DNA from: Chryseobacterium lacus
GTDB taxonomy: Bacteria; Bacteroidota; Bacteroidia; Flavobacteriales; Weeksellaceae
DNA: 64,000 nt
Direction: 5' to 3'
NCBI RefSeq assembly: GCF_003336205.1
Contig: NZ_QPIE01000003.1
Location: 1 to 64,000, forward strand
Of the stretch, positions 1-64,000 are shown piece by piece; the first letter of the stretch is position 1; the number at the start of each line of letters is the position of its first letter. The notes below the pieces were generated by a model. The model had not been told where the DNA came from and did not search any database. It was given only the letters and a program-made list of their open reading frames with translations. A program made the position numbers and the translations under genes.

Positions 1-60
1 TGGTTGTTATTTATATTTCAAAGATCTCTTCTCTTTTCGCTTGTATCAGGATTCTCTTTC
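1..60 (-). promoter_or_regulatory. probable rRNA operon leader with boxA-like segment
   Basis: Read on the minus strand, this stretch carries AGATCTTTGAAATATAA followed by AACAACCA at the window edge. It resembles the antitermination (boxA-like) leader that precedes 16S rRNA genes in Chryseobacterium and relatives. It lies directly downstream of two strong tandem promoters pointing left. The 16S gene itself is outside the window, so the assignment is inference from the leader and promoters. I see no protein gene in the 370 bases at the left edge; the only open frame there runs through the promoters and looks spurious. Confidence 0.55.
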
Positions 61-85
61 TGTCGTTAACCCCGATTTGCGAGTG

Positions 86-117
86 CAAAAGTATAAACTA
101 TTTTTGAACTGACCAAA
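86..117 (-). promoter_or_regulatory. leftward promoter P2 (Bacteroidota sigma-A type)
   Basis: On the minus strand a -33 element TTTG (114-117) is separated by 20 bases from a -7 element TACTTTTG (86-93). This fits the Bacteroidota housekeeping consensus TTTG-N17-20-TAnnTTTG. It is the promoter nearer to the presumed rRNA genes beyond the left edge. Confidence 0.7.
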
Positions 118-226
118 TGTTCTTGAAAATAAATTAAAAATAATTTTCTAACCCCTATCAAATACATCCTAATCCTCAATCGCCTCTCCTGCGCTTCCCT
201 TAAAACATTCTCTCGTTTTGGGATTG

Positions 227-257
227 CAAAGATACGCTCTTTTTCTATTGTTCCAAA
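227..257 (-). promoter_or_regulatory. leftward promoter P1 (Bacteroidota sigma-A type)
   Basis: On the minus strand TTTG (254-257) is followed after 19 bases by TATCTTTG (227-234), an exact match to the Bacteroidota consensus. It stands about 140 bases upstream of P2. A tandem strong pair is typical of rRNA operons. The bases from 258 to 370 show nothing further that I can support. Confidence 0.7.
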
Positions 258-370
258 TAATGGCTGCAGTATTTTTACACTAATTAAGTAATTGTTTGAA
301 AATGAGAATGATTTTTTTCTTCCCACTCATGTTTTAAAGACAATATAACTTAACTGCCACTTATAAAAAT

Positions 371-1045
371 TTAAAATTCTTTATAAATTACTGTGAGAAA
401 TTGGGCGTAGGATTTCTCTAACAGTTGAATATCGCCAGTTTTGATGTTGATTCCGGGATTTTCTGGGGAGTTTGACCCGATACGAAAAGGCAAAATTTGA
501 ATATATTGTGCTGGCTGAGAATCCTGTGCAGAAAATTTAGCCGAAGATCCCAAGAGTTTTCCTGTAGAAATTGTATAAATATTTCCTGGTTGCAAAACCT
601 GTTTCGTAAAAGTTCTAGGATGCAAAATTATGCTCTTTTCATTCAGCGTCATCTTTTGTTTTTTATTGGACGGTGCAAATAAATACAACATATTATTTTC
701 TTCAGAAAATAAATGAGAAGGTAAATAATATAGTGCTAATTTATAATTCCAAGGATCGAAAGGAAGGAAACCGCCTTCTATTGCCTGAACGGGAGCATAA
801 ACAAATGCATTGGCTCCAATTTCTTTCGCCTTAGAATATACACGTAAAAATATTTCAGCATCATCTTCTGAAAATCCCTGCACTTCTACTTCGCCCAAAT
901 ATTCTGCTTCCGAATGTTCCGGATTTATTCTATAAAAGATCTTGTCTTTATTATCATGAACTTTTGCTACTTTGGAAAGAATGACATTCTGAGCAGCAGC
1001 AAAATTCATCAAGCCAACAAAAAGAATGATTATAAAATTCTTCAT
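371..1045 (-). CDS. secreted protein of unknown function
   Basis: I do not recognise a family. The 224-residue protein begins with a clear signal peptide (residues 1-18, ending FAAAQ), so it is probably periplasmic or outer-membrane attached. An earlier in-frame ATG at 1072 would put a polar stretch ahead of the signal peptide, so the start at 1045 is preferred. Its ATG overlaps the TGA of the upstream reductase gene (ATGA), which suggests translational coupling as the last gene of the leftward envelope operon. The N-terminal half (about residues 50-85) has the mixed alpha/beta character of small heavy-metal-binding-like YbjQ/YdgH domains, but this is weak. Confidence 0.7.
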   Translation of the reverse strand: MKNFIIILFVGLMNFAAAQNVILSKVAKVHDNKDKIFYRINPEHSEAEYLGEVEVQGFSEDDAEIFLRVYSKAKEIGANAFVYAPVQAIEGGFLPFDPWNYKLALYYLPSHLFSEENNMLYLFAPSNKKQKMTLNEKSIILHPRTFTKQVLQPGNIYTISTGKLLGSSAKFSAQDSQPAQYIQILPFRIGSNSPENPGINIKTGDIQLLEKSYAQFLTVIYKEF

Positions 1046-1911
1046 TTCGAGTTGTTTAAGATTCCAATACATTCTTCCAGACTTTGTTCCCAGTGTTTGA
1101 TTTCCACATTATATTTTTCTTCAATTTTACTTAAATCCATGGTGCTTCTTCTCGGTCTTTTGGCTGCTGTGGGAAATTGATCTGTAGAAATAGGATTTAT
1201 TTTCACTTTGCTTTTGGAAAATTCAGCAATTTTCGAAGCAAATTCATACCATGTAGTTTCGGGATAATTTGAAAAATGAAAAATGCCGTACGTTTTATTC
1301 TCGTTAGCTATAATTTTCATCAGTGCTTCGGCAAGGTCATTAGCATTTGTAGGTTGCCCGAACTGATCAGCAACTACACTCAACTCTTCTTTTTGACTGA
1401 AAAGATTCAGCATGGTTTTCACGAAATTTTTATTAAACTCTGAATAAAGCCAGGAAGTTCGTACGATGATACTTTCAGGATTTAGTTCAATGGCCAAATT
1501 TTCTCCTTTCAGCTTAGAAGCTCCATACACTCCGGAAGGCTGGGTGAAATCGTCTTCTGAATACGAAATTTCTGTTTCCCCATCAAAAACATAATCAGTA
1601 GAAACATGAATGAACGTTGTTTTGAATTTTTTGGAAGCTTCTGCGAGAAAAGCCACAGCATCTGCATTCACGGAAAAAGCCATTTCTTCCTCTTTTTCAG
1701 CAAAATCTACTGCGGTATATGCTGCCGCATTGATGCAATAATGAGGTTTATATTCTTCAAAAAAATCAAAAACTGCGGCTTCGTCTGTGATATCCAAGTC
1801 GGATGAATCTGTAAAACGGAAATCATAATTCAGTTCATAATCGGGTGCTATTTTTTTCAAACAGTTCCCCAATTGTCCGTTTCCTCCTGTAATGAGTATT
1901 CTTTTTTTCAT
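1042..1911 (-). CDS. rfbD: dTDP-4-dehydrorhamnose reductase (RmlD/SDR family)
   Basis: This NADPH-dependent short-chain reductase catalyses the last step of dTDP-L-rhamnose synthesis, reducing dTDP-4-dehydro-rhamnose in the cytoplasm. The 289-residue protein shows the Rossmann glycine motif GGNGQLG (9-15), the STDYVF segment (104-109) and the catalytic pair Y129-x3-K133 in VYGASK. Length matches the family (about 285-300). The start at 1911 gives MKKRILITGG; an upstream in-frame start at 1992 would add 27 residues overlapping the thioesterase gene and is unlikely. It follows the thioesterase gene by 7 bases and overlaps the next gene. No rmlA, rmlB or rmlC is present in the window, so the pathway is completed elsewhere or the true substrate is a related sugar nucleotide. 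Confidence 0.88.
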   Translation of the reverse strand: MKKRILITGGNGQLGNCLKKIAPDYELNYDFRFTDSSDLDITDEAAVFDFFEEYKPHYCINAAAYTAVDFAEKEEEMAFSVNADAVAFLAEASKKFKTTFIHVSTDYVFDGETEISYSEDDFTQPSGVYGASKLKGENLAIELNPESIIVRTSWLYSEFNKNFVKTMLNLFSQKEELSVVADQFGQPTNANDLAEALMKIIANENKTYGIFHFSNYPETTWYEFASKIAEFSKSKVKINPISTDQFPTAAKRPRRSTMDLSKIEEKYNVEIKHWEQSLEECIGILNNSK

Positions 1912-1918
1912 GTTAAAA

Positions 1919-2401
1919 TTATGCTGTTTTGTTGTGCTTTCTGAAATAAGAAACCCTACTTTGAAAATCTTTCTGCTCAATTTCAACTCCATATTCCCGG
2001 AATTTGTTCTTGATCTCTTCAGGCTGTACTTCAGATTTTCTTGTTTTCAGGTTGAAATAGATTATCGTAATCCAAAGTACTGCGTGGATGGTTTTCCCAT
2101 CTTCACTTTTCATGAGAATTTCTATTTTTGACAGTCTATCACCCACATCGACTGTTTTACTGCTGATTTGAACTTTTGAGTTGTACCGTACTTCTTTCAG
2201 ATATGCAATTTCGTTCTGTATCGTAATCCATGTACAGCCGGTTTGTTGAGTGTAATCTTCATAAGTAAATCCGTAAAAATTTTCTACGTGATCTTCTCTC
2301 GCATTCAGCATATATACCAAATACTTTACATTATTGAGGTGTCCTATCGGATCGCAATCATTAAAACGGATTTTGACGATTGTTGAAATTTCTTTTTCCA
2401 T
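1919..2401 (-). CDS. acyl-CoA thioesterase, 4HBT hotdog-fold family
   Basis: The 160-residue protein is of the 4-hydroxybenzoyl-CoA thioesterase/YbgC type, which hydrolyses acyl-CoA thioesters in the cytoplasm. The family signature is visible as N14-D15-C16-D17-P-x-G-H21-x-N-N near the N-terminus, with the catalytic Asp in this segment, followed by the long hotdog helix (25-45) and beta strands. Length is normal. It is 62 bases downstream of the second skp gene and 7 bases upstream of rmlD, and it has its own promoter-like element immediately before the ATG. The actual acyl substrate cannot be read from sequence. Confidence 0.8.
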   Translation of the reverse strand: MEKEISTIVKIRFNDCDPIGHLNNVKYLVYMLNAREDHVENFYGFTYEDYTQQTGCTWITIQNEIAYLKEVRYNSKVQISSKTVDVGDRLSKIEILMKSEDGKTIHAVLWITIIYFNLKTRKSEVQPEEIKNKFREYGVEIEQKDFQSRVSYFRKHNKTA

Positions 2402-2405
2402 GATG

Positions 2406-2413
2406 CAAAAATA
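2406..2413 (-). promoter_or_regulatory. -7 element directly before the thioesterase ATG
   Basis: On the minus strand TATTTTTG lies 4 bases ahead of the ATG at 2401. A transcript starting at the usual distance from this box would begin at or next to the start codon, giving a leaderless mRNA. No clear -33 TTTG is found, so this is a moderate call. Confidence 0.4.
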
Positions 2414-2463
2414 GAAAAACCATCCCTAAACAGAGATGGCCGTATTTTCAGTTATTTTTAAAA

Positions 2464-2958
2464 TTAAATTCCCAATTCTTTTTTCACTGCAGGAGTAGCA
2501 TCAGTACCACCTCTGTAGATGAGTGCGCTGGCATCAATGATAAAATCCCAACCGTTTGCTTTTGCAGCCTTTTCGATAGCGTTGTTCAACTTATCAAGTA
2601 CAGGCTTCAGAAGTGTTTCTCTTCTTTTCATAAGATCTTGTTGTGCAGTTGTAGCCATTTGTTGCAAATTGGTCTGTGTTTTCTGCAGTTCAGTTTCTTT
2701 CGCTGTTCTTTGTGCTTCAGTTAGTTTTGCACCTTCTGCCTGATATTTTTGGACTTCTGCCTGGAAAGTATCGCCTAGTTTTTTAAGTTCAGCTTCTTTC
2801 GTTTTGCTAAAAGTATCAAGATCTGTAGTTACTTTTTTAGTTTCAGGCATCAAGGAAAGAATTTCCTCATAATTCAAAGCTGCAATTTTCTGAGCATTTG
2901 CTACGCCTGCTGTCATCAGCAACATTACCACAGCAAATAATACACTTATTTTTTTCAT
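2464..2958 (-). CDS. OmpH/Skp family periplasmic chaperone (second copy)
   Basis: Skp-type chaperones bind unfolded outer-membrane proteins in the periplasm and deliver them to the BAM complex. The 164-residue protein has a signal peptide (1-22, ending GVANA), a conserved start of the mature domain (KIAALNYEEILSLMPE), a long charged coiled-coil (about 45-115) with many Lys, Glu and Gln, and a C-terminal beta segment (WDFIIDASALIYRGG). It is 59 bases downstream of a second ompH gene and in the same operon as bamA. Two adjacent copies downstream of bamA is the standard arrangement in Flavobacteriia. Confidence 0.9.
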   Translation of the reverse strand: MKKISVLFAVVMLLMTAGVANAQKIAALNYEEILSLMPETKKVTTDLDTFSKTKEAELKKLGDTFQAEVQKYQAEGAKLTEAQRTAKETELQKTQTNLQQMATTAQQDLMKRRETLLKPVLDKLNNAIEKAAKANGWDFIIDASALIYRGGTDATPAVKKELGI

Positions 2959-3017
2959 AATTTAGGTTAAATAATTAATTTGTTTTCGTTTGATTGTAAT
3001 ATGGGCGCAAAGTTAAA

Positions 3018-3560
3018 CTATTTTTTTGATGAACTTTTACCCGTTGTACCTTTTGTAAGAAAATCCAGAACTTTGTCGGTATAATCATATCTTTTCTGAA
3101 GAAATATTACGCTAATGTTGTTGCTTTTATCAAGAACTATGCCCAATCCGTTTTTCTCGGAAATCGTCTTTATTGCGTCCCAGATCTGATCCTGAAAAGG
3201 TTGTGTGAGATTCGCTCTCAGCTTCGCGATCTCGCCATTTGTTCCGAAACGAAGGCTGAGCGTTGTCTTGATATTTTTATCAAGATCCATAACTTCTTTT
3301 TCCCGTTGCTTCAGTTGTTCGCCTACCAACAATACTCTTTCGTTATCAAAAGCAGATTTTTTTCTTTCATACTCAGACTGTAAATTCTGAATTTCAGTTT
3401 GCCAGGTTGCAATTTGTGCGTTCAACCGGTTTTCGGCTTCTTTATATTGCGGCAGCCTATTCAGGATATAATCTGTATCTACCACGCCGATCTTCTGTGC
3501 TTCTGCGGAAGCATAGGTGAAAAGAAGCGCAAATAATAAAATTATTTTAAAGTTTTTCAT
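3018..3560 (-). CDS. OmpH/Skp family periplasmic chaperone (first copy)
   Basis: The 180-residue protein starts with a signal peptide (MKNFKIILLFALLF to ASAEAQ) and the mature OmpH motif KIGVVDTDYILNRLP. A helical coiled-coil (about 45-110) follows, then a C-terminal strand region and a basic Ser/Lys tail. The start is set at 3560, 8 bases after the bamA stop; the upstream in-frame ATG at 3605 lies inside bamA and precedes a non-signal sequence. It probably works with BamA as holdase for outer-membrane proteins, and shares only the general pattern with the neighbouring copy, so the two may have different clients. Confidence 0.9.
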   Translation of the reverse strand: MKNFKIILLFALLFTYASAEAQKIGVVDTDYILNRLPQYKEAENRLNAQIATWQTEIQNLQSEYERKKSAFDNERVLLVGEQLKQREKEVMDLDKNIKTTLSLRFGTNGEIAKLRANLTQPFQDQIWDAIKTISEKNGLGIVLDKSNNISVIFLQKRYDYTDKVLDFLTKGTTGKSSSKK

Positions 3561-3568
3561 TGTCAAAT

Positions 3569-6106
3569 TTACAAAGTTTGGTTCATCAGGAAGTGCGTTC
3601 TCCAACCCGAAGGTTCTGAACTGAATAATGGCTTATCAAAACCATAAGCAAAATCAAACCCTATTAATCCGAACGCTCCCATATATACTCTGATTCCTAC
3701 ACCGGCGGACCTTTTCAGCTGAAATGGGTTGAAATCTCCCCATTTGTTCCAGACATTCCCCCCTTCCAGAAAAGTAAGTGCATATACTTTGGCGGTTTGG
3801 TTCATAGAGATCGGATATCTTAATTCTAACGAAAAACGGTTGTAAATAGTACCTCCACCCAATTGGGTAACGTCAGTTCTTGTTCCTCCGTTGGTAGAAG
3901 CATTTTCATATCCACGCAGCGGAATAAGTTCTCTTCCGTCGAATCTTCCTCCGAAAAGTCCGGTTCCGCCTACATAAAATCTTTCAAAAGGCGGCGCGCC
4001 TAATTCTTTGTTATATCCGTCCATGAAGCCCATTTCGGCGGTAGTACGCATCACCAGTTTCCCGATAACTTCATTATAGGCATCCGCTTTGAATTTTACT
4101 TTATAAAACTCCATCAGTTTGTATTTCTGAACAGGAGTCATTGTGGAATAATCTTTATTACTAAACAATGAATAAGGCGGCGTAAATTTCACCGACGCTT
4201 CCACGTTGGATCCCTGTGTAGGGAAAATCGGATCTAAACCTGCGGAGTTTCTGCTCAAGCCAACATTGATGTTGAAGTTTTGTGCATTTCCATTGTATTC
4301 TGTGACTTCTCCGAACTGGAAAGGATAATTATTGAAATTATAGCTCTGATATTGAAGTCCCGTGTAGAGAGAGAAATAATCGTCCGGCCATTTCAAAAGT
4401 CGGTTCAACCCTACATTTGCTGAAAAAATATTCAGTTTCTGAGAACCTCCATACTGGTCTGAATAATTAACAAGTGACTGATTAATTCCTACAGAAAGTG
4501 CGGTAGGTTTAGTTCCGAAAAGCCATGGTTCCATAAAGGAAACTCCGTAATTCTGGAAATAATATCCTGCCTGCGCCTGAAGCGACAACGTTTGTCCGTC
4601 ACCTTGGGGAATCGGCCTGAAACCTTTGAGCTTCAGGAAGTTTTTCAATGAAAAGTTATTAAAGGTCAATCCCAGTGTTCCAATAAAAGTATCGCCACCG
4701 TAACCTGCCTGAAGCTGAACCTGTGAAGATCCTTTTTCTACCAAAGACCAGTGAACATCAACGGTATTGTCTTGTTGATTGGGTTGAATATCATATTTAA
4801 TAGCCTGCGGATCAAAGAACTGCATCGAAGCTAAATCAAAATAAGTTCTTCTGATATCCGCTTTTGCAAACAAACTTCCTGGACGTGTACGAAGGGAACG
4901 CAATACAACATGGTCGTGTGTTGTCGTATTTCCGCTCCAACTGACGCGATTCCAGGCTGCTTTTTCTCCTTCAGCAATTCTAATTTCAAGATTGATGGAA
5001 TCTCCATTTACGGATTTTTCCACTGGAGTTACATTGGAAAAAAGATAGCCGCTGTTCATGTACATCGATTTGATATCGCTGTCATCATCTTTTCCGCCAT
5101 CTTCGCCCACTTTTTTATTAAAACCTATTGCATCATAAATGTCGCCGGTTTTATATCCTAAAACCCGCTCCAGATAATCCGTTGAAAACGCTGTATTTCC
5201 TGTAAAAGTAATATCGCCAATGTAATATTTTTTACCCTCATTCAGTTTTACATTGATCTCAAAGTTTCTATTCTGATTTCTCCAAACTGAATCTGAAATA
5301 ATTCTGGCATCACGGTATCCTAAAGAATTATAATAATTAACCAGATTATGCTTATCTTCTTCGTATTTTTCACGAACAAATTTCGATGGTTTGAAAATAC
5401 CGCCGATTCCGAATCTTTTCTGTTTTGTATTTTTGAAGGCTTTTTTTCTCAACTTAGCATCCGAAATGGTTTCATTTCCTTCAAACTCAATGTGGTCGAT
5501 TTTAATTCTTTTCCCTTTTTCTACTTCAATAGTCCAGTCTACCAGATTAGGATCGCTTGCATTTATTTTATCATGAATGGTAATTTTGGCATCTGCAAAA
5601 CCTTTGCTGACATATTCTTTTGGAACATTCGTTTTAAGAGTAGAAACAAGATTCTGAGTGATTTTCACTCCGGGTTTCAGGTTGTTATCCTTTGCCAGTT
5701 TCTCATTTTTAGATTTCCCGATTCCTTTTCCTGTGAATTTCACTTCGCCTAGTTCTTTGAGATCTTCCAGATGAAACTTCAGGACTACATTATCTCCTTC
5801 AATACTTTCCACATACACTTCCACTTCCGAAAAAGCGTTCTGTTCCCACAGTTTTCTAATCGCAGAACTGATCTTTTGCCCCGGAATATCCACGGTTTCA
5901 CCTTTGTTGAGGCCTGTGAATCTGAGAATCTGCGCGGGTGAATATTTCTTGACACCATCGATGACGATGTCTTTTAATTTATAAGTACCTGTCTGGTTTT
6001 CAGTATATACAGGATTATTATCCTGAGTATTTCCCTGTGGTGTTACCTGACCGTAAAAATGTGCCGAGGCAACAAACATAATGATAGGGATGAATCTAAG
6101 CTTCAT
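3569..6106 (-). CDS. bamA: outer membrane protein assembly factor BamA
   Basis: BamA is the essential Omp85-family insertase that folds beta-barrel proteins into the outer membrane. The 845-residue protein has a signal peptide (1-19), a short linker, a row of POTRA domains (about 45-430; for example the segments starting KLKDIVIDG, IKIDHIEFEG, YYIGDITFTG and RVSWSGNTTT) and a C-terminal 16-strand barrel (about 470-845) including the lid-loop region with ERFYVGGTGLFGGRFDGRELIPLRGY. Length is typical of Bacteroidota BamA. It ends in Asn-Gln-Thr-Leu rather than the aromatic residue that usually closes the last strand. It sits between uppS and the skp pair, 18 and 8 bases away. Confidence 0.96.
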   Translation of the reverse strand: MKLRFIPIIMFVASAHFYGQVTPQGNTQDNNPVYTENQTGTYKLKDIVIDGVKKYSPAQILRFTGLNKGETVDIPGQKISSAIRKLWEQNAFSEVEVYVESIEGDNVVLKFHLEDLKELGEVKFTGKGIGKSKNEKLAKDNNLKPGVKITQNLVSTLKTNVPKEYVSKGFADAKITIHDKINASDPNLVDWTIEVEKGKRIKIDHIEFEGNETISDAKLRKKAFKNTKQKRFGIGGIFKPSKFVREKYEEDKHNLVNYYNSLGYRDARIISDSVWRNQNRNFEINVKLNEGKKYYIGDITFTGNTAFSTDYLERVLGYKTGDIYDAIGFNKKVGEDGGKDDDSDIKSMYMNSGYLFSNVTPVEKSVNGDSINLEIRIAEGEKAAWNRVSWSGNTTTHDHVVLRSLRTRPGSLFAKADIRRTYFDLASMQFFDPQAIKYDIQPNQQDNTVDVHWSLVEKGSSQVQLQAGYGGDTFIGTLGLTFNNFSLKNFLKLKGFRPIPQGDGQTLSLQAQAGYYFQNYGVSFMEPWLFGTKPTALSVGINQSLVNYSDQYGGSQKLNIFSANVGLNRLLKWPDDYFSLYTGLQYQSYNFNNYPFQFGEVTEYNGNAQNFNINVGLSRNSAGLDPIFPTQGSNVEASVKFTPPYSLFSNKDYSTMTPVQKYKLMEFYKVKFKADAYNEVIGKLVMRTTAEMGFMDGYNKELGAPPFERFYVGGTGLFGGRFDGRELIPLRGYENASTNGGTRTDVTQLGGGTIYNRFSLELRYPISMNQTAKVYALTFLEGGNVWNKWGDFNPFQLKRSAGVGIRVYMGAFGLIGFDFAYGFDKPLFSSEPSGWRTHFLMNQTL

Positions 6107-6124
6107 TGTATAGTATAATAACTT

Positions 6125-6877
6125 TTATTTATTTATTTCCAGCTGCTCGCTGGTTTTGCCGTATCTTCTTTCTTTGTTTTGATAATCTACAATACACTGG
6201 AAGAAAGTATCTTTCGTGAAATCTGGCCACAAAATATTAAGAAATTGTAGTTCTGCATAAGCAATCTGCCACAACATGAAGTTGCTGATGCGCACTTCAC
6301 CACTCGTTCGGATCATTAAATCTACCGGAGGAAAATTTTTAGTGTACAGATGTTCTTCAAAAATGTGTTCATTGATATCTTCGGCCTGAAGGTCTCCCTT
6401 CTTTACTTTTTCACTGATTTGTTTTACAGCCTGCAGAATTTCCCGTTGCGAACCATAACTTAATGCCAGAATAAGATTTCCTTTTGCGTTGTCTTTAGTA
6501 AGTTCCACCACATTCATCAGCTGCTCTTTCACCAACGCAGGAAGTTTATCCACTTCTCCGATGACATGTAACCTGAGGCCTTTTGTGAAAATTTCCTCGG
6601 CTTCCAGAAGCAGGGTCTCGGAAAGCAGATTCATCAATGTATTCACTTCGTCGTGAGGCCGACTCCAGTTTTCTGAGGAAAAAGTATACAAGGTTAAATA
6701 GGGAATGTTGATCTCATTACAGGCATTAATTGCATTTCTGACTGAATTGATTGCATTTTTGTGCCCAAAAGTCCTCTCTTCTCCGCGTGATTTCGCCCAT
6801 CTTCCGTTGCCATCCATAATGATAGCCACATGTTTCGGGATATTTTGTAAATTGATTTTTTCTTTTACTGATGACAT
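6125..6877 (-). CDS. uppS: isoprenyl transferase / undecaprenyl diphosphate synthase
   Basis: The enzyme elongates farnesyl diphosphate with isopentenyl diphosphate in cis to make the C55 carrier lipid for peptidoglycan and surface polysaccharides. The 250-residue protein shows the family motifs in order: IMDGNGRWAKSRG (catalytic Asp, phosphate-binding loop), LTLYTFSSENWSRP, and the C-terminal DLMIRTSGEVRISNFMLWQ with the diphosphate-binding Arg residues. The start is placed at the ATG at 6877; a GTG three codons earlier would overlap the upstream gene. It follows the DUF6089 gene with a 1-base gap and precedes bamA, the usual flavobacterial order. Confidence 0.96.
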   Translation of the reverse strand: MSSVKEKINLQNIPKHVAIIMDGNGRWAKSRGEERTFGHKNAINSVRNAINACNEINIPYLTLYTFSSENWSRPHDEVNTLMNLLSETLLLEAEEIFTKGLRLHVIGEVDKLPALVKEQLMNVVELTKDNAKGNLILALSYGSQREILQAVKQISEKVKKGDLQAEDINEHIFEEHLYTKNFPPVDLMIRTSGEVRISNFMLWQIAYAELQFLNILWPDFTKDTFFQCIVDYQNKERRYGKTSEQLEINK

Positions 6878-6878
6878 A

Positions 6879-7769
6879 TTAATCACAATAACACGGCGGT
6901 CTTCCGAATGAGTAGGTTACTGCCAGAGTAACACTGTTGATCCAGTCTTTGGAATTAGGATCTCCCACCTTTCTTCTGTATAGAAAATCCCGTTCTCTTT
7001 CCTGAGCTACTGCATAATAGTAGCCAGTTTGCAAGAGTGAAGTATTGGTATTGGGAGAAAGAATATCTGCATTAAAAGTGGATTTAAGATCTTTTTCCTT
7101 CAGCATGCTGTAATCTAACTGTTCACTGATGGTAGGCCTGAACATTACTTCTGCCGATATAGCCCAGTTGTAGTTGAATTTATATTTCAAACCAACACCG
7201 AAAGGAACATATCCTGTTACTTTCTTCCCGGAATCGTATTCTATGGTCGAATTAAAATCCAGCTCGTTTACAGGAGCCTGAGCAACACCGTTCACATCTC
7301 GTCTGAAGTCATGAGACATCGTTGCCTGGGTAACATCATGCATCATCGCTCCTACACCGGCAAAGATATAAGGGCTGATCATTCCTCTCTGTTGTTCATT
7401 ATTCACAGGGAAGAAATTATATTCAAAAATGGCACTTGCTTCATAAAGATCATTGGTTCCCCACATTTTTCTGTTGTAACGATATTCTTCCTTGGCTGCT
7501 GCATCAGCAAACTGAACATGATTATAACCCAAATCAAAACGCAAAGTCTGATGCGGATTGAAATTCATTCTGTAAAGTAAACCTCCGTATACGGGCAAAC
7601 CAAACGTGGAAACATCTCTGAACGGCATTTGCAAAATATAATTGGTGCGGCCAATATCACCTACAAGGTTGCTGTGGCCTACTCGCACACCTAACTCATG
7701 CCTTTGTGCATCCATATCTGCAATTGTCAATACAAGAGCTAGTATGCTAAATAATAATTTTTTATTCAT
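6879..7769 (-). CDS. DUF6089-like outer-membrane beta-barrel protein
   Basis: The 296-residue protein begins with a signal peptide (about 1-21, ending DMDAQ) and continues with alternating amphipathic strands (GVRVGHSNLVGDIG, FRFDLGYNHVQF, VPFGVGLKYKFNYNWAISAEVMFRPT) ending in VTLAVTYSFGRPPCYCD. This matches the small barrel proteins that head the uppS-bamA operon in flavobacteria (annotated DUF6089). Function is not established; its position suggests a role in envelope biogenesis. It has a clear own promoter and is the first gene of the leftward operon down to 371. Confidence 0.75.
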   Translation of the reverse strand: MNKKLLFSILALVLTIADMDAQRHELGVRVGHSNLVGDIGRTNYILQMPFRDVSTFGLPVYGGLLYRMNFNPHQTLRFDLGYNHVQFADAAAKEEYRYNRKMWGTNDLYEASAIFEYNFFPVNNEQQRGMISPYIFAGVGAMMHDVTQATMSHDFRRDVNGVAQAPVNELDFNSTIEYDSGKKVTGYVPFGVGLKYKFNYNWAISAEVMFRPTISEQLDYSMLKEKDLKSTFNADILSPNTNTSLLQTGYYYAVAQERERDFLYRRKVGDPNSKDWINSVTLAVTYSFGRPPCYCD

Positions 7770-7812
7770 GGAAGAATACGGTTTATGGTTACTTTAAAAA
7801 ATTTTATTTGTG

Positions 7813-7841
7813 CAAATATAAAACATTTTTATATTTCCAAA
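7813..7841 (-). promoter_or_regulatory. promoter of the DUF6089-uppS-bamA-skp operon
   Basis: On the minus strand TTTG (7838-7841) is separated by 17 bases from TATATTTG (7813-7820), matching the Bacteroidota consensus. The start codon of the DUF6089 gene is 43 bases further on, leaving a leader of about 40 bases. The rest of 7770-7998 is AT-rich and without a recognisable gene. Confidence 0.7.
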
Positions 7842-7998
7842 ATTCTTAATGATAAGTTAAATATAGACAAAAAAAATATAATTTTTAAAAACTAAACGTC
7901 AAAATCTTTATTTTATTCTAAATTCTATAGAGCTACAAGGCTTTTAATCAGTAGCAACCTTTTCTAAATCAATCACGAAAAACGCATTCTGAGAAATA

Positions 7999-9081
7999 TT
8001 AATGATGTAAAAACTTCAACAACCGGGAACTTAAAATACCCCGTTTTGCGTTTTCGTAGTCATCTATTGTGCAAGGCAACCATTCCTCAATACTTTCACT
8101 ATTTCCGACATACCACAGATTGCTGAAAACATCTCGCCGAAAAGCGTATTGAGCATCATCAATTATTACCCAGAAAGTTTCAAATTCCCTTTCTTCAGGA
8201 TGGCTTTTCCGAATGTTGATGCCTTCTGTTAAATACCAGATCATCTGCGCCAGAAGCTGTTCATTCAATATATTTCCGGAATCAGCAACCACATTGAAAA
8301 TCCCAACAGATTTCAAATTTCTGCCCAGCCCGATTTCTTTCATAATGGCACATATTTCTCTTCGGTTCAGTCCGTTTACCTGCGGATGGATTGAAAAACA
8401 ATCGCTCATACTTTCCACAGCATCACAATTTACCGTCACCATATCGGTAGTCCGCAAAAAGGGTTCTGCTTTGTCCGACCGGTTCATCATTTCTGCCAGT
8501 CTCATTACATCAAAATCCACTTCATTCATCAATTTTATGGTCTCAACTTCATTCAGATGCTTCTGATAACCAAGGTGATGATATTTATTAATTGAAAAGT
8601 TCTTTGATGAAAATATTTTGCTTAGGAAGTTATTTTCCGTAACTTCCGTACCTTCCGTATCCAGTGAAATCCTATCTGAAATCTGAGTATAGCTGATGTT
8701 TTTATGATGAAAATTCAGCGCAGAATAAACAGAAAAAGAGAGATCATTGCTTCCACCGATCACAACAGGAATTGTCTTTTTATAATGACAGGAAGATAAT
8801 ATTTCCTGAAGAATATAGTGGGTATCCTCTCTCGTTTTCCCTGAAATCAAATCTCCGAAATCATGAACGGGCACTTCGAAATCCAACCCTGAAAGTTGAT
8901 AAAGCTGTCGCCTGACCGGAGTAAAATCCAGCATTTCTGCAGATTCGCCTGCTCCACGATAATCCGATACCCAAAGCAACGCAATTCCGGCTTCAGGCAA
9001 TTCGTCTTTCAACTGACTGCCGAACTGCCATTTTTCGGTCTTGATATATTTCGGGGGAATAATGAAATCTTCGTAGTTCAT
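7999..9081 (-). CDS. arginase/formimidoylglutamase-fold protein lacking metal ligands
   Basis: The 360-residue protein has the general layout of the ureohydrolase (arginase, agmatinase, formimidoylglutamase) family and lies next to topA, where flavobacteria often carry such a gene. The three metal-binding signatures are degenerate. The GGxH loop reads VVIGGSNDLSFS (His replaced by Asn), the DAHxD strand reads SYTQISDRISL, and the DxDxxD strand reads VTVNCDAVESMSD, keeping one Asp. A binuclear manganese centre is therefore unlikely, and hydrolase activity is doubtful. The start at 9081 (MNYEDFIIPPKY) is chosen over 9117. A non-catalytic or regulatory role is inference. Confidence 0.72.
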   Translation of the reverse strand: MNYEDFIIPPKYIKTEKWQFGSQLKDELPEAGIALLWVSDYRGAGESAEMLDFTPVRRQLYQLSGLDFEVPVHDFGDLISGKTREDTHYILQEILSSCHYKKTIPVVIGGSNDLSFSVYSALNFHHKNISYTQISDRISLDTEGTEVTENNFLSKIFSSKNFSINKYHHLGYQKHLNEVETIKLMNEVDFDVMRLAEMMNRSDKAEPFLRTTDMVTVNCDAVESMSDCFSIHPQVNGLNRREICAIMKEIGLGRNLKSVGIFNVVADSGNILNEQLLAQMIWYLTEGINIRKSHPEEREFETFWVIIDDAQYAFRRDVFSNLWYVGNSESIEEWLPCTIDDYENAKRGILSSRLLKFLHH

Positions 9082-9164
9082 GAATTGATCAGGATTGTAA
9101 TTCAACAAAAATAGCAAAATTTACTTCGCCTTTCACAGAACCTTCCCAAAAATTGTTTTCAATA

Positions 9165-11741
9165 TTATTTATCAGATTTTTTTGGAGCTTTTTTCGCAGC
9201 CACAGTTTTCTTTGGAGCTGCGGTTTTATTTGGAGTTGCTTTTTTGGCCGCAGTTTTTTTCTTTTCTGCAAAAGCAGTCTTATCCTGTGCTGTAATCCAT
9301 TTTTTCACTTCTTCCAGAGTCACTTCTGCTAAATCCTCAGCGGTATATTTCTCGTCGTCTTTGGTTTTTGGAATTTTAAAATTTGTTTTCCCAAATTTAA
9401 TAAAAGGGCCCCAACGTCCATTCTCAATAGAAATCTTCTCTTTTTCCCACTGTTGTATATAGCGGTTCGCTTCTTTTTCCAGTTTTGCTTCTATCAACTC
9501 CTGAATGTCATTTTGAGAAAGATTCTCGAAATCATATTTTTTAGGAACATTCACAAACATATCTTTGTATTTGATGAATGGCCCGAATCTTCCTTTTCCT
9601 TTGGTTACAGGTTCTCCTTTGTAATGAGCAACCGGAGCGTCGGCAAGTTGTTTTTCTTTTATAAGTTCTTCGGCACGTTCCTGATTTACAGACAAAGGAT
9701 CTTCTAATTTCGGAATACTAATGTACGTTTCGCCCCATTTTATATACGGGCCAAATCTTCCGACCGCAACAGAAACCGGTTTGCCTTCATAATCCTGAAG
9801 TTCAAAAGGCAGTTTGAACAGTTCCAGAGCTTCTTCCAAAGTAATGGTGGCAATATTTTGTGTTGCCATCAAGCTCGCAAAAGTTGGCTTCACCTCATCA
9901 TCACTTTCTCCAATTTGAATCATAGCACCATAGCGCCCCATTCTTGCATAAACATTTTTTCCTGATTTCGGATCTTTCCCCAGCAATCGTTCTCCTGTAG
10001 CGCGGTCTGCATTTTCCTCTACATCTTCTATTTTAGGATGAAAGTCTTTGTAAAATTCACCCAAAACTTCTTTCCATTTTTCGGCTCCATTGGCAATATC
10101 GTCGAAGTTCTGTTCTACTTTTGCTGTAAAACCATAATCCAGAATCTCGGCGAAATTATTCGTCAGAAATTCATTCACAACTTCACCAATGTCGGTAGGA
10201 ACAAATTTATTTTTATCGCCACCGAATTTCTCTGTAACAACTTGTTTTTTAAGCTCCTTCGTAAGGGTCATTTTTACGATTTCCCTTTCCTGTGGCAAAA
10301 TTTCCCGTTTATCTACATATTCTCTATTCTGAATGGTTTGAATCGTCGGCGCATAAGTTGAAGGCCTTCCGATACCGAGTTCTTCCAGTTTTTTTACCAG
10401 TCCGGCTTCCGTGTAACGTGCTGCAGGCCTTGTGAATTTCTCGGTAGCTTCAATTTTTTTATATTTTAATAGTTCACCAACTTTTACTTTCGGGAGGATC
10501 TTTTCGTTGTCTTCATCGTCTTCATCTTCGTTTTTAATAATTCCGTACGCTTTCAGGAAACCTTCAAAAATAATTACTTCTCCCTGAGCTTCAAACTGAT
10601 ACTGAAGTTTTGAATTTCCAATCTGAATTACGGTTCTTTCGATCTTGGCATTGCTCATCTGCGAAGCGAGCGTTCTTCTGTAAATGAGCTGATAGAGCTT
10701 ATTCAACTGAGCATCCCCAATAGATTTCACAGAGAAATCTGTCGGCCGTATCGCTTCGTGGGCTTCTTGTGCAGAAGCAGATTTTGTGGTATAATTTCTC
10801 GGATTAGAATACGCTTCCCCAAACTCTGAAATAATTTGAGACTTCGCTCCGTTGATCGCTTCCTGAGAGAGATTTACGGAATCTGTTCTCATATAAGTTA
10901 TGAATCCTTCTTCGTATAATCGTTGTGCCAAACGCATTGTTGTGGTGACATTATAACCTAATCTGGACGATGCTTCCTGCTGAAGCGTAGATGTTGTAAA
11001 TGGTGCTGATGCAGAACGGGTTCCGGGCTTTGTTTCAACGTTCTGAACTTTGAATTCGGTGTCTTTTGCCTGAGTTAAAAAATTCTCGGCTTCTTCTTCT
11101 TTTTTAAAATCACCTTTCAGTTTGGCAGCAATTTCCTGTTGTTCTTCATTCAGGAAAGTCCCTTCAATCTTGAATGCAGAAACCGGCTTGAAATTTCTGA
11201 TTTCTAATTCTCTTTCTACTACAAGGCGTACTGCAACAGACTGCACTCTTCCTGCCGAAAGTCCGGTTTTTACTTTTTTCCAAAGCACCGGCGACATTTC
11301 AAAACCCACAATCCGGTCCAGAACTCTTCTGGCTTGCTGGGCATTCACCAAATTCTGGTCAATTTTTCTCGGATTCTCTATCGCTTTCTGGATGGCATTT
11401 TTGGTAATTTCATGAAAAACGATTCTCTTCGCATTGTTTTCATCCAATTTCAATTCCTGCGCCAGATGCCACGCAATAGCTTCTCCTTCACGGTCTTCAT
11501 CGGAAGCCAACCAAACGGTTTCCGCTTTTTTCACGGCTTCTTTCAGCTCGGAAACAATTTTCTTTTTATCGGGAGATACTTCATAATCGGGCGTAAAAGT
11601 GGTGAGATCTATTCCCATTCCTTTCTTAGGCAGATCCCGAATATGGCCGAAGCTGGATTTCACTTCAAAATCCTTTCCGAGATATTTCTGTATGGTTTTG
11701 GCTTTTGCCGGCGATTCGACAATAACGAGATTTTTGGACAT
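9165..11741 (-). CDS. topA: DNA topoisomerase I (type IA)
   Basis: TopA relaxes negative supercoils by single-strand passage. The 858-residue protein has the N-terminal Toprim domain (VIVESPAKAKTI at 6-17; acidic DEDREGE at 81-87), and the catalytic tyrosine Y283 in EEGFITYMRTDS. The GRPSTYAPTIQTI segment of domain IV follows. Instead of C4 zinc ribbons the C-terminus has four repeats of the form GR-x-G-(A/P)-x-IK (RYGAMIQ, RFGPYIKW, RFGPFIKY, RWGPFIKF). It ends in a Lys/Ala-rich tail of about 35 residues that probably binds DNA non-specifically. Length is typical for Bacteroidota. It is transcribed divergently from ileS. Confidence 0.97.
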   Translation of the reverse strand: MSKNLVIVESPAKAKTIQKYLGKDFEVKSSFGHIRDLPKKGMGIDLTTFTPDYEVSPDKKKIVSELKEAVKKAETVWLASDEDREGEAIAWHLAQELKLDENNAKRIVFHEITKNAIQKAIENPRKIDQNLVNAQQARRVLDRIVGFEMSPVLWKKVKTGLSAGRVQSVAVRLVVERELEIRNFKPVSAFKIEGTFLNEEQQEIAAKLKGDFKKEEEAENFLTQAKDTEFKVQNVETKPGTRSASAPFTTSTLQQEASSRLGYNVTTTMRLAQRLYEEGFITYMRTDSVNLSQEAINGAKSQIISEFGEAYSNPRNYTTKSASAQEAHEAIRPTDFSVKSIGDAQLNKLYQLIYRRTLASQMSNAKIERTVIQIGNSKLQYQFEAQGEVIIFEGFLKAYGIIKNEDEDDEDNEKILPKVKVGELLKYKKIEATEKFTRPAARYTEAGLVKKLEELGIGRPSTYAPTIQTIQNREYVDKREILPQEREIVKMTLTKELKKQVVTEKFGGDKNKFVPTDIGEVVNEFLTNNFAEILDYGFTAKVEQNFDDIANGAEKWKEVLGEFYKDFHPKIEDVEENADRATGERLLGKDPKSGKNVYARMGRYGAMIQIGESDDEVKPTFASLMATQNIATITLEEALELFKLPFELQDYEGKPVSVAVGRFGPYIKWGETYISIPKLEDPLSVNQERAEELIKEKQLADAPVAHYKGEPVTKGKGRFGPFIKYKDMFVNVPKKYDFENLSQNDIQELIEAKLEKEANRYIQQWEKEKISIENGRWGPFIKFGKTNFKIPKTKDDEKYTAEDLAEVTLEEVKKWITAQDKTAFAEKKKTAAKKATPNKTAAPKKTVAAKKAPKKSDK

Positions 11742-11754
11742 CCTGAATTTTTTG

Positions 11755-11762
11755 CAAAAGTA
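11755..11762 (-). promoter_or_regulatory. -7 element of the topA promoter
   Basis: Minus-strand TACTTTTG lies 13 bases before the topA ATG, within the topA-ileS divergent region. The -33 position shows no good TTTG. The implied leader is very short. Confidence 0.5.
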
Positions 11763-11935
11763 TAAGTTTTTTTTAAAGTGGGAATTCTGGCTTTTCGAAC
11801 TTATTTATTTTACTTCATATTAAGAGAGAATAAAACTTGATTTATCATACAAAAAATGCATTGTCGATCGCTCTTATAATAGCATAGAATTTCTTATATT
11901 CGCACTCTTAAATTTTGCAACAGAACAGTTTGAAA

Positions 11936-14900
11936 ATGAAGAAGTTTAACGAATACAAAAACCTTGATCTCACCGCCGTAGCAGACGGTGTTTCCAAATT
12001 CTGGAACGAAAACGATATATTCAGGAAATCGGTTGAAATCCGCGAAGGGAAACCGGAATTCGTATTTTATGAAGGTCCGCCTTCTGCGAACGGAATGCCG
12101 GGAATTCATCATGTGATGGCAAGAGCGATTAAAGATATTTTCTGTCGTTTTCAAACCCAGAACGGTAAAAAAGTATTCAGAAAAGCAGGCTGGGATACCC
12201 ATGGATTACCGATAGAACTAGGTGTGGAAAAGGAACTGGGAATTACCAAAGAAGACATCGGAACCAAAATTTCTGTTGAAGATTATAATAAAGCATGCCG
12301 CGAAGCTGTGATGCGCTACACTGATGTATGGAATGACCTGACGGAGAAAATAGGCTATTGGGTCGATCTGGAAAATCCTTACATCACCTACGAACCGAAA
12401 TACATGGAAACCGTTTGGTGGTTGCTAAAACAGCTTTATGATAAAGGATTGCTGTATAAAGGATATACCATTCAGCCTTATTCACCAAAAGCGGGAACAG
12501 GTCTTTCTTCTCACGAACTCAATCAGCCGGGAACGTATCGTGATGTTTCTGATACTACCGTTGTGGCTCAGTTTAAAGTGAAGAATCTATCCTCAACATT
12601 ACAATTAAAAACAACCTTTTCCGAAACAATTCATATTCTAGCGTGGACTACTACACCGTGGACTTTGCCTTCCAACACCGCTTTGGCCGTAGGAAAAGAT
12701 ATTGAATATGTTTTGGTAAAAACCTTTAACCAGTATACTTTTGACCCGATTAACATTATTTTAGCAAAAGCTTTATTGCCGAAACAATTTGGTAAAAAAT
12801 ATAATGAAGGTTCAGATGAAGATTTCGTGAATTATACTTCTGAAAGCAAAACGATTCCTTATCAGATCTTAGCAGAATTCAAAGGTGAAGATTTGGCCGG
12901 AACTGAATATGAACAATTGATACCGTGGTTTTTGCCGGCCGAAAATCCTGTAAAAGCCTTCAGAGTTATTGTGGGCGATTTTGTAACCACGGAAGACGGA
13001 ACCGGAATTGTGCATATTGCACCCACTTTTGGTGCGGATGATGCGCGCGTAGCCAAGGAAAACGGAATTCCGCCAATGTTGGTGAAGGATGAAAACGACA
13101 ATTTGGTTCCTTTGGTGGATCTAACCGGAAGATTTTTGAAAGGCAAAAATGTACCTGAAATTTTCTCAGGAAACTATATCAAAAATGAATATTACGACGA
13201 CGGAACTGCTCCTGAAAAATCTTGGGATGTAGAACTCGCGATTTTATTAAAAACCGAGAACAAAGCTTTTAAGGTAGAAAAATATGTTCACAGCTATCCA
13301 CATTGCTGGAGAACAGATAAGCCAGTGCTTTACTATCCGCTCGATTCGTGGTTTGTAAAAATGACGGAAAAGCGCCAACGTTTAGTGGATCTGAACGAAA
13401 CCATCAATTGGAAACCGAAATCTACCGGCGAAGGGAGATTTGCAAACTGGCTGGAAAATGTAAACGACTGGAATCTTTCCCGCTCCAGATACTGGGGAAT
13501 ACCGCTACCTATCTGGAGAAGTGCAGACTTGAAAGAAGAGAAAATCATCGGATCCGTAGAAGAACTTTATTCTGAAATTGAAAAATCCGTCGCCGCAGGA
13601 ATGATGACAGAAAATCCTTTTTCAGCTTTTGAAATCGGAAATATGTCAGATGAAAATTACGAAAAAATAGATCTTCATAAAAATTATGTGGACGAAATCA
13701 TCCTCGTTTCCAATTCCGGAAAGCCAATGAAGCGCGAAAGCGATTTGATCGACGTTTGGTTCGACTCCGGTGCAATGCCGTATGCACAGCTGCATTATCC
13801 TTTTGAAAATAAAGAATTAATTGATCAGAGAAAAGCATTTCCTGCCGACTTTATTGCAGAAGGTGTGGATCAAACTCGTGGATGGTTCTACACGCTGCAT
13901 GCGATTGCAACTTCAGTTTTCGATTCAGTAGCCTATAAAAATGTGGTTTCCAACGGTTTGGTTCTGGACAAAAACGGACAGAAAATGTCAAAACGCCTTG
14001 GAAACGCAGTTGATCCCTTTGAGACATTGAAAAAATATGGGCCGGATGCAACGCGCTGGTACATGATTTCTAATGCCAATCCTTGGGAAAATCTGAAATT
14101 TGATGTGGAAGGAATTGATGAAGTGCGGAGAAAATTCTTCGGAACGCTTTACAATACATATTCTTTTTTTGCGCTATATGCGAATGTGGACGGTTTTAAA
14201 TACGAAGAAAAAAACGTAGAAAACCGCCCGGAAATCGACCGGTGGATTCTTTCAGAACTGAATATTCTCATTAAAGAAGTAAAGGAATCTTATGAAGATT
14301 ATGAACCTACAAAGGTGGCAAGAGCCATCAATACTTTCGTAAATGACAATCTAAGTAATTGGTATGTAAGGCTTTGTAGAAGACGTTTCTGGAAAGGTGA
14401 CTATTCAGCTGATAAAATTTCGGCTTACCAAACATTGTACACCTGTCTGGAAACTGTTGCAAAACTTTCTGCACCGATAGTGCCTTTTTTCATGGATCGC
14501 CTTTATCAGGATTTGAATAAAGTAACAGGAAAAGACACCGCTACTTCTGTACATTTAACCGATTTTCCAATCGCTGAAGAAAGCAAAATAGAAATGGATC
14601 TCGTAGAAAAAACGCATTTAGCACAAACGATCACTTCCATGGTGTTTTCACTCAGAAAAAAAGAAAACATTAAGGTTCGGCAGCCGCTTCAGAAAGTGAT
14701 GATTCCGGTGCTGGATCAAAAAACGGAGAAACAAATCGCAGCCGTTTCGGAACTGATTAAGCAAGAAGTGAACGTGAAGGAACTACAGCTCATCAATGCT
14801 GAAGAAGCGTCGCATCTGATTGTAAAACAGATTAAACCGAATTTCAAAACACTGGGCTCAAGGCTTGGAAAAGACATGAAAACCGTCGGTACAGAAATTT

Positions 14901-15331
14901 CTTCGATGACAACGGAACAAATTGCCGACCTCGAGAAAAACGGAAAAATGTCCGTTGCCGGCCACGAAATTGGTTTGGATGATGTAGAAATTTCAACGAA
15001 GGATATTCCGGGATGGACGGTAGCCAGCGAAGGGAAAATTACCGTTGCACTGGATCTTACCATTACTGAAGAACTGAAATCGGAAGGAATTGCCAGAGAG
15101 TTCATCAACCGGATTCAAAACTTAAGAAAAGAAAAGAATTTTGACTTAACCGACAGAATTTCAATTCAGTTGGAAGGAAACTCGCCTTTTGAAACAGAAA
15201 TCATGAAGAATCAACAATATATTTCAGACGAAGTATTGTCAAATAAAATAGAAATTGTAAATTCACTCGCAGATTTTGACAGGATCGAGATAGACGAGAT
15301 TCAGTTTAATGTAAAAGTTAGTAAAATCTAA
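11936..15331 (+). CDS. ileS: isoleucyl-tRNA synthetase, type 2, with GIHH signature
   Basis: This class I enzyme charges tRNA-Ile with isoleucine and edits valine. The 1131-residue length and sequence style fit the eukaryote-like IleRS2 group. The ATP-binding signature reads PGIHHV: G56-I57-H58-H59 (codons 12101-12112), that is GxHH instead of the class I HxGH. The second motif KMSKR is at 683-687. The CP1 editing domain (about 200-430) and the anticodon-binding domain (about 720-900) are in the expected places. I use the ATG at 11936; a TTG seven codons earlier is less likely. IleRS2 enzymes are known for mupirocin tolerance, and the GxHH form has been linked to hyper-resistance in other bacteria; whether that holds here is inference. 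Confidence 0.96.
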   Translation: MKKFNEYKNLDLTAVADGVSKFWNENDIFRKSVEIREGKPEFVFYEGPPSANGMPGIHHVMARAIKDIFCRFQTQNGKKVFRKAGWDTHGLPIELGVEKELGITKEDIGTKISVEDYNKACREAVMRYTDVWNDLTEKIGYWVDLENPYITYEPKYMETVWWLLKQLYDKGLLYKGYTIQPYSPKAGTGLSSHELNQPGTYRDVSDTTVVAQFKVKNLSSTLQLKTTFSETIHILAWTTTPWTLPSNTALAVGKDIEYVLVKTFNQYTFDPINIILAKALLPKQFGKKYNEGSDEDFVNYTSESKTIPYQILAEFKGEDLAGTEYEQLIPWFLPAENPVKAFRVIVGDFVTTEDGTGIVHIAPTFGADDARVAKENGIPPMLVKDENDNLVPLVDLTGRFLKGKNVPEIFSGNYIKNEYYDDGTAPEKSWDVELAILLKTENKAFKVEKYVHSYPHCWRTDKPVLYYPLDSWFVKMTEKRQRLVDLNETINWKPKSTGEGRFANWLENVNDWNLSRSRYWGIPLPIWRSADLKEEKIIGSVEELYSEIEKSVAAGMMTENPFSAFEIGNMSDENYEKIDLHKNYVDEIILVSNSGKPMKRESDLIDVWFDSGAMPYAQLHYPFENKELIDQRKAFPADFIAEGVDQTRGWFYTLHAIATSVFDSVAYKNVVSNGLVLDKNGQKMSKRLGNAVDPFETLKKYGPDATRWYMISNANPWENLKFDVEGIDEVRRKFFGTLYNTYSFFALYANVDGFKYEEKNVENRPEIDRWILSELNILIKEVKESYEDYEPTKVARAINTFVNDNLSNWYVRLCRRRFWKGDYSADKISAYQTLYTCLETVAKLSAPIVPFFMDRLYQDLNKVTGKDTATSVHLTDFPIAEESKIEMDLVEKTHLAQTITSMVFSLRKKENIKVRQPLQKVMIPVLDQKTEKQIAAVSELIKQEVNVKELQLINAEEASHLIVKQIKPNFKTLGSRLGKDMKTVGTEISSMTTEQIADLEKNGKMSVAGHEIGLDDVEISTKDIPGWTVASEGKITVALDLTITEELKSEGIAREFINRIQNLRKEKNFDLTDRISIQLEGNSPFETEIMKNQQYISDEVLSNKIEIVNSLADFDRIEIDEIQFNVKVSKI

Positions 15332-15407
15332 AAATATTTCTTATCTTGAATCACTTTCAAAGAAAGAAGGAAAATAAATAATTAAACAACATCGAAAATT
15401 TGCAGAC

Positions 15408-15788
15408 ATGGCAGAAGAAAGACAGCGTTACAGCGATGCTGATTTAAAAGAATTCAAAGAATTAATTAGCGCAAAAATAGAGAAAGCCGAAAAAGATCTG
15501 GCTTTGATTAATGAAAATTTCGTGAACGACCAAAATAACGGAACCGACGATACATCGCCCACTTTCAAGGCTTTTGAAGAAGGCGCAGAAACCCTGAGCA
15601 AGGAGCAGAACGCAATTTTGGCCGGCCGCCAAGAGAAATTTATCCGCGACTTGAAACATGCGCTCATCCGCATCGAAAATAAAACGTACGGAATTTGCAG
15701 AGTGACCGGAAAACTGATTCCTAAAGACCGATTGAAAGCCGTTCCACACGCCACCTTAAGCATCGAAGCGAAAAATATGCAGCGTTAA
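15408..15788 (+). CDS. TraR/DksA-family protein without the zinc cysteines
   Basis: DksA-type proteins enter the RNA polymerase secondary channel and modulate transcription with ppGpp. The 126-residue protein has the two-helix coiled-coil (about 8-90, with ENFVNDQNNGTDDTSPTF at the turn) and the C-terminal globular segment YGICRVTGKLIPKDRLKAVPHAT. That segment aligns with the C4 zinc finger but keeps only one cysteine. The turn lacks the plain DxxDxA tip of E. coli DksA. This cysteine-poor form is common in Bacteroidota. It follows ileS by 76 bases and probably has its own transcription start, since ileS ends without an evident terminator. Confidence 0.85.
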   Translation: MAEERQRYSDADLKEFKELISAKIEKAEKDLALINENFVNDQNNGTDDTSPTFKAFEEGAETLSKEQNAILAGRQEKFIRDLKHALIRIENKTYGICRVTGKLIPKDRLKAVPHATLSIEAKNMQR

Positions 15789-15882
15789 AATCCTAAAAAC
15801 GCAAGAAGTGTACAATTTCTTACAAAAACACAGTATCGGGTTCTTGTAAATACGGACTTTGTAACTTATAACTTTTATCCAA

Positions 15883-16125
15883 TTGAATACTGTCCTCATC
15901 ATTCTCGCTGTTGTAGTAATTTTCGCCTATTTTTTCCGGAAAGAAATTAAGGAGAAAATTGCGCCCGATGCAGAAAGAAATTACACCATTGACGATAAAT
16001 TCAATGCTGAGAAAGTTTCAAGACAAAAGGAAATCGACCATCTTCTGAGTAAAATGGGAGAAAACGGCATCGATGATTTGTCCGAAAAAGACCGAAGGAG
16101 ACTCGATGAACTTTCAAAGAAATAG
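15883..16125 (+). CDS. small membrane-anchored protein, DUF6576-like
   Basis: The 80-residue protein starts with one membrane segment (about 3-17, VLIILAVVVIFAYFF), then a charged stretch. The C-terminal motif IDHLLSKMGENGIDDLSEKDRRRLDELSKK matches the IDxxLxKIxxxGxxSLxxxEKxxL pattern of the DUF6576 tail found on Bacteroidota rhomboid-like proteins. No ATG is available at the right place; the frame opens after a TAA at 15862 and the first usable start is TTG at 15883. It lies between the DksA-like gene and lspA. Function unknown; a free-standing version of a rhomboid tail domain is an interpretation. Confidence 0.6.
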   Translation: MNTVLIILAVVVIFAYFFRKEIKEKIAPDAERNYTIDDKFNAEKVSRQKEIDHLLSKMGENGIDDLSEKDRRRLDELSKK

Positions 16126-16242
16126 GGATAAATAGAGGAGAAATTCACTCACAAAACTTATGAACCAGGAGGAGAAAGAAGTTGTCAGAATTTTCAAATA
16201 ATAAAATTCAATCTTAAAAACTCTCCAGGTTTTCAACAAATT

Positions 16243-16890
16243 ATGAAGAAAATAGCATTCGTTACCCTCATTATTTTATTAATAGACCAAGCTTCCAAAT
16301 TTTATATCAAAACCAATTTCCAATACGGCGAAAGCATTCCCGTGATGGGGCTGGACTGGTTTCGGATGACTTTTGTAGAAAACCCAGGTATGGCTTACGG
16401 TTTTCATTTTGGGGGATTATTGGGGAAATATTTTCTGGTGATCGTCCGCCTTTTCCTTATCGGAGGGATGATTTATCTTTTCATGAAATGGAAAAAGCAG
16501 GGCATCACCACCAATTATTTGCTGATCCCGATGGCGATGATTTTTGCTGGAGCTATTGGCAACCTGATCGACGGAATGTTTTACGGAATGATCTTCGACA
16601 GTGGTACGGTGTACGACGAAAGCGTGAACCGGTGGATTGAATATGGCGGCGTTTCCCAAATAGTTCCTTTCGGGGAAGGTTATTCTTCTTTTATGAAGGG
16701 CTGTGTGGTAGATATGCTCCATTTTCCTCTAATCGACTGGACGGTGCCGGAAAGTTGGCCTTTGCTGGGTGGCAAACAAATTGAATTTTTCAAATATATC
16801 TTCAATGTTGCCGATGCCGCCATTTCTGTAGGTGCAGCCTTGTTGCTTATTTTCAGAAAAAAAGCTTTCCCGAACGGACTGGATTTTTAG
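16243..16890 (+). CDS. lspA: lipoprotein signal peptidase (signal peptidase II)
   Basis: LspA removes the signal peptide of prolipoproteins after diacylglyceryl modification, in the inner membrane. The 215-residue protein has four membrane segments and the two catalytic aspartates in conserved contexts: GAIGNLIDGMFYG and NVADAAISVGA. It is about 50 residues longer than the E. coli enzyme because of an insertion between these motifs (about 120-180), a feature of Bacteroidota LspA. Many lipoproteins in this window (SodC, M48, DUF4251, META) are its probable substrates. A hairpin terminator follows 19 bases after the stop. Confidence 0.95.
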   Translation: MKKIAFVTLIILLIDQASKFYIKTNFQYGESIPVMGLDWFRMTFVENPGMAYGFHFGGLLGKYFLVIVRLFLIGGMIYLFMKWKKQGITTNYLLIPMAMIFAGAIGNLIDGMFYGMIFDSGTVYDESVNRWIEYGGVSQIVPFGEGYSSFMKGCVVDMLHFPLIDWTVPESWPLLGGKQIEFFKYIFNVADAAISVGAALLLIFRKKAFPNGLDF

Positions 16891-16908
16891 AATTTTATAT
16901 TAAATATG

Positions 16909-16934
16909 AAACTTCAGCAAATTGCCTGAAGTTT
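16909..16934 (+). terminator. intrinsic terminator after lspA
   Basis: AAACTTCAG (16909-16917) pairs with CTGAAGTTT (16926-16934) across an 8-base loop, and a T-rich run follows. It separates lspA from trpS. Confidence 0.75.
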
Positions 16935-16986
16935 TTGTTTTTCTTATTTTCGCAAATCATTTCTTGTAACCGCAAATTTCAATTTT

Positions 16987-17955
16987 ATGTCACGAATCCT
17001 TACCGGAATTCAGGCCACAGGAACGCCTCATCTGGGAAACCTTCTGGGTGCGATTATCCCTGCGATAGAACTTTCAAAGCAATCAGAAAACGAATCTTTC
17101 CTGTTCATTGCCAACATGCATTCTTTAACCCAGATTAAAAATGCTGAGGAATTGAAAAGAAATACCTACGAAATTGCTGCAGCGTGGCTGGCTTGCGGAT
17201 TAGATACTGATAAAACGTATTTCTACAGACAAAGCGATATTCCGGAAGTGTGCGAGCTTTCCTGGTATCTTTCGTGTTTTTTTCCTTATCAAAGGCTGAC
17301 CCTTGCCCATTCTTTTAAAGACAAAGCAGACCGCTTGGAGGATGTGAATGCCGGACTTTTCACTTATCCTGTTCTGATGGCTGCGGATATTTTACTGTAC
17401 GATGCCGAAATTGTTCCGGTAGGGAAAGATCAGCTGCAACATCTGGAAATGGCGAGAGATATGGGAGCGAGATTTAACCATCAAATGGGAGAAACTTTCG
17501 TATTGCCAAAAGCAGAACTTCAAGAAGATACCAAATATGTTCCGGGAACTGATGGAAATAAAATGTCGAAATCCAGAGGGAATATCATCAACATTTTCCT
17601 TCCTGAAAAGCAACTGAAAAAACAGGTAATGGGCATTGAAACAGATTCCAAATCTATGGAAGAACCGAAAGATCCCGCTACAGACAAAGTTTTTGCAATC
17701 TATGAACTCATTGCGACAGCGGAGCAAACGGGAGAACTGAGGCGGAAATATCTGGCCGGCAATTTCGGGTACGGGCACGCTAAAACTGAACTTCTGAATT
17801 TAATCTTGGAACGGTTCAAAACTGAAAGAGAACAATTTGACTATTATATGAACCATCTTCCGGAACTGGATGCAAAACTATTGGCAGGTGCTGAAAAAAC
17901 CCGCCAAATAGCTACTGAAACACTGAAAAGAGTTCGCGAAATTCTAGGAATGTAA
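16987..17955 (+). CDS. trpS: tryptophanyl-tRNA synthetase
   Basis: TrpRS charges tRNA-Trp. The 322-residue protein is of normal bacterial length. The HIGH-equivalent reads TGTPHLGNLLGA near residues 11-22, the signature GKDQLQHLEMARD is in the middle, and KMSKSRGN is the second ATP-binding motif near residue 195. The start at 16987 (MSRILTGIQATG) is the conserved one. It is flanked by terminators on both sides, so it is probably a single-gene transcript. Confidence 0.97.
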   Translation: MSRILTGIQATGTPHLGNLLGAIIPAIELSKQSENESFLFIANMHSLTQIKNAEELKRNTYEIAAAWLACGLDTDKTYFYRQSDIPEVCELSWYLSCFFPYQRLTLAHSFKDKADRLEDVNAGLFTYPVLMAADILLYDAEIVPVGKDQLQHLEMARDMGARFNHQMGETFVLPKAELQEDTKYVPGTDGNKMSKSRGNIINIFLPEKQLKKQVMGIETDSKSMEEPKDPATDKVFAIYELIATAEQTGELRRKYLAGNFGYGHAKTELLNLILERFKTEREQFDYYMNHLPELDAKLLAGAEKTRQIATETLKRVREILGM

Positions 17956-17964
17956 ATAATAGTG

Positions 17965-17992
17965 AAAGGCTGTCTCTCAGGAAACAGCCTTT
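17965..17992 (+). terminator. intrinsic terminator after trpS
   Basis: AAAGGCTGT (17965-17973) pairs with ACAGCCTTT (17984-17992), followed by TTATTTTATTTT. It lies between the convergent trpS and the small gene at 18015; the T tract favours the plus direction. Confidence 0.8.
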
Positions 17993-18014
17993 TATTTTAT
18001 TTTCAAATTCTATA

Positions 18015-18506
18015 TTACTGAACGTAAATTCCAGCCCAACTTCTTTGTAAAGGCAAAAGAAAATCTGAAAGAAAACTGATGTAGGTATCTTTAGAAAAAT
18101 CAAAAACTTCAATATCCGTAGAAATTTCGTTGTTTTTAACTGCCTGTCTGAAATCCTGAAGTTTCATGGTTTTCACCTCTCCGTTTTCTACATAGCTGGC
18201 TTTCATTCTATCAAATAAACCGAGTTGAAACTCATTATCCAGTTCCCGCATGATGCCGTTCAGAGAGTCGATAGAACATCCGGAAGTCATTTCTTTTTCT
18301 TCATCTACAACAATAATAATAAACTGGTTTTTTTCAATCTTAAACGAAGACGAAAGGGGTTTGCCATGAGCAGCCCAAGTTCCCAGAAAGTCGTATAATT
18401 TTTCTGCAATGGTCTTGCATTCCTTTGCCGTAAAGGCTCTGGAAGCAGGATAAATAATCACTTTATAGTCGTTGGTTTCTATGATATCTGATTCTTCTAT
18501 TTTCAT
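18015..18506 (-). CDS. conserved Bacteroidota protein of unknown function
   Basis: I do not know a function. The 163-residue protein is soluble, without signal peptide or membrane segments, rich in acidic residues, and has a mixed alpha/beta pattern. Homologues in flavobacteria are often labelled ABC transporter ATPase, but no Walker A, Walker B or ABC signature is visible, so that name is not supported. It starts 2 bases after the stop of the CCG-domain Fe-S protein and ends the leftward group mlaD, membrane Fe-S protein, CCG protein. A job linked to that electron-transfer pair is inference from position. Confidence 0.7.
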   Translation of the reverse strand: MKIEESDIIETNDYKVIIYPASRAFTAKECKTIAEKLYDFLGTWAAHGKPLSSSFKIEKNQFIIIVVDEEKEMTSGCSIDSLNGIMRELDNEFQLGLFDRMKASYVENGEVKTMKLQDFRQAVKNNEISTDIEVFDFSKDTYISFLSDFLLPLQRSWAGIYVQ

Positions 18507-18508
18507 TT

Positions 18509-19282
18509 TTATAAATCTTCTGCTTCCGCAATGAGTTCCGCAATATCCTTTACTTGGACATCGCTATTTACATGTTTCACACCATCCGTCATCATGGTCA
18601 TACAAAACGGACAACCAGTTGCAATGATATTGGGTTTTTCCGCCAATGCTTCTTCTGTACGCTCCACATTAATGTCTTTTTTTCCTTTCTCCGGTTCTTT
18701 GAACATTTGAGCACCTCCAGCTCCGCAGCACAATCCGTTACTTTTGCAGCGTTTCATTTCAACCAGTTCCGCATCCAGTTTCTGGAGCAGATTCCGGGGA
18801 GCTTCATACTCACCATTGGCGCGTCCCAGATAACAGGGATCATGAAAAGTTATTTTTTTTCCTTCAAACTTTCCGCCTTCTATTTTCAGTCTTCCTTCCT
18901 GCATAAGCTGTTTCAGGAACTGCGTATGATGTACCACTTCATAAACTCCGCCCAACTCAGGATATTCATTTTTGATGATATTAAAACAGTGCGGACATGC
19001 AGTAACAATTTTTTTAACTTCGTAAGCGTTCAGAATTTCAATATTCGTCATCGCCATCATCTGAAAAACGAATTCATTTCCGGCTCGTTTTGCGGGATCT
19101 CCTGTACAACTTTCTTCAGGGCCAAGAACCGCGAATTCCACTCCTATTTTATCTAATATTTTGCAAAAAGCACGGGTTATTTTTTTGGCGCGGTCATCAA
19201 AGCTTCCTGCGCATCCAACCCAGAAAAGTACTTCCGGTGATTTTCCTTCGGCAGTATATTCTGCCATTGTTTTAATTTGCAT
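18509..19282 (-). CDS. (Fe-S)-binding protein with two CCG domains (HdrB/GlpC/LutA-like)
   Basis: CCG-domain proteins bind Fe-S clusters and act as the catalytic or electron-accepting partner of HdrC-like dicluster proteins. The 257-residue protein has an N-terminal cysteine in VGCAGSFD, then CPHCFNIIKNEYP, DPCYLGR, CCGAGGAQM and CPFCMTMM, giving two incomplete/complete CCG-type cluster sites. It follows the membrane Fe-S protein by 50 bases. Together they resemble a heterodisulfide-reductase-like or lactate/glycerol-3-phosphate oxidase electron-transfer module, but the physiological donor and acceptor are unknown. Start at 19282 is chosen; an ATG at 19267 is also possible. Confidence 0.85.
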   Translation of the reverse strand: MQIKTMAEYTAEGKSPEVLFWVGCAGSFDDRAKKITRAFCKILDKIGVEFAVLGPEESCTGDPAKRAGNEFVFQMMAMTNIEILNAYEVKKIVTACPHCFNIIKNEYPELGGVYEVVHHTQFLKQLMQEGRLKIEGGKFEGKKITFHDPCYLGRANGEYEAPRNLLQKLDAELVEMKRCKSNGLCCGAGGAQMFKEPEKGKKDINVERTEEALAEKPNIIATGCPFCMTMMTDGVKHVNSDVQVKDIAELIAEAEDL

Positions 19283-19332
19283 TGTTTCTGTCTGTTAAAA
19301 TCAGAATAATATTTTTTATTTTTTATGACAAA

Positions 19333-20667
19333 TTAATCATTTGCCCAATTCAGACGGTCGGCCTGACTGTATTGCCACGGAGCAGCATTATTTTCAATAT
19401 TCTGGAACATAAGATTCCATTCCTGTGGCGCTGAAGATTCTTCCATGATCATAAATCTTCTCAGATCCATAATGATAGAAAGCGGATCGATAAGCACCGG
19501 ACAAGCTTCGACACAGGCGTTGCAAGTAGTGCAGGCACGAAGTTCTTCTCTGGTGATATGATCATCCAAAAGTTTCTTGCCATCATCAATGAATTTTCCG
19601 TTTTTATTAATATTTCTTCCAACTTCCTCGATTCTGTCGCGGGTATCCATCATGATTTTCCGCGGAGAAAGCTTTTTCCCGGTAATATTGGCCGGACAAA
19701 CGGCGGTACACCTTCCGCATTCGGTGCAAGTGTAAGCGTTCAGCAACTGCACTTGATTTAAATCAAAAATATCGCTCGCTCCGAATTTCTCCGGGACTGC
19801 ATTCGGATCTGCTTCCGGTGGTGCAGCGTACGGATCCGCATTAGGATCCATCATCAGTTTTATTTCTTTGGTTACTGATTCCAGATTGTTCAGTTTTCCC
19901 TTTGGTTCCAGGTTGGCAAACCATGTATTTGGAAAGGCAAAAATAATATGAAGATGTTTGGAATAATACAAATAATTCATAAAGAAAAGAATGCCGATGA
20001 AATGAAGCCACCAAGCTGCTCTTTCAACAAATAAAATAAATCCATTGCCAAAACTAAACCATTCATAAACGGGAACAATCAGGTTTTGAGAAACCGGGAA
20101 AAAACCGTGTTGTGCATATACTTCTCTTTGCTGAAGAATAGCATCGGTAGTATTCATCGTGAAAAATGCAACCATCAGCAGAAACTCAATGATCAGAATC
20201 CAGTTGGCATCATTCTTTGGCCAACCGAAAAGTTCCTTCATGGTCAACCGTTTTACGCCATAGAAATTTCTTCTAATGAAAAACAAAACTACTGCAATAA
20301 TCACTAAGAAGGCCATCACTTCTAAAACTGAAGTCAGCGCATTATAAAATGTGGCACCTAGAACTCCGGCTAAAAAGCGATGTGTTCCGAAGATTCCGTC
20401 TACTATAATTTCGATCAATTCGATATTGACAATAATAAACCCTACATACACAAGAACGTGGAGAAAACCGGCAACCGGCCTGGCTCCCATTTTACTTTGT
20501 CCCAATGCGACATTGGCCATTAACGCCCAGCGCTCATTTTTACGGTCGGAGCGGTTTATTTTTTTTCCTAACTGTATGTTTCTGTAGATTTCTTTGAGGC
20601 TTTTAAAAAAGAGGCCGAATCCTACAATCAGCAGTACTACAAACAGAATATTATCAATATACGCCAT
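19333..20667 (-). CDS. membrane (Fe-S) protein with 2x[4Fe-4S] ferredoxin domain
   Basis: The 444-residue protein combines an N-terminal membrane part of five to six helices (about 5-260, resembling the NarI/DsrM cytochrome b-like fold) with a C-terminal dicluster domain. The cluster motifs are CTECGRCTAVCPANITG and CTTCNACVEACPVLID (about 315-395). This is the HdrE/HdrC-like architecture that moves electrons between quinone and a CCG partner. It starts 11 bases after mlaD and is followed by the CCG protein, so the three are probably cotranscribed. Exact electron donor is unknown. Confidence 0.85.
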   Translation of the reverse strand: MAYIDNILFVVLLIVGFGLFFKSLKEIYRNIQLGKKINRSDRKNERWALMANVALGQSKMGARPVAGFLHVLVYVGFIIVNIELIEIIVDGIFGTHRFLAGVLGATFYNALTSVLEVMAFLVIIAVVLFFIRRNFYGVKRLTMKELFGWPKNDANWILIIEFLLMVAFFTMNTTDAILQQREVYAQHGFFPVSQNLIVPVYEWFSFGNGFILFVERAAWWLHFIGILFFMNYLYYSKHLHIIFAFPNTWFANLEPKGKLNNLESVTKEIKLMMDPNADPYAAPPEADPNAVPEKFGASDIFDLNQVQLLNAYTCTECGRCTAVCPANITGKKLSPRKIMMDTRDRIEEVGRNINKNGKFIDDGKKLLDDHITREELRACTTCNACVEACPVLIDPLSIIMDLRRFMIMEESSAPQEWNLMFQNIENNAAPWQYSQADRLNWAND

Positions 20668-20678
20668 TCTGAAGAGGT

Positions 20679-21629
20679 TTAATCTTTACTGTTTTTCCCA
20701 AAGACCGAGAAGTTAAGGTATCTTTTTGGGTTGGCTTTCAAATCCAACACCAGTTCGTTCAGGTTTTTAGAAGTTTCCTGAAGATTGTTGTAAAGTTGCT
20801 CATCTTTTGCGAGTTTTCCTAAACTTCCTTGTCCGTTTTCAATGCCAACAATAACATCATTGAGTTTGCTAACGGTCAGATCAAGATTATTAATGGTGCT
20901 GTTGAGCTTTTTGGTATCAATACTTTCGGCAAGGTTTCCATATTTATCCACAGCAACATTGGCGGAAATCATAGCTTCATTAGCATTATCCAATACCCTC
21001 TGCACTCTGGGATCGCTGTTGGCAATTAAGGTATTTACACTTCCTGAAGTTCCTTCCAGAGCTGAAACTGTTCTGTTCAGATTCATGAGTAATGCTCTGA
21101 TTTCTGCACGATTCTGGTCATCAAAAATCTTATTGGCATTGGTGGTGAGAGAATCAACTCGTCTAAGAACTTCCTGTACCTGATCTTTTACCGGGCCAAC
21201 CTGCGAGGAAATATTATTCAGCATCGACATTTTGAAGGAACCTTTCAGGGTATCTCCGTCTTTTGCCATCGTTGGGCCGGAAACCAGATTGATTTTCATT
21301 TCTTTGGCTGACATGATTCCCGGTTCAAAAATCTCCACAGTTGACTGCTTAGAAAACTGAAAATCGTCGTGTACCAAGAGTTTCACCACGAAATGAATAT
21401 CGCCGTTGGTTTTGGAAATAGGAATGATCTGATCTACTTTGCCTACTTTCAGTCCGTTAATAGAAACCGGGCTGGACGCTGTCAGTCCTTCTACATTATC
21501 ATATTTTGCATAGAATACATTATCTGTAGTGAAAAGACTTTTTCCTTTCATAAACTGGAATAGTAAAACAAATCCTACAATGGCCAGAATGGCAATAAAA
21601 CCTGCTTTTATTTCTTTTGTTATTTTCAT
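20679..21629 (-). CDS. mlaD: MlaD/MCE-family lipid transport protein
   Basis: MCE proteins form periplasmic hexameric rings or tunnels that carry lipids between inner and outer membrane with the MlaFE ABC transporter. The 316-residue protein has one N-terminal membrane helix (about 9-27, AGFIAILAIVGFVLLFQF), an MCE domain (about 35-115, with VEGLTASSPVSINGLKVGKVDQI) and a helical coiled tail (140-300) rich in Asn, Leu and Val. The permease and ATPase genes are at 38188-39743, about 16 kb away, not adjacent. It heads a leftward group with the two Fe-S proteins. Confidence 0.9.
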   Translation of the reverse strand: MKITKEIKAGFIAILAIVGFVLLFQFMKGKSLFTTDNVFYAKYDNVEGLTASSPVSINGLKVGKVDQIIPISKTNGDIHFVVKLLVHDDFQFSKQSTVEIFEPGIMSAKEMKINLVSGPTMAKDGDTLKGSFKMSMLNNISSQVGPVKDQVQEVLRRVDSLTTNANKIFDDQNRAEIRALLMNLNRTVSALEGTSGSVNTLIANSDPRVQRVLDNANEAMISANVAVDKYGNLAESIDTKKLNSTINNLDLTVSKLNDVIVGIENGQGSLGKLAKDEQLYNNLQETSKNLNELVLDLKANPKRYLNFSVFGKNSKD

Positions 21630-21680
21630 TGAGAATAAAAAATTTTACGGGAACAAATATAAGATTTTAAATGTTTATCA

Positions 21681-21710
21681 AAATAAAAAAAGCGGCAATT
21701 GGTTGCCGCT
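21681..21710 (-). terminator. intrinsic terminator after ppiD
   Basis: AGCGGCAA (21691-21698) pairs with TTGCCGCT (21703-21710) around a 4-base loop. On the minus strand it is followed by a run of T (21681-21690). It lies 10 bases after the ppiD stop and separates it from mlaD. Confidence 0.88.
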
Positions 21711-21720
21711 CTTTCATTTG

Positions 21721-23865
21721 TTATTGAAACCCTTTGTCCCAGACTTCAATTCGGTAGTCTTTTATGTCGGCATTATCCTGTAAACTTTTCAGGAATGCCT
21801 GCCCGAACATGCTTGCGTTTTGTCCTGAAATAGATTCTGTCATTTGTTTGATATCTCCAGGTTGCTTATTCACCGTTTCAGATTTTTTCACCAAAACATA
21901 CACTCCAGTTGCACCTTCCACGGGATTTGAAGTTTTTCCTTTCGCTACCCCGAATGCTGCTCCGGCAACTTTAGGTTCCATCGCTCCGGCAATCTGAGGG
22001 TTCAGAAGGTTCACTTGTCCGGATTGTTGTGTCGTTCCGAACAGTTTTGCTACCTGAGCAAGTCCGGTTGCATTTCCGCTTTTCATTTTTTCGATAATTT
22101 TTTTCGCGGCCAATTGGTTTTTCACAATTGGTTCTATCTGTTCTCTCACAGATTCCGGATCGGCTAATCCTTTTTCCTGTTTTCCATTCATAATAACGAC
22201 TACTCTGTCGCCGCTACCTTCTACTACAAAGAATTCAGTATCGCCCTTCTTTCTTTTTTTATCATAAGCCCAGGAAATAATTTCGCTGTCTTTTGGAGTT
22301 CCTAACCCCTGTATTTGCCCGTCAAATCTTTTTACCGATTTGGCATTGCTGAAATTATAGTTGGATTTTTTGGCAAGATTAGCAAAATCGTTGAACGTTT
22401 TTCCCTGTACTTGCTGAATAAATCTTCGTGCATTTTTGTCAACCTCTGTTTCAGTGGCGTCTGAAGCTGTTAATCCTTTCACGATGTGGGCAAGCTTGTA
22501 ACCCATTGTTCCGGATTTTTTATCTTCAATATTGATGATATGATAACCAAAAGCTGACTCCACCACATTGGTAGCACCTTTCGGGTTATTCAAAAGGAAT
22601 TTCATGTAAGCAGGATCAAAAGGCGAGGAAGGAGTAACCCAACCAACACTTCCGTTTCTTTCCACAGCATTTGGTTCGTCAGATAACTTCAAGCCTTCAG
22701 CAAAAGCTGCAGGATTTCCTTTAATTACTGCATACAGACTGTCCGCAATTTTCTTGGCTTCTTCTTTCTTACGCGTTGCAGTAGAACGCTCGGATCCTTC
22801 ATAAGCGATAAGAATATGCTTTGATAATACGGAATCCGATGGTTTTTTATCCAATAACTTGGTAAGTACCAAGACATCTTGTTCTCTATAAGGTCCGTTA
22901 ATCTGGCCCTTTGATGCTGTTTTAACCCATTCTCTGATGGCTGGCGGTAGTTGATTTTCGCTTAAATATCTGGAATCGAAAGGCAATTCAGAATTCAGCA
23001 TGACAAACATGGAATCGTTTGTTGTGTTTTGAAAGTTTTCCGCTACGCCGCTGGCATCTGACTGACCGGAAAGCAAGTTGTTAATTTCCTTCATGGTAGC
23101 ATCTTCATCCGCCTTGCTGGGCATAGAAGGAAAATAAACTACCCCTAAATTCACACTTGGATCCGCTTTATAAGTTAAAGGATATTGTTTGATATAATTG
23201 GCAAGATCTGCAGTAGTTACTTTTATTGGATTTTTTTGCAGAAATGTTCCGTAATCTACTTTTACAAAATCAATATCTGCCAACTGATCGCGTTGCTTCA
23301 TCAGCTCCTCAGCTTCTTTTTTTCCGGTAGTAATTCCGGTGGTAATATTGGCAAAAAGCTGTCTTGCCATCATTCGGTACTCAATAGCTTTTCTGGTTTT
23401 CATCCATTGGTTGTAAGCCTGAAGATCGCCACTATTCTGAAGATCAGCGACTTGTTTTTTAATTTCTTGCAGCCTGAAGTTTCCTTTTTCGTCAAAATTC
23501 TGCTGATTTTGCGCGAACATAGGATCGAACTGCAATTGGCTATAGAAGAAATCATCGGTCATCTGCAGTCCCATTTTTTCAAACTGTTGTTTGATAAGTT
23601 TGCTTTGCACCATCATTTGCCACGCCTGCTCTTCTAAACCCGTACCGGGCTGGCCTTGTTGTTGGGCTTGCTGTTGAAGAACATACAGCTGATCACTATA
23701 TTCTTCTCTGGTAATTGTTTCGCCATTTACCTTCCCGAGTATGTTTGGATTTTTACTAAAAATTTGATCAAACTGGTCGGGTGTCAGCAAGAATGCTAAT
23801 AATGCAAATGCGATCAGCCCAATAAGTAACCACGATCTTTTTCTAATTTCCGCTAAAACTGCCAT
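21721..23865 (-). CDS. ppiD: membrane-anchored peptidyl-prolyl isomerase / periplasmic folding factor (PpiD-like)
   Basis: PpiD/SurA-type proteins assist folding of newly exported proteins at the periplasmic face of the inner membrane. The 714-residue protein has an N-terminal anchor helix (about 11-28, WLLIGLIAFALLAFLL), a SurA N-like helical domain (35-230), a parvulin PPIC domain (about 345-460, from LSKHILIAYEG to FGYHIINIEDKKSG) and a second, less conserved parvulin-like region. The start at 23865 (MAVLAEIRKRSW) is chosen; the ATG at 23904 would put basic residues of poor quality in front. It is monocistronic, ending at a strong terminator. Confidence 0.9.
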   Translation of the reverse strand: MAVLAEIRKRSWLLIGLIAFALLAFLLTPDQFDQIFSKNPNILGKVNGETITREEYSDQLYVLQQQAQQQGQPGTGLEEQAWQMMVQSKLIKQQFEKMGLQMTDDFFYSQLQFDPMFAQNQQNFDEKGNFRLQEIKKQVADLQNSGDLQAYNQWMKTRKAIEYRMMARQLFANITTGITTGKKEAEELMKQRDQLADIDFVKVDYGTFLQKNPIKVTTADLANYIKQYPLTYKADPSVNLGVVYFPSMPSKADEDATMKEINNLLSGQSDASGVAENFQNTTNDSMFVMLNSELPFDSRYLSENQLPPAIREWVKTASKGQINGPYREQDVLVLTKLLDKKPSDSVLSKHILIAYEGSERSTATRKKEEAKKIADSLYAVIKGNPAAFAEGLKLSDEPNAVERNGSVGWVTPSSPFDPAYMKFLLNNPKGATNVVESAFGYHIINIEDKKSGTMGYKLAHIVKGLTASDATETEVDKNARRFIQQVQGKTFNDFANLAKKSNYNFSNAKSVKRFDGQIQGLGTPKDSEIISWAYDKKRKKGDTEFFVVEGSGDRVVVIMNGKQEKGLADPESVREQIEPIVKNQLAAKKIIEKMKSGNATGLAQVAKLFGTTQQSGQVNLLNPQIAGAMEPKVAGAAFGVAKGKTSNPVEGATGVYVLVKKSETVNKQPGDIKQMTESISGQNASMFGQAFLKSLQDNADIKDYRIEVWDKGFQ

Positions 23866-24088
23866 CTTTTTAATACGTATTTTTATCAGTCTGCGAAAAT
23901 ACACATTTTTAGGAAATTATAGAAAATTTGAATCTATTTTTATTTGTTCTTAGCTGTTTAATGAAAATCTGTCCTCTTTTTTATAAAAATAACAATGGCA
24001 CAGGAATTGAGAATTCCCCCTTACTGACAGCAATAAAAGCACTTTCCATGGGCATTAAAACCATGACAAGCACAAACTAAATTAAACC

Positions 24089-24103
24089 GTGACAGTTTGT
24101 CAC
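24089..24103. promoter_or_regulatory. perfect palindrome in the lon leader
   Basis: GTGACAGTTTGTCAC is a perfect 6-bp inverted repeat with a 3-base centre, ending 11 bases before the lon ATG. Further TGACA half-sites occur upstream (around 24025 and 24063). It could be an operator of a stress regulator or an mRNA hairpin controlling lon. The remaining bases of the 23866-24114 divergent region show no gene. Confidence 0.5.
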
Positions 24104-24114
24104 CCCCTTTTTAT

Positions 24115-26517
24115 ATGGAAGAATTTGAAGAGATAGATTTTGAAAATATACTGAATGAGAGTTTTGGTATGGTAACGGAAGAGTTGAACGTTGATGATAT
24201 AAAAGAAACCGCAGAGAATACGGTTCAAAAAGTATTTCCCATTCTTCCGGTACGGAATATGATCATGTTTCCACAAGTAATTACTCCCATTACCGCAGGC
24301 CGAAAAAATTCCATCCGCTTGATAGAAGAAGCGCAGAGAAACGGTGAATTTATCGGCATTATCAGTCAGAAAAACTCCAATATCGCACAACCTTCTGAAA
24401 AAGATTTATACACCGTAGGAACGTATGCGAAAATTGTGAAAATCATCAAATTACCTGAAGGAAATGTTACTGCAATTATGAAAGGTTTCGGAAGATTTCG
24501 GGTGAAAAAAATGATTCAGCATGAACCCTATTTCAAAGCTGAAATTGCAAAACTGAAAGACACTCTTCCTAAAAGTGAAGAATTTGAAGCTTTGATGGAA
24601 AACATCAAAGATCTTGCGGGAAAAATCATCAACATCGATCCCAATATTCCAAACGCAGCTAATTTTGCTATCAAAAATATTTCGCAGCCGGAAGATTTGC
24701 TGAATTTCATCTGTTCCAATGCGAATTTTGATATCGCTTCCAAACAAGCTTTGCTGGAAGAAAGACACCTTCAGAAAAGAGCAGAAAAATGTTATCAGTT
24801 GATGCATGATGATTTCAGAAAACTGGAACTTAGAAACCTGATTCATCAGAAAACATCCAAAGATCTGGACAAGCAACAGAGAGAATATTTTCTGAACCAA
24901 CAACTGAAAACTATTCAGGACGAACTTGGCAACGGTGCAGAATCAGACGCTGATGAGCTTCGTAAAAAAGCCGAAAAACTCACGTGGAGTACAGAAGTTC
25001 AGGAACATTTTGATAAAGAACTGAGCCGGCTTCAAAGGCAGCATCCCAACTCTCCCGACTACAATGTTCAACGAAATTATCTTGATTTTTTCACCGATCT
25101 TCCGTGGGGAATTTATTCCAAAGATGTTTTCGATATCGTAAAAGCAGAGAAAATTCTCAACAAAGCACATTTCGGATTAGAAGATATTAAAAAAAGAATT
25201 CTGGAGCACATGGCTGTTCTGAAGCTGAAAAACAATATGAAGTCGCCGATTCTCTGTCTGGCAGGCCCTCCTGGAGTAGGAAAAACTTCTTTGGGAAAAT
25301 CCGTAGCCGATGCATTAGGCAGAAAATATGTGAGAGTATCTTTGGGAGGACTTCATGACGAAAGCGAAATCCGCGGCCACAGGAAAACCTATATCGGAGC
25401 CATGGCAGGCAGAATTCTGCAATCCATTAAAAAATCGGGAACTTCAAACCCGGTGATTGTTCTGGACGAAATCGACAAAATCGGACAGGGAATTCACGGA
25501 GATCCAAGTTCGGCTTTACTGGAAGTGCTGGATCCTGAACAGAATCACAGCTTTTATGACAATTATCTGGAGTACGGTTTCGATTTGTCGCGAGTACTGT
25601 TCATTGCAACAGCCAATTCGCTTTCCTCCATACAATCTCCTTTGCTGGATAGGATGGAAGTAATTCAGATTGCGGGATATACTTTGGAAGAAAAAATTGA
25701 AATCGCCAAACGGCATCTCATCAAAAAGCAATTGGATGAAAACGGTTTGAATGCAAAATCTTACAAACTCGGAAATCCCGAAATAAGACATATTATAGAA
25801 GCGCACACTTCTGAAAGCGGCGTGCGATCTCTGGAAAAACGTATCGCCTCCATCTCACGCTGGGTAGCATTGCAAACCGCCATGGAAAAAGAATATGACC
25901 CTAAAATTACCATTGACAAGATTGATGAAATTTTAGGAATTCCAAGGCCTAAAAATATCTCGGAAATCACAGGAGTTCCGGGTGTGGTTACAGGATTAGC
26001 TTGGACATCAGTAGGCGGCGATATTCTTTTTATTGAAAGTATCCTCAGCAATGGAAAAGGAAATCTTACGATGACTGGAAATCTCGGGAATGTAATGAAA
26101 GAATCTGCTACGATCGCTCTGGAATACATCAAAGCAAAATACGGCGAACTGGGAATTTCCGAGGAAGATATTGAGAAAAAAAATATTCACGTACACGTTC
26201 CCGAAGGTGCAACGCCTAAAGACGGCCCTTCCGCAGGAATTGCGATGCTGACTTCGATGGTGTCCAGCTATAAAAACAAAAAAGTAAAACCTCATCTTGC
26301 GATGACAGGAGAAATTACCCTTCGTGGTAAAGTGCTTCCTGTTGGCGGAATAAAAGAGAAACTTCTGGCAGCATCACGCGCCGGAATCCAGGAAATTATC
26401 CTTAGTGAAGCCAACAGAAAAGATGTAGAAGAGATAAAGAAAGATTATCTGAAAGGCTTGAAAATCAACTATGTTACCAGAATGAAAGAGGTGATTGATT
26501 TAGCCATTGAAAAATAA
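24115..26517 (+). CDS. lon: endopeptidase La (ATP-dependent Lon protease)
   Basis: Lon degrades damaged and regulatory proteins in the cytoplasm. The 800-residue protein has the N-terminal substrate-binding LON domain (about 45-240), a coiled central part, the AAA module with Walker A GPPGVGKT (384-391) and Walker B VIVLDEIDK, and the C-terminal peptidase. In the peptidase the catalytic Ser706 lies in KDGPSAGIAM and the Lys749 in GGIKEKLL, the same 43-residue spacing as in E. coli. Start at the ATG 24115; a TTG six codons earlier overlaps the palindrome and is rejected. The leader palindrome suggests regulated expression. A shared bidirectional terminator separates it from surE. Confidence 0.97.
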   Translation: MEEFEEIDFENILNESFGMVTEELNVDDIKETAENTVQKVFPILPVRNMIMFPQVITPITAGRKNSIRLIEEAQRNGEFIGIISQKNSNIAQPSEKDLYTVGTYAKIVKIIKLPEGNVTAIMKGFGRFRVKKMIQHEPYFKAEIAKLKDTLPKSEEFEALMENIKDLAGKIINIDPNIPNAANFAIKNISQPEDLLNFICSNANFDIASKQALLEERHLQKRAEKCYQLMHDDFRKLELRNLIHQKTSKDLDKQQREYFLNQQLKTIQDELGNGAESDADELRKKAEKLTWSTEVQEHFDKELSRLQRQHPNSPDYNVQRNYLDFFTDLPWGIYSKDVFDIVKAEKILNKAHFGLEDIKKRILEHMAVLKLKNNMKSPILCLAGPPGVGKTSLGKSVADALGRKYVRVSLGGLHDESEIRGHRKTYIGAMAGRILQSIKKSGTSNPVIVLDEIDKIGQGIHGDPSSALLEVLDPEQNHSFYDNYLEYGFDLSRVLFIATANSLSSIQSPLLDRMEVIQIAGYTLEEKIEIAKRHLIKKQLDENGLNAKSYKLGNPEIRHIIEAHTSESGVRSLEKRIASISRWVALQTAMEKEYDPKITIDKIDEILGIPRPKNISEITGVPGVVTGLAWTSVGGDILFIESILSNGKGNLTMTGNLGNVMKESATIALEYIKAKYGELGISEEDIEKKNIHVHVPEGATPKDGPSAGIAMLTSMVSSYKNKKVKPHLAMTGEITLRGKVLPVGGIKEKLLAASRAGIQEIILSEANRKDVEEIKKDYLKGLKINYVTRMKEVIDLAIEK

Positions 26518-26520
26518 TGA

Positions 26521-26547
26521 AAAGTCCCGAAAATTCCGGGACTTTTT
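26521..26547. terminator. bidirectional terminator between lon and surE
   Basis: AAAAGTCCCG (26521-26530) pairs with CGGGACTTTT (26538-26547) around a 7-base loop, with T tract on the plus side and A tract on the other. It serves the convergent genes lon and surE. Confidence 0.88.
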
Positions 26548-26556
26548 TTGATGAGA

Positions 26557-27324
26557 TCAAGTATTTAAAACTGCAGCAATCTGCTCCAGATGTTCATGTG
26601 CAGTGAGATCAAACTTAACAGGAACTACGGAGATAAATCCGTCTGCCAAAGCTGTTTCGTCGGCATCGCTTCCGCTGTCCATATTATTGAAATATCCTGT
26701 GAGCCAGAAATACTTTTTACCATGCGGATTGATTCTTTCATCAAAGCTTTCTTCCCATTTAGCGTGCGCTTGGCGACAGACTTTTATTCCTTTTATTTTG
26801 TCTTTTTCCAGTTTTGGAATATTCACATTCAGCACAACACCTTTTGGCAATGGATTTTCTAAAGTTTTCAGTACAATTTCCTGAATAAATTCCTTGGCCT
26901 GCCCGAAATCTGCGTCCCAACTGAAATCTAAAAGTGAGAATCCAATCGCCTGAAGACCTTCCACGCCGGCTTCTACGGCAGCCGACATCGTTCCCGAATA
27001 AATCACATTGATGGAAGAATTCGCACCATGATTAATCCCCGAAACCACAATATCCGGCTTTCTGGTCAGAATTTTATCCAGCGCAAATTTCACACAATCT
27101 ACAGGAGTTCCGCTCAGCGAATAATCGGACTGTGGACCTTCCAGCGATATTTCTTCAAAAGTTAAAGTAGAGTTGATAGTAATCGCGTGACCTTTTCCGC
27201 TCTGTGGCGAATTGGGTGCCACTACGACCACTTCGCCTATTTCGTTCATAAATTCTACCAAGTTCCGAACGCCCGGAGCCGTAATACCATCATCATTGGT
27301 AACCAATATAAGGGGTTTTTGCAT
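26557..27324 (-). CDS. surE: 5'/3'-nucleotidase SurE
   Basis: SurE dephosphorylates nucleoside monophosphates and is linked to stationary-phase survival. The 255-residue protein has the metal-binding motif VTNDDGITAPG (D10, D11), the SGxP segment LSGTPVDCVKFAL and SGINHGANSS near residue 97, all family landmarks. Length is normal. A minus-strand -7 element TATTTTTG (27342-27349) lies 18 bases before the ATG. It is convergent to lon and divergent from prc. Confidence 0.96.
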   Translation of the reverse strand: MQKPLILVTNDDGITAPGVRNLVEFMNEIGEVVVVAPNSPQSGKGHAITINSTLTFEEISLEGPQSDYSLSGTPVDCVKFALDKILTRKPDIVVSGINHGANSSINVIYSGTMSAAVEAGVEGLQAIGFSLLDFSWDADFGQAKEFIQEIVLKTLENPLPKGVVLNVNIPKLEKDKIKGIKVCRQAHAKWEESFDERINPHGKKYFWLTGYFNNMDSGSDADETALADGFISVVPVKFDLTAHEHLEQIAAVLNT

Positions 27325-27456
27325 TTTAAATTGATTTTTAACAAAAATAATGAAAAAAAAGGCGCCAATTATAAATTAGGTACTAAATTTGAAGTTCTGT
27401 AGGCGCTCGTAACAAATGCACCTAATTCTTTACTAATAAAAGACAAGAAACCAAAT

Positions 27457-29574
27457 ATGTTTAAAAAATTTAAGCTCAATACGTTGCTACTTTTCATCCC
27501 TTTAATGAGTCTGATGTTTTGCTTCAATGCTCCGCAAAATGATGATGAAAAAATGCAAACCATCATGGTAAGTGTCAAAAATACGCTCGCTTACCTTCAT
27601 TACAGTCCGAAACCAATAAATGATGCCTATTCGCAACAGGTATATGACAAATATTTTGAAATGATTGATTTCGGGAAAAGATATTTCCTGCAGTCGGATA
27701 TGGAAGAATTCAGCAAACACAAAACCAAACTTGACGATTATCTGAACAGAGGCGAACTTACCTTTTATAAACTCACTGTTGACCGCTTGTATCAACGGGT
27801 GGATGATGCGGATCAAATCTCAAAAGATATTTTCAGCAAACCTATTGATCTTAATGAAGAAGAAACTCTGATTCTTGAACATAAAATAAAGAAATCTCCT
27901 GCCAACAAAGAAGAGCAGTACAATGACTGGAAAAAATTCATTAAATACAACATTCTTCAGGAAATTGAAACCCTGAACAGCCGAGAAGAAGCGCAACGCA
28001 AGAAGAAGGACAGTGTTCAGAAACACGGTTTGCAAGACACCATCAAACTGGAAATTCTAACACCTGAACAAAAATTTACCAAAGCGCGCGATGAAGTAAA
28101 AGATTATATGAGTGAAACTTTTACCCGTTTCAAAAAAAGAAAAAAAATGGATTGGTTCACGGTGTATATGAACGCTTATTCTGAAGTTTTCGATCCGCAT
28201 ACCAGCTATTTTTCTCCCCGAAACAAAGAAGATTTTGATGTTAATTTCACCGGAAAAGTTATTGGTATCGGTGCGATTATTCAGGAGAAAAAAGGAAATT
28301 TATTTTTAGGCCCGCTTACCATTGGAGCTCCTGCCTGGAAATCAAAACAGCTTTCTGAGGGCGATAAAATAATAAAAGTAAAATCTTTGCCCAATAAAGA
28401 AGCAGTGAATGTAGTAGGAATGCTTTCCGACGAGGCAGTTCGGCTCATTCGGGGGAAAGAAGGAACTGCAGTAACTTTAACCGTGGAAAAGAAAGACAAA
28501 ACGATACAGGAAGTTACCATGATCCGCGAAGAGGTGGCCATGGAAGACACGTATGCCAGAAGTATCATCGTCGATTCTCCGGATGGCAAGAAGTTCGGGT
28601 TCATCAATCTTCCGAGTTTTAATGCAGAATTCGATAAATCGGACGGGCGTAATGCTTCCGATGACGTGAAAGCAGAAATCATAAAGCTGAAAGCTCAGAA
28701 CGTTCAGGGAATTATTTTGGATTTAAGAAACAACGGCGGCGGATCTCTTACTGAAGTGGGCGATATTATGGGACTTTTCATGAATGCAGGGCCGTATGTT
28801 CAAGTAAAAGACACTCAGGGGAAAATTCAGACTCTAAAAAATAAAAACAACAATCCGCTGTGGACAGGTCCATTGGTCATCATGCAAAACGAACTTTCCG
28901 CATCTGCATCAGAAATTCTTGCGGGAGCAATGCAGGATTACGGAAGAGCTGTTGTCGTAGGATCTCCACAATCTTTTGGAAAAGGAACGGTACAAACTTT
29001 CATTGACCTCAACCGGTTTTTAAGCACCAATGATGATTTCGGTTCTGTAAAATTGACGATTCAGAAGTTTTATCGCGTCACGGGTGAATCGACACAGAAA
29101 AAAGGAATTGTTTCAGATATTGAAATGAAAGATTTTTATACCTTTTCTGAAATCGGCGAGCGTTATGATGACTATGCACTTGCTTGGGACAAAATTCCTG
29201 CAGCACAGTTCACTCCCGTGAAAATGGTGAATGTGGAAAGCCTCAGGAAAAACAGCGAGAAGAGAATGATGAACAATACCAACTATCAGTTGCTTCTAGA
29301 ATCTGCCCAGTGGAAGGAAAACATGAATAAAGAAGAATCCATTCCACTGAACCAAACCAAGTTTTTTGAACTGATGAAACAAAGAAAAGATCAAATCAAA
29401 AAATTTGAAGCTTTGAATAAGTTTAAAAACGGATTAAAATTCAATATTTATCCTGATGAAATTCAGCGCGAGAAAAAAGACGAAGCCTTTAAAAAGAAAA
29501 ACGAAAACTGGATCAAACGCTTGGAAAGGGATGTTTACCTGCAGGAAGCTGTAAATATCATCAACGAAATATAA
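27457..29574 (+). CDS. prc: carboxy-terminal processing (tail-specific) peptidase, S41 family
   Basis: Tail-specific proteases cut C-terminal regions of periplasmic substrates and tune cell-wall hydrolases. The 705-residue protein has a signal sequence (1-22; MFKKFKLNTLL to FCFNA), a helical N-terminal domain, a PDZ domain (about 270-350), and the S41 core. The catalytic Ser is probably S483 in ELSASASEI, and Lys509 is in SFGKGTVQTF. A DUF3340-like C-terminal region closes the protein, so it is of the full E. coli Prc type. A weak -7 box TAAATTTG is at 27384-27391. It ends at a terminator. Confidence 0.94.
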   Translation: MFKKFKLNTLLLFIPLMSLMFCFNAPQNDDEKMQTIMVSVKNTLAYLHYSPKPINDAYSQQVYDKYFEMIDFGKRYFLQSDMEEFSKHKTKLDDYLNRGELTFYKLTVDRLYQRVDDADQISKDIFSKPIDLNEEETLILEHKIKKSPANKEEQYNDWKKFIKYNILQEIETLNSREEAQRKKKDSVQKHGLQDTIKLEILTPEQKFTKARDEVKDYMSETFTRFKKRKKMDWFTVYMNAYSEVFDPHTSYFSPRNKEDFDVNFTGKVIGIGAIIQEKKGNLFLGPLTIGAPAWKSKQLSEGDKIIKVKSLPNKEAVNVVGMLSDEAVRLIRGKEGTAVTLTVEKKDKTIQEVTMIREEVAMEDTYARSIIVDSPDGKKFGFINLPSFNAEFDKSDGRNASDDVKAEIIKLKAQNVQGIILDLRNNGGGSLTEVGDIMGLFMNAGPYVQVKDTQGKIQTLKNKNNNPLWTGPLVIMQNELSASASEILAGAMQDYGRAVVVGSPQSFGKGTVQTFIDLNRFLSTNDDFGSVKLTIQKFYRVTGESTQKKGIVSDIEMKDFYTFSEIGERYDDYALAWDKIPAAQFTPVKMVNVESLRKNSEKRMMNNTNYQLLLESAQWKENMNKEESIPLNQTKFFELMKQRKDQIKKFEALNKFKNGLKFNIYPDEIQREKKDEAFKKKNENWIKRLERDVYLQEAVNIINEI

Positions 29575-29580
29575 TTAAAA

Positions 29581-29610
29581 AATCCGCTTTGCATAAAAAC
29601 AAGGCGGATT
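29581..29610. terminator. terminator after prc
   Basis: AATCCGCTTTG (29581-29591) pairs with CAAGGCGGATT (29600-29610) with one G-U pair and an 8-base loop, followed by TTATTTT. It lies between the convergent prc and sodC. Confidence 0.8.
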
Positions 29611-29631
29611 TTATTTTCTGAATGAACAGAA

Positions 29632-30138
29632 TTATTTTATTTCAACACATCCAATTCGTCCGCCTGCATTTCCGGTAGGTTGTGTTTTGAAATCATCTTC
29701 TTTTTCATGAATAATAATGGATTTTCCATAGATATTTTTGGTTTCATCACTACAACCAAGACACCATTTATCCGTACTCATTACCAATCTGCCGGTTCCG
29801 TTGGCATCCGCCTTCAAGTTTCCCAGATCCCCTGCGTGATGGCTTCCGTGTCCCCATTTACCATGGTCTTCCGACGTTGGATTCCAGTGTCCACCTGCCG
29901 AACTGCCGTCTGTTGCAGAACAATCTCCTTTTTCGTGAATATGTGCGGCGTGAATTCCGTTTGGATTCAGTTTATAAGCATTCAAATCCAGTTCTACAGT
30001 GTTTCCTTTTTGGGTGAACTTCGCAGTTCCTTGTACCTGCGAGCCACTTTTTGAATGAATGGAATACGTTTTGGTCGCGCTGCACGATGCGGCGAAAATA
30101 CTTCCGGCTGCCAAAATGTAAAATGTTGATAATTTCAT
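29632..30138 (-). CDS. sodC: Cu/Zn superoxide dismutase lipoprotein
   Basis: SodC converts superoxide to peroxide and oxygen outside the cytoplasm. The 168-residue protein starts with a lipoprotein signal (GSIFAASC, lipid-modified Cys at about 19). The copper and zinc ligands are recognisable in GIHAAHIHEKGDC, the zinc loop GGHWNPTSEDHGKWGHGSHHAGD and SIIIHEKEDD; the structural disulfide partners are the Cys of HEKGDC and GRIGC. An extra pair CLGC lies in the Greek-key loop region. The start at 30138 (MKLSTFYILAAG) gives the proper signal; the ATG at 30177 is too early. Confidence 0.93.
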   Translation of the reverse strand: MKLSTFYILAAGSIFAASCSATKTYSIHSKSGSQVQGTAKFTQKGNTVELDLNAYKLNPNGIHAAHIHEKGDCSATDGSSAGGHWNPTSEDHGKWGHGSHHAGDLGNLKADANGTGRLVMSTDKWCLGCSDETKNIYGKSIIIHEKEDDFKTQPTGNAGGRIGCVEIK

Positions 30139-30278
30139 TTTAATCGGTTTAAAAATTAAGTTTATAAAATTAGGCATTAATTACTTGCTGAAAACACTAG
30201 CATTAAAATATTAAAACACAACCAAGAAATTATGTAAGCGAAATACGTTTTCCGAAAAAGAGACTTCCTACTTTTACC

Positions 30279-30286
30279 TATCTTTG
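30279..30286 (+). promoter_or_regulatory. -7 element of the prfA promoter
   Basis: TATCTTTG followed by C fits the Bacteroidota -7 consensus, 19 bases before the prfA ATG. No good TTTG is present at -33. The 30139-30305 region between divergent sodC and prfA holds nothing else I can call. Confidence 0.5.
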
Positions 30287-30305
30287 CAACCAAAAAATTT
30301 CCAGT

Positions 30306-31391
30306 ATGTCAAAATCATTAATTCCGAAGCTCGAAGCGATAAAACAGCGCTACAATGAAGTAGCAGATCTCATCATCCAGCCGGATGTCATTACAGATCA
30401 GAAAAAATATTCGCAATTGAATAAGGAATACAGCGACTTGGGAAAGATCGTGAAGGTGTACAATCAGTATAAAGGTGCTTTAGATACCATTTCCGAGTCT
30501 GACGAAATTATCGCAGACGGTTCTGATAAAGATTTTGTAGATCTGGCAAAAGCGGAAAAAATGGAAGCTCAGGAAAAAATTCCGGCATTGGAGGAAGAAC
30601 TGAAAGTATTGTTGATACCGAAAGATCCGACGGATGACAAAAACGTCATTGTAGAACTGCGAGCAGGAACCGGCGGCGACGAAGCGGCCATTTTCGTGGA
30701 AGATATTTACAGAATGTATTCCATGTATTTTAAAACCAAAGGCTGGCGACATGAAATTACCGATTCCAACGAGGCTGCCAAAGGTTACAAAGAACTCATT
30801 ATGAAAGTGGAAGGCGAAGGCGTCTACGGAATTATGAAGTTTGAATCAGGCGTTCATCGGGTGCAGCGTGTTCCGGAAACTGAATCTCAGGGAAGAGTTC
30901 ATACTTCTGCCATCACGGTGGCCGTACTTCCGGAAGCTGAAGAAGTAGATGTAGAAATAAATCCTGCCGATATTGAAATGCAGACTTCGCGTTCCGGCGG
31001 AGCAGGAGGCCAGAACGTAAATAAAGTAGAAACCAAAGTTCAACTTACGCATAAACCTTCCGGCCTTGTTGTGGTTTGTCAGCAGGCACGGTCGCAGCTG
31101 GCTAACAGAGAATTGGCAATGGAAATGCTTCGTGCAAAACTTTACGATATTGAACTCCAGAAAGTGCAGGGAGATGTAGCCGCACAAAGAAAATCGATGG
31201 TTTCTACCGGCGACCGTTCTGCGAAAATAAAAACATACAATTATCCTCAGGGAAGAGTGACGGATCACCGCATCAACAAGTCTATTTACAATCTGGATGC
31301 TTATATGAACGGTGAAATTCAGGAAATGATTGACGCAGTCATCATGGCGGAAAATGCGGAAAAGATGAAAGGAGAAGAGGAAAATTATTAA
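30306..31391 (+). CDS. prfA: peptide chain release factor 1
   Basis: RF1 recognises UAA and UAG and triggers peptidyl-tRNA hydrolysis. The 361-residue protein shows the catalytic GGQ at G234-G235-Q236 in [14 protein letters not shown], the conserved [12 protein letters not shown] segment and the codon-recognition region [14 protein letters not shown] followed by [11 protein letters not shown]1-type rather than RF2-type features are seen (no programmed frameshift, standard length). Confidence 0.97.
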
Positions 31392-31456
31392 ACATTTTTT
31401 GTAGCATAAATATGTATATTTACCAAATTATTATTAATCACTTAAATTACAATTTT

Positions 31457-31741
31457 ATGAAAAAGTCAATTTTTATCATCGGTGCCATCGCCGCCGTATC
31501 ACTTGTTTCGTGTAAAAAGACTGAAGCCACGGCTTCTGACGTTCATGATGATTCTGCAATAATCATCGGAGATTCTGCCGCTATTATCGTTGATGATGAT
31601 TCTTTGCCTATTACAGATTCTCTGGGTAATGCGGTCGAAAACACTATGGATGCGGCAGGAAATACCATCCGGGATGGTGCCAATGAAGTGAAAGACGCTG
31701 CTAATGATGCCACAGACGGTGATGGCGATATCACAAGATAA
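31457..31741 (+). CDS. small acidic lipoprotein
   Basis: The 94-residue protein has a lipoprotein signal (AAVSLVSC, Cys at 19-20) and a strongly acidic mature part rich in Asp, Ala and Ser with segments such as HDDSAIIIGDSAAIIVDDDS and a C-terminal Ala/Asp/Asn helix-forming repeat (AGNTIRDGANEVKDAANDA). No known domain. The C-terminal part resembles the low-complexity amphipathic repeats of LEA-like stress proteins. It is followed by a terminator and a second small lipoprotein of opposite composition. Confidence 0.75.
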   Translation: MKKSIFIIGAIAAVSLVSCKKTEATASDVHDDSAIIIGDSAAIIVDDDSLPITDSLGNAVENTMDAAGNTIRDGANEVKDAANDATDGDGDITR

Positions 31742-31763
31742 TGATTTTTAAAAAATCATTCTG

Positions 31764-31790
31764 AACTCATAATCTTATCGGTTATGAGTT
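31764..31790 (+). terminator. intrinsic terminator between the two small lipoprotein genes
   Basis: AACTCATAA (31764-31772) pairs with TTATGAGTT (31782-31790) around a 9-base loop and is followed by a T run. Confidence 0.85.
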
Positions 31791-31831
31791 TTTTTATTTT
31801 ATATATTTGTTAAAATCTAAAAATTCTAAAC

Positions 31832-32146
31832 ATGAAAAAACCTTTCGTTTATATAACACTTCTGTCTGCCGTTTTGTTTATTTCCTGTGAGAAGAAAACC
31901 ACGACCACCGTAAATGATGAAGGCAAAATTACAACAGTAGAGAAAGTAGGTTTCGATGAAGAAAAGATTGACTCCACAGCTCAAAATGTGAAAGAAGAGG
32001 TGAATAAGGCTGCGCAGAAAACCGGAAAAGCGCTGGAACACGCAGGAAAAAAAATAAAGGAGGAAGTTGATAAAGCCGAAAAAGACCTTAAAAAAAGTAC
32101 AAACACAAGTAAGGATACTATAAAAGTAAATTCAGGCAATAATTAA
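31832..32146 (+). CDS. small lysine-rich lipoprotein with LEA-like helix
   Basis: The 104-residue protein has a lipoprotein signal (LLSAVLFISC, Cys about 19) followed by KKTTTTVNDEGKITT and a long amphipathic helix rich in Lys, Glu and Ala (about 50-95, with VKEEVNKAAQKTGKALEH and IKEEVDKAEKDLKK). The 11-residue style periodicity resembles LEA or apolipoprotein-like helices. No enzyme motif. It sits between the acidic lipoprotein and scpA. Function unknown. Confidence 0.75.
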   Translation: MKKPFVYITLLSAVLFISCEKKTTTTVNDEGKITTVEKVGFDEEKIDSTAQNVKEEVNKAAQKTGKALEHAGKKIKEEVDKAEKDLKKSTNTSKDTIKVNSGNN

Positions 32147-32196
32147 ACAAGTTCTAAAAAACCTTAACTTTACTGCCTTTAGCAATTAACAAAGAA

Positions 32197-34314
32197 ATGC
32201 GTCAGAAAATTCAGAATCAGCATCCAGATTTCATACACTCTTTTGAAGGAAAACAACCATATTTTTTTGAAAAAGACGGCCTAGAAATGAAATCATCTTA
32301 TACTTCAAAAGATACTCAGGACAGTAATATACTAAATACTCAGGCGGGAATCGCTCCTTATCTTCGCGGGCCATATTCGACAATGTATGTTCAAAAACCG
32401 TGGACTATCCGTCAATATGCAGGATTTTCAACTGCTGAAGAATCCAATGCATTTTACAGAAGAAATCTGGCCGCTGGACAAAAAGGGCTTTCTGTAGCAT
32501 TCGACCTGGCAACACACCGCGGCTACGATTCCGATCATCCCAGAGTAGTCGGCGATGTAGGAAAAGCCGGCGTAGCCATTGATTCCGTGGAAGATATGGA
32601 AATTTTGTTCCATGAAATTCCTTTGGATGAGATTTCAGTTTCTATGACGATGAACGGTGCCGTTCTTCCTATTTTGTCCTTTTACATCGTAGCCGCTGAG
32701 GAGCAAGGCGTTAGTCAGGAAAAACTTTCCGGAACGATACAGAATGATATTCTGAAAGAATTCATGGTGCGCAACACCTACATTTATCCGCCTGCTCCTT
32801 CCATGAAAATCATTGCAGATATCTTTGAATATTCTTCTAAAAATATTCCTAAATTCAATTCTATCTCTATTTCAGGGTATCATATGCAGGAAGCGGGTGC
32901 AACTCCGGTTCTGGAAATGGCTTATACGCTGGCAGACGGATTAGAGTATGTGAGAACTGGAATTAAAGCAGGAATGAGCATTGATGATTTCGCTCCACGT
33001 TTATCGTTTTTCTGGGCTATAGGAATGAATCATTTCATGGAAATTGCAAAAATGCGTGCTGCAAGATACATCTGGGCTCATCTTTTGACTCAGTTTAATC
33101 CTCAGAATCCAAAATCTTTAGCCTTGCGAACCCATTCTCAAACCTCGGGCTGGAGCTTAACCGAGCAGGAACCTTTTAATAATATTACAAGAACTGCCAT
33201 TGAAGCCTTGTCTTCTGCTTTGGGCGGAACACAGTCGCTCCACACGAATGCCTTAGATGAAGCCATAGCACTGCCCACCGATTATTCTGCGAAAATTGCG
33301 AGAAATACACAAATTATTCTTCAGCATGAAAGCGGAATCTGCGATGTTGTAGATCCAATGGGCGGAAGCAATTTGATAGAAAGCCTCACCCAGCAGATGA
33401 TCGATGAAGCGATGAAATATATTGATGAAGTTGAACAGGAAGGCGGAATGACAAAAGCCATCGAAGCGGGAATTCCCAAAATGAGAATTGAAGAAGCCGC
33501 GGCGAAAAAACAGGCAAAAATTGACAGTGGCGAAGAGTTTATCATCGGGGTCAATTCTTTTAAATCACATTTGAAACAGCCCGAATTTGATATTTTGGAT
33601 ATTGATAATTCTGAAGTTCGGAGAAAACAGATTGTAAGGCTTGAAAAAATAAAATCGGAACGGAATGCTGAAGCAACGGCAGAAATTTTGAACCAACTTA
33701 GAAAAGCAGCCGAAACCGGAAGCGGAAATCTTCTGGAAATCTGCATTGAAGCAGCCAGAAGAAGGGTTACTTTAGGCGAAATGAGCGATACCATGGAAGA
33801 AAGTTTCGGGCGGTACAAAGCCAATATCAGAACCATACAAGGCGTATATGCTATGAATGCCAATAAAAATGAATATTTTGAAAAAGCAGTGGCTTTAACT
33901 CAAAAATTTGATGAATCTGAAGGGAGAAGACCAAGAATAATGGTCGCCAAAATGGGCCAAGACGGACACGACCGTGGTGCCAAAGTAGTGGCAACGGCTT
34001 TTGCAGACATGGGTTTCGATGTGGATGTAGCTCCTCTTTTTCAAACTCCTGAAGAAGTGGCAAAACAGGCGGTAGAAAATGATGTACACATTCTGGGAAT
34101 TTCCTCGCTTGCGGCCGGGCACAAAACTCTTGTTCCTCAGGTAGTAAAAGAACTAAAAAAGCTTGGTGCAGAGGACATCAGTATTGTTGTTGGCGGTGTA
34201 ATTCCACAACAAGATTATGATTTTTTATATCAAAACGGTGCCGACTTCATCTTCGGGCCGGGAACTAACCTGCCAAAATCTGCCTGTGAAATTCTTGAAA
34301 AAATGATGCCCTGA
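32197..34314 (+). CDS. scpA: methylmalonyl-CoA mutase large subunit
   Basis: This adenosylcobalamin enzyme interconverts succinyl-CoA and methylmalonyl-CoA in propionate metabolism. The 705-residue protein has the N-terminal TIM-barrel substrate domain (for example [21 protein letters not shown], and the [19 protein letters not shown] segment) and the C-terminal B12-binding domain with D589-G-H591-D-R-G594 (DxHxxG), where the His coordinates cobalt. Length is typical of the catalytic alpha/MutB subunit. No small subunit (MutA) is adjacent, although meaB lies just downstream on the same strand. No cobalamin riboswitch was recognised upstream. Confidence 0.95.
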
Positions 34315-34343
34315 TAACCTAAAAACTACGGTAAAGACTTATT

Positions 34344-34628
34344 TTAATTATTTGCCGTAATATATTCATAGACCAAAGTTCCCTGCTCATCTGTAAGCTT
34401 GGATTTTTTGGCCATAATATTGACAATCCCGATCCATTCATCATCGTTATGAGATTTCGGGTCAGGAAGATCATGGCATTTTCCGCAAGAATTATCGAAA
34501 ATTACTTTTCCCTGTGCAATCCGGTCAGATTCTGAAACCTTGCTTCCGGCTTGTACTGCAGTTCCTTTCTGTGAACAGGAAACCATAAAAATACCTGAAA
34601 CCATCACTGTAAGAATTACTTTTTTCAT
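34344..34628 (-). CDS. small c-type cytochrome lipoprotein
   Basis: The 94-residue protein has a lipoprotein signal (TVMVSGIFMVSC) and one haem-attachment site, NSCGKCHDLPDP (CxxCH), with possible distal Met in NIMAKKSKL. It is a one-haem periplasmic electron carrier by family knowledge. The start at 34628 (MKKVILTVMV) gives the signal; the ATG at 34691 is upstream noise. It lies on the opposite strand between scpA and meaB, so it interrupts that functional pair without sharing their transcript. Confidence 0.82.
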   Translation of the reverse strand: MKKVILTVMVSGIFMVSCSQKGTAVQAGSKVSESDRIAQGKVIFDNSCGKCHDLPDPKSHNDDEWIGIVNIMAKKSKLTDEQGTLVYEYITANN

Positions 34629-34699
34629 TGGTAAATATTTGTGCTCTAAAATACAGATATTTTTGAAGCCGGAAAATTGTTTTTTGTACATTTGAGAAA

Positions 34700-35689
34700 A
34701 TGAAAATTTCCAACGAAGAACTGATAAAAGGAATTAGATCCGGCAACAAACGAATGCTGGGCAAAGCCATCACGCTGGTGGAAAGCCGAAACGCAGAACA
34801 CCGGCTACAAGCTGAAGATTTGCTGAAAAGAATAATGCCATATACCGGAAAATCGGTTCGCATAGGCATTACAGGAGTTCCCGGCGCAGGAAAATCCACT
34901 TTCATCGAAAGCTTTGGTAAACTTCTCATTCAGAAAGGAAAAAAAGTCGCAGTTCTCGCTATTGATCCGAGTTCTTCTTTAAATAAAGGCAGCATTTTAG
35001 GAGATAAAACACGGATGGAAGAACTAGCCAAGGAAGAAAATGCTTTCATCCGACCTTCCCCAAGCTCAGGATTTCTGGGAGGAATTGCAAACACTACTTT
35101 TGAAACGATGCTGATTTGTGAAGCCGCAGGATATGATCATATTCTAATAGAAACCGTTGGCGTGGGACAAAGTGAAGTTCTGGTAGCAGACATTTCAGAT
35201 GTTTTTCTTTTTCTGAAAATAATTGGCGGCGGCGATGAATTGCAGGGAATAAAACGCGGTGTGATGGAAATGGTGGACATTATCTTCATCAATAAAGTAA
35301 ATCCTGAAAATAAAAATAAAGCGAAATCTACGAAACAGGAACTTCTGAGAGCATTGTATTTTCTGCATGAAAAAGAGAAAAATTGGAAGGTTCCGGTGTT
35401 ATTAGGATCTGCATTGCAAAATGAAGGAATCGATGTAGTAAATGAAAAAATTTCAGAATTTATCGAACTCAAAAAACAAAGCGGACGTTTTGAAGAAATA
35501 CGCAAACAGCAGGCCGAAAAACGTTTTGAATATTGGGTACAGCATTATATTATTCAGGCAACAACCCAGGAAAATACCATGCAGAATTCTTTAGTAAATC
35601 ATAAAAAAAATGTATCAGAACTGCGCGCAAATCCGAGTTCTGAAGCTAAATTATTCGTGGAAAAACTTTTAGGGAAATCTATTTCTTAG
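34700..35689 (+). CDS. meaB: methylmalonyl-CoA mutase-associated GTPase MeaB (ArgK)
   Basis: MeaB is the G-protein chaperone that gates adenosylcobalamin loading and protects methylmalonyl-CoA mutase. The 329-residue protein has the P-loop GVPGAGKS (59-66), LAIDPSSSLNKGSILGDKTRME, ETVGVGQSE (Walker B-like/switch) and the base motif NKVN. It lies 385 bases downstream of scpA. Its last 11 bases overlap the 3' end of the convergent DUF4251 gene. Confidence 0.95.
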   Translation: MKISNEELIKGIRSGNKRMLGKAITLVESRNAEHRLQAEDLLKRIMPYTGKSVRIGITGVPGAGKSTFIESFGKLLIQKGKKVAVLAIDPSSSLNKGSILGDKTRMEELAKEENAFIRPSPSSGFLGGIANTTFETMLICEAAGYDHILIETVGVGQSEVLVADISDVFLFLKIIGGGDELQGIKRGVMEMVDIIFINKVNPENKNKAKSTKQELLRALYFLHEKEKNWKVPVLLGSALQNEGIDVVNEKISEFIELKKQSGRFEEIRKQQAEKRFEYWVQHYIIQATTQENTMQNSLVNHKKNVSELRANPSSEAKLFVEKLLGKSIS

Positions 35690-36212
35690 TTTCCTCATTT
35701 TTCATTTTCATGATATACCCGTCATAGGAAATCGGTTGCCGGTCCTGAGCATCCACAGAAAGTGTCGCTTTTCCGTTTTTGTAAATTTCCAAGTGTAAAA
35801 CATTGATGTGAGAAACATCCCGCGGATTGATTTTCAGTAAATAAGTTCCTTTCTTATTCTTCTCCTGTGTAATGGTAAAATCTTTAGAGCTAAAATTAAT
35901 CCCTTGTTTATCAGTATTGTAAATATTTGCATTGTAAACTCTGCCAAAATAAGGCAGCGCAGCCGTTATGGAATTTTCCTTCAGAATAAGGCTATAACCA
36001 TAATCCAACCTCATCATTCGGGATGCGCTGTATGTAGGAATTGAATTAGCAGCATTGATCACATCAGCATTTGAAGTATTGGCTTTTTCTGCCATGAAAG
36101 TGAACTGCTTTGCGTTCACCATGCTTTCTAACGCTTCCGGAGATACGTAAATTTGTGAAGAGCATCCCTGAAATAGTAACATGCTCATCATCAGAAATAT
36201 AATCTTTTTCAT
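35679..36212 (-). CDS. DUF4251 lipoprotein
   Basis: The 177-residue protein starts with a lipoprotein signal (MSMLLFQGC, Cys about 17) and has the pattern of DUF4251 proteins: SGYSL-like core RLDYGYSLILKENSITAALPYFGRVYN, then INFSSKDFTI and a C-terminal beta part. Members are predicted beta-rich periplasmic proteins of unknown function in Bacteroidota. It ends 11 bases inside the meaB stop region (convergent overlap) and is divergent from the M48 gene. Start at 36212 gives the signal. Confidence 0.75.
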   Translation of the reverse strand: MKKIIFLMMSMLLFQGCSSQIYVSPEALESMVNAKQFTFMAEKANTSNADVINAANSIPTYSASRMMRLDYGYSLILKENSITAALPYFGRVYNANIYNTDKQGINFSSKDFTITQEKNKKGTYLLKINPRDVSHINVLHLEIYKNGKATLSVDAQDRQPISYDGYIMKMKNEETKK

Positions 36213-36319
36213 TTTTTGAAATTTTTGTTGTACAATCACAACAAATGTAATGCAAAAAAAGCACCTTTTTTCTTTTGGAATAAAAATTGAGGAATCTAAT
36301 TAGTATTAAATAATCTGTT

Positions 36320-37126
36320 ATGAATAGTAAAAGTATTTTAGGAATCGGAATTACGCTAACCGTGATGACGGCATGCTCCACCAATCCCATTACCGGAAGA
36401 TCTTCTCTGAAACTTGCTAATGACGCTGAAATTGCTACCATGGCGGCACAGGAATATCAGAAAACGTTGACTCAGCAAAAAGTGATTACCGGAACGCAAC
36501 AAGCCAAAAGTGTTACGAATGTAGGAAACAGAATTAAAAATGCAGCGCAAGCGTACTATAGAAATATTGGCCGGGAATCTGACCTTGCACATTACAATTG
36601 GGAATTCAAACTCATTGAGAATAAGCAACTTAACGCTTGGTGTATGCCAGGAGGAAAAGTAGCTGTTTATACAGGAATTCTGCCTGTTACTCAAAATGAT
36701 ACCGGACTTGCCGTTGTTCTCGGACATGAAGTTTCTCACGCATTAGCAGGACACGGAAACGAGAGAATTTCTCAGGCAATGGTGGCAGAATTGGGAGGTG
36801 CTCTTATTGGATCCACTATTTCTAGCGGACAATGGGGTCAAATATTTTCGCAAGTGTATCCTATTGGAGGACAAATGGTTTTACTTTCCTACGGAAGGAA
36901 ACAAGAGCTTGAGGCCGATCAAATGGGACTTTATCTTATGGGAATGGCTGGATACGATCCCAGACAAGCGATCCCGTTTTGGAATAGAATGGAATCTGCA
37001 TCCGGAAACAACCAACGCCCGCCTGAATTCCTTTCTACCCACCCCGGACCAGAAAACCGTATTGCCGGTTTGAATAAATATATGAACAAAGCAATGGAGT
37101 ATTACAGAGCTGCTGGCGGAAAATAA
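36320..37126 (+). CDS. M48 family zinc metallopeptidase lipoprotein
   Basis: The 268-residue protein is a LoiP/YcaL/BepA-like periplasmic peptidase. It has a lipoprotein signal (TVMTACSTNPITGRSSL), the HExxH zinc motif HEVSH at 136-140 with GHGNER after it, and the third ligand Glu in QELEADQMGLYLM. Such enzymes help quality control of outer-membrane proteins. No TPR domain follows, unlike BepA. It is divergent from the DUF4251 gene; the small membrane protein gene follows after 63 bases. Confidence 0.92.
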   Translation: MNSKSILGIGITLTVMTACSTNPITGRSSLKLANDAEIATMAAQEYQKTLTQQKVITGTQQAKSVTNVGNRIKNAAQAYYRNIGRESDLAHYNWEFKLIENKQLNAWCMPGGKVAVYTGILPVTQNDTGLAVVLGHEVSHALAGHGNERISQAMVAELGGALIGSTISSGQWGQIFSQVYPIGGQMVLLSYGRKQELEADQMGLYLMGMAGYDPRQAIPFWNRMESASGNNQRPPEFLSTHPGPENRIAGLNKYMNKAMEYYRAAGGK

Positions 37127-37189
37127 ATTCTTTTTTTGAGCGAAATTGTCTTAAATTTATTTACATTTGAGTCTACAATCCCATCCATT

Positions 37190-37519
37190 ATGAAGAACTT
37201 GATCTTTGCAGGTGTGCTGCTTCTCGGCGTTTCATTTTTATTGTATAATCTGATGCCGGAGTTTTCTCCCGTCAGATTTTTTGAACCCATCAGTCTGATG
37301 GGAATGCTGGCAGGAATAGGAATTGGGCTCATCATCGGAGGTGTTATCGGTTACATCAGCAAAGGTTCAGCAATAAGGGAAGAAAAGAAAAGACAGGAAT
37401 TTAAAAAACTTTTGGAAGAACGAGCAGCTTTACAAAAACAAGCTGAAGAACTTGCTAAAAAAGAAGAAGCATTAAGACAAGAATCAGTTTTAAATAATGA
37501 TGCGCAGAATAATTTTTAA
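37190..37519 (+). CDS. small membrane protein with coiled-coil tail
   Basis: The 109-residue protein has two membrane segments (about 2-18 and 37-62, the second Gly-rich: GMLAGIGIGLIIGGVIGYIS) followed by a charged coiled-coil rich in Lys, Glu, Gln and Ala (68-103). No family recognised. Start at 37190 is chosen because the earlier in-frame ATG adds an unlikely leader. The 3' end overlaps a perfect terminator hairpin. Function unknown. Confidence 0.7.
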   Translation: MKNLIFAGVLLLGVSFLLYNLMPEFSPVRFFEPISLMGMLAGIGIGLIIGGVIGYISKGSAIREEKKRQEFKKLLEERAALQKQAEELAKKEEALRQESVLNNDAQNNF

Positions 37520-37529
37520 TTCTGCGCAT
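37500..37529 (+). terminator. terminator overlapping the end of the coding region
   Basis: ATGCGCAGAAT (37500-37510) and ATTCTGCGCAT (37519-37529) form a perfect 11-bp stem, with the stop codon in the loop and TTATTTTATT after it. The left arm encodes the last residues of the small membrane protein. Confidence 0.82.
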
Positions 37530-37562
37530 TTATTTTATTGCAAATTAAATCAATAACAATTC

Positions 37563-38195
37563 TTAGAAAACGTATCCGATTCCTAAAATAATCAAGCTTG
37601 GCCTGTTGTCATATCTAATCACATAATCAGGATCAATCGCATTGGAAGCAGTATTCACATACGTTCTTTCATCCGAAGTGAATGCTCCTTCATATCTTGC
37701 TGTAAGAACAATTTTGCTGATTTTGGACTGAAGACCAAACTGGTATCCAACCGTAAAATTTTTCGTTGCATTCTCTTTGAAATCATTATACTGGTTTTCT
37801 GAGCTCAGATTATAACTTGCTACAGGTCCGGCTACCACGCCAAGATAATCGCTCACTACGTTCATCCCCAAAAGCACGGGCAAATCTATACGATTATTCA
37901 CTGCTTCAATCGTTGTATTGGTATCTCTGTGCGTAAAAGAATTTTTGAAAGTAGTATAGTACAGTTCTGGCATAATAAAGAAAGAGGAAGGAAGATCAAC
38001 CTTGGCTGAAATTCCGATATTGAATCCTATGTTATTTTTCCCGCTATTACTGTAAATTTCGGGAACAGCGTTGCTTAAATTTTCCCAGGATGGGCTTCCG
38101 GTTGGAAAAATCATATTCGCTTTTCCGGCAAAGGACACTTGAGCAGCAAGATTTATGGAAGCCGAAAACAAGATGGTAAAAATAAGTTTATTCAT
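37563..38195 (-). CDS. outer-membrane beta-barrel (porin-like) protein
   Basis: The 210-residue protein has a signal peptide (1-18, ending NLAAQ) and a regular amphipathic strand pattern with aromatic girdles, ending RPSLIILGIGYVF with the terminal Phe typical of barrel proteins. It matches the outer membrane beta-barrel protein families (OmpW/porin-like) in general shape only. Start at 38195 overlaps the stop of the ATPase gene by 8 bases, suggesting coupling with mlaF-mlaE. A role in the same lipid-transport path is inference. Confidence 0.72.
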   Translation of the reverse strand: MNKLIFTILFSASINLAAQVSFAGKANMIFPTGSPSWENLSNAVPEIYSNSGKNNIGFNIGISAKVDLPSSFFIMPELYYTTFKNSFTHRDTNTTIEAVNNRIDLPVLLGMNVVSDYLGVVAGPVASYNLSSENQYNDFKENATKNFTVGYQFGLQSKISKIVLTARYEGAFTSDERTYVNTASNAIDPDYVIRYDNRPSLIILGIGYVF

Positions 38196-38991
38196 TTTCC
38201 TTAGGTTTAATATTGTCAATTGAAGTTTTATCTGTGGATAAGAAATATTCTCTAAGTTCTTTAAAAAGTTCTGATGAATATACGAAATCAATCAGATTCT
38301 CATTTTTTGCTGTAATAACATTATCTTTATTTCCTTCCCATTCCAGAAGGCCATCCTTCAGATATACAATTTTCTCGCCAATAGTCATCACCGAATTCAT
38401 ATCATGGGTATTGATAATGGTGGTGGTATTATATTGTTGCGTGATTTCTATTAGCAGATCGTCGATAACATTGGAAGTATAAGGATCTAATCCGGAATTG
38501 GGTTCATCACAGAAAAGGTACTTGGGATTATTCACAATCGCCCGCGCGATAGCAACTCTTTTCTGCATACCACCGGAAATTTCTGCTGGAAATTTTCTGC
38601 TGGCTCCTTCCAAATGCACACTGTCCATTACTTCTCTTGCTCTTCTTTTCTTTTCACGGAAAGTAAGATTGGTAAACATATCCAACGGAAATGTTATATT
38701 TTCTTCCACCGTAAGGGAATCGAAAAGGGCACCGCCCTGAAATACAGTTCCGATTTCTGCACGCAAACTTTGTTTTTCTTCTCTTGACAATTTCGTGACA
38801 TCTCTCTCATCGAAAAGAATGGTTCCCGAGGATGGTTCGTACACATTGAGCAACGATTTCAGAAACACCGTCTTCCCTGAACCACTTTGCCCAATGATGA
38901 GGTTAACTTTACCGGTTTCAAAACTGGTACTGATGCCTTTCAGGACTTCAGTATCCCCAAATTTCTTTTTTAAATCTTTTACTTCAATCAT
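38188..38991 (-). CDS. mlaF: ABC transporter ATP-binding protein, MlaF-like
   Basis: MlaF powers the MCE lipid transporter. The 267-residue protein has Walker A GQSGSGKT, the Q-loop GTVFQGGALFD, the signature SGGMQKRVAIARA and Walker B YLFCDEPNSGLD, with the H-loop NTHDMNS. The GGALFDS segment is typical of MCE-linked ATPases. Its ATG overlaps the mlaE stop (TGATG), so the two are translationally coupled. Start at 38991 replaces the longer in-frame start. Confidence 0.92.
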   Translation of the reverse strand: MIEVKDLKKKFGDTEVLKGISTSFETGKVNLIIGQSGSGKTVFLKSLLNVYEPSSGTILFDERDVTKLSREEKQSLRAEIGTVFQGGALFDSLTVEENITFPLDMFTNLTFREKKRRAREVMDSVHLEGASRKFPAEISGGMQKRVAIARAIVNNPKYLFCDEPNSGLDPYTSNVIDDLLIEITQQYNTTTIINTHDMNSVMTIGEKIVYLKDGLLEWEGNKDNVITAKNENLIDFVYSSELFKELREYFLSTDKTSIDNIKPKENE

Positions 38992-39743
38992 CAGCTTAAT
39001 ATCATTTGGGTCAATAATAATTCGGTAATAATAATAAAGACCATCGTCCATACTACCGCCTGGGTGCTTGCTCTTCCGACTTCCAGAGAACCTCCTTTTA
39101 CATTATATCCAAAATAAGACGGAACTGTAGCAATGATGAACGCAAAAACCAAAGTTTTGATGAAAGCATAATAGTAAAAAAGATTCGGCATATACATCTG
39201 AATACCTGTAGCATAATCATCCTGAGTCCAGTTGCCCGTCATTTCTCCCGCCAAGTATCCGCCTAAAATTCCCATGGAAATACTCATAGCAATCAGCAAA
39301 GGATTGAAAATAAGACTCGCCAGAATTTTCGGTAATATTAAGAAATTAGGAGAATTAACCCCCATAATATCCAGCGCATCAATCTGTTCCGAAACTCGCA
39401 TGGTACCAATGCTGGATGCAATGTAAGAGCCTACTTTGCCTGCCAAAACCAAACTGATAATGGTAGGTGAAAATTCCAAGACCAGTACCGCCTTAGTCGC
39501 ATATCCAACGAAAGAGGCAGGAATAGGAAAAGCAGATGCTTCAAAATTATTATACATTTGAATGGCTACTACCGCACCTACGAATATAGATGTGAAAACA
39601 ACCAATCCGAAGGAATTTACTCCCAGATCATTGATCTCTCTCATCAAGTGTTTCCAGAAAACAGACATTTTCTGAGGATTTCTGATGGATTTCCCCATCA
39701 GCAAAAAGTATTCTCCAAAAGCGTTCAGAAACTTTTTTATCAT
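38991..39743 (-). CDS. mlaE: MlaE-family ABC permease
   Basis: The 250-residue protein has five to six membrane helices and the MlaE signature region VLVLEFSPTIISLVLAGKVGSYIASSIGTMRVSEQIDAL. It forms the inner-membrane part of an MCE phospholipid transport system with MlaF. The MCE partner (mlaD) is at 20679-21629. It starts 38 bases downstream of the sugar transferase gene, so these leftward genes may share a transcript. Confidence 0.93.
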   Translation of the reverse strand: MIKKFLNAFGEYFLLMGKSIRNPQKMSVFWKHLMREINDLGVNSFGLVVFTSIFVGAVVAIQMYNNFEASAFPIPASFVGYATKAVLVLEFSPTIISLVLAGKVGSYIASSIGTMRVSEQIDALDIMGVNSPNFLILPKILASLIFNPLLIAMSISMGILGGYLAGEMTGNWTQDDYATGIQMYMPNLFYYYAFIKTLVFAFIIATVPSYFGYNVKGGSLEVGRASTQAVVWTMVFIIITELLLTQMILS

Positions 39744-39781
39744 GCGGCTAAATTAATATTTTTCTACTTATCTTCAGTTGT

Positions 39782-41158
39782 TTAATATGCTTTTTTATCT
39801 CCCGCGAGCACGAGATAAATAGTTTTGACGATAATGACAAGATCCAGAATCGGGCTCCAGTTTTTCACATAGAACGCATCGGCCAGGATTCTTTTTTTCA
39901 TTTCAACATTCATATCTCCGGTGTCACCTCGCAGGCCATTTACCTGAGCGAGGCCTGTAATTCCAGGTTTTACAAGACTTCGAATGGTATATTTTCCTAT
40001 TTTTCTTTTATAAAAATCATCCACCAAAAGCATGTGCGGACGCGGACCCACGACGGACATTTCGCCAAACAAAACATTAATGAACTGAGGCATTTCATCC
40101 AGGCTGGTTTTTCTTAAAAATTTTCCTATTGAGGTAATGCGGTCGTCATTTTCTTTTGTGGTTTTACTGGCGGATTCATTATTCACCACCATCGTTCTGA
40201 ATTTATAACAGTAAAAAACCTCATCATGATAACCATAGCGTTTCTGTTTGAAAAAAACCGGGCCTTTGCTGTTCACTTTAATCAATAAAGCCAGAATCGG
40301 GAAAAGCCATGAAGCAATAAAAACAAGAACGAAGGCTGAAAACAGAACATCGAATATCCTTTTTATCAGCCAGTTACTGAAATAATCCAACGGAAATTTC
40401 GCCGGCGAAAGGACAGGCTGGGTTTCAATATACATTACTTCATAATTGAAATAATGGTTGTTATCTGTTTCCGGGATGAGGGCTACTTTTATTTTATGGA
40501 TTTCTGCCTGCCGATAAATTTCATTCTGTTGTGCGGAACTGATGCCTGAACCATGCGCCGGCATATACAGCGTATGAATTCCGTTTTCACTCCAAAAAGC
40601 TGTCAATTCATCATTTCGAATTTCCGAATGAGGATAAGGGTGAATTTTAAAACCATAATCCCTTCTCTCTTTCAATGCATTTTCCAAAATTTCACTCGCG
40701 TCTGTTTTTGAGCCTAAAAACATGACATTCCGGAAGTTGAGGCCTTTTGTTCTCAAAAATTTCAAGAAAAAGAAAATAATCGATTTTAGAAAAAAGAAAA
40801 TAACAAACAGACTGATAGCCAAGCCAAAACGTTCATATTTCAGAAAGATATTATTGCTTACTTTTCCTAAAAGGATAATCCCGAACAGAAAAATAAGAAT
40901 ATGGCTAATGAGGCGTTCCAGATAGAGCGTGTAGGTTAGGTTTCTGGGAATATCGTAGAGTTTGGTTCTGCCGCTCAACAATATCCAGAAGAAAATAAGC
41001 AACAAAACAGAAAGCCCATTTTGCTCCCAGTCTACATTTTGAATCTGAAGTTCCCGGTTTCTGAGATGAAAAAAGAAAACAAAGACAAAAGCAATGATAA
41101 AGATATCCAGCAGGATGACAATTCCTTTGAAGTATTTGGAAAACCGAAGTTTCTGCAT
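39782..41158 (-). CDS. polyprenyl-phosphate sugar phosphotransferase (WcaJ/CpsE-like)
   Basis: The enzyme transfers a sugar-1-phosphate to the undecaprenyl-phosphate carrier to start a surface polysaccharide. The 458-residue protein has an N-terminal part with about four membrane helices, a nucleotide-binding-like middle domain (140-250) and the C-terminal bacterial sugar transferase domain (about 265-458). In that domain are PVFFKQKRYGY, CYKFRTM, RKTSLDEMPQFINVLFGEMSVVGPRPH and PGITGLAQVNGLRGD. The sugar (Glc or GalNAc type) cannot be decided. It lies 100 bases downstream of an acyltransferase gene that may modify the same glycan. Confidence 0.9.
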   Translation of the reverse strand: MQKLRFSKYFKGIVILLDIFIIAFVFVFFFHLRNRELQIQNVDWEQNGLSVLLLIFFWILLSGRTKLYDIPRNLTYTLYLERLISHILIFLFGIILLGKVSNNIFLKYERFGLAISLFVIFFFLKSIIFFFLKFLRTKGLNFRNVMFLGSKTDASEILENALKERRDYGFKIHPYPHSEIRNDELTAFWSENGIHTLYMPAHGSGISSAQQNEIYRQAEIHKIKVALIPETDNNHYFNYEVMYIETQPVLSPAKFPLDYFSNWLIKRIFDVLFSAFVLVFIASWLFPILALLIKVNSKGPVFFKQKRYGYHDEVFYCYKFRTMVVNNESASKTTKENDDRITSIGKFLRKTSLDEMPQFINVLFGEMSVVGPRPHMLLVDDFYKRKIGKYTIRSLVKPGITGLAQVNGLRGDTGDMNVEMKKRILADAFYVKNWSPILDLVIIVKTIYLVLAGDKKAY

Positions 41159-41258
41159 TCTATTAAAAAAAAGAAATTAAAGATAAGAAATTTTTTCATT
41201 ACAATAATCAAACCCACCTTCTATAGCAGATTTGACTCTATGTTCCTAAGGGCTTAAA

Positions 41259-42350
41259 TTAAATTTGAGCGGTTTTTTGTTTTAAAAATTCTAAAACTTT
41301 CCAGCCAAGTTCATCAATCTTTTTGAGGAATTCTGCAAGGAGAATGGCTAAAATAATATTAACAGCAAAAATAAATATCAACAAAACTCCCCACTGCATT
41401 CTTTCCTGCAACGGAACCACAATAAAGTAGATGAGCGAAGAACTCATTCCCTGTGCGAAATAATAGAAAATAGCATTCCGCCCAATATAATTGATGAAAT
41501 TATCTTTCCTTATTTTCAATCTGTTATACAAAACAAACAAGGTGGCCAACGAAAATAAAGACCAAATAACGTACGGGATTTTCGGGGGAAATTTCTGTTT
41601 ATTCATTCTGTAAAATATATCATTTCCGTAATTCCAGAACATTCCGATTAATAGTATCGCAATTCCTGCATAGATAAAAGGAATGGTTTTCGTAGGGATT
41701 TTTTTTCCTTTTAAAGTATTGGCAACCAGAAAAACGCCGAGATAAACAACGATATATCCTACCTGACCTGAAGGATAATAATGTGGAAAGAAATGAAAAA
41801 GAAGGATGAGTGCGAGACAGATTCCGATGAACCAATGAACATGCTTCGGAAAGAATTTCAGGATCAAAACACCAAAAACGGTCATGATGAAATATACTTT
41901 CAGATACCAGAAACTTCCCATCACTACAGGAAAAGTGTCCGCGTTGGTATAGCTGTGAAGGTACCAGTTGCCTAAGTTTTGCCATTGTGGAATGTCCGAA
42001 ATATTTTGTGGCACATATTTACTGCCAAACGTGGAATAGAAACTTTTCATCTCATCTATTCCGAAAAAATGAAGCCCGAAAACTTTAAATAAATAATCCA
42101 GGAAAAACAGAAATGTCACAAAGATCATGTAGGTAATCTGCAGTTTCAGAAGTCGGTAAAGTGTTTTTTCAACATTATTGCCGGAAGTTATTCCGCTGAG
42201 TGCATAAAACAGCGGCACATCTATTAGTAGTGAAAGCACCCGCATTTCCGTAGGAACATAAAACTGTCCGCTCCAGAATACGGTGTGAATAAAAATAATG
42301 GAAAGGGTGGCAATACCCTTGGCGAAATCAATGTAAAGGTCTCTTTGCAT
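41259..42350 (-). CDS. membrane acyltransferase, family 3
   Basis: The 363-residue protein has about ten membrane helices and the family-3 start RDLYIDFAKGIATLSIIFIHTVFW, where the catalytic His is usually found. Such enzymes O-acetylate surface sugars or peptidoglycan. It is the first gene of a leftward group with the sugar transferase. A minus-strand -7 box TACATTTG (42371-42378) with a TTG about 16 bases upstream is a plausible promoter. The target is unknown. Confidence 0.85.
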   Translation of the reverse strand: MQRDLYIDFAKGIATLSIIFIHTVFWSGQFYVPTEMRVLSLLIDVPLFYALSGITSGNNVEKTLYRLLKLQITYMIFVTFLFFLDYLFKVFGLHFFGIDEMKSFYSTFGSKYVPQNISDIPQWQNLGNWYLHSYTNADTFPVVMGSFWYLKVYFIMTVFGVLILKFFPKHVHWFIGICLALILLFHFFPHYYPSGQVGYIVVYLGVFLVANTLKGKKIPTKTIPFIYAGIAILLIGMFWNYGNDIFYRMNKQKFPPKIPYVIWSLFSLATLFVLYNRLKIRKDNFINYIGRNAIFYYFAQGMSSSLIYFIVVPLQERMQWGVLLIFIFAVNIILAILLAEFLKKIDELGWKVLEFLKQKTAQI

Positions 42351-42400
42351 ATAGTCTGCTTATTCAGAATCAAATGTAAAATAAAAAACACAGACAACCC

Positions 42401-42430
42401 TTTGAATTATAGAAATATTTTGTACTTTTG
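42401..42430 (+). promoter_or_regulatory. promoter of rplU-rpmA
   Basis: TTTG (42401-42404) and TACTTTTG (42423-42430) are 18 bases apart, an exact match to the Bacteroidota consensus. The rplU ATG is 40 bases downstream. Confidence 0.85.
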
Positions 42431-42470
42431 CACACTCAAATATTTATTAACAACCTAAAAATTATAAGCA

Positions 42471-42884
42471 ATGTTTGCAATTGTAGAGATAGCAGGGCTT
42501 CAATACAAAGTTGAGCAAGACCAGAAGTTGTTTGTAAACCGTCTGAAAGGAGACAAAGGATCGAAAGTTTCTTTTGATAAAGTTCTTCTTACTGTGAACG
42601 GTTCTACAACTGTTGGCGCCCCGGCTGTAAGCGGTATCACTGTTGATGCTGAAATCCTGGACCACGTAAAAGCTGACAAAGTAATTGTCTTCAAAAAGAA
42701 ACGCAGAAAAGGATACGAGAAAAAGAATGGTCACAGACAATCTTTATCTCAAATCGTAATTACCGGAATCACAGGTTTCGATAATGACAAGAAAGAAAAG
42801 AAAGCCGCTCCAAAGGCTAAGAAAGCAGCAGCAGCAGAACCTGCAGCTACAGAAACAACAACAGACAGCAACAACGCTGAATAA
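42471..42884 (+). CDS. rplU: 50S ribosomal protein L21
   Basis: L21 binds 23S rRNA in the large subunit. The 137-residue protein has the standard L21 core (MFAIVEIAGLQYKVEQDQK, then FKKKRRKGYEKKNGHRQ and LSQIVITGITGF) plus a C-terminal extension of about 35 residues rich in Lys, Ala and Thr that the usual 103-residue protein lacks. It is paired with rpmA, 28 bases apart. The obg gene that often follows is absent here. Confidence 0.97.
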   Translation: MFAIVEIAGLQYKVEQDQKLFVNRLKGDKGSKVSFDKVLLTVNGSTTVGAPAVSGITVDAEILDHVKADKVIVFKKKRRKGYEKKNGHRQSLSQIVITGITGFDNDKKEKKAAPKAKKAAAAEPAATETTTDSNNAE

Positions 42885-42912
42885 TTTATAAACCAAAAAA
42901 CCTTAAAATAAA

Positions 42913-43170
42913 ATGGCACACAAAAAAGGAGTTGGTAGTTCCAAAAACGGTAGAGAGTCGCATTCCAAAAGACTGGGAGTGAAGATTTTCGGAGGACAGG
43001 CAGCAATTGCTGGCAACATCATCGTAAGACAAAGAGGTACGCAACACCACCCGGGTGAAAACGTGGGAATGGGTAAAGACCACACTTTGCACGCATTGGT
43101 TGACGGTAAAGTAGTTTTCAGAAAGAAAGCAAACAACAGATCTTTCGTATCTATAGAGCCTAACGCATAA
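42913..43170 (+). CDS. rpmA: 50S ribosomal protein L27
   Basis: L27 reaches with its N-terminal tail into the peptidyl-transferase centre. The 85-residue protein begins [19 protein letters not shown] and contains [23 protein letters not shown], all typical. The N-terminus starts directly with the functional tail, so no Firmicutes-type cleavage leader is present. A terminator ends the two-gene operon. Confidence 0.98.
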
Positions 43171-43191
43171 TTAGCGTTAGCATAAAAATTG

Positions 43192-43220
43192 AAATCCTGA
43201 CTTTTTGTGAGTCAGGATTT
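43192..43220. terminator. terminator after rpmA
   Basis: AAATCCTGACT (43192-43202) pairs with AGTCAGGATTT (43210-43220) around a 7-base loop, with a T run after it and an A-rich side before it. It can serve rpmA and the convergent AsmA-like gene. Confidence 0.88.
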
Positions 43221-43221
43221 T

Positions 43222-45711
43222 TTATTTGGAATTCGCTTCCGTTTCTTTCTTCTCCCCAGGTGAAATCCCAATAAGGGTTCTCTTTAAGCCGTCCTCAATT
43301 CCTTTCCAGAACAAATTGAAAAATGACCGGGAAGGATCGCGCTCTGCTTTTATTTGCACAGAATCTGGAAAGTTTTCTGAATCAGATTTTACAAAAATAT
43401 TGACAATGGCCGAAAGAACTTTCTTCTTTTCGCCGGTTTCTTTCAGCAAAGTCACTTTCAGGTCTTTGTGCTTGATCTGCATTGCTCCCAGAATTCCTGA
43501 TTTATTTCCATTAAAATCAAAATTCAAGGCATCAATGCTTCCTGTAGCACGAATTTTCAGATAAGGTTCAATAAAAGGATTAATGCGTGGCGCCGGCAAA
43601 TCGGCGATGCTTCCTTTAATCTGAAACCGGTCATCTTTACTCGCCGTATCCAAATTCCAGCTAACATTCATAGGAGAAGCGTTCATAAAACGACACTGGA
43701 TGCGAATCGGAATTTTGGTATTTCCAGACCGTTTCCCTGAGTTGATATTTTGTGCTGTCATGTTAAAATTTCCGAAAGTCAGTTTTCCCGGGCCTTCACT
43801 TTTTTCGGTGTCTTCTTCATATTCCAGCAAAGCACTTTTGAGTTCCAGTTTCTGCACTGTGAAAGGAAACGAAATCCGCCTCAATAGTTCAGAATACATT
43901 GGCTTTACAGAAGCATCATCTTTTGGAATTTTGCTCCGGAAAATATTTGCGTGTGCTGATTGAATGGTAATTTGATCTGCATTGAAGGATTTATTTTTCG
44001 AAAGTAAATTCCATTTTCCCTGTATTGAAATCTTAGGCGCTTTCAGCGTATAAAGGTCTTTTTCCACAGGAATCATTCGGATAAATTCACTTCTGGAAAC
44101 TGTCGGGATCATGGTGAAATCCTCCATCTGAATAGTCGACGGATTTAGATTCACATTATTTGTTTTAATGTTGTAAAAGCGGGTTTTGTAGTGTAAATTT
44201 CTTGCAGTGATGGAGTAATTTCCGGGATCGAAGACCAATTGATCGGTTTGTGAAATTTTCAAAGAATTTACATTGGCAGTCAGGCCGGTTATGGTAAGAG
44301 GTTGTTCTTTATTTAAAAAAGTAAAATCAGAGTTTTTCACTAAGATATTTCTAATTTTTACTGGAAAATGAATAGTGGAAACTTGTGTTTTCTTCGGTTG
44401 GGAATTTGCCGCCGCTCGCAGTGAACCTTTGGCTTCGTTCACGGTAATATTTTCAATGTCTAAATGAAGTTTATTATTTTTAAAACTCCAGTGGTTTGTA
44501 GTGAAAGTCAATTGATTACCGGTAAATTGTAAGGAAGAATTATTTGAATTGTTACCGGATGGAACTACAGAGATTCGATTGAGTTTTCCGCTTTTCGGTG
44601 TCAGAGAAATGGATCCTATTTTTCCTTTCTGGCTCTTTGCAGCGAAAGAAATATTTTCTCCGAAAACTTTGAAATCGGCATAGGTAAACGGAATTGTTTC
44701 CTTCGATGTTTCCTGATCGAGAATAAATTTATTGATTCCAAGATTCACTTTTTCTGATCCAAAAATGGTTTCGCCGTTGGTTTTTCTGATTTCGATTTTG
44801 GCGTTTTTCAAAACAATATCATCAAGTTTCAGCTCTGGAGTTTCCCCCTTTTTCTTTCTTTCCACAGAAGCCGTTGAAGTGTGCATCAGAATTTCAGGTT
44901 GTTCCAGAGTGAAGTTGGCCATTGAAATGATGGTTTTATTCAGCTGAATATCGGTAAAGTGAACTTCTTTGGAAGTAATGTGAAACATGTTTTTCCTTTC
45001 AGGGAAAGATTTTTCAAACTGTTGCGGCTTGACTTGCGGTATCAACCTAAATTCATCAATCACCATTTTTCCTCTCTCCGTGTTGATGCTTTTTGCAGAA
45101 ACAATGTACAGATCATCAGGCTGATAAAAAAACTCTTCACTTTGAATATCGTAATGATCGAACGCTAACGGCAGCACACTTTCTCTGGATTTTTCCGTCA
45201 TGCGGATATTTTGAACCTCAAGATCCAGTTGGTTCACGGAAAGGAGTTTCTTTCCTTTCGCCGTGAAAACCTGCATATTTCCGCCGTCAATTCTAATGTT
45301 TTTAATTAAATCCTGCGTTTTACGTTTTTCTGAATCAAGTTTTGGCCGGGCGAGAATAATTTGAAGATCAGGTTTGTCCAGAAATAATTCATTGAAATAA
45401 AATTCCTTTTTAAATACTGCACGATAAATCCCAAACCTGCTGATCTCCAAGGCATTTATTTTTCCTTTCAAGCGAAGAATTTCCTGATTTTCCGAGTGCT
45501 TAGTTTCTATCGAAATATCCTGTGCAACGATGGAACCTGTAATCAAACTAACTTGAAGCGATTGATATGAAACTACATAATCACTTTTTTTCTTAATGAT
45601 TTCCGGCAACTTGTGTTGGAGCCAAAGATGAAGCCCGAGATTGGCGACAATCCCTAGAATCATTATAATCGCCAGAGCTATGACACCCTTTTTCGCCCAT
45701 CTTTTATTCAT
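43222..45711 (-). CDS. large AsmA/DUF748-like envelope protein
   Basis: The 829-residue protein has one N-terminal membrane helix (about 8-26, GVIALAIIMILGIVANLGL) and a long beta-rich periplasmic part with repeated short motifs of the type IxGNxLTFTTNHWSFKNN and SIQGKWNLLSKNKSF, ending in a basic and polar tail. This is the layout of the AsmA-like/DUF748 group, thought to be bridges for lipid transfer or assembly factors at the outer membrane. The family assignment is by architecture, not by a sharp motif. It is transcribed alone, convergent to rpmA. Confidence 0.65.
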   Translation of the reverse strand: MNKRWAKKGVIALAIIMILGIVANLGLHLWLQHKLPEIIKKKSDYVVSYQSLQVSLITGSIVAQDISIETKHSENQEILRLKGKINALEISRFGIYRAVFKKEFYFNELFLDKPDLQIILARPKLDSEKRKTQDLIKNIRIDGGNMQVFTAKGKKLLSVNQLDLEVQNIRMTEKSRESVLPLAFDHYDIQSEEFFYQPDDLYIVSAKSINTERGKMVIDEFRLIPQVKPQQFEKSFPERKNMFHITSKEVHFTDIQLNKTIISMANFTLEQPEILMHTSTASVERKKKGETPELKLDDIVLKNAKIEIRKTNGETIFGSEKVNLGINKFILDQETSKETIPFTYADFKVFGENISFAAKSQKGKIGSISLTPKSGKLNRISVVPSGNNSNNSSLQFTGNQLTFTTNHWSFKNNKLHLDIENITVNEAKGSLRAAANSQPKKTQVSTIHFPVKIRNILVKNSDFTFLNKEQPLTITGLTANVNSLKISQTDQLVFDPGNYSITARNLHYKTRFYNIKTNNVNLNPSTIQMEDFTMIPTVSRSEFIRMIPVEKDLYTLKAPKISIQGKWNLLSKNKSFNADQITIQSAHANIFRSKIPKDDASVKPMYSELLRRISFPFTVQKLELKSALLEYEEDTEKSEGPGKLTFGNFNMTAQNINSGKRSGNTKIPIRIQCRFMNASPMNVSWNLDTASKDDRFQIKGSIADLPAPRINPFIEPYLKIRATGSIDALNFDFNGNKSGILGAMQIKHKDLKVTLLKETGEKKKVLSAIVNIFVKSDSENFPDSVQIKAERDPSRSFFNLFWKGIEDGLKRTLIGISPGEKKETEANSK

Positions 45712-45809
45712 CAGAAAAAATATGATCTAAAGATATGGAAAAAGCAGTCGCAATGTTTTTTCAAGCTATTTTGAAATGTTTGCTTAATTATAATCTATAA
45801 ATTAGAAAA

Positions 45810-46604
45810 CTACAAAGTTTCAAGCTCCACTACATAGCCTTCATGACTTCTCATATTGATGAAATTTCCACCTTCAAAATAAAGATATTGCCCTTTAATT
45901 CCGGCTAATGTTCCTTCAAACTCGGGATTTTTGTCCAGCGTAAAAACATTGATGTTCGCGGGAGCTTCATAAGGATAATCCAACCGCGACACCTCGCCTT
46001 CCATAGAATAGAAATTTTTGAACTCTTCAGGAAAATACTGTTCTATTTTATTTCTGAAATCCGCCAGATCCAGATCGTCTTCAAAATCGTCCTGAAGCAT
46101 TTTTTTATAATTTGTTTTATCCGGGAGATGCTCTTTCAGGGCAACTTCTATCATTCCGGCTTCATAACGGTTGGTGGTTTTGGCAATGGGCAGTGCGAAA
46201 GTAGCACCCTGATCTATCCATCTTGTAGGAAGTTGATTGAATCGCGTAACGCCCACTTTTACATCTCCGGTATAAGCCAGATAAACCACGTGTGGAACCA
46301 GTTGAATTTCCTGTTCTACCTGCAAATCCCTTTCGGCAATTCCCAGATGTGCGGTGGAAAGTTCGGGCCGTATAATGGTATCGCTGGCATAAGGGCTTTC
46401 AAAAAAACAATTTTTGCAGAATCCCATTCGGTACAATCTCTCATCATTTCCACAATTCACACATTGATAGCCAATAAGCGTGAGTTTCAATTTTTTTCCG
46501 ATGAGTTGATTCATGTTAATCAAATCATTAGAAAAATTCATATAATATTGAATAGGAGTATCATTAATCGTGCTCATCTTCAGCACCTGTCCCTGAAATT
46601 TCAT
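45810..46604 (-). CDS. DUF2797 protein with zinc-ribbon-like cysteines
   Basis: The 264-residue protein matches DUF2797: a Cys cluster CVNCGNDERLYRMGFCKNC (about 48-66) that could bind zinc, the segment HVVYLAYTGDVKVGVTRFNQLPTRWIDQGA, and a C-terminal beta part ending GGNFINMRSHEGYVVEL. The middle segment recalls the GIY-YIG nuclease core (VYLAYTG followed by KVGVT and an Arg), as noted for this family, but catalytic activity is unproven. It is divergent from the epimerase gene. Start at 46604; an ATG at 46577 is possible. Confidence 0.75.
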   Translation of the reverse strand: MKFQGQVLKMSTINDTPIQYYMNFSNDLINMNQLIGKKLKLTLIGYQCVNCGNDERLYRMGFCKNCFFESPYASDTIIRPELSTAHLGIAERDLQVEQEIQLVPHVVYLAYTGDVKVGVTRFNQLPTRWIDQGATFALPIAKTTNRYEAGMIEVALKEHLPDKTNYKKMLQDDFEDDLDLADFRNKIEQYFPEEFKNFYSMEGEVSRLDYPYEAPANINVFTLDKNPEFEGTLAGIKGQYLYFEGGNFINMRSHEGYVVELETL

Positions 46605-46653
46605 TCTGAATTTTTCGTAAAAATAAGGAATTATTTTCCTCTTTCTAATTTTA

Positions 46654-46661
46654 TACCTTTG
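46654..46661 (+). promoter_or_regulatory. -7 element before the epimerase gene
   Basis: TACCTTTG followed by C fits the Bacteroidota -7 consensus, 20 bases before the ATG at 46682. The -33 region is T-rich but without a clean TTTG. Confidence 0.45.
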
Positions 46662-46681
46662 CGATACAAATAAAATCCAGT

Positions 46682-47704
46682 ATGACGTATCTCATCACCG
46701 GAGCCAGTGGTTTCATAGGTTCTCATTTAGCTCAGCACCTTTTGCGAAACGGACACTCTGTCATTAACGTTGACAATTTTGACAGTTTTTATGATTACAA
46801 AATTAAAATCCGAAATACGCTGGAATCTTTACAGCAATCTTCGCATTTTTCTTTCTCAGAAAAGGATATTGACATCAATACACTTGTAAACAGCACCCGT
46901 TCTGAGCGGTATCATCTATATTATCAGGATATTAGAGATCGTACCGGTCTGAAAACGGTTTTTGAAAATCATTCAGTTGATATGGTGATTCATTTGGCAG
47001 CTTTGGCGGGTGTCCGACCTTCTATCGACAGGCCTTTGGAGTATGAGGAAGTCAATATTCGCGGAACGATGAATCTTTGGGAACTGTGCAGAGATTTTAA
47101 AATTCAGAAATTTATCTGCGCTTCCTCCTCCAGTGTTTATGGAAATAACGAGAAAATCCCGTTTTCTGAAACAGATTCAGTGGATCAACCCATTTCTCCT
47201 TATGCAGCAACCAAGAAAAGTGTAGAAACTTTAGGCCATGTTTATCATCATTTGTATGCAATAGATATGATTCAGCTTCGTTTTTTCACGGTATATGGGC
47301 CGAGGCAAAGACCTGATCTTGCAATTCATAAGTTTACGAAAATGATTTCGGGGCAACAGGAAATTCCTTTCTACGGAGATGGAACCACTTCCCGGGATTA
47401 TACGTATATTGACGATATTATTGACGGAATTTTAAAAAGTATTGAATATCTGCAAACTCATACTCAAGTTTACGAAATTCTCAATCTTGGAGAAAATCAG
47501 GTGATACAGCTCGATGAAATGGTAACCACCATCGAAGAAGAATTGGGAATAAAAGCGAGAAAGAATTACCTTCCTTTACAACAGGGAGATGTCATGAAAA
47601 CCCACGCCAATATTGATAAAGCAAAAGCAATGATCGGTTATCAACCTAAGGTAAACTTCCAAAATGGCATAAAAAGATTTGTGGAATGGTTTTTGAAAAA
47701 TTGA
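46682..47704 (+). CDS. NAD-dependent epimerase, UDP-glucuronate 4-epimerase-like
   Basis: The 340-residue SDR protein has the glycine motif GASGFIGSHL (7-16), the SSSSVYG segment, catalytic Y-x3-K in YAATKKSVE, and the substrate-binding segment VYGPRQRPDLAIHKFTKMI with GDGTTSRDYTYIDD. These fit the UDP-glucuronate 4-epimerase (CapI/WbpP-related) branch, which provides UDP-galacturonate for surface glycans. Exact substrate is inference. It stands apart from the polysaccharide genes at 39782-42350. Confidence 0.85.
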   Translation: MTYLITGASGFIGSHLAQHLLRNGHSVINVDNFDSFYDYKIKIRNTLESLQQSSHFSFSEKDIDINTLVNSTRSERYHLYYQDIRDRTGLKTVFENHSVDMVIHLAALAGVRPSIDRPLEYEEVNIRGTMNLWELCRDFKIQKFICASSSSVYGNNEKIPFSETDSVDQPISPYAATKKSVETLGHVYHHLYAIDMIQLRFFTVYGPRQRPDLAIHKFTKMISGQQEIPFYGDGTTSRDYTYIDDIIDGILKSIEYLQTHTQVYEILNLGENQVIQLDEMVTTIEEELGIKARKNYLPLQQGDVMKTHANIDKAKAMIGYQPKVNFQNGIKRFVEWFLKN

Positions 47705-47851
47705 GCCCAAAGCTGCAAGAAATACTGAATATAAAAGCCTGTTTTAGCCTTTTTGAAAAGCGGAAACCAAAAAGATTCACGACAACTCAAAATCAGGAAT
47801 AAAGAATCATTGCAAATGTTTCAAAAAGATTGAAAATCAGCGGGAAAAAAC

Positions 47852-47881
47852 TTTGATTTTTCAGCTAATTTTATACTTTTG
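47852..47881 (+). promoter_or_regulatory. promoter of the DUF2795 gene
   Basis: TTTG (47852-47855) and TACTTTTG (47874-47881) are 18 bases apart, an exact consensus match. The start codon follows 25 bases later. The rest of 47705-47906 has no gene that I can support. Confidence 0.85.
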
Positions 47882-47906
47882 CAGGGAAAATAAAAACACT
47901 AAGAAT

Positions 47907-48128
47907 ATGTACTGGACATTAGAATTAGCTTCCTATTTAAGCGATGCTCCGTGGCCTATGACGAAGGCGGAGCTTATTGATTATGCCATCCGAACCGGTG
48001 CGCCGATGGAAGTAGTCGAAAACCTTCAGGCGATAGAAGATGAAGGCGAGATTTATGAATCTATAGAAGAAGTATGGAGCGATTATCCTACAGATGAAGA
48101 TTTCCTCTGGAATGAGGATGAATATTAG
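47907..48128 (+). CDS. small acidic DUF2795 protein
   Basis: The 73-residue acidic protein (MYWTLELASYLSDAPWP at the start, FLWNEDEY at the end) matches the DUF2795 family, seen across Bacteroidota. The segment AELIDYAIRTGAPMEVVENLQAIEDEG is the core. Function unknown. Strong consensus promoter directly upstream suggests high expression. Start at 47907; the longer in-frame start runs back through the promoter. Confidence 0.85.
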   Translation: MYWTLELASYLSDAPWPMTKAELIDYAIRTGAPMEVVENLQAIEDEGEIYESIEEVWSDYPTDEDFLWNEDEY

Positions 48129-48213
48129 TTTTACCACGGCGGAGGCTTTGCCATCTGCCATTTTTAACAAAATCCAAAGCAGCCGGCAGTCCGCTGCAAG
48201 CAAATAACAAGAC

Positions 48214-51200
48214 ATGAGTGTTTTAGACAAAATTCTAAAAGGTTTTCTTGGTGATAAAAACGCCAATGATCTGAAAGAGGTAAAAAAAGTAGTAACCAAA
48301 ATAAAAGCTGTAGAGGATAACATCCGGCAACTGAGTGATGATGAATTGCGAGTGAAAACAGCGGAATTCAAAGAAAAAATAAAAAGCGCATCTGCTTCTG
48401 TCACTTCCGAGATCGAACAAACCAGGAAACAAATTCAGAATACTTCCAATATTGATGAAAAAGAAGCGCTCTTTCAGCGGATAGATGCGCTGAACAAAGA
48501 AGCTTACGAAACAGAAGAGAAAGTATTGATGGAAATCCTTCCTGAAGCTTTTGCACTCATTAAAGAAACCGCAAGAAGGTGGGCAGAGAATGGTGAAATT
48601 CGTGTGAAAGCAACAGATTGGGATCGTGAACTCGCTGCCAGCAAAGATTTTGTAAAGATAGAGGGTGACGAAGCGGTTTGGAAAAACTCATGGAATGCTC
48701 ATGGAACAGAAATTATTTGGGACATGGTGCATTACGATGTACAGTACATCGGAGGTGTAGTACTTCATAGCGGTAAAATCGCAGAAATGGCCACTGGTGA
48801 AGGAAAAACGCTTGTAGGAACACTTCCCATTTATCTCAATGCACTTCCGGGCCGGGGTGTTCACGTAGTTACCGTAAATGATTATCTTGCTAAAAGAGAC
48901 TCCGCTTGGATGGGGCCTTTATATCAGTTTCATGGTCTTTCCATTGATTGTATCGACAATCACCAACCCAACTCCGACGGCAGAAAGAAAGCGTATAATT
49001 CCGATATCACTTATGGAACCAATAACGAATTTGGCTTTGATTATCTGAGAGATAACATGGTGACATCTCCATCCGAACTGGTTCAAAGAGAACTGAATTT
49101 CGCAATTGTGGATGAGGTAGATTCCGTATTGATTGATGATGCGAGAACACCACTGATTATTTCCGGGCCAGTTCCGCAAGGCGACCGTCAGGAATTTGAC
49201 GTTTTAAAACCATCTGTGGATCGCATTGTAAGTGTACAAAAGCAAACGGTTTCCCAGATTTTTAATGAAGCCAAAAAACTAATTGCCGCAGGCAATACCA
49301 AGGAAGGTGGTTTCAAGCTCCTTCAGGCATACAGAGGATTACCGAAGTCCCGACCTTTGATTAAATTCCTTTCAGAAACCGGAAACAAGGCTTTACTTCA
49401 GAAAACGGAAGGCCAATATATGGCGGATAACAACCGTGAAATGCCAAAAGTAGACAAAGATCTTTATTTTGTGATTGATGAAAAAAATAATCAGATTGAT
49501 CTTACCGATAAAGGGGTAGAATATATGTCCGCCGGCGATGGTGATAAAGATTTCTTTATATTACAGGATATCGGCACCGAAATAGCAGAACTGGAAGCGA
49601 AAAATCTGTCGAAGGAAGAAGAATTTGCAGCGAAAGAAGAACTCTTCAGAGAATTTGCAGTAAAATCAGAAAGAGTACATACTTTAAATCAACTTCTGAA
49701 AGCGTACACGCTCTTTGAAAAAGATGATGAATATGTCGTAATTGACGGCGAAGTAAAAATTGTAGATGAGCAAACCGGCCGTATCATGGAAGGCAGACGG
49801 TATTCCGATGGATTGCACCAAGCGATAGAAGCCAAAGAAAATGTAAAAATAGAAGCCGCTACACAAACTTTTGCTACCGTTACGCTCCAGAATTATTTCC
49901 GGATGTACAATAAACTGGCCGGGATGACGGGAACAGCGGAAACCGAAGCAGGAGAATTCTGGCAGATTTACAAACTAGATGTTGTCGTAATTCCTACCAA
50001 CAGACCAATACAAAGAGATGATCGTCAGGATCTTGTCTTCAAAACCAATCGTGAAAAATACAACGCTGTTATTGAAGAAATAGAACATCTGACCGCTGCC
50101 GGAAGACCTGTTCTTGTAGGAACTACTTCAGTTGAAATTTCTCAACTACTTTCAAAAGCGATGCAGCTCAGGAAAATTCCTCATCAGGTTCTGAATGCAA
50201 AACTTCACAAAAAAGAAGCTGAAATTGTTGCTGACGCTGGTCGTGCGGGACAGGTAACTATTGCTACGAATATGGCAGGTCGGGGTACTGATATCAAGCT
50301 GAGAGAAGGCGTAAAAGAAGCCGGAGGTTTAGCGATTATAGGTACCGAAAGACACGACTCCAGAAGGGTCGACCGACAGTTGAGAGGGCGTGCAGGAAGA
50401 CAGGGAGATCCTGGAAGTTCACAATTTTATGTCTCACTTGAGGATAATTTGATGAGACTTTTCGGTTCAGAAAAAATAGCCAAGATGATGGACCGAATGG
50501 GACACAAAGAAGGTGAAGTGATTCAACATTCCATGATTACAAAATCTATCGAAAGAGCCCAGAAAAAAGTAGAAGAAAATAACTTTGGAATCCGAAAAAG
50601 ATTGTTGGAATATGATGATGTGATGAACAAGCAACGGGATGTGATTTACAAAAGAAGAAAAAATGCTCTCTTCGGAGATCACCTGAAATATGACATTTCA
50701 AACATGATTTATGATGTGGCTCATTCTGTGGTAGCAAAAACGAAAGCAGATGGAAACTACAAAGATTTTGAATACGAAATCATTAAGAATTTCACGATGG
50801 ACGCCCCTGTTTCTGAAAGTGTATTCAAAAACACACAAATTCCGGAACTGAGCAATATCGTTTTCAAAGCAGCTGAAGAAGATTATAAAAAGAGGCTGGA
50901 ACTGATGAGAGAAAAATCCTTTCCCATCATCGAAAATGTTTACCAGAATCAAGGCTCTATGTTCAAAATGATTCAGGTTCCATTTACCGACGGAACCCGC
51001 ACCATGACCATTGTTGCAGATCTTCATAAAGCTTTTGAAACCAAGTGCCAAAGCCTGATAGACGATTTTGAAAAAAATATTTCGCTGTCTATTATTGATG
51101 AAAACTGGAAACTGCATCTTCGCGAAATGGATGATCTTCGGAGATCTTCACAGGGAGCAGTTTACGAGCAGAAAGATCCACTAGTAATTTACAAACAGGA

Positions 51201-51285
51201 ATCTTTTTACCTTTTCAGTGAAATGGTGGACAAAGTAAATAGAGAAACCGTTTCCTTCCTTTTTAAAGGAGAAATCCCATCGTAA
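48214..51285 (+). CDS. secA: preprotein translocase ATPase SecA
   Basis: SecA drives protein export through SecYEG. The 1023-residue protein has Walker A MATGEGKT (192-199), [18 protein letters not shown], the [19 protein letters not shown] Walker B region, the preprotein cross-linking domain with a Bacteroidota-type insertion (about 340-500), [12 protein letters not shown] and the helical wing. It ends [11 protein letters not shown], without the C-terminal CxCxSGxxxxxCH zinc motif that binds SecB. Absence of that tail occurs in several lineages. A terminator follows. Confidence 0.97.
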
Positions 51286-51304
51286 GATGAATGTTTTATA
51301 TATT

Positions 51305-51331
51305 AATCCGCTTGAGAACTTCAGGCGGATT
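51305..51331 (+). terminator. intrinsic terminator after secA
   Basis: AATCCGCTTGA (51305-51315) pairs with TCAGGCGGATT (51321-51331) with one G-U pair and a 5-base loop, followed by a T run. The 142 bases to the next gene show no clear element. Confidence 0.85.
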
Positions 51332-51473
51332 TTTTATTTTTACCATATCAATATCCGTACTATTACCCAAATCCATGAATTATGCTAAATTTGAGAAATT
51401 TAAAACCTGAAAGAAATTTTCATGTTTTATTTCACTTTAATTTGATAATTACCCATCCGTAGAAACATACAAT

Positions 51474-52433
51474 ATGACAATGGAAATCGCACTTGGAATC
51501 GACATTGGCGGCACCAATACCAAATTCGGGATGGTGAACCGCGCCGGTGAAATCTTAGAGAAAGGAAGCCTGCCTACTGGAAAACATGAAACTGTGGAGG
51601 AATTCATCAATGCGCTTTCTAACATTATTCATCCATTGATTCAGAAGTTTAGCGATCATCAGTTCTGTGGCATCGGAATAGGCGCACCCAACGGAAATTA
51701 TTATACTGGAACCATAGAGGATGCGCTCAACCTGAAGTGGAAAGGAAGTATTCCTTTGGCCCGAATCCTGACGGAAAAATTGAATATTCCCTGCACCATT
51801 ACCAATGATGCCAATGCCGCTGCAGTAGGTGAAATGAAATACGGAGCCGCCAAAAACATGAAAGATTTCATCATGATTACTTTGGGAACAGGCGTCGGAA
51901 GCGGAATTGTTTGTGACGGAAAATTAATTTATGGACATGATGGTTTCGCCGGCGAACTCGGGCATACCATAGTAAAACCCGGCGGCAGGAAACACTGGAG
52001 TACAGATTCGGAAGGTTCGCTGGAAGCATATGCATCCGCAACCGGCATTGCCATTACGGCAAAAAAGATGCGTGCAGAATTTCCCGACAGTCTGCTCAAT
52101 CAATATCCTGAAACGGAAATCAATTCTAAAACCGTTTACGATTGTGCCCTGAAGAAAGATGCGGTTGCCATAGAAGTATTTCGATATACAGGCCAGAAAC
52201 TGGGCGAAGCATTTGCCAATTTCGTGATGTTTTCCTCGCCTGAAGCAATTCTTCTTTTCGGTGGCGTTATAAAAGCGGGAGATTTCCTTCTCGGGCCTGC
52301 AAAATTTCATATGGAGCGCAATCTTCTTCCCTCTTCACGTGGTAAAATAAATCTCATCCTCAGCGAACTTCCTGAAGCTGATGCTGCTATTTTAGGAGCC
52401 AGTGCTTTGGTTTGGGAAGAAGATTTCTGTTGA
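51474..52433 (+). CDS. ROK-family sugar kinase (glucokinase-like) without zinc cysteines
   Basis: ROK kinases phosphorylate sugars such as glucose or N-acetyl sugars. The 319-residue protein has the phosphate motif GIDIGGTNTKFG (8-19), NDANAAAVGE, TLGTGVGSGIV and GELGHTIV with the catalytic His region. The expected zinc motif CxCGxxGC is replaced: the segment reads GGRKHWSTDSEGSLEAYAS, with Trp, Thr and Ser where the cysteines stand. Glucokinase or polyphosphate/ATP glucokinase activity is plausible but not proven. The first ATG (51474) and one two codons later are both possible. It is convergent with fumC. Confidence 0.85.
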   Translation: MTMEIALGIDIGGTNTKFGMVNRAGEILEKGSLPTGKHETVEEFINALSNIIHPLIQKFSDHQFCGIGIGAPNGNYYTGTIEDALNLKWKGSIPLARILTEKLNIPCTITNDANAAAVGEMKYGAAKNMKDFIMITLGTGVGSGIVCDGKLIYGHDGFAGELGHTIVKPGGRKHWSTDSEGSLEAYASATGIAITAKKMRAEFPDSLLNQYPETEINSKTVYDCALKKDAVAIEVFRYTGQKLGEAFANFVMFSSPEAILLFGGVIKAGDFLLGPAKFHMERNLLPSSRGKINLILSELPEADAAILGASALVWEEDFC

Positions 52434-52440
52434 TTTTTTA

Positions 52441-53823
52441 TCAAATCATCTTCTCGGGTTTCACCCATTCATCGAACTGCTCGGCGGTCAACAATCCCAG
52501 ATTGATGGCTTCTTCGCGCAGCGTAGTCCCGTTTTTGTGCGCAGCTTTGGCAATGGTAGCTGCATTTTCATATCCAATGTGAGGATTGAGCGCGGTAACC
52601 AACATCAGGGATTTCTCTACCAGTTCCTGGATTCTTGGTTCATTGGCTTCAATTCCAACAGCGCAATGATCATTAAAAGAAATACAGGCATCTGCCAGTA
52701 ACGTAGCCGACTGAAGGAAGTTGTAAATCATGACAGGTTTAAAAACATTCAGCTCAAAATTTCCCTGAGTGCCGGAAAAAGAAATCGTAGTATCATTTCC
52801 TAAAACCTGTGCGCATACCATCGTTAAAGCTTCACTTTGCGTAGGATTTACCTTTCCCGGCATGATGGACGAGCCAGGTTCATTCTCAGGAATAAAAATT
52901 TCACCAATTCCTGAACGCGGGCCAGAAGCCAGAAAGCGGATATCCTGTGCTATTTTATATAGGGATACTGCCAGTTGTTTCAGCGCGCCGTGGCTTTCTA
53001 CAATAGCATCGTGCGCAGCCAAGGCTTCAAATTTATTTTCAGCGGTGATGAAAGGAAGCCCCGCAAATTCGGAAATATATTCTGCCACTTTTACATCATA
53101 TCCTTTCGGTGTGTTCAGTCCGGTTCCTACAGCAGTGCCGCCAAGAGCGAGTTCTGACAGGTGAGAGAGAGTGTTTTTAATTGCTTTTAACGAGAAATCC
53201 AGTTGAGCAACATAGCCCGAAAATTCCTGTCCCAAAGTTAAAGGAGTCGCGTCCATCAGATGGGTTCTTCCAATTTTGACAATATTCTGGAATTGTTTTG
53301 ATTTTTGTTCCAGTGTATTTCTTAGTTTTTCCACTGCGGGAATCGTGTGCTCCACCACTTTTTTGTAAGCCGCGATGTGCATGGCTGTAGGGAAAGTATC
53401 GTTGGAGCTTTGGGATTTATTCACATCGTCGTTAGGATGAATGACAGATTTTTCGCCTAAAATTCCTCCGCTATTTACATGAGCTTTATTAGCAATCACT
53501 TCATTCACGTTCATATTGCTTTGCGTTCCACTGCCGGTTTGCCAGATCACCAGAGGGAAATTCCCGTTGAGTTTTCCTTCCCGGATTTCATCACACACCT
53601 GTGCGATCAGGTCTCTTTTTTCCGAAGGAAGTACACCGAGATCGGCATTGGCAAAGGCTGCGGCTTTTTTCAGTATCGCAAACGCTTCGATGATTTCCGA
53701 TGGCATACTTCCTTCCGGCCCTATTTTGAAATTGTTTCTGGAACGCTCCGTTTGGGCTCCCCAAAATTTATCCGAAGGAACATTGATTTCGCCCATCGTA
53801 TCGTGTTCTGTTCTGTAATGCAT
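52441..53823 (-). CDS. fumC: class II fumarate hydratase
   Basis: Fumarase interconverts fumarate and L-malate in the TCA cycle. The 460-residue protein has the [12 protein letters not shown] segment, [24 protein letters not shown], and the superfamily signature [16 protein letters not shown] with the catalytic Ser loop. Length is standard for FumC. It is convergent with the ROK gene, only 7 bases away, and no terminator hairpin is seen between them. Confidence 0.97.
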
Positions 53824-53932
53824 GATTTTGTGATTTTAAATTTGGAATTTTTAAGATACGAAATTATTTTTAAGTCAATCATTATTCTTTGTAGTTTCGG
53901 AAAGTAGTTTTACCGAACTTTATTAAACAAAG

Positions 53933-53962
53933 AAGCCGTCTCATAACTCAATGAAACGGCTT
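53933..53962. terminator. terminator hairpin between fumC and the accessory region
   Basis: AAGCCGT (53933-53939) pairs with ACGGCTT (53956-53962), with an inner TCAT/ATGA stem. The plus side has a strong T run; the minus side is moderately T-rich. It probably ends the leftward pair 55899-54039. The rest of 53824-54038 shows no gene. Confidence 0.7.
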
Positions 53963-54038
53963 TTTTTGTTTTTTCTTACGTACCACTTTGAATATTAAAA
54001 TCTCAGAGGCTTAAAGAAAGTATTGAGCACTTTCAAAA

Positions 54039-54587
54039 TTACTGTTTGGTTAATATGATATTCTGCGGCAAAGTAATAGTATTATCATAAGGGGGTTGTC
54101 CAGGTAAATTAACTTTAATTCCTTGATAATTCTTTAAACTAACTATTTTTATATGGTTCGCATCTATATATTCAAATTCCCCTTGTACAGATTTATTTTT
54201 AGAAGGGTGATTGAACCCGACTGAAATTCTGTTTGGTGGTAAATTTGGTTGCGTACCAAAAGTTATTATTGTATATTTTTTTTGGTTAAACGTTGCGTTA
54301 ATAAAAGGAAGTGAATCCTCTACAATTGTGTTATTTACTTTGTATTGGTGATAACCAAACAAAATATCTGCATATAAGTTCATCGTAACTGGTACTTTTG
54401 CATTGACTTTCTTAAAGACGATTGTCAAGGAAGTTCCATTGCTCTCCCATTTCCATGTACCTACATATTTATTTAGTTCTGCATTCAGTAAGTTGTCTCC
54501 GGGTTGTGGTTCAATGTTCTGTCCTTTTATAAAGAAAACAAAAAATATAAATGAGAAAGACAGTATTGTTTTTAGAAATAGTTTCAT
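54039..54587 (-). CDS. secreted small beta-rich protein, DUF6705-like
   Basis: The 182-residue protein has a signal peptide (1-22, ending FFIKG) and a beta-rich mature part: NKYVGTWKWESNGTSLTIVFKK, TIITFGTQPNLPPNRISVGF and a C-terminal NIILTKQ. It resembles the DUF6705 proteins of Chryseobacterium, which have lipocalin-like or fatty-acid-binding-like character. It begins 1 base after the stop of the 436-residue lipoprotein, so the two are cotranscribed and may act together, for example as effector and partner. Base composition is AT-rich compared with neighbours. Confidence 0.68.
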   Translation of the reverse strand: MKLFLKTILSFSFIFFVFFIKGQNIEPQPGDNLLNAELNKYVGTWKWESNGTSLTIVFKKVNAKVPVTMNLYADILFGYHQYKVNNTIVEDSLPFINATFNQKKYTIITFGTQPNLPPNRISVGFNHPSKNKSVQGEFEYIDANHIKIVSLKNYQGIKVNLPGQPPYDNTITLPQNIILTKQ

Positions 54588-54588
54588 G

Positions 54589-55899
54589 TTAATTGCAATT
54601 TTGTGGGGTTACAGTGCCATTGGCGTTCTTATTTAATACTTGCCAGTTATTAAAATCTGATGTTCCTTTTAGAGCTTTCAGTCCTGAATTTGTAGCTTCT
54701 AGAAATCTAACAAATGCTGCTTCATTCATAGCAGGAGAGTTACTTTCATTGATATTATATTTATCGTATATTATTTGATACATATTTACAGAATTTGAAT
54801 CGTATCCTCCATTTGAATTAAGGAGGTTTGAAGCAAAATTACTAAATTTCGTCGGGTTGTCAATTACTAATAAATATTGTGTACCAGAAGCTGTAACAAC
54901 GCCAAAAGTAAACGTGCCAACATTGCTAATACCACCATTTTGATATAAACTTGCCACTGCAAAAATATCAGATACTGAAAAAACAGAAAGCAAACCTTGA
55001 TAATGAGAATGAAGCATAGAGTCTATTTGGCCGTTGAGACTAATTTGTATTTGTCCTGACGCATAATCACCTTGTAAATGTAATGGAGGTTCGTTGGGCG
55101 GAATTAGATAAGCATGCTCTACTGTAGCACTTGTTGCTTTACCTTTTAAAAATTCAAGTAAAGCTTTTCTATCTGCATTCTGAGATATAGATTTTGATTT
55201 TGCGCATGGCGATGGCTGCGTTTGTGGCTGTGGCATTACAGGGTTTGAGTTGCCTCCTCCTCCACAATTACCATACAGAGTGCAATCACCACCTGGAGGC
55301 AAGTGAGCATAATCTACTGTATCAATAAATAAACTTTGCTTTACCGGTTTAACTGCTTTGGGAACTATAATAACAACTTCCTGTATTAGAGTTTCTTTTG
55401 GTTGCGGTGGATTCTCTTCACCACTAATAACCCCACCAGCGTGTTCGGCAAACTCGTTTATAATTAGTTCTACTAAATCATCTTTTTCTGCATAATAAAA
55501 CTCTACATAAGTTTCGTCACGATTTACATGCCCAACCATGATATCTATTACCCGCCTTTCATGAACAATGGGGAATAAAACATACTTAGAAGAATCTTCT
55601 TCATAAAACACTTGTGAGGCAAACCTAAAATCAACTAAAGGTTTTGAAGCATCTTCAAAATCAGGAGCTTCTTCTGGATAGAGTTCGTAGTAGCTGGAGT
55701 ACAGGTAGCGAAAGCCTTCCTGATAATGCATATCATTCTCGCGGGCCAAGCTGCCTTCTTTCTTATTGCTAAAGATTCCAAACTTTGAAACCTTTTCAGA
55801 TTGTTGTTGCGCTTCGGCGACCATCTCATCCTGTCGACAACTATTTAGTATTAACAGCAGCAGGAATAACAATCCTGTGTAATTAATGATTCTCTTCAT
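54589..55899 (-). CDS. lipoprotein with JAMM-like C-terminal domain
   Basis: I do not recognise a named family. The 436-residue protein has a lipoprotein signal (LLLLILNSC, Cys21), a beta-rich N-terminal half (50-150), a Pro/Gly-rich linker (160-235) with four cysteines (206, 212, 232 and the signal Cys excluded), and a C-terminal domain. In that domain E261 and the segment H297-S-H299-x8-S308-x-x-D311 resemble the JAMM/MPN metalloprotease motif (Glu, then HxH-x7-SxxD), one residue longer. Codons for the motif are at 54967-55011. A zinc peptidase role outside the cell is inference. It is the first gene of a two-gene transcript and is divergent from a broken XRE regulator. Confidence 0.65.
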   Translation of the reverse strand: MKRIINYTGLLFLLLLILNSCRQDEMVAEAQQQSEKVSKFGIFSNKKEGSLARENDMHYQEGFRYLYSSYYELYPEEAPDFEDASKPLVDFRFASQVFYEEDSSKYVLFPIVHERRVIDIMVGHVNRDETYVEFYYAEKDDLVELIINEFAEHAGGVISGEENPPQPKETLIQEVVIIVPKAVKPVKQSLFIDTVDYAHLPPGGDCTLYGNCGGGGNSNPVMPQPQTQPSPCAKSKSISQNADRKALLEFLKGKATSATVEHAYLIPPNEPPLHLQGDYASGQIQISLNGQIDSMLHSHYQGLLSVFSVSDIFAVASLYQNGGISNVGTFTFGVVTASGTQYLLVIDNPTKFSNFASNLLNSNGGYDSNSVNMYQIIYDKYNINESNSPAMNEAAFVRFLEATNSGLKALKGTSDFNNWQVLNKNANGTVTPQNCN

Positions 55900-55981
55900 G
55901 GGCTTTATAATTTAAGTGTTTTAATTTTCTCCGAAATTAAAAAATATTTTCATATGCATATCATTCTATTTACGCATAATC

Positions 55982-56000
55982 TTACCCTGATTTCGGGTAA
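55982..56000. promoter_or_regulatory. inverted repeat, candidate operator
   Basis: TTACCCTGATTTCGGGTAA is a perfect 6-bp inverted repeat around 7 bases, in the divergent region between the lipoprotein gene (start 55899) and the XRE remnant (start 56048). A -7-like TACATTTG is at 56023-56030 on the plus strand. It is the natural place for binding by the neighbouring helix-turn-helix protein. Confidence 0.45.
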
Positions 56001-56047
56001 AGCAATATTTGGATTTTATTTCTACATTTGCTTAAACAAAACAAAGT

Positions 56048-56430
56048 ATGAATACAATTGTTTCAGAGAAAATAAAAAGATTGAGAAAAGCAAAAGGGCT
56101 GTCGCAGGAAGAAATGGCAGATAAACTCCATATTTCGCAATCTGCTTATGCAAGAATTGAAACCGGCGAAAGCCTGTCATGGCAACTCATTTAGAGAAAT
56201 TGAGCGAGATTTTTGAAGTAAGACCTGAAAGTTTCTTTATAGATGATGCCAATAATTTTAACAACCAAAATCAGGAACAAAACGGCGGTATGGCATTTCA
56301 GTTTGTCGGAACCATTAATACGATTAATTCCTTATCTGAAAAACTGATAGAACAATATGAAGAAAGAATTCAGGAACTGTAATCCATCATCAGCGAACTG
56401 AAAGAAGAAATAAAAACGCTGAAAAGCTAA
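56048..56430 (+). pseudogene. XRE-family helix-turn-helix regulator, broken by frameshift and stop
   Basis: The first 45 codons read MNTIVSEKIKRLRKAKGLSQ and then EEMADKLHISQSAYARIETGESLSW, a clear XRE helix-turn-helix. The frame then stops at 56192. The continuation ATHLEKLSEIFEVRPESFF is in another frame from about 56180, consistent with loss of one G in TCATGGCAACT. A second lesion, TAA at 56380, cuts the coiled-coil tail; the reading continues in frame as SIISELKEEIKTLKS to a stop at 56428. Two independent lesions favour a true pseudogene over a sequencing error. The intact form would have been about 127 residues, a typical length for Chryseobacterium XRE proteins with a C-terminal coiled-coil. 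Confidence 0.8.
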
Positions 56431-56463
56431 AGAAAATCACAGTTTTGGTCTTCAGCAATAATT

Positions 56464-56551
56464 CGTCCATATCTTTTTATAAAAACGTCCTGATGTTTTA
56501 GTGAAAACGTCCTAACGTTTTTTAGTAAACGTCCGTATCTTTTGAATAGCT
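56464..56551. repeat. four direct repeats with exact 22-bp period
   Basis: CGTCC occurs at 56464, 56486, 56508 and 56530, exactly 22 bases apart. In all units position 8 is A, position 10 is C or G, and positions 11-14 are TTTT; units 2-4 are preceded by AAA, giving a consensus AAACGTCCNNANSTTTT. Twenty-two bases is about two helical turns, so bound proteins would lie on one face. The region (56431-56725) between the XRE remnant and the S46 gene has no other gene. Confidence 0.75.
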
Positions 56552-56680
56552 TGTTCTGATGAGCTGTACAAAAGGTAAAATCAAATTATTACAAGTGATT
56601 CTATTACTCACTTTATTGAACCATAACCTTTTTTGGAAACATCAGATGTATTTTAAGATAAGTAAAGCAGAGGAAACAAA

Positions 56681-56707
56681 AAAACCGAAGAAATTCTCCG
56701 GTTTTTT
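56681..56707. terminator. terminator after the first S46 peptidase gene
   Basis: AAAAACCG (56681-56688) pairs with CGGTTTTT (56700-56707), with an inner GAA/TTC stem. Read on the minus strand it is followed by a T-rich run. It lies 18 bases after the stop of the S46 gene. Confidence 0.78.
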
Positions 56708-56725
56708 ATTGATGCCAAGATGAGG

Positions 56726-58909
56726 TTATCTCTTCTTTTTTGCTTTCAGAACGCTGCCTTTCACAGGTGTTGGATGCTCGTTGGTCACGAAGGTCATTTC
56801 GTCCACAATTCTCTTTGCACCGGCATATTGGTCTATAGTCCACATTACAAAACGGATATCCACATTGATGGTTTTCTGCCATTTCGGTTCGAAAACGATG
56901 TCTCCTGAAAGCGCTTCCGAATTTCCGTCAAAAGCGATTCCGATCAGGTTTCCTTCTGCATCAATCACCGGTGATCCGGAATTTCCTCCAGTGATATCGT
57001 GATCTGTAAGGAAGTTGACGGGAAGATACCCGGCTGCATCGGCGTAAATTCCATAATCTCTGGTAGCGTGCATATCTAGAACCTTTTTAGGAAGGTCAAA
57101 CTCTTCGTCTCCTTCTTTGTATTTATCTACCAGCCCCTGCATATCTGTATAGAAATTCTCGGTAATTCCTTTGTAACTTCTGTCAGCTCTTTGAGGAAGC
57201 GTGGCTACTTTTCCGTAAGTCAATCTCATGGTTCCGTTCGCATCCGGATAGAAAGTTCTCTCAGGGAACGCTTTTCTGTAACCTTCCATGAGCATTCTGC
57301 TGTTTCTGGCAAAATTACTTTCTACCAAAGAGAATTTCTTAGCCAAAGCTCTTTGATCAGCAACATAAGCGTTGGAAAGTCGGTACAGCGGATCGGCATC
57401 CAATTTTACTTTATCAGGATTCAGCATGAAATTGAGGGCTGAAGCTTTATTGGCGAATATGGAAGAATGCGCCTGCAAAGAAAGGTTGGAGGCATCCTGA
57501 GCCATCAATGTTGGCGAAGCCACGTCACGGTTTACTTTGGTTTGATAAAGCTTCACCAGTGAATTCAGCATTTCGCCTTCCAGTTCTGCATCGAAATCAT
57601 TGTAGAAATCATTGATCGCTTCCTCCAGTTGAGGCCTCATTTTGATTCTGTTCTGCATATCCTGATCTGCATAGGTTTTAAATAAATTCCCCAGCTGAAA
57701 AGGTGTTGTAATATACTTGGAATTGATTTGAATCTGAATATTATAGCTTCTTTCCATATTCCGTTGGGAAACCTGCTGATAATAGGTTTTTATTTCTTCC
57801 AAGATCCCGACGTAATCCTGATTTCCGGGAAGCAGTGTCCAGTTGGCAAAGGCATTCTCCTCTCTCTCTTTCTCAGAAATGGTAGAATTTTGAATAACTG
57901 CATCAATGGTTCCTTGTCTGTTTTTCCAGTAATTGGCAACATTGGCGTATTGTGAAGCGTAATTCAATTGTGTCGCTTTATTCCTGTCCATGTATTTTTT
58001 CATTACCTGCATCGCGAGATTGGAGGCTTCTACCCAAGCCGGATAATCTTTGGTCACGAGCTGATTGATTCCATAAGACGTCATATAACGGTTGGTTCTT
58101 CCGGGATATCCGATGATCATGGAGAAATCTCCGGGCTGAATGCCCTTGAGTGAAACAGGAAGATGGTGTTTCGGTTTCAAAGGAACATTTTTCGGGTCGT
58201 ATTCTGCAGGATTTCCTTTGGCATCAGCATACACTCTGAAAACAGCAAAATCTCCGGTATGTCTTGGCCATTCCCAGTTATCGGTATCGCCCCCGAATTT
58301 TCCTATGGCAGAGGGAGGTGCGCCTACGAGTCTTACATCTTTATAATCCTGATAAACGAAATAATAAAATTCATTCCCGTTAAAGAAATCCCGAACAACT
58401 ACGGTATATTTTCCGTTCTCGGAATTTTCAGTTTGAATGGCTTTATATTCTCTGTCGATGACGGCTTTGCGCTGTTCTTCCGTCATAGTATCGTTCAGTT
58501 TTGAGTTGATTCTTTGGGTTGCATCATCCATTCTGATAAGGAAACGGACATACAGATCCTTCGCATTAAATTCATCTTTCTGCTTCATGGCCCAGAATCC
58601 GTTTTTCAGATAATCCTGTTCCGGAGTGGAAGCAGCCGCAATGTTGTCATATCCACAGTGATGATTGGTAAAGATTAATCCCTGATCAGAAACAATTTCA
58701 CCCGTGCAATATCCTCCGAAGCTTACAATAGCATCTTTCAGGGAAGAATTATTAACGGAATAAATTTCTTCAGGAGTCAGTTTCAGGCCCTGGCGCTGCA
58801 TATCCACTCCATTCAGTCTTTTGATCAGCATCATGAGCCACATTCCCTCATCAGCCTTCATTTGTACAAAACTCAGAAGGAATGTAAGCAGTAAAAATAT
58901 TCTTTTCAT
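56726..58909 (-). CDS. S46 family dipeptidyl peptidase, DPP7-type (downstream copy)
   Basis: S46 enzymes remove dipeptides from the N-terminus of peptides in the periplasm, supporting growth on peptides. The 727-residue protein has a signal peptide (1-19, ending QMKAD), the catalytic His region TNHHCGY (H83/H84), and the catalytic Ser644 in TGGNSGSPV. The S1 position has Gly (about 662 in IAFDGNSEALSGDI) rather than the Arg of acidic-specific DPP11, so a preference for hydrophobic P1 residues is expected. It is very similar to the next gene, with which it forms a tandem. It ends in a basic tail KAKKKR, absent from its paralogue. Confidence 0.93.
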   Translation of the reverse strand: MKRIFLLLTFLLSFVQMKADEGMWLMMLIKRLNGVDMQRQGLKLTPEEIYSVNNSSLKDAIVSFGGYCTGEIVSDQGLIFTNHHCGYDNIAAASTPEQDYLKNGFWAMKQKDEFNAKDLYVRFLIRMDDATQRINSKLNDTMTEEQRKAVIDREYKAIQTENSENGKYTVVVRDFFNGNEFYYFVYQDYKDVRLVGAPPSAIGKFGGDTDNWEWPRHTGDFAVFRVYADAKGNPAEYDPKNVPLKPKHHLPVSLKGIQPGDFSMIIGYPGRTNRYMTSYGINQLVTKDYPAWVEASNLAMQVMKKYMDRNKATQLNYASQYANVANYWKNRQGTIDAVIQNSTISEKEREENAFANWTLLPGNQDYVGILEEIKTYYQQVSQRNMERSYNIQIQINSKYITTPFQLGNLFKTYADQDMQNRIKMRPQLEEAINDFYNDFDAELEGEMLNSLVKLYQTKVNRDVASPTLMAQDASNLSLQAHSSIFANKASALNFMLNPDKVKLDADPLYRLSNAYVADQRALAKKFSLVESNFARNSRMLMEGYRKAFPERTFYPDANGTMRLTYGKVATLPQRADRSYKGITENFYTDMQGLVDKYKEGDEEFDLPKKVLDMHATRDYGIYADAAGYLPVNFLTDHDITGGNSGSPVIDAEGNLIGIAFDGNSEALSGDIVFEPKWQKTINVDIRFVMWTIDQYAGAKRIVDEMTFVTNEHPTPVKGSVLKAKKKR

Positions 58910-59002
58910 TGTTCTAAAATTATTAATGGTGGCTAATTTAGTAATTTCTTTCAAGAATCATTTTAAGATTTTGGATATTTTAAGAGAATTTGTATAAAAA
59001 TA

Positions 59003-59031
59003 AAGACTGCCTCACTTTCGGAGACAGTCTT
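59003..59031 (-). terminator. terminator between the two S46 genes
   Basis: AAGACTG (59003-59009) pairs with CAGTCTT (59025-59031), with an inner CTC/GAG stem. On the minus strand it is followed by TATTTTTATA. It separates the tandem paralogues, so they are probably transcribed independently. Confidence 0.8.
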
Positions 59032-59055
59032 CAGAAAAGATATTAGAACTCAATT

Positions 59056-61191
59056 TTATTTTACAATGGTCATTTCATTGATCAAATGGCCTGCTCCGGC
59101 GAATTTGTCAATAACCCAAAGTACATATCTGGAATCTACGGCAATGGTTTTCTGCCATTCTTCCTCGAAAACGATGTCTCCGGAAAGGGCTTCAGAATTT
59201 CCGTCGAAAGCTAAACCAATCAGTTCTCCGTTACCGTTCAAAACCGGCGATCCGGAATTTCCGCCTGTGATATCATTATCGGTAAGGAAATTAACCGGAA
59301 GGTATCCTGCAGGATCAGCGTATTGTCCATAATCTCTTTTCGCATTCAGGTCGATAAGCTTTTGTGGCATATCGAATTCTTCGTCTCCTTTTTTGTATTT
59401 TGCTACAGTTCCGTCTAGATCTGTGTAGAAATTATTGGTAACACCATGGTAATTTCTGTCATCTCTGAAAGGAAGTGTCGAGATTTTCCCGAAAGTAATT
59501 CTCATGGTAGAGTTGGCATCCGGATAAAATTCAACTTTGGGATGTGATTTTCTTAAACCGTCGAAATAAAGTCTGTTGATGTTGCTGAATTTATCATCTT
59601 CCGCTGAAAATTTATCGTTCAGTTTTCTTTGATCTTCCACATATCCGGTACCCAGTTTATAAAGCGCATCTCTTTCCAGCGTTTGCATATCTGGATTGTT
59701 AAGGAAATTCATGGCTGAGTTTCTGTTTGCAAAAATGGAATGTTTCGCAACATCGTCCAGAAGATCAGCATTGATATGCTGGAAATAAGGCGAAGCCACA
59801 AAGCCATCCACTTTGGATTTATACAGGCCCACCATGGTTTTCAGCATTTCCTGCTCCATTGCCGGATTGAATTTCTCATACATCGTATTGATTCTTTCCG
59901 ATAAAGTTTTCTTCAGTTCCGCTTTTTTGGCAGCATCGGTTTCGTTCATCATCGTTTTGAAAGCACTTCCCAAAGAAACGGCGTAAGAAATATACTTTGC
60001 ATTTCTGGTCATTTGTGAAGCATAATTTCTTTCTACACCTCTGGCAGAGGTTGTTTTGTAATAAGACTCCATATCAGCAAGTACATTTCCGTACAGGTCT
60101 TTATTTTCAGGTTTTTGTGCCCATTTTTGGAATACCTCTTCTACCTTTTGTTTATCCTGAATCGTTCCGTTTTTATTGACGGATTCAATGGTTCCTTGTC
60201 TGTTTTTCCAGTAATTGGCTACGGAAGCGTACTGAGAAGCGTAATTTAATTTCGTAGCCTGATCGCGATCCATATACTTTTTCATCACATCCATCGCATT
60301 TCTGGACGCGTCTACCCAACCCGGGTAATCTTTATTTACCAGTTGATCAATTCCGTACGATGTCATATAACGGTTTGTTCGTCCCGGATATCCTACAATC
60401 ATTGCAAAATCTCCTGCTGTAAAAGGTTTTATAGAAACGGGAAGGTGATGTTTAGGCTTCATCGGAACATTGTTCGGGGAATATTCTGCCGGATTTCCAT
60501 TGACGTCCGAATAAACTCTGAAAACCGCAAAATCTCCGGTGTGTCTTGGCCATTCCCAGTTATCGGTATCACCACCAAATTTTCCGATGGAATTAGGCGG
60601 AGTTCCTACCAATCTCACATCTTTAAAATCCTGATAAACAAAATAATAAAATTCGTTTCCATTGTAAAAATCGCGAACTACTACGGTATATTTTCCGTTC
60701 TCAGAATTTTCATTCTGAATCTTTTTATACTCAGCGTCGATGATGTCTCTTCTTTCTTTGGTGGACATTTGGTTATTCAGCAACGCATTGATTCTGTTGG
60801 AAACATCATCCATTCTAACCAGAAATCTCACTGAAAGACCTTTTGCCGGAAGTTCCTGGCTTTTGTTCATCGCCCAGAATCCATTCGTGAGATGGTCTTT
60901 TTCAGGGGTAGAAAGCGCTGCAATCTGTCCGTAACCACAATGGTGATTCGTGAACAGCAACCCTTCTTTAGACACCATTTCCGCAGTACATCCGCCACCA
61001 AACTGCACGATGGCATCTTTCAGGCTAGAGCCATTCACCGAATAAATTTCTTCTGCAGTTAATTTTAGTCCTTTTTTCTGTAAATCCTGTCCTTTCAGTC
61101 TGTTTACCAGCATCATCAGCCACATTCCTTCATCGGCTCTCATTTGAACAAAACTCAACATGAATGTTAAGAGTAAAAATATCTTTTTCAT
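59056..61191 (-). CDS. S46 family dipeptidyl peptidase, DPP7-type (upstream copy)
   Basis: The 711-residue protein has a signal peptide (1-19, ending QMRAD), TNHHCGY with catalytic His (83/84), Ser646 in TGGNSGSPV and Gly (about 664) in LAFDGNSEALSGDI, again the DPP7 pattern. The pair are products of a recent tandem duplication: signal peptide, catalytic loops and most of the chain correspond closely, and the length differs mainly at the C-terminus. They may differ in substrate preference through the helical lid domain (about 280-560), which is their most divergent part. Confidence 0.93.
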   Translation of the reverse strand: MKKIFLLLTFMLSFVQMRADEGMWLMMLVNRLKGQDLQKKGLKLTAEEIYSVNGSSLKDAIVQFGGGCTAEMVSKEGLLFTNHHCGYGQIAALSTPEKDHLTNGFWAMNKSQELPAKGLSVRFLVRMDDVSNRINALLNNQMSTKERRDIIDAEYKKIQNENSENGKYTVVVRDFYNGNEFYYFVYQDFKDVRLVGTPPNSIGKFGGDTDNWEWPRHTGDFAVFRVYSDVNGNPAEYSPNNVPMKPKHHLPVSIKPFTAGDFAMIVGYPGRTNRYMTSYGIDQLVNKDYPGWVDASRNAMDVMKKYMDRDQATKLNYASQYASVANYWKNRQGTIESVNKNGTIQDKQKVEEVFQKWAQKPENKDLYGNVLADMESYYKTTSARGVERNYASQMTRNAKYISYAVSLGSAFKTMMNETDAAKKAELKKTLSERINTMYEKFNPAMEQEMLKTMVGLYKSKVDGFVASPYFQHINADLLDDVAKHSIFANRNSAMNFLNNPDMQTLERDALYKLGTGYVEDQRKLNDKFSAEDDKFSNINRLYFDGLRKSHPKVEFYPDANSTMRITFGKISTLPFRDDRNYHGVTNNFYTDLDGTVAKYKKGDEEFDMPQKLIDLNAKRDYGQYADPAGYLPVNFLTDNDITGGNSGSPVLNGNGELIGLAFDGNSEALSGDIVFEEEWQKTIAVDSRYVLWVIDKFAGAGHLINEMTIVK

Positions 61192-61267
61192 AAGTAAAAT
61201 TAAATTTGCCGCAATTTAATCATTTTTTAATGTATTTTTGAATGATCTGTTTAAAAAACCCGGATAA

Positions 61268-61696
61268 ATGAAAAGTTTCGCTATGCAGTTGCTGCTCCCT
61301 TTAATGTTAATTTTGATGATGAATTGTAACTCACAACACAACAAAGATCAACTCCAAAAACAGTGGAGCCTGATTTCATTTAGCGATTTTGATAAAACTC
61401 TGCTGACGAAAAACAATGCGTACCTGAATTTAATTCCTAAGGAATCTGCTGAAAACCAGTACAGTGCCTACATGGGATGCAACAATTTATTTTTAACCGC
61501 AAAATTTGATTCAAAAGGAAATGTTGAGTTTTCCGATATTGGCGCCACCATGATGTATTGTGAAAATAATATGGAACTGGAAAAAAACTTCATCTCGCAG
61601 ATTGCTGAAATGAAATCGTACCGTATTGAAAATCAGCGCCTGATTCTTGCAGATGGGCAAGGAAACGAAATGATTTTTACGACCAGTGAAAAGTGA
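61268..61696 (+). CDS. META-domain (HslJ-like) lipoprotein
   Basis: The 142-residue protein has a lipoprotein signal (MLILMMNC, Cys about 20) and the META pattern: QLQKQWSLISFSDFD at the start, MGCNNLFLTAKFDSKGNVEFSDIGATMMYC in the middle (with the GxNxF and TMMxC landmarks) and MELEKNFISQIAEMKSYRIENQRLILAD. META proteins are periplasmic and often stress-linked. A -7 box TATTTTTG is at 61233-61240. It is divergent from the S46 genes. Confidence 0.85.
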   Translation: MKSFAMQLLLPLMLILMMNCNSQHNKDQLQKQWSLISFSDFDKTLLTKNNAYLNLIPKESAENQYSAYMGCNNLFLTAKFDSKGNVEFSDIGATMMYCENNMELEKNFISQIAEMKSYRIENQRLILADGQGNEMIFTTSEK

Positions 61697-61780
61697 TGCC
61701 TGCAATTTTATATTAAATATCCGAAATAGTAGAAACATTTTAGGCCTTCAAAGCCCGTTATTTACGGATAAAAAGAACAG

Positions 61781-62050
61781 ATGGATGTAGATCCCGAAAT
61801 TATCGGATTTTTTGCAGGAGGTTTGTCTTCGGCCTTATTTATTCCTCAGATTATCAAAATTTTCAAAGAGAAATCAGCTGAGGAAATATCATTGCTCACC
61901 TGTATTATCGGTATTGTGAGTGCGGGACTTTGGCTTTGGTACGGCATTATTCAGGAACATATTTCCATGATTGTTACCAATTCTATAGCTTGTATAGCGA
62001 CCACTGTTCTGCTTGTTTTCAAAATGATTTATAACCGGGGAAAAAACTAA
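61781..62050 (+). CDS. SemiSWEET-family transporter
   Basis: The 89-residue protein has three membrane helices, one triple-helix unit, with the PQ-loop motif FIPQIIKIFKEKSAEEIS and the second-helix region LWLWYGIIQ. SemiSWEETs work as dimers and carry small sugars across the inner membrane. Length matches (about 85-100). It precedes hflX by 26 bases and may be cotranscribed. Confidence 0.9.
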   Translation: MDVDPEIIGFFAGGLSSALFIPQIIKIFKEKSAEEISLLTCIIGIVSAGLWLWYGIIQEHISMIVTNSIACIATTVLLVFKMIYNRGKN

Positions 62051-62076
62051 ATTTGTAACATTGAAAGGAAGAATTT

Positions 62077-63294
62077 ATGCTTGAAAAAAAAGATCATAGT
62101 TATGAACGCGCCGTTTTGGTCGGCTTAATTACCAGAGATCAAAATGAAGAAAAACTAAATGAATATCTTGATGAACTGGAGTTTCTTGCTTATACAGCAG
62201 GAGCATCCGTAGAAAAAAGATTTACACAAAAAATGACTCAGCCGGACGCCAAAACCTTTGTAGGAAGCGGTAAAGCTGAAGAAATCAAAGAATATGTAAA
62301 AGAAAACGAAATCGGAACCGTTATTTTCGATGACGAACTTTCCCCGTCACAACTGAAAAATCTGGAACGGGAACTGGAAGTGAAAATTATCGACAGAACC
62401 AATTTAATCCTCGACATTTTTGCACAAAGAGCACAAACTTCCTACGCACGAACTCAGGTGGAATTGGCACAATACGAATATTTACTTCCACGATTGACCA
62501 GAATGTGGACTCACTTGGAAAGGCAGCGAGGAGGAATCGGAATGCGCGGTCCCGGTGAAACGGAAATTGAAACCGACAGAAGGATCATCCGCGACAGAAT
62601 TTCTCTTTTGAAAGCAAAATTGAAATCCATCGACAAACAAATGACGACCCAAAGGCAAAACCGTGGAAAAATGGTGCGCGTAGCTTTGGTAGGATACACG
62701 AATGTCGGGAAATCTACGCTCATGAATGCGCTTTCAAAATCCGAAGTTTTTGCTGAAAATAAATTGTTTGCCACGTTGGATACTACGGTGAGAAAAGTAG
62801 TGATCGGGAATTTGCCGTTTCTTTTAACCGATACCGTAGGATTTATCAGGAAATTACCCACTCAGTTGGTGGAAAGTTTTAAATCTACGCTGGATGAAGT
62901 TCGTGAAGCGGATTTGCTGATTCATGTGGTGGATATTTCTCATGAAAGTTTTGAAGATCATATTGATTCTGTAAATCAAACTTTGATGGAAATAAATGCG
63001 CATCAGAAACCGATGATCATGGTTTTTAATAAAATAGACGCTTTTGCTTACGAACAGAAATCTGAGGACGATCTGACTCCTTCCACGCGAAAAAACATTT
63101 CACTGGAAGCATGGATGAAAACTTGGATGGCAAAATCCAAACATCCTACCGTGTTTATTTCTGCGCTCAACAAAGAAAATTTTCCGGAAATGAAAAAACT
63201 GATTTATGAAGAAGTTCATCGTATTCATATTTCCAGATTTCCGTACAATGATTTTCTTTTTGAATATTTTGATGAGGAAGAAACGGAGAAATAA
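62077..63294 (+). CDS. hflX: ribosome-associated GTPase HflX
   Basis: HflX splits stalled or dormant ribosomes in a GTP-dependent way. The 405-residue protein has the N-terminal HflX domain (about 10-190, with KTFVGSGKAEEIKEYV and RGPGETEIETDRRII), the GTPase G1 motif GYTNVGKS (206-213), DTVGFI (G3), NKID (G4) and SALN (G5). Length is normal for Bacteroidota. Its TAA overlaps the next ATG by one base (TAATG). Confidence 0.96.
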   Translation: MLEKKDHSYERAVLVGLITRDQNEEKLNEYLDELEFLAYTAGASVEKRFTQKMTQPDAKTFVGSGKAEEIKEYVKENEIGTVIFDDELSPSQLKNLERELEVKIIDRTNLILDIFAQRAQTSYARTQVELAQYEYLLPRLTRMWTHLERQRGGIGMRGPGETEIETDRRIIRDRISLLKAKLKSIDKQMTTQRQNRGKMVRVALVGYTNVGKSTLMNALSKSEVFAENKLFATLDTTVRKVVIGNLPFLLTDTVGFIRKLPTQLVESFKSTLDEVREADLLIHVVDISHESFEDHIDSVNQTLMEINAHQKPMIMVFNKIDAFAYEQKSEDDLTPSTRKNISLEAWMKTWMAKSKHPTVFISALNKENFPEMKKLIYEEVHRIHISRFPYNDFLFEYFDEEETEK

Positions 63295-64000
63295 TGACCG
63301 AAGAAATCAAAACTGCGCTTCAGTTTCTTTCCCAACCTGAGAAAAAGGAATTCTTTCCCCGCTTTTTTAAATCCGGGCCGGGCGAATATGCTGAAGTCGA
63401 CGAATTCATCGGCGTCACGGTTCCGGATCAACGGAAAATAGCCAAAGCTTATTTTCAGAAAATTTCTTTGAAAGAACTGAGCGTATTGTTATCTTTAAAA
63501 ATCCATGAGCACCGTCATTGCGCTCTGCTGATGCTTGTTTCTAAGTATGAGAAATCAAAATCTGAAGAGGAAAAACATGAAATTGTGGATTTCTATCTTC
63601 AGCATTTGGAGTATATCAACAACTGGGATTTGGTGGATAATTCCTGTTATAAAATTCTGGGAAGACACAGTTTTGAACATGATGACGACAGCATTTTGCG
63701 AAATTTATCAGTTTCAGAAAATCTTTGGCAGAAGCGCATGGCCATCGTCGCGACACTGTGGCATGTAAAGAAAGGATCTTTTCAACTGACACAGGAATTG
63801 GTGCTTCAAAACCTGAAACATACTCATGATCTGATGCACAAAGCCAACGGCTGGTTACTGCGTGAAATGGGAAATAAAAATGAAGAAATTCTCCTCGGTT
63901 TTCTGAATAAGCATTATCGGGAAATGCCGCGAACCACACTTCGTTACGCTATTGAAAAGCTGAATGAGGCGCTTCGGCAGGATTATTTAAAAGGAAGAAT
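63294..64000 (+). CDS. AlkD-family DNA alkylation repair glycosylase (cut by the right edge)
   Basis: The frame opens at the ATG that overlaps the hflX stop and runs without a stop to the window end, giving 235 visible residues. Landmarks of the HEAT-like AlkD family are present: PDQRKIAK near the start, NNWDLVDNS (W111, D112 and D115 close to the catalytic Asp), and WQKRMAIV (145-152) with the conserved Arg. AlkD enzymes excise bulky or cationic N3- and N7-alkylpurines. The C-terminal end is beyond the window. Coupled expression with hflX is likely. Confidence 0.88.
   Translation, partial: MTEEIKTALQFLSQPEKKEFFPRFFKSGPGEYAEVDEFIGVTVPDQRKIAKAYFQKISLKELSVLLSLKIHEHRHCALLMLVSKYEKSKSEEEKHEIVDFYLQHLEYINNWDLVDNSCYKILGRHSFEHDDDSILRNLSVSENLWQKRMAIVATLWHVKKGSFQLTQELVLQNLKHTHDLMHKANGWLLREMGNKNEEILLGFLNKHYREMPRTTLRYAIEKLNEALRQDYLKGR

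Follow-up and report, generated by a model that had tools for sequence, protein, structure and literature searches.

A class-wide family of ureohydrolase-fold proteins in Bacteroidota that appears to have lost its metal site and is often encoded beside topA

Several described proteins share features with the protein studied here, P0001. The formiminoglutamase of Trypanosoma cruzi (PDB 4mxr, 2a0m) and HutG (TIGR01227; PDB 3m1r) have a fold in common with residues ~26 to 292 of P0001. Like P0001, the T. cruzi enzyme has GG-x-N-D as its first motif; its DSHLD and DxD motifs are intact, and its PDB titles name Mn2+ and an N114H variant, whereas P0001 has lost DAHxD and the first Asp of DxD and carries an extra C-terminal domain. 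The arginase-like protein of T. brucei (PDB 4rhi-4rhq) also combines the ureohydrolase fold with altered ligands. Titles of its mutant structures (S149D/R151H/S226D and S149D/R151H/S153D/S226D) imply the replacements D to S, H to R and D to S, as in P0001, but the protein is eukaryotic and has no gene context in common with P0001; the two ligand losses presumably occurred independently.

A bacterial counterpart is MetCb/MfmB (PDB 8x3g, 8snf, 8ryi), a pseudo-ureohydrolase subunit of metformin hydrolase in which, according to PMC11271267, five of the six ligands are changed, as in P0001, and which binds an active paralogue encoded alongside. No such paralogue is adjacent to P0001, and some genomes show none at all. 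In the same source the functions of pseudo-ureohydrolases are reported to be elusive. The family described below offers one putative pseudo-ureohydrolase that selection has maintained throughout a class; its conserved residues are defined, it has gained a domain, and its genomic address is a common one.

The P0001 gene lies in a 64,000-bp stretch of Chryseobacterium lacus DNA (contig NZ_QPIE01000003.1, positions 1 to 64,000), hereafter the window, and the features of the locus are collected in Table 1. Its open reading frame begins with the ATG at 9081, its span includes the stop codon, and it contains no lesion, as had been proposed from the sequence. We take the next gene downstream to be of the DUF6089 type, with uppS and then bamA presumably beyond it.

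Table 1. Features of the P0001 locus in the window.
Feature	Position	Strand	Basis
Putative pseudo-ureohydrolase CDS, 360 aa, P0001	7999..9081	-	ORF list, Pfam, hhalign, VIA-align
N112 (GGSND), position of the first ligand His	8746..8748	-	alignment
S135-D-R137-I-S139, position of D-A-H-x-D	8665..8679	-	alignment
N218-C-D220, position of D-x-D; D220 the sole ligand kept	8422..8430	-	alignment
E206-P-x-x-R210, family-specific motif	8452..8466	-	alignment of 163 members
C244, near-invariant	8350..8352	-	alignment of 163 members
W282, invariant	8236..8238	-	alignment of 163 members
C-terminal segment, residues 286-360, folded alone	8002..8226	-	predicted model, pLDDT 85.4
topA, directly upstream, 83 bp between	9165..11741	-	named from its sequence
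Next gene downstream of P0001	6879..7769	-	ORF list

As a single sequence, P0001 had no phmmer match in the PDB, and it scored 25.6 bits against the Pfam Arginase model (PF00491, cut-off 22). A profile built from 28 members matched formimidoylglutamases and metformin hydrolase subunits in the PDB (best 1.7e-10), and hhalign aligned the family with 15 canonical-type homologues over 293 columns (probability 99.96, E 4.7e-39). The full-length model, made from seven sequences, reached a pLDDT of 58.7 and a pTM of 0.56, and residues 123-212 and 220-238 fell below 50, where detail is not well supported. Its top VIA-align match was T. cruzi formiminoglutamase (Z 16.4, rmsd 4.0, 221 residues). A ureohydrolase (arginase) fold is therefore well supported as a prediction, from the profile-profile comparison and the overlay of a modest model, and the earlier proposal that the fold is retained agrees with it. 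A FastTree phylogeny placed all 163 aligned members in one group (support 0.80). A Crl-like C-terminus, a weak hit at 0.088 (Pfam) and 0.035 (NCBIfam) that recurred in only one of 28 members examined, was taken as chance.

The sequence-only reading doubted that P0001 is a formimidoylglutamase, and rightly so. Against NCBIfam hutG (TIGR01227) P0001 scores 25.3 bits where the cut-off is 229.15, and the genome carries a true HutG (267 bits) that adjoins hutI. This HutG and an agmatinase (200 bits) both lie away from P0001, whose gene has topA and no hut gene as its neighbour. Should an annotation pipeline label the family formimidoylglutamase, the label would be a false sign of histidine breakdown.

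The metal site was compared in an alignment of 163 non-redundant members and the 15 canonical-type homologues, which are weak profile matches from outside the class together with one second copy (L096-L107, L112-L114). Near-duplicates of more than 90% identity, members below 100 bits (including L092), 18 of the 24 short loci L046-L069 and the duplicates L001, L004 and L011 were left out of the 163. When P0001 was aligned with the canonical-type homologues, five of its six ligands proved to be replaced: N112 and R137 stand at the two His columns, S135, S139 and N218 at three of the Asp columns, and D220 is kept. P0001 thus lacks the complete set of six ligands of GGxH, DAHxD and DxD by which we recognised a catalytic ureohydrolase. 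No member of the family keeps both ligand His, and none keeps more than four ligands (none in 2 members, one in 31, two in 16, three in 100 and four in 14); all six are kept in 10 of the 15 canonical-type homologues and five in the other 5. As judged from these sequences, the loss is beyond chance. No alternative alignment that would fill the metal site of P0001 with His or Asp was found.

Individual ligand columns differ in how far they have changed. Asp is kept at position 135 in 133 of the 163 members, at 139 in 118 and at 218 in 128, and the middle His is replaced by Arg in 36 members and by Lys in 34. In the 22-member clade of the window these Asp are nearly gone (1, 3 and 1 of 22, respectively), and D220 is present in 20. 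The first motif is less telling. Four of the 15 canonical-type homologues, otherwise complete in their ligands, and also T. cruzi formiminoglutamase have Asn in place of the first ligand His, so GGSND alone is not diagnostic of inactivity; the decisive ligand losses, as read from the alignment, are those of DAHxD and of the first Asp of DxD. Of the three signatures that had been described as replaced, then, the second and the first Asp of the third hold as signs of a lost metal site, and the first is shared with metal-binding relatives. Likewise, the statement that nearly all ligands were lost fits the window's own clade but not the wider family, which mostly keeps three. The loss itself is fixed among the homologues, in that no member has both His.

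The four canonical-type homologues with Asn (L097, L098, L100, L101) come from the wider phylum and, like the T. cruzi enzyme, combine GGxND with intact DAH and DxD. They are possibly a bacterial sister group of T. cruzi formiminoglutamase, near the source of the P0001 family.

In place of the ligands, the family has acquired other near-invariant residues, which are missing in the canonical-type homologues. These are E206 (163 of 163 members), R210 (162), W282 (163) and C244 (156), followed in the C-terminal extension by F314 (162), W323 (157), C337 (162) and Y342 (156). C244 and C337 occur together in 155 of 163 members, and no other Cys or His column is near-invariant. After column 292 the family has a median of 82 residues, compared with 0 (maximum 4) in the canonical-type homologues. 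When residues 286-360 (75 aa) were modelled alone, four strands and two helices were predicted. Searches of the PDB with this segment gave no clear match (Foldseek best E 1.3; VIA-align best Z 2.9 over 59 residues), results that do not prove a new fold.

A few members have diverged in the N-terminal half. In L084, L091 and L154 the main profile match begins only at profile position 134-183, and the half with the GG and DAH motifs is unrecognisable; most C-terminal motifs remain, although C244 is Thr or Ser in L084 and L091. L092 behaves likewise, matching more weakly (60.9 bits), and keeps the C-terminal motifs in part. The shortened or diverged copies L084, L091 and L092 adjoin murF and gldJ-like genes, not topA, in convergent orientation; these neighbours were confirmed by NCBIfam in L091 only. 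L154 (genome G769) has neither GldK nor SprA, and there topA adjoins the copy with the diverged N-terminal half and intact C-terminal motifs.

Like topA, the P0001 gene evolves under constraint. Omega was 0.105 between the window and L005 and 0.044 between L008 and L015; among five genomes of genus g24 that lack type IX secretion, five pairs gave 0.033-0.049. TopA gave 0.059, 0.022 and 0.019-0.039 for the same pairs. These seven pairs (one further pair was saturated and gave no value), with omega between 0.03 and 0.11, show strong purifying selection on the P0001 gene, which is not decaying.

P0001 belongs to a family that, by profile and alignment evidence, is spread over a whole class of Bacteroidota. 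The gene is present in 117 of 120 genomes of the GTDB family, and in 111 of the 112 near-complete ones. Profile matches were found in 224 of 236 genomes of the class, a few of them weak or partial, and in 159 of 218 genomes of the order around G530, where several are weak and some perhaps canonical enzymes. At the level of the phylum 136 of 296 genomes matched; the matches outside the class were weak, and those examined were of the canonical type. Exact peptide patterns compared with named GTDB genomes picked out six relatives, and searches of PHROGs and plasmids with the family gave no match.

The most persistent neighbour of the P0001 gene is topA, but the linkage is not universal. Among 162 non-redundant loci, which were chosen by hand and are not a random sample, topA lies on the same strand within 500 bp upstream in 123, 68 of these within 25 bp; tblastn within 900 bp returned the same 123. 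Within the GTDB family tblastn placed topA on the same strand within 900 bp upstream in 29 of 40 loci, and in the other 11 topA is 1.5-6.1 kb upstream with one to several genes, often one of ~1035 aa, between, so tight coupling to topA is not required. The order loci L046-L069 have topA directly upstream without exception (24/24). Among gldK-adjacent loci it is upstream in 17 of 17 from the order of G530 and in 19 of 20 from the class. In 58 genomes of the order of G530 gldK is not adjacent, and 45 of these still have topA directly upstream; two of the remaining 13 had less than 1 kb of sequence. Loci L076-L095 come mostly from other families of the class, and 18 of these 20 do not have topA directly upstream. 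Several of these copies are also away from gldK and stand beside different genes, for example RmuC, a D-Ala-D-Ala carboxypeptidase or an NAD/FAD oxidoreductase, and no common partner was found among the neighbours of copies away from topA. topA itself occurs with or without a P0001 gene. The conserved position beside topA that had been noted for flavobacteria is therefore real and reaches beyond them, but it does not hold everywhere.

In eight loci (L231, L232, L233, L235, L236, L237, L238 and L040) from related genomes a gene of ~1020-1035 aa stands between topA and the P0001 gene, in L040 along with other inserted genes. On the downstream side, genes in Chryseobacterium-type genera look like glycosyltransferase and polysaccharide-export genes. 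Such polysaccharide-type genes (glycosyltransferase, export-like, Wzc-like) follow the P0001 gene in L006, L010, L022, L024, L025, L039, L040 and L041, and are missing downstream in the window (7769-8002), L005 and L008.

A frequent gene order that runs across the order and extends far into the class is topA, the P0001 gene, in some cases porP, then gldK, gldL, gldM and gldN. It gives P0001 the look of a secretion component, for instance one that partners the GldLM motor in the cytosol and would serve the type IX secretion and gliding machine as an accessory part. Among genomes with both genes in the matches listed, 84 of 112 from the class and 74 of 132 from the order of G530 have the P0001 gene just upstream of gldK on the same strand. 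The gap to gldK is 600-1800 bp, the size of porP, in 148 of 158 cases, and PorP/SprF was confirmed there in L081 and L082. A divergent form also sits beside murF-gldJ-porP in L091, and GldK is found in most genomes that carry the P0001 gene. Comparison of genomes argues against a general role of this kind. Seven of the 120 family genomes, from genera g23 and g24 (five in g24), have a full-length P0001 gene without SprA; G022, G023 and G045 had no GldK match, and those of G046, G061, G073 and G083 were weak and under the cut-off. In g24 the purifying selection on the gene is strong. Conversely, topA abuts porP-gldK in G646 without a P0001 gene between them or a match elsewhere in that genome, and among the 59 genomes of the order of G530 that have no P0001 gene, GldK exceeds the cut-off in at least 45, by subtraction. 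This dissociation in both directions means that the P0001 gene is in general neither needed by type IX secretion nor dependent on it, and rules out an obligatory component. An accessory part in this machine thus seems improbable to us, although a lineage-specific role may exist, co-occurrence being high otherwise. In the genome of the window the linkage is absent, its own gldKLMN being on another contig. GldK is present and the P0001 gene absent in G005 and G033, which are 79% and 93% complete. Type IX secretion seems to have been lost in the seven genomes, and the rest of the family otherwise has it; G092, also of g24, has both GldK and SprA.

Three further explanations start from the fold itself. 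If P0001 kept a metal-free pocket for a small ligand, it could act as a sensor or a metabolite-responsive regulator. The pocket-forming fold is retained, and the Asp at 135, 139 and 218 that most members keep, often with Arg or Lys at the middle His, could provide charge in place of the metal; the window's clade has lost nearly all of these Asp, however, and the half that would bear the pocket is unrecognisable in L084, L091, L092 and L154, which together make a sensor an unlikely reading. P0001 might instead serve as the inactive subunit in a hetero-oligomeric ureohydrolase. A dead ureohydrolase acting as the subunit of a live one has a precedent in MetCb, as PMC11271267 describes, and chains of metformin hydrolase rank among the top PDB matches. 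Neither canonical enzyme of the window's genome is near P0001, however, and 15 of the 120 family genomes have the gene without any PF00491 match better than 1e-20, which rules out an obligate canonical partner as the rule and leaves an arrangement like that of MetCb very improbable. An active enzyme whose metal site has changed, or whose active site has gone unrecognised, has little more in its favour. A new site could be built from C244, C337, W282, E206 and R210, but no metal-binding set is conserved family-wide, C244 and C337 being the sole near-invariant Cys or His columns; of the readings weighed here we hold this one to be the least probable.

We consider it probable, leaving its partner aside, that P0001 is a neofunctionalised, non-catalytic, cytosolic binding protein that acts through its C-terminal half. 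The non-catalytic reading follows from the loss of the ligands, the retention of the fold, the class-wide occurrence, purifying selection and the shift of conservation towards the C-terminus. The protein would be cytosolic, as no signal peptide is evident at its N-terminus. The metal ligands have been lost and the ureohydrolase fold retained, and conservation has shifted towards the C-terminal half (EPxxR, C244, W282) and a newly gained domain (F314, W323, C337, Y342). A few divergent members have dropped the recognisable N-terminal half and kept most C-terminal motifs. P0001 may work as an adaptor or regulatory subunit through this C-terminal half.

From gene order DNA topoisomerase I (TopA) is the leading candidate partner, if a doubtful one. 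Gene order is no proof of an interaction between the two proteins, and we rate TopA a little lower than we otherwise would because it is not encoded directly upstream in 11 of the 40 GTDB-family loci. More speculative still is a class-wide, hitherto undescribed accessory of TopA, in which a dead ureohydrolase with a new C-terminal domain, made together with TopA, would tune its activity or tie DNA supercoiling to the secretion and envelope genes downstream.

The family thus probably has a non-enzymatic role, one not yet described in the papers searched. A literature search that left most subscription papers and all preprints outside its reach found no paper on the family, and the parts of PMC8986121 and PMC7323717 consulted hold nothing on the P0001 protein.

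Two other features of the window may be mentioned. The C-terminal tail of its TopA (9165-9300) is rich in Lys and Ala, and we take it to resemble histone H1-like tails. The two mutually adjacent ORFs at 56726-58954 and 59056-61191 (742 and 711 aa) are clearly paralogous, and presumably encode S46 dipeptidyl-peptidases.
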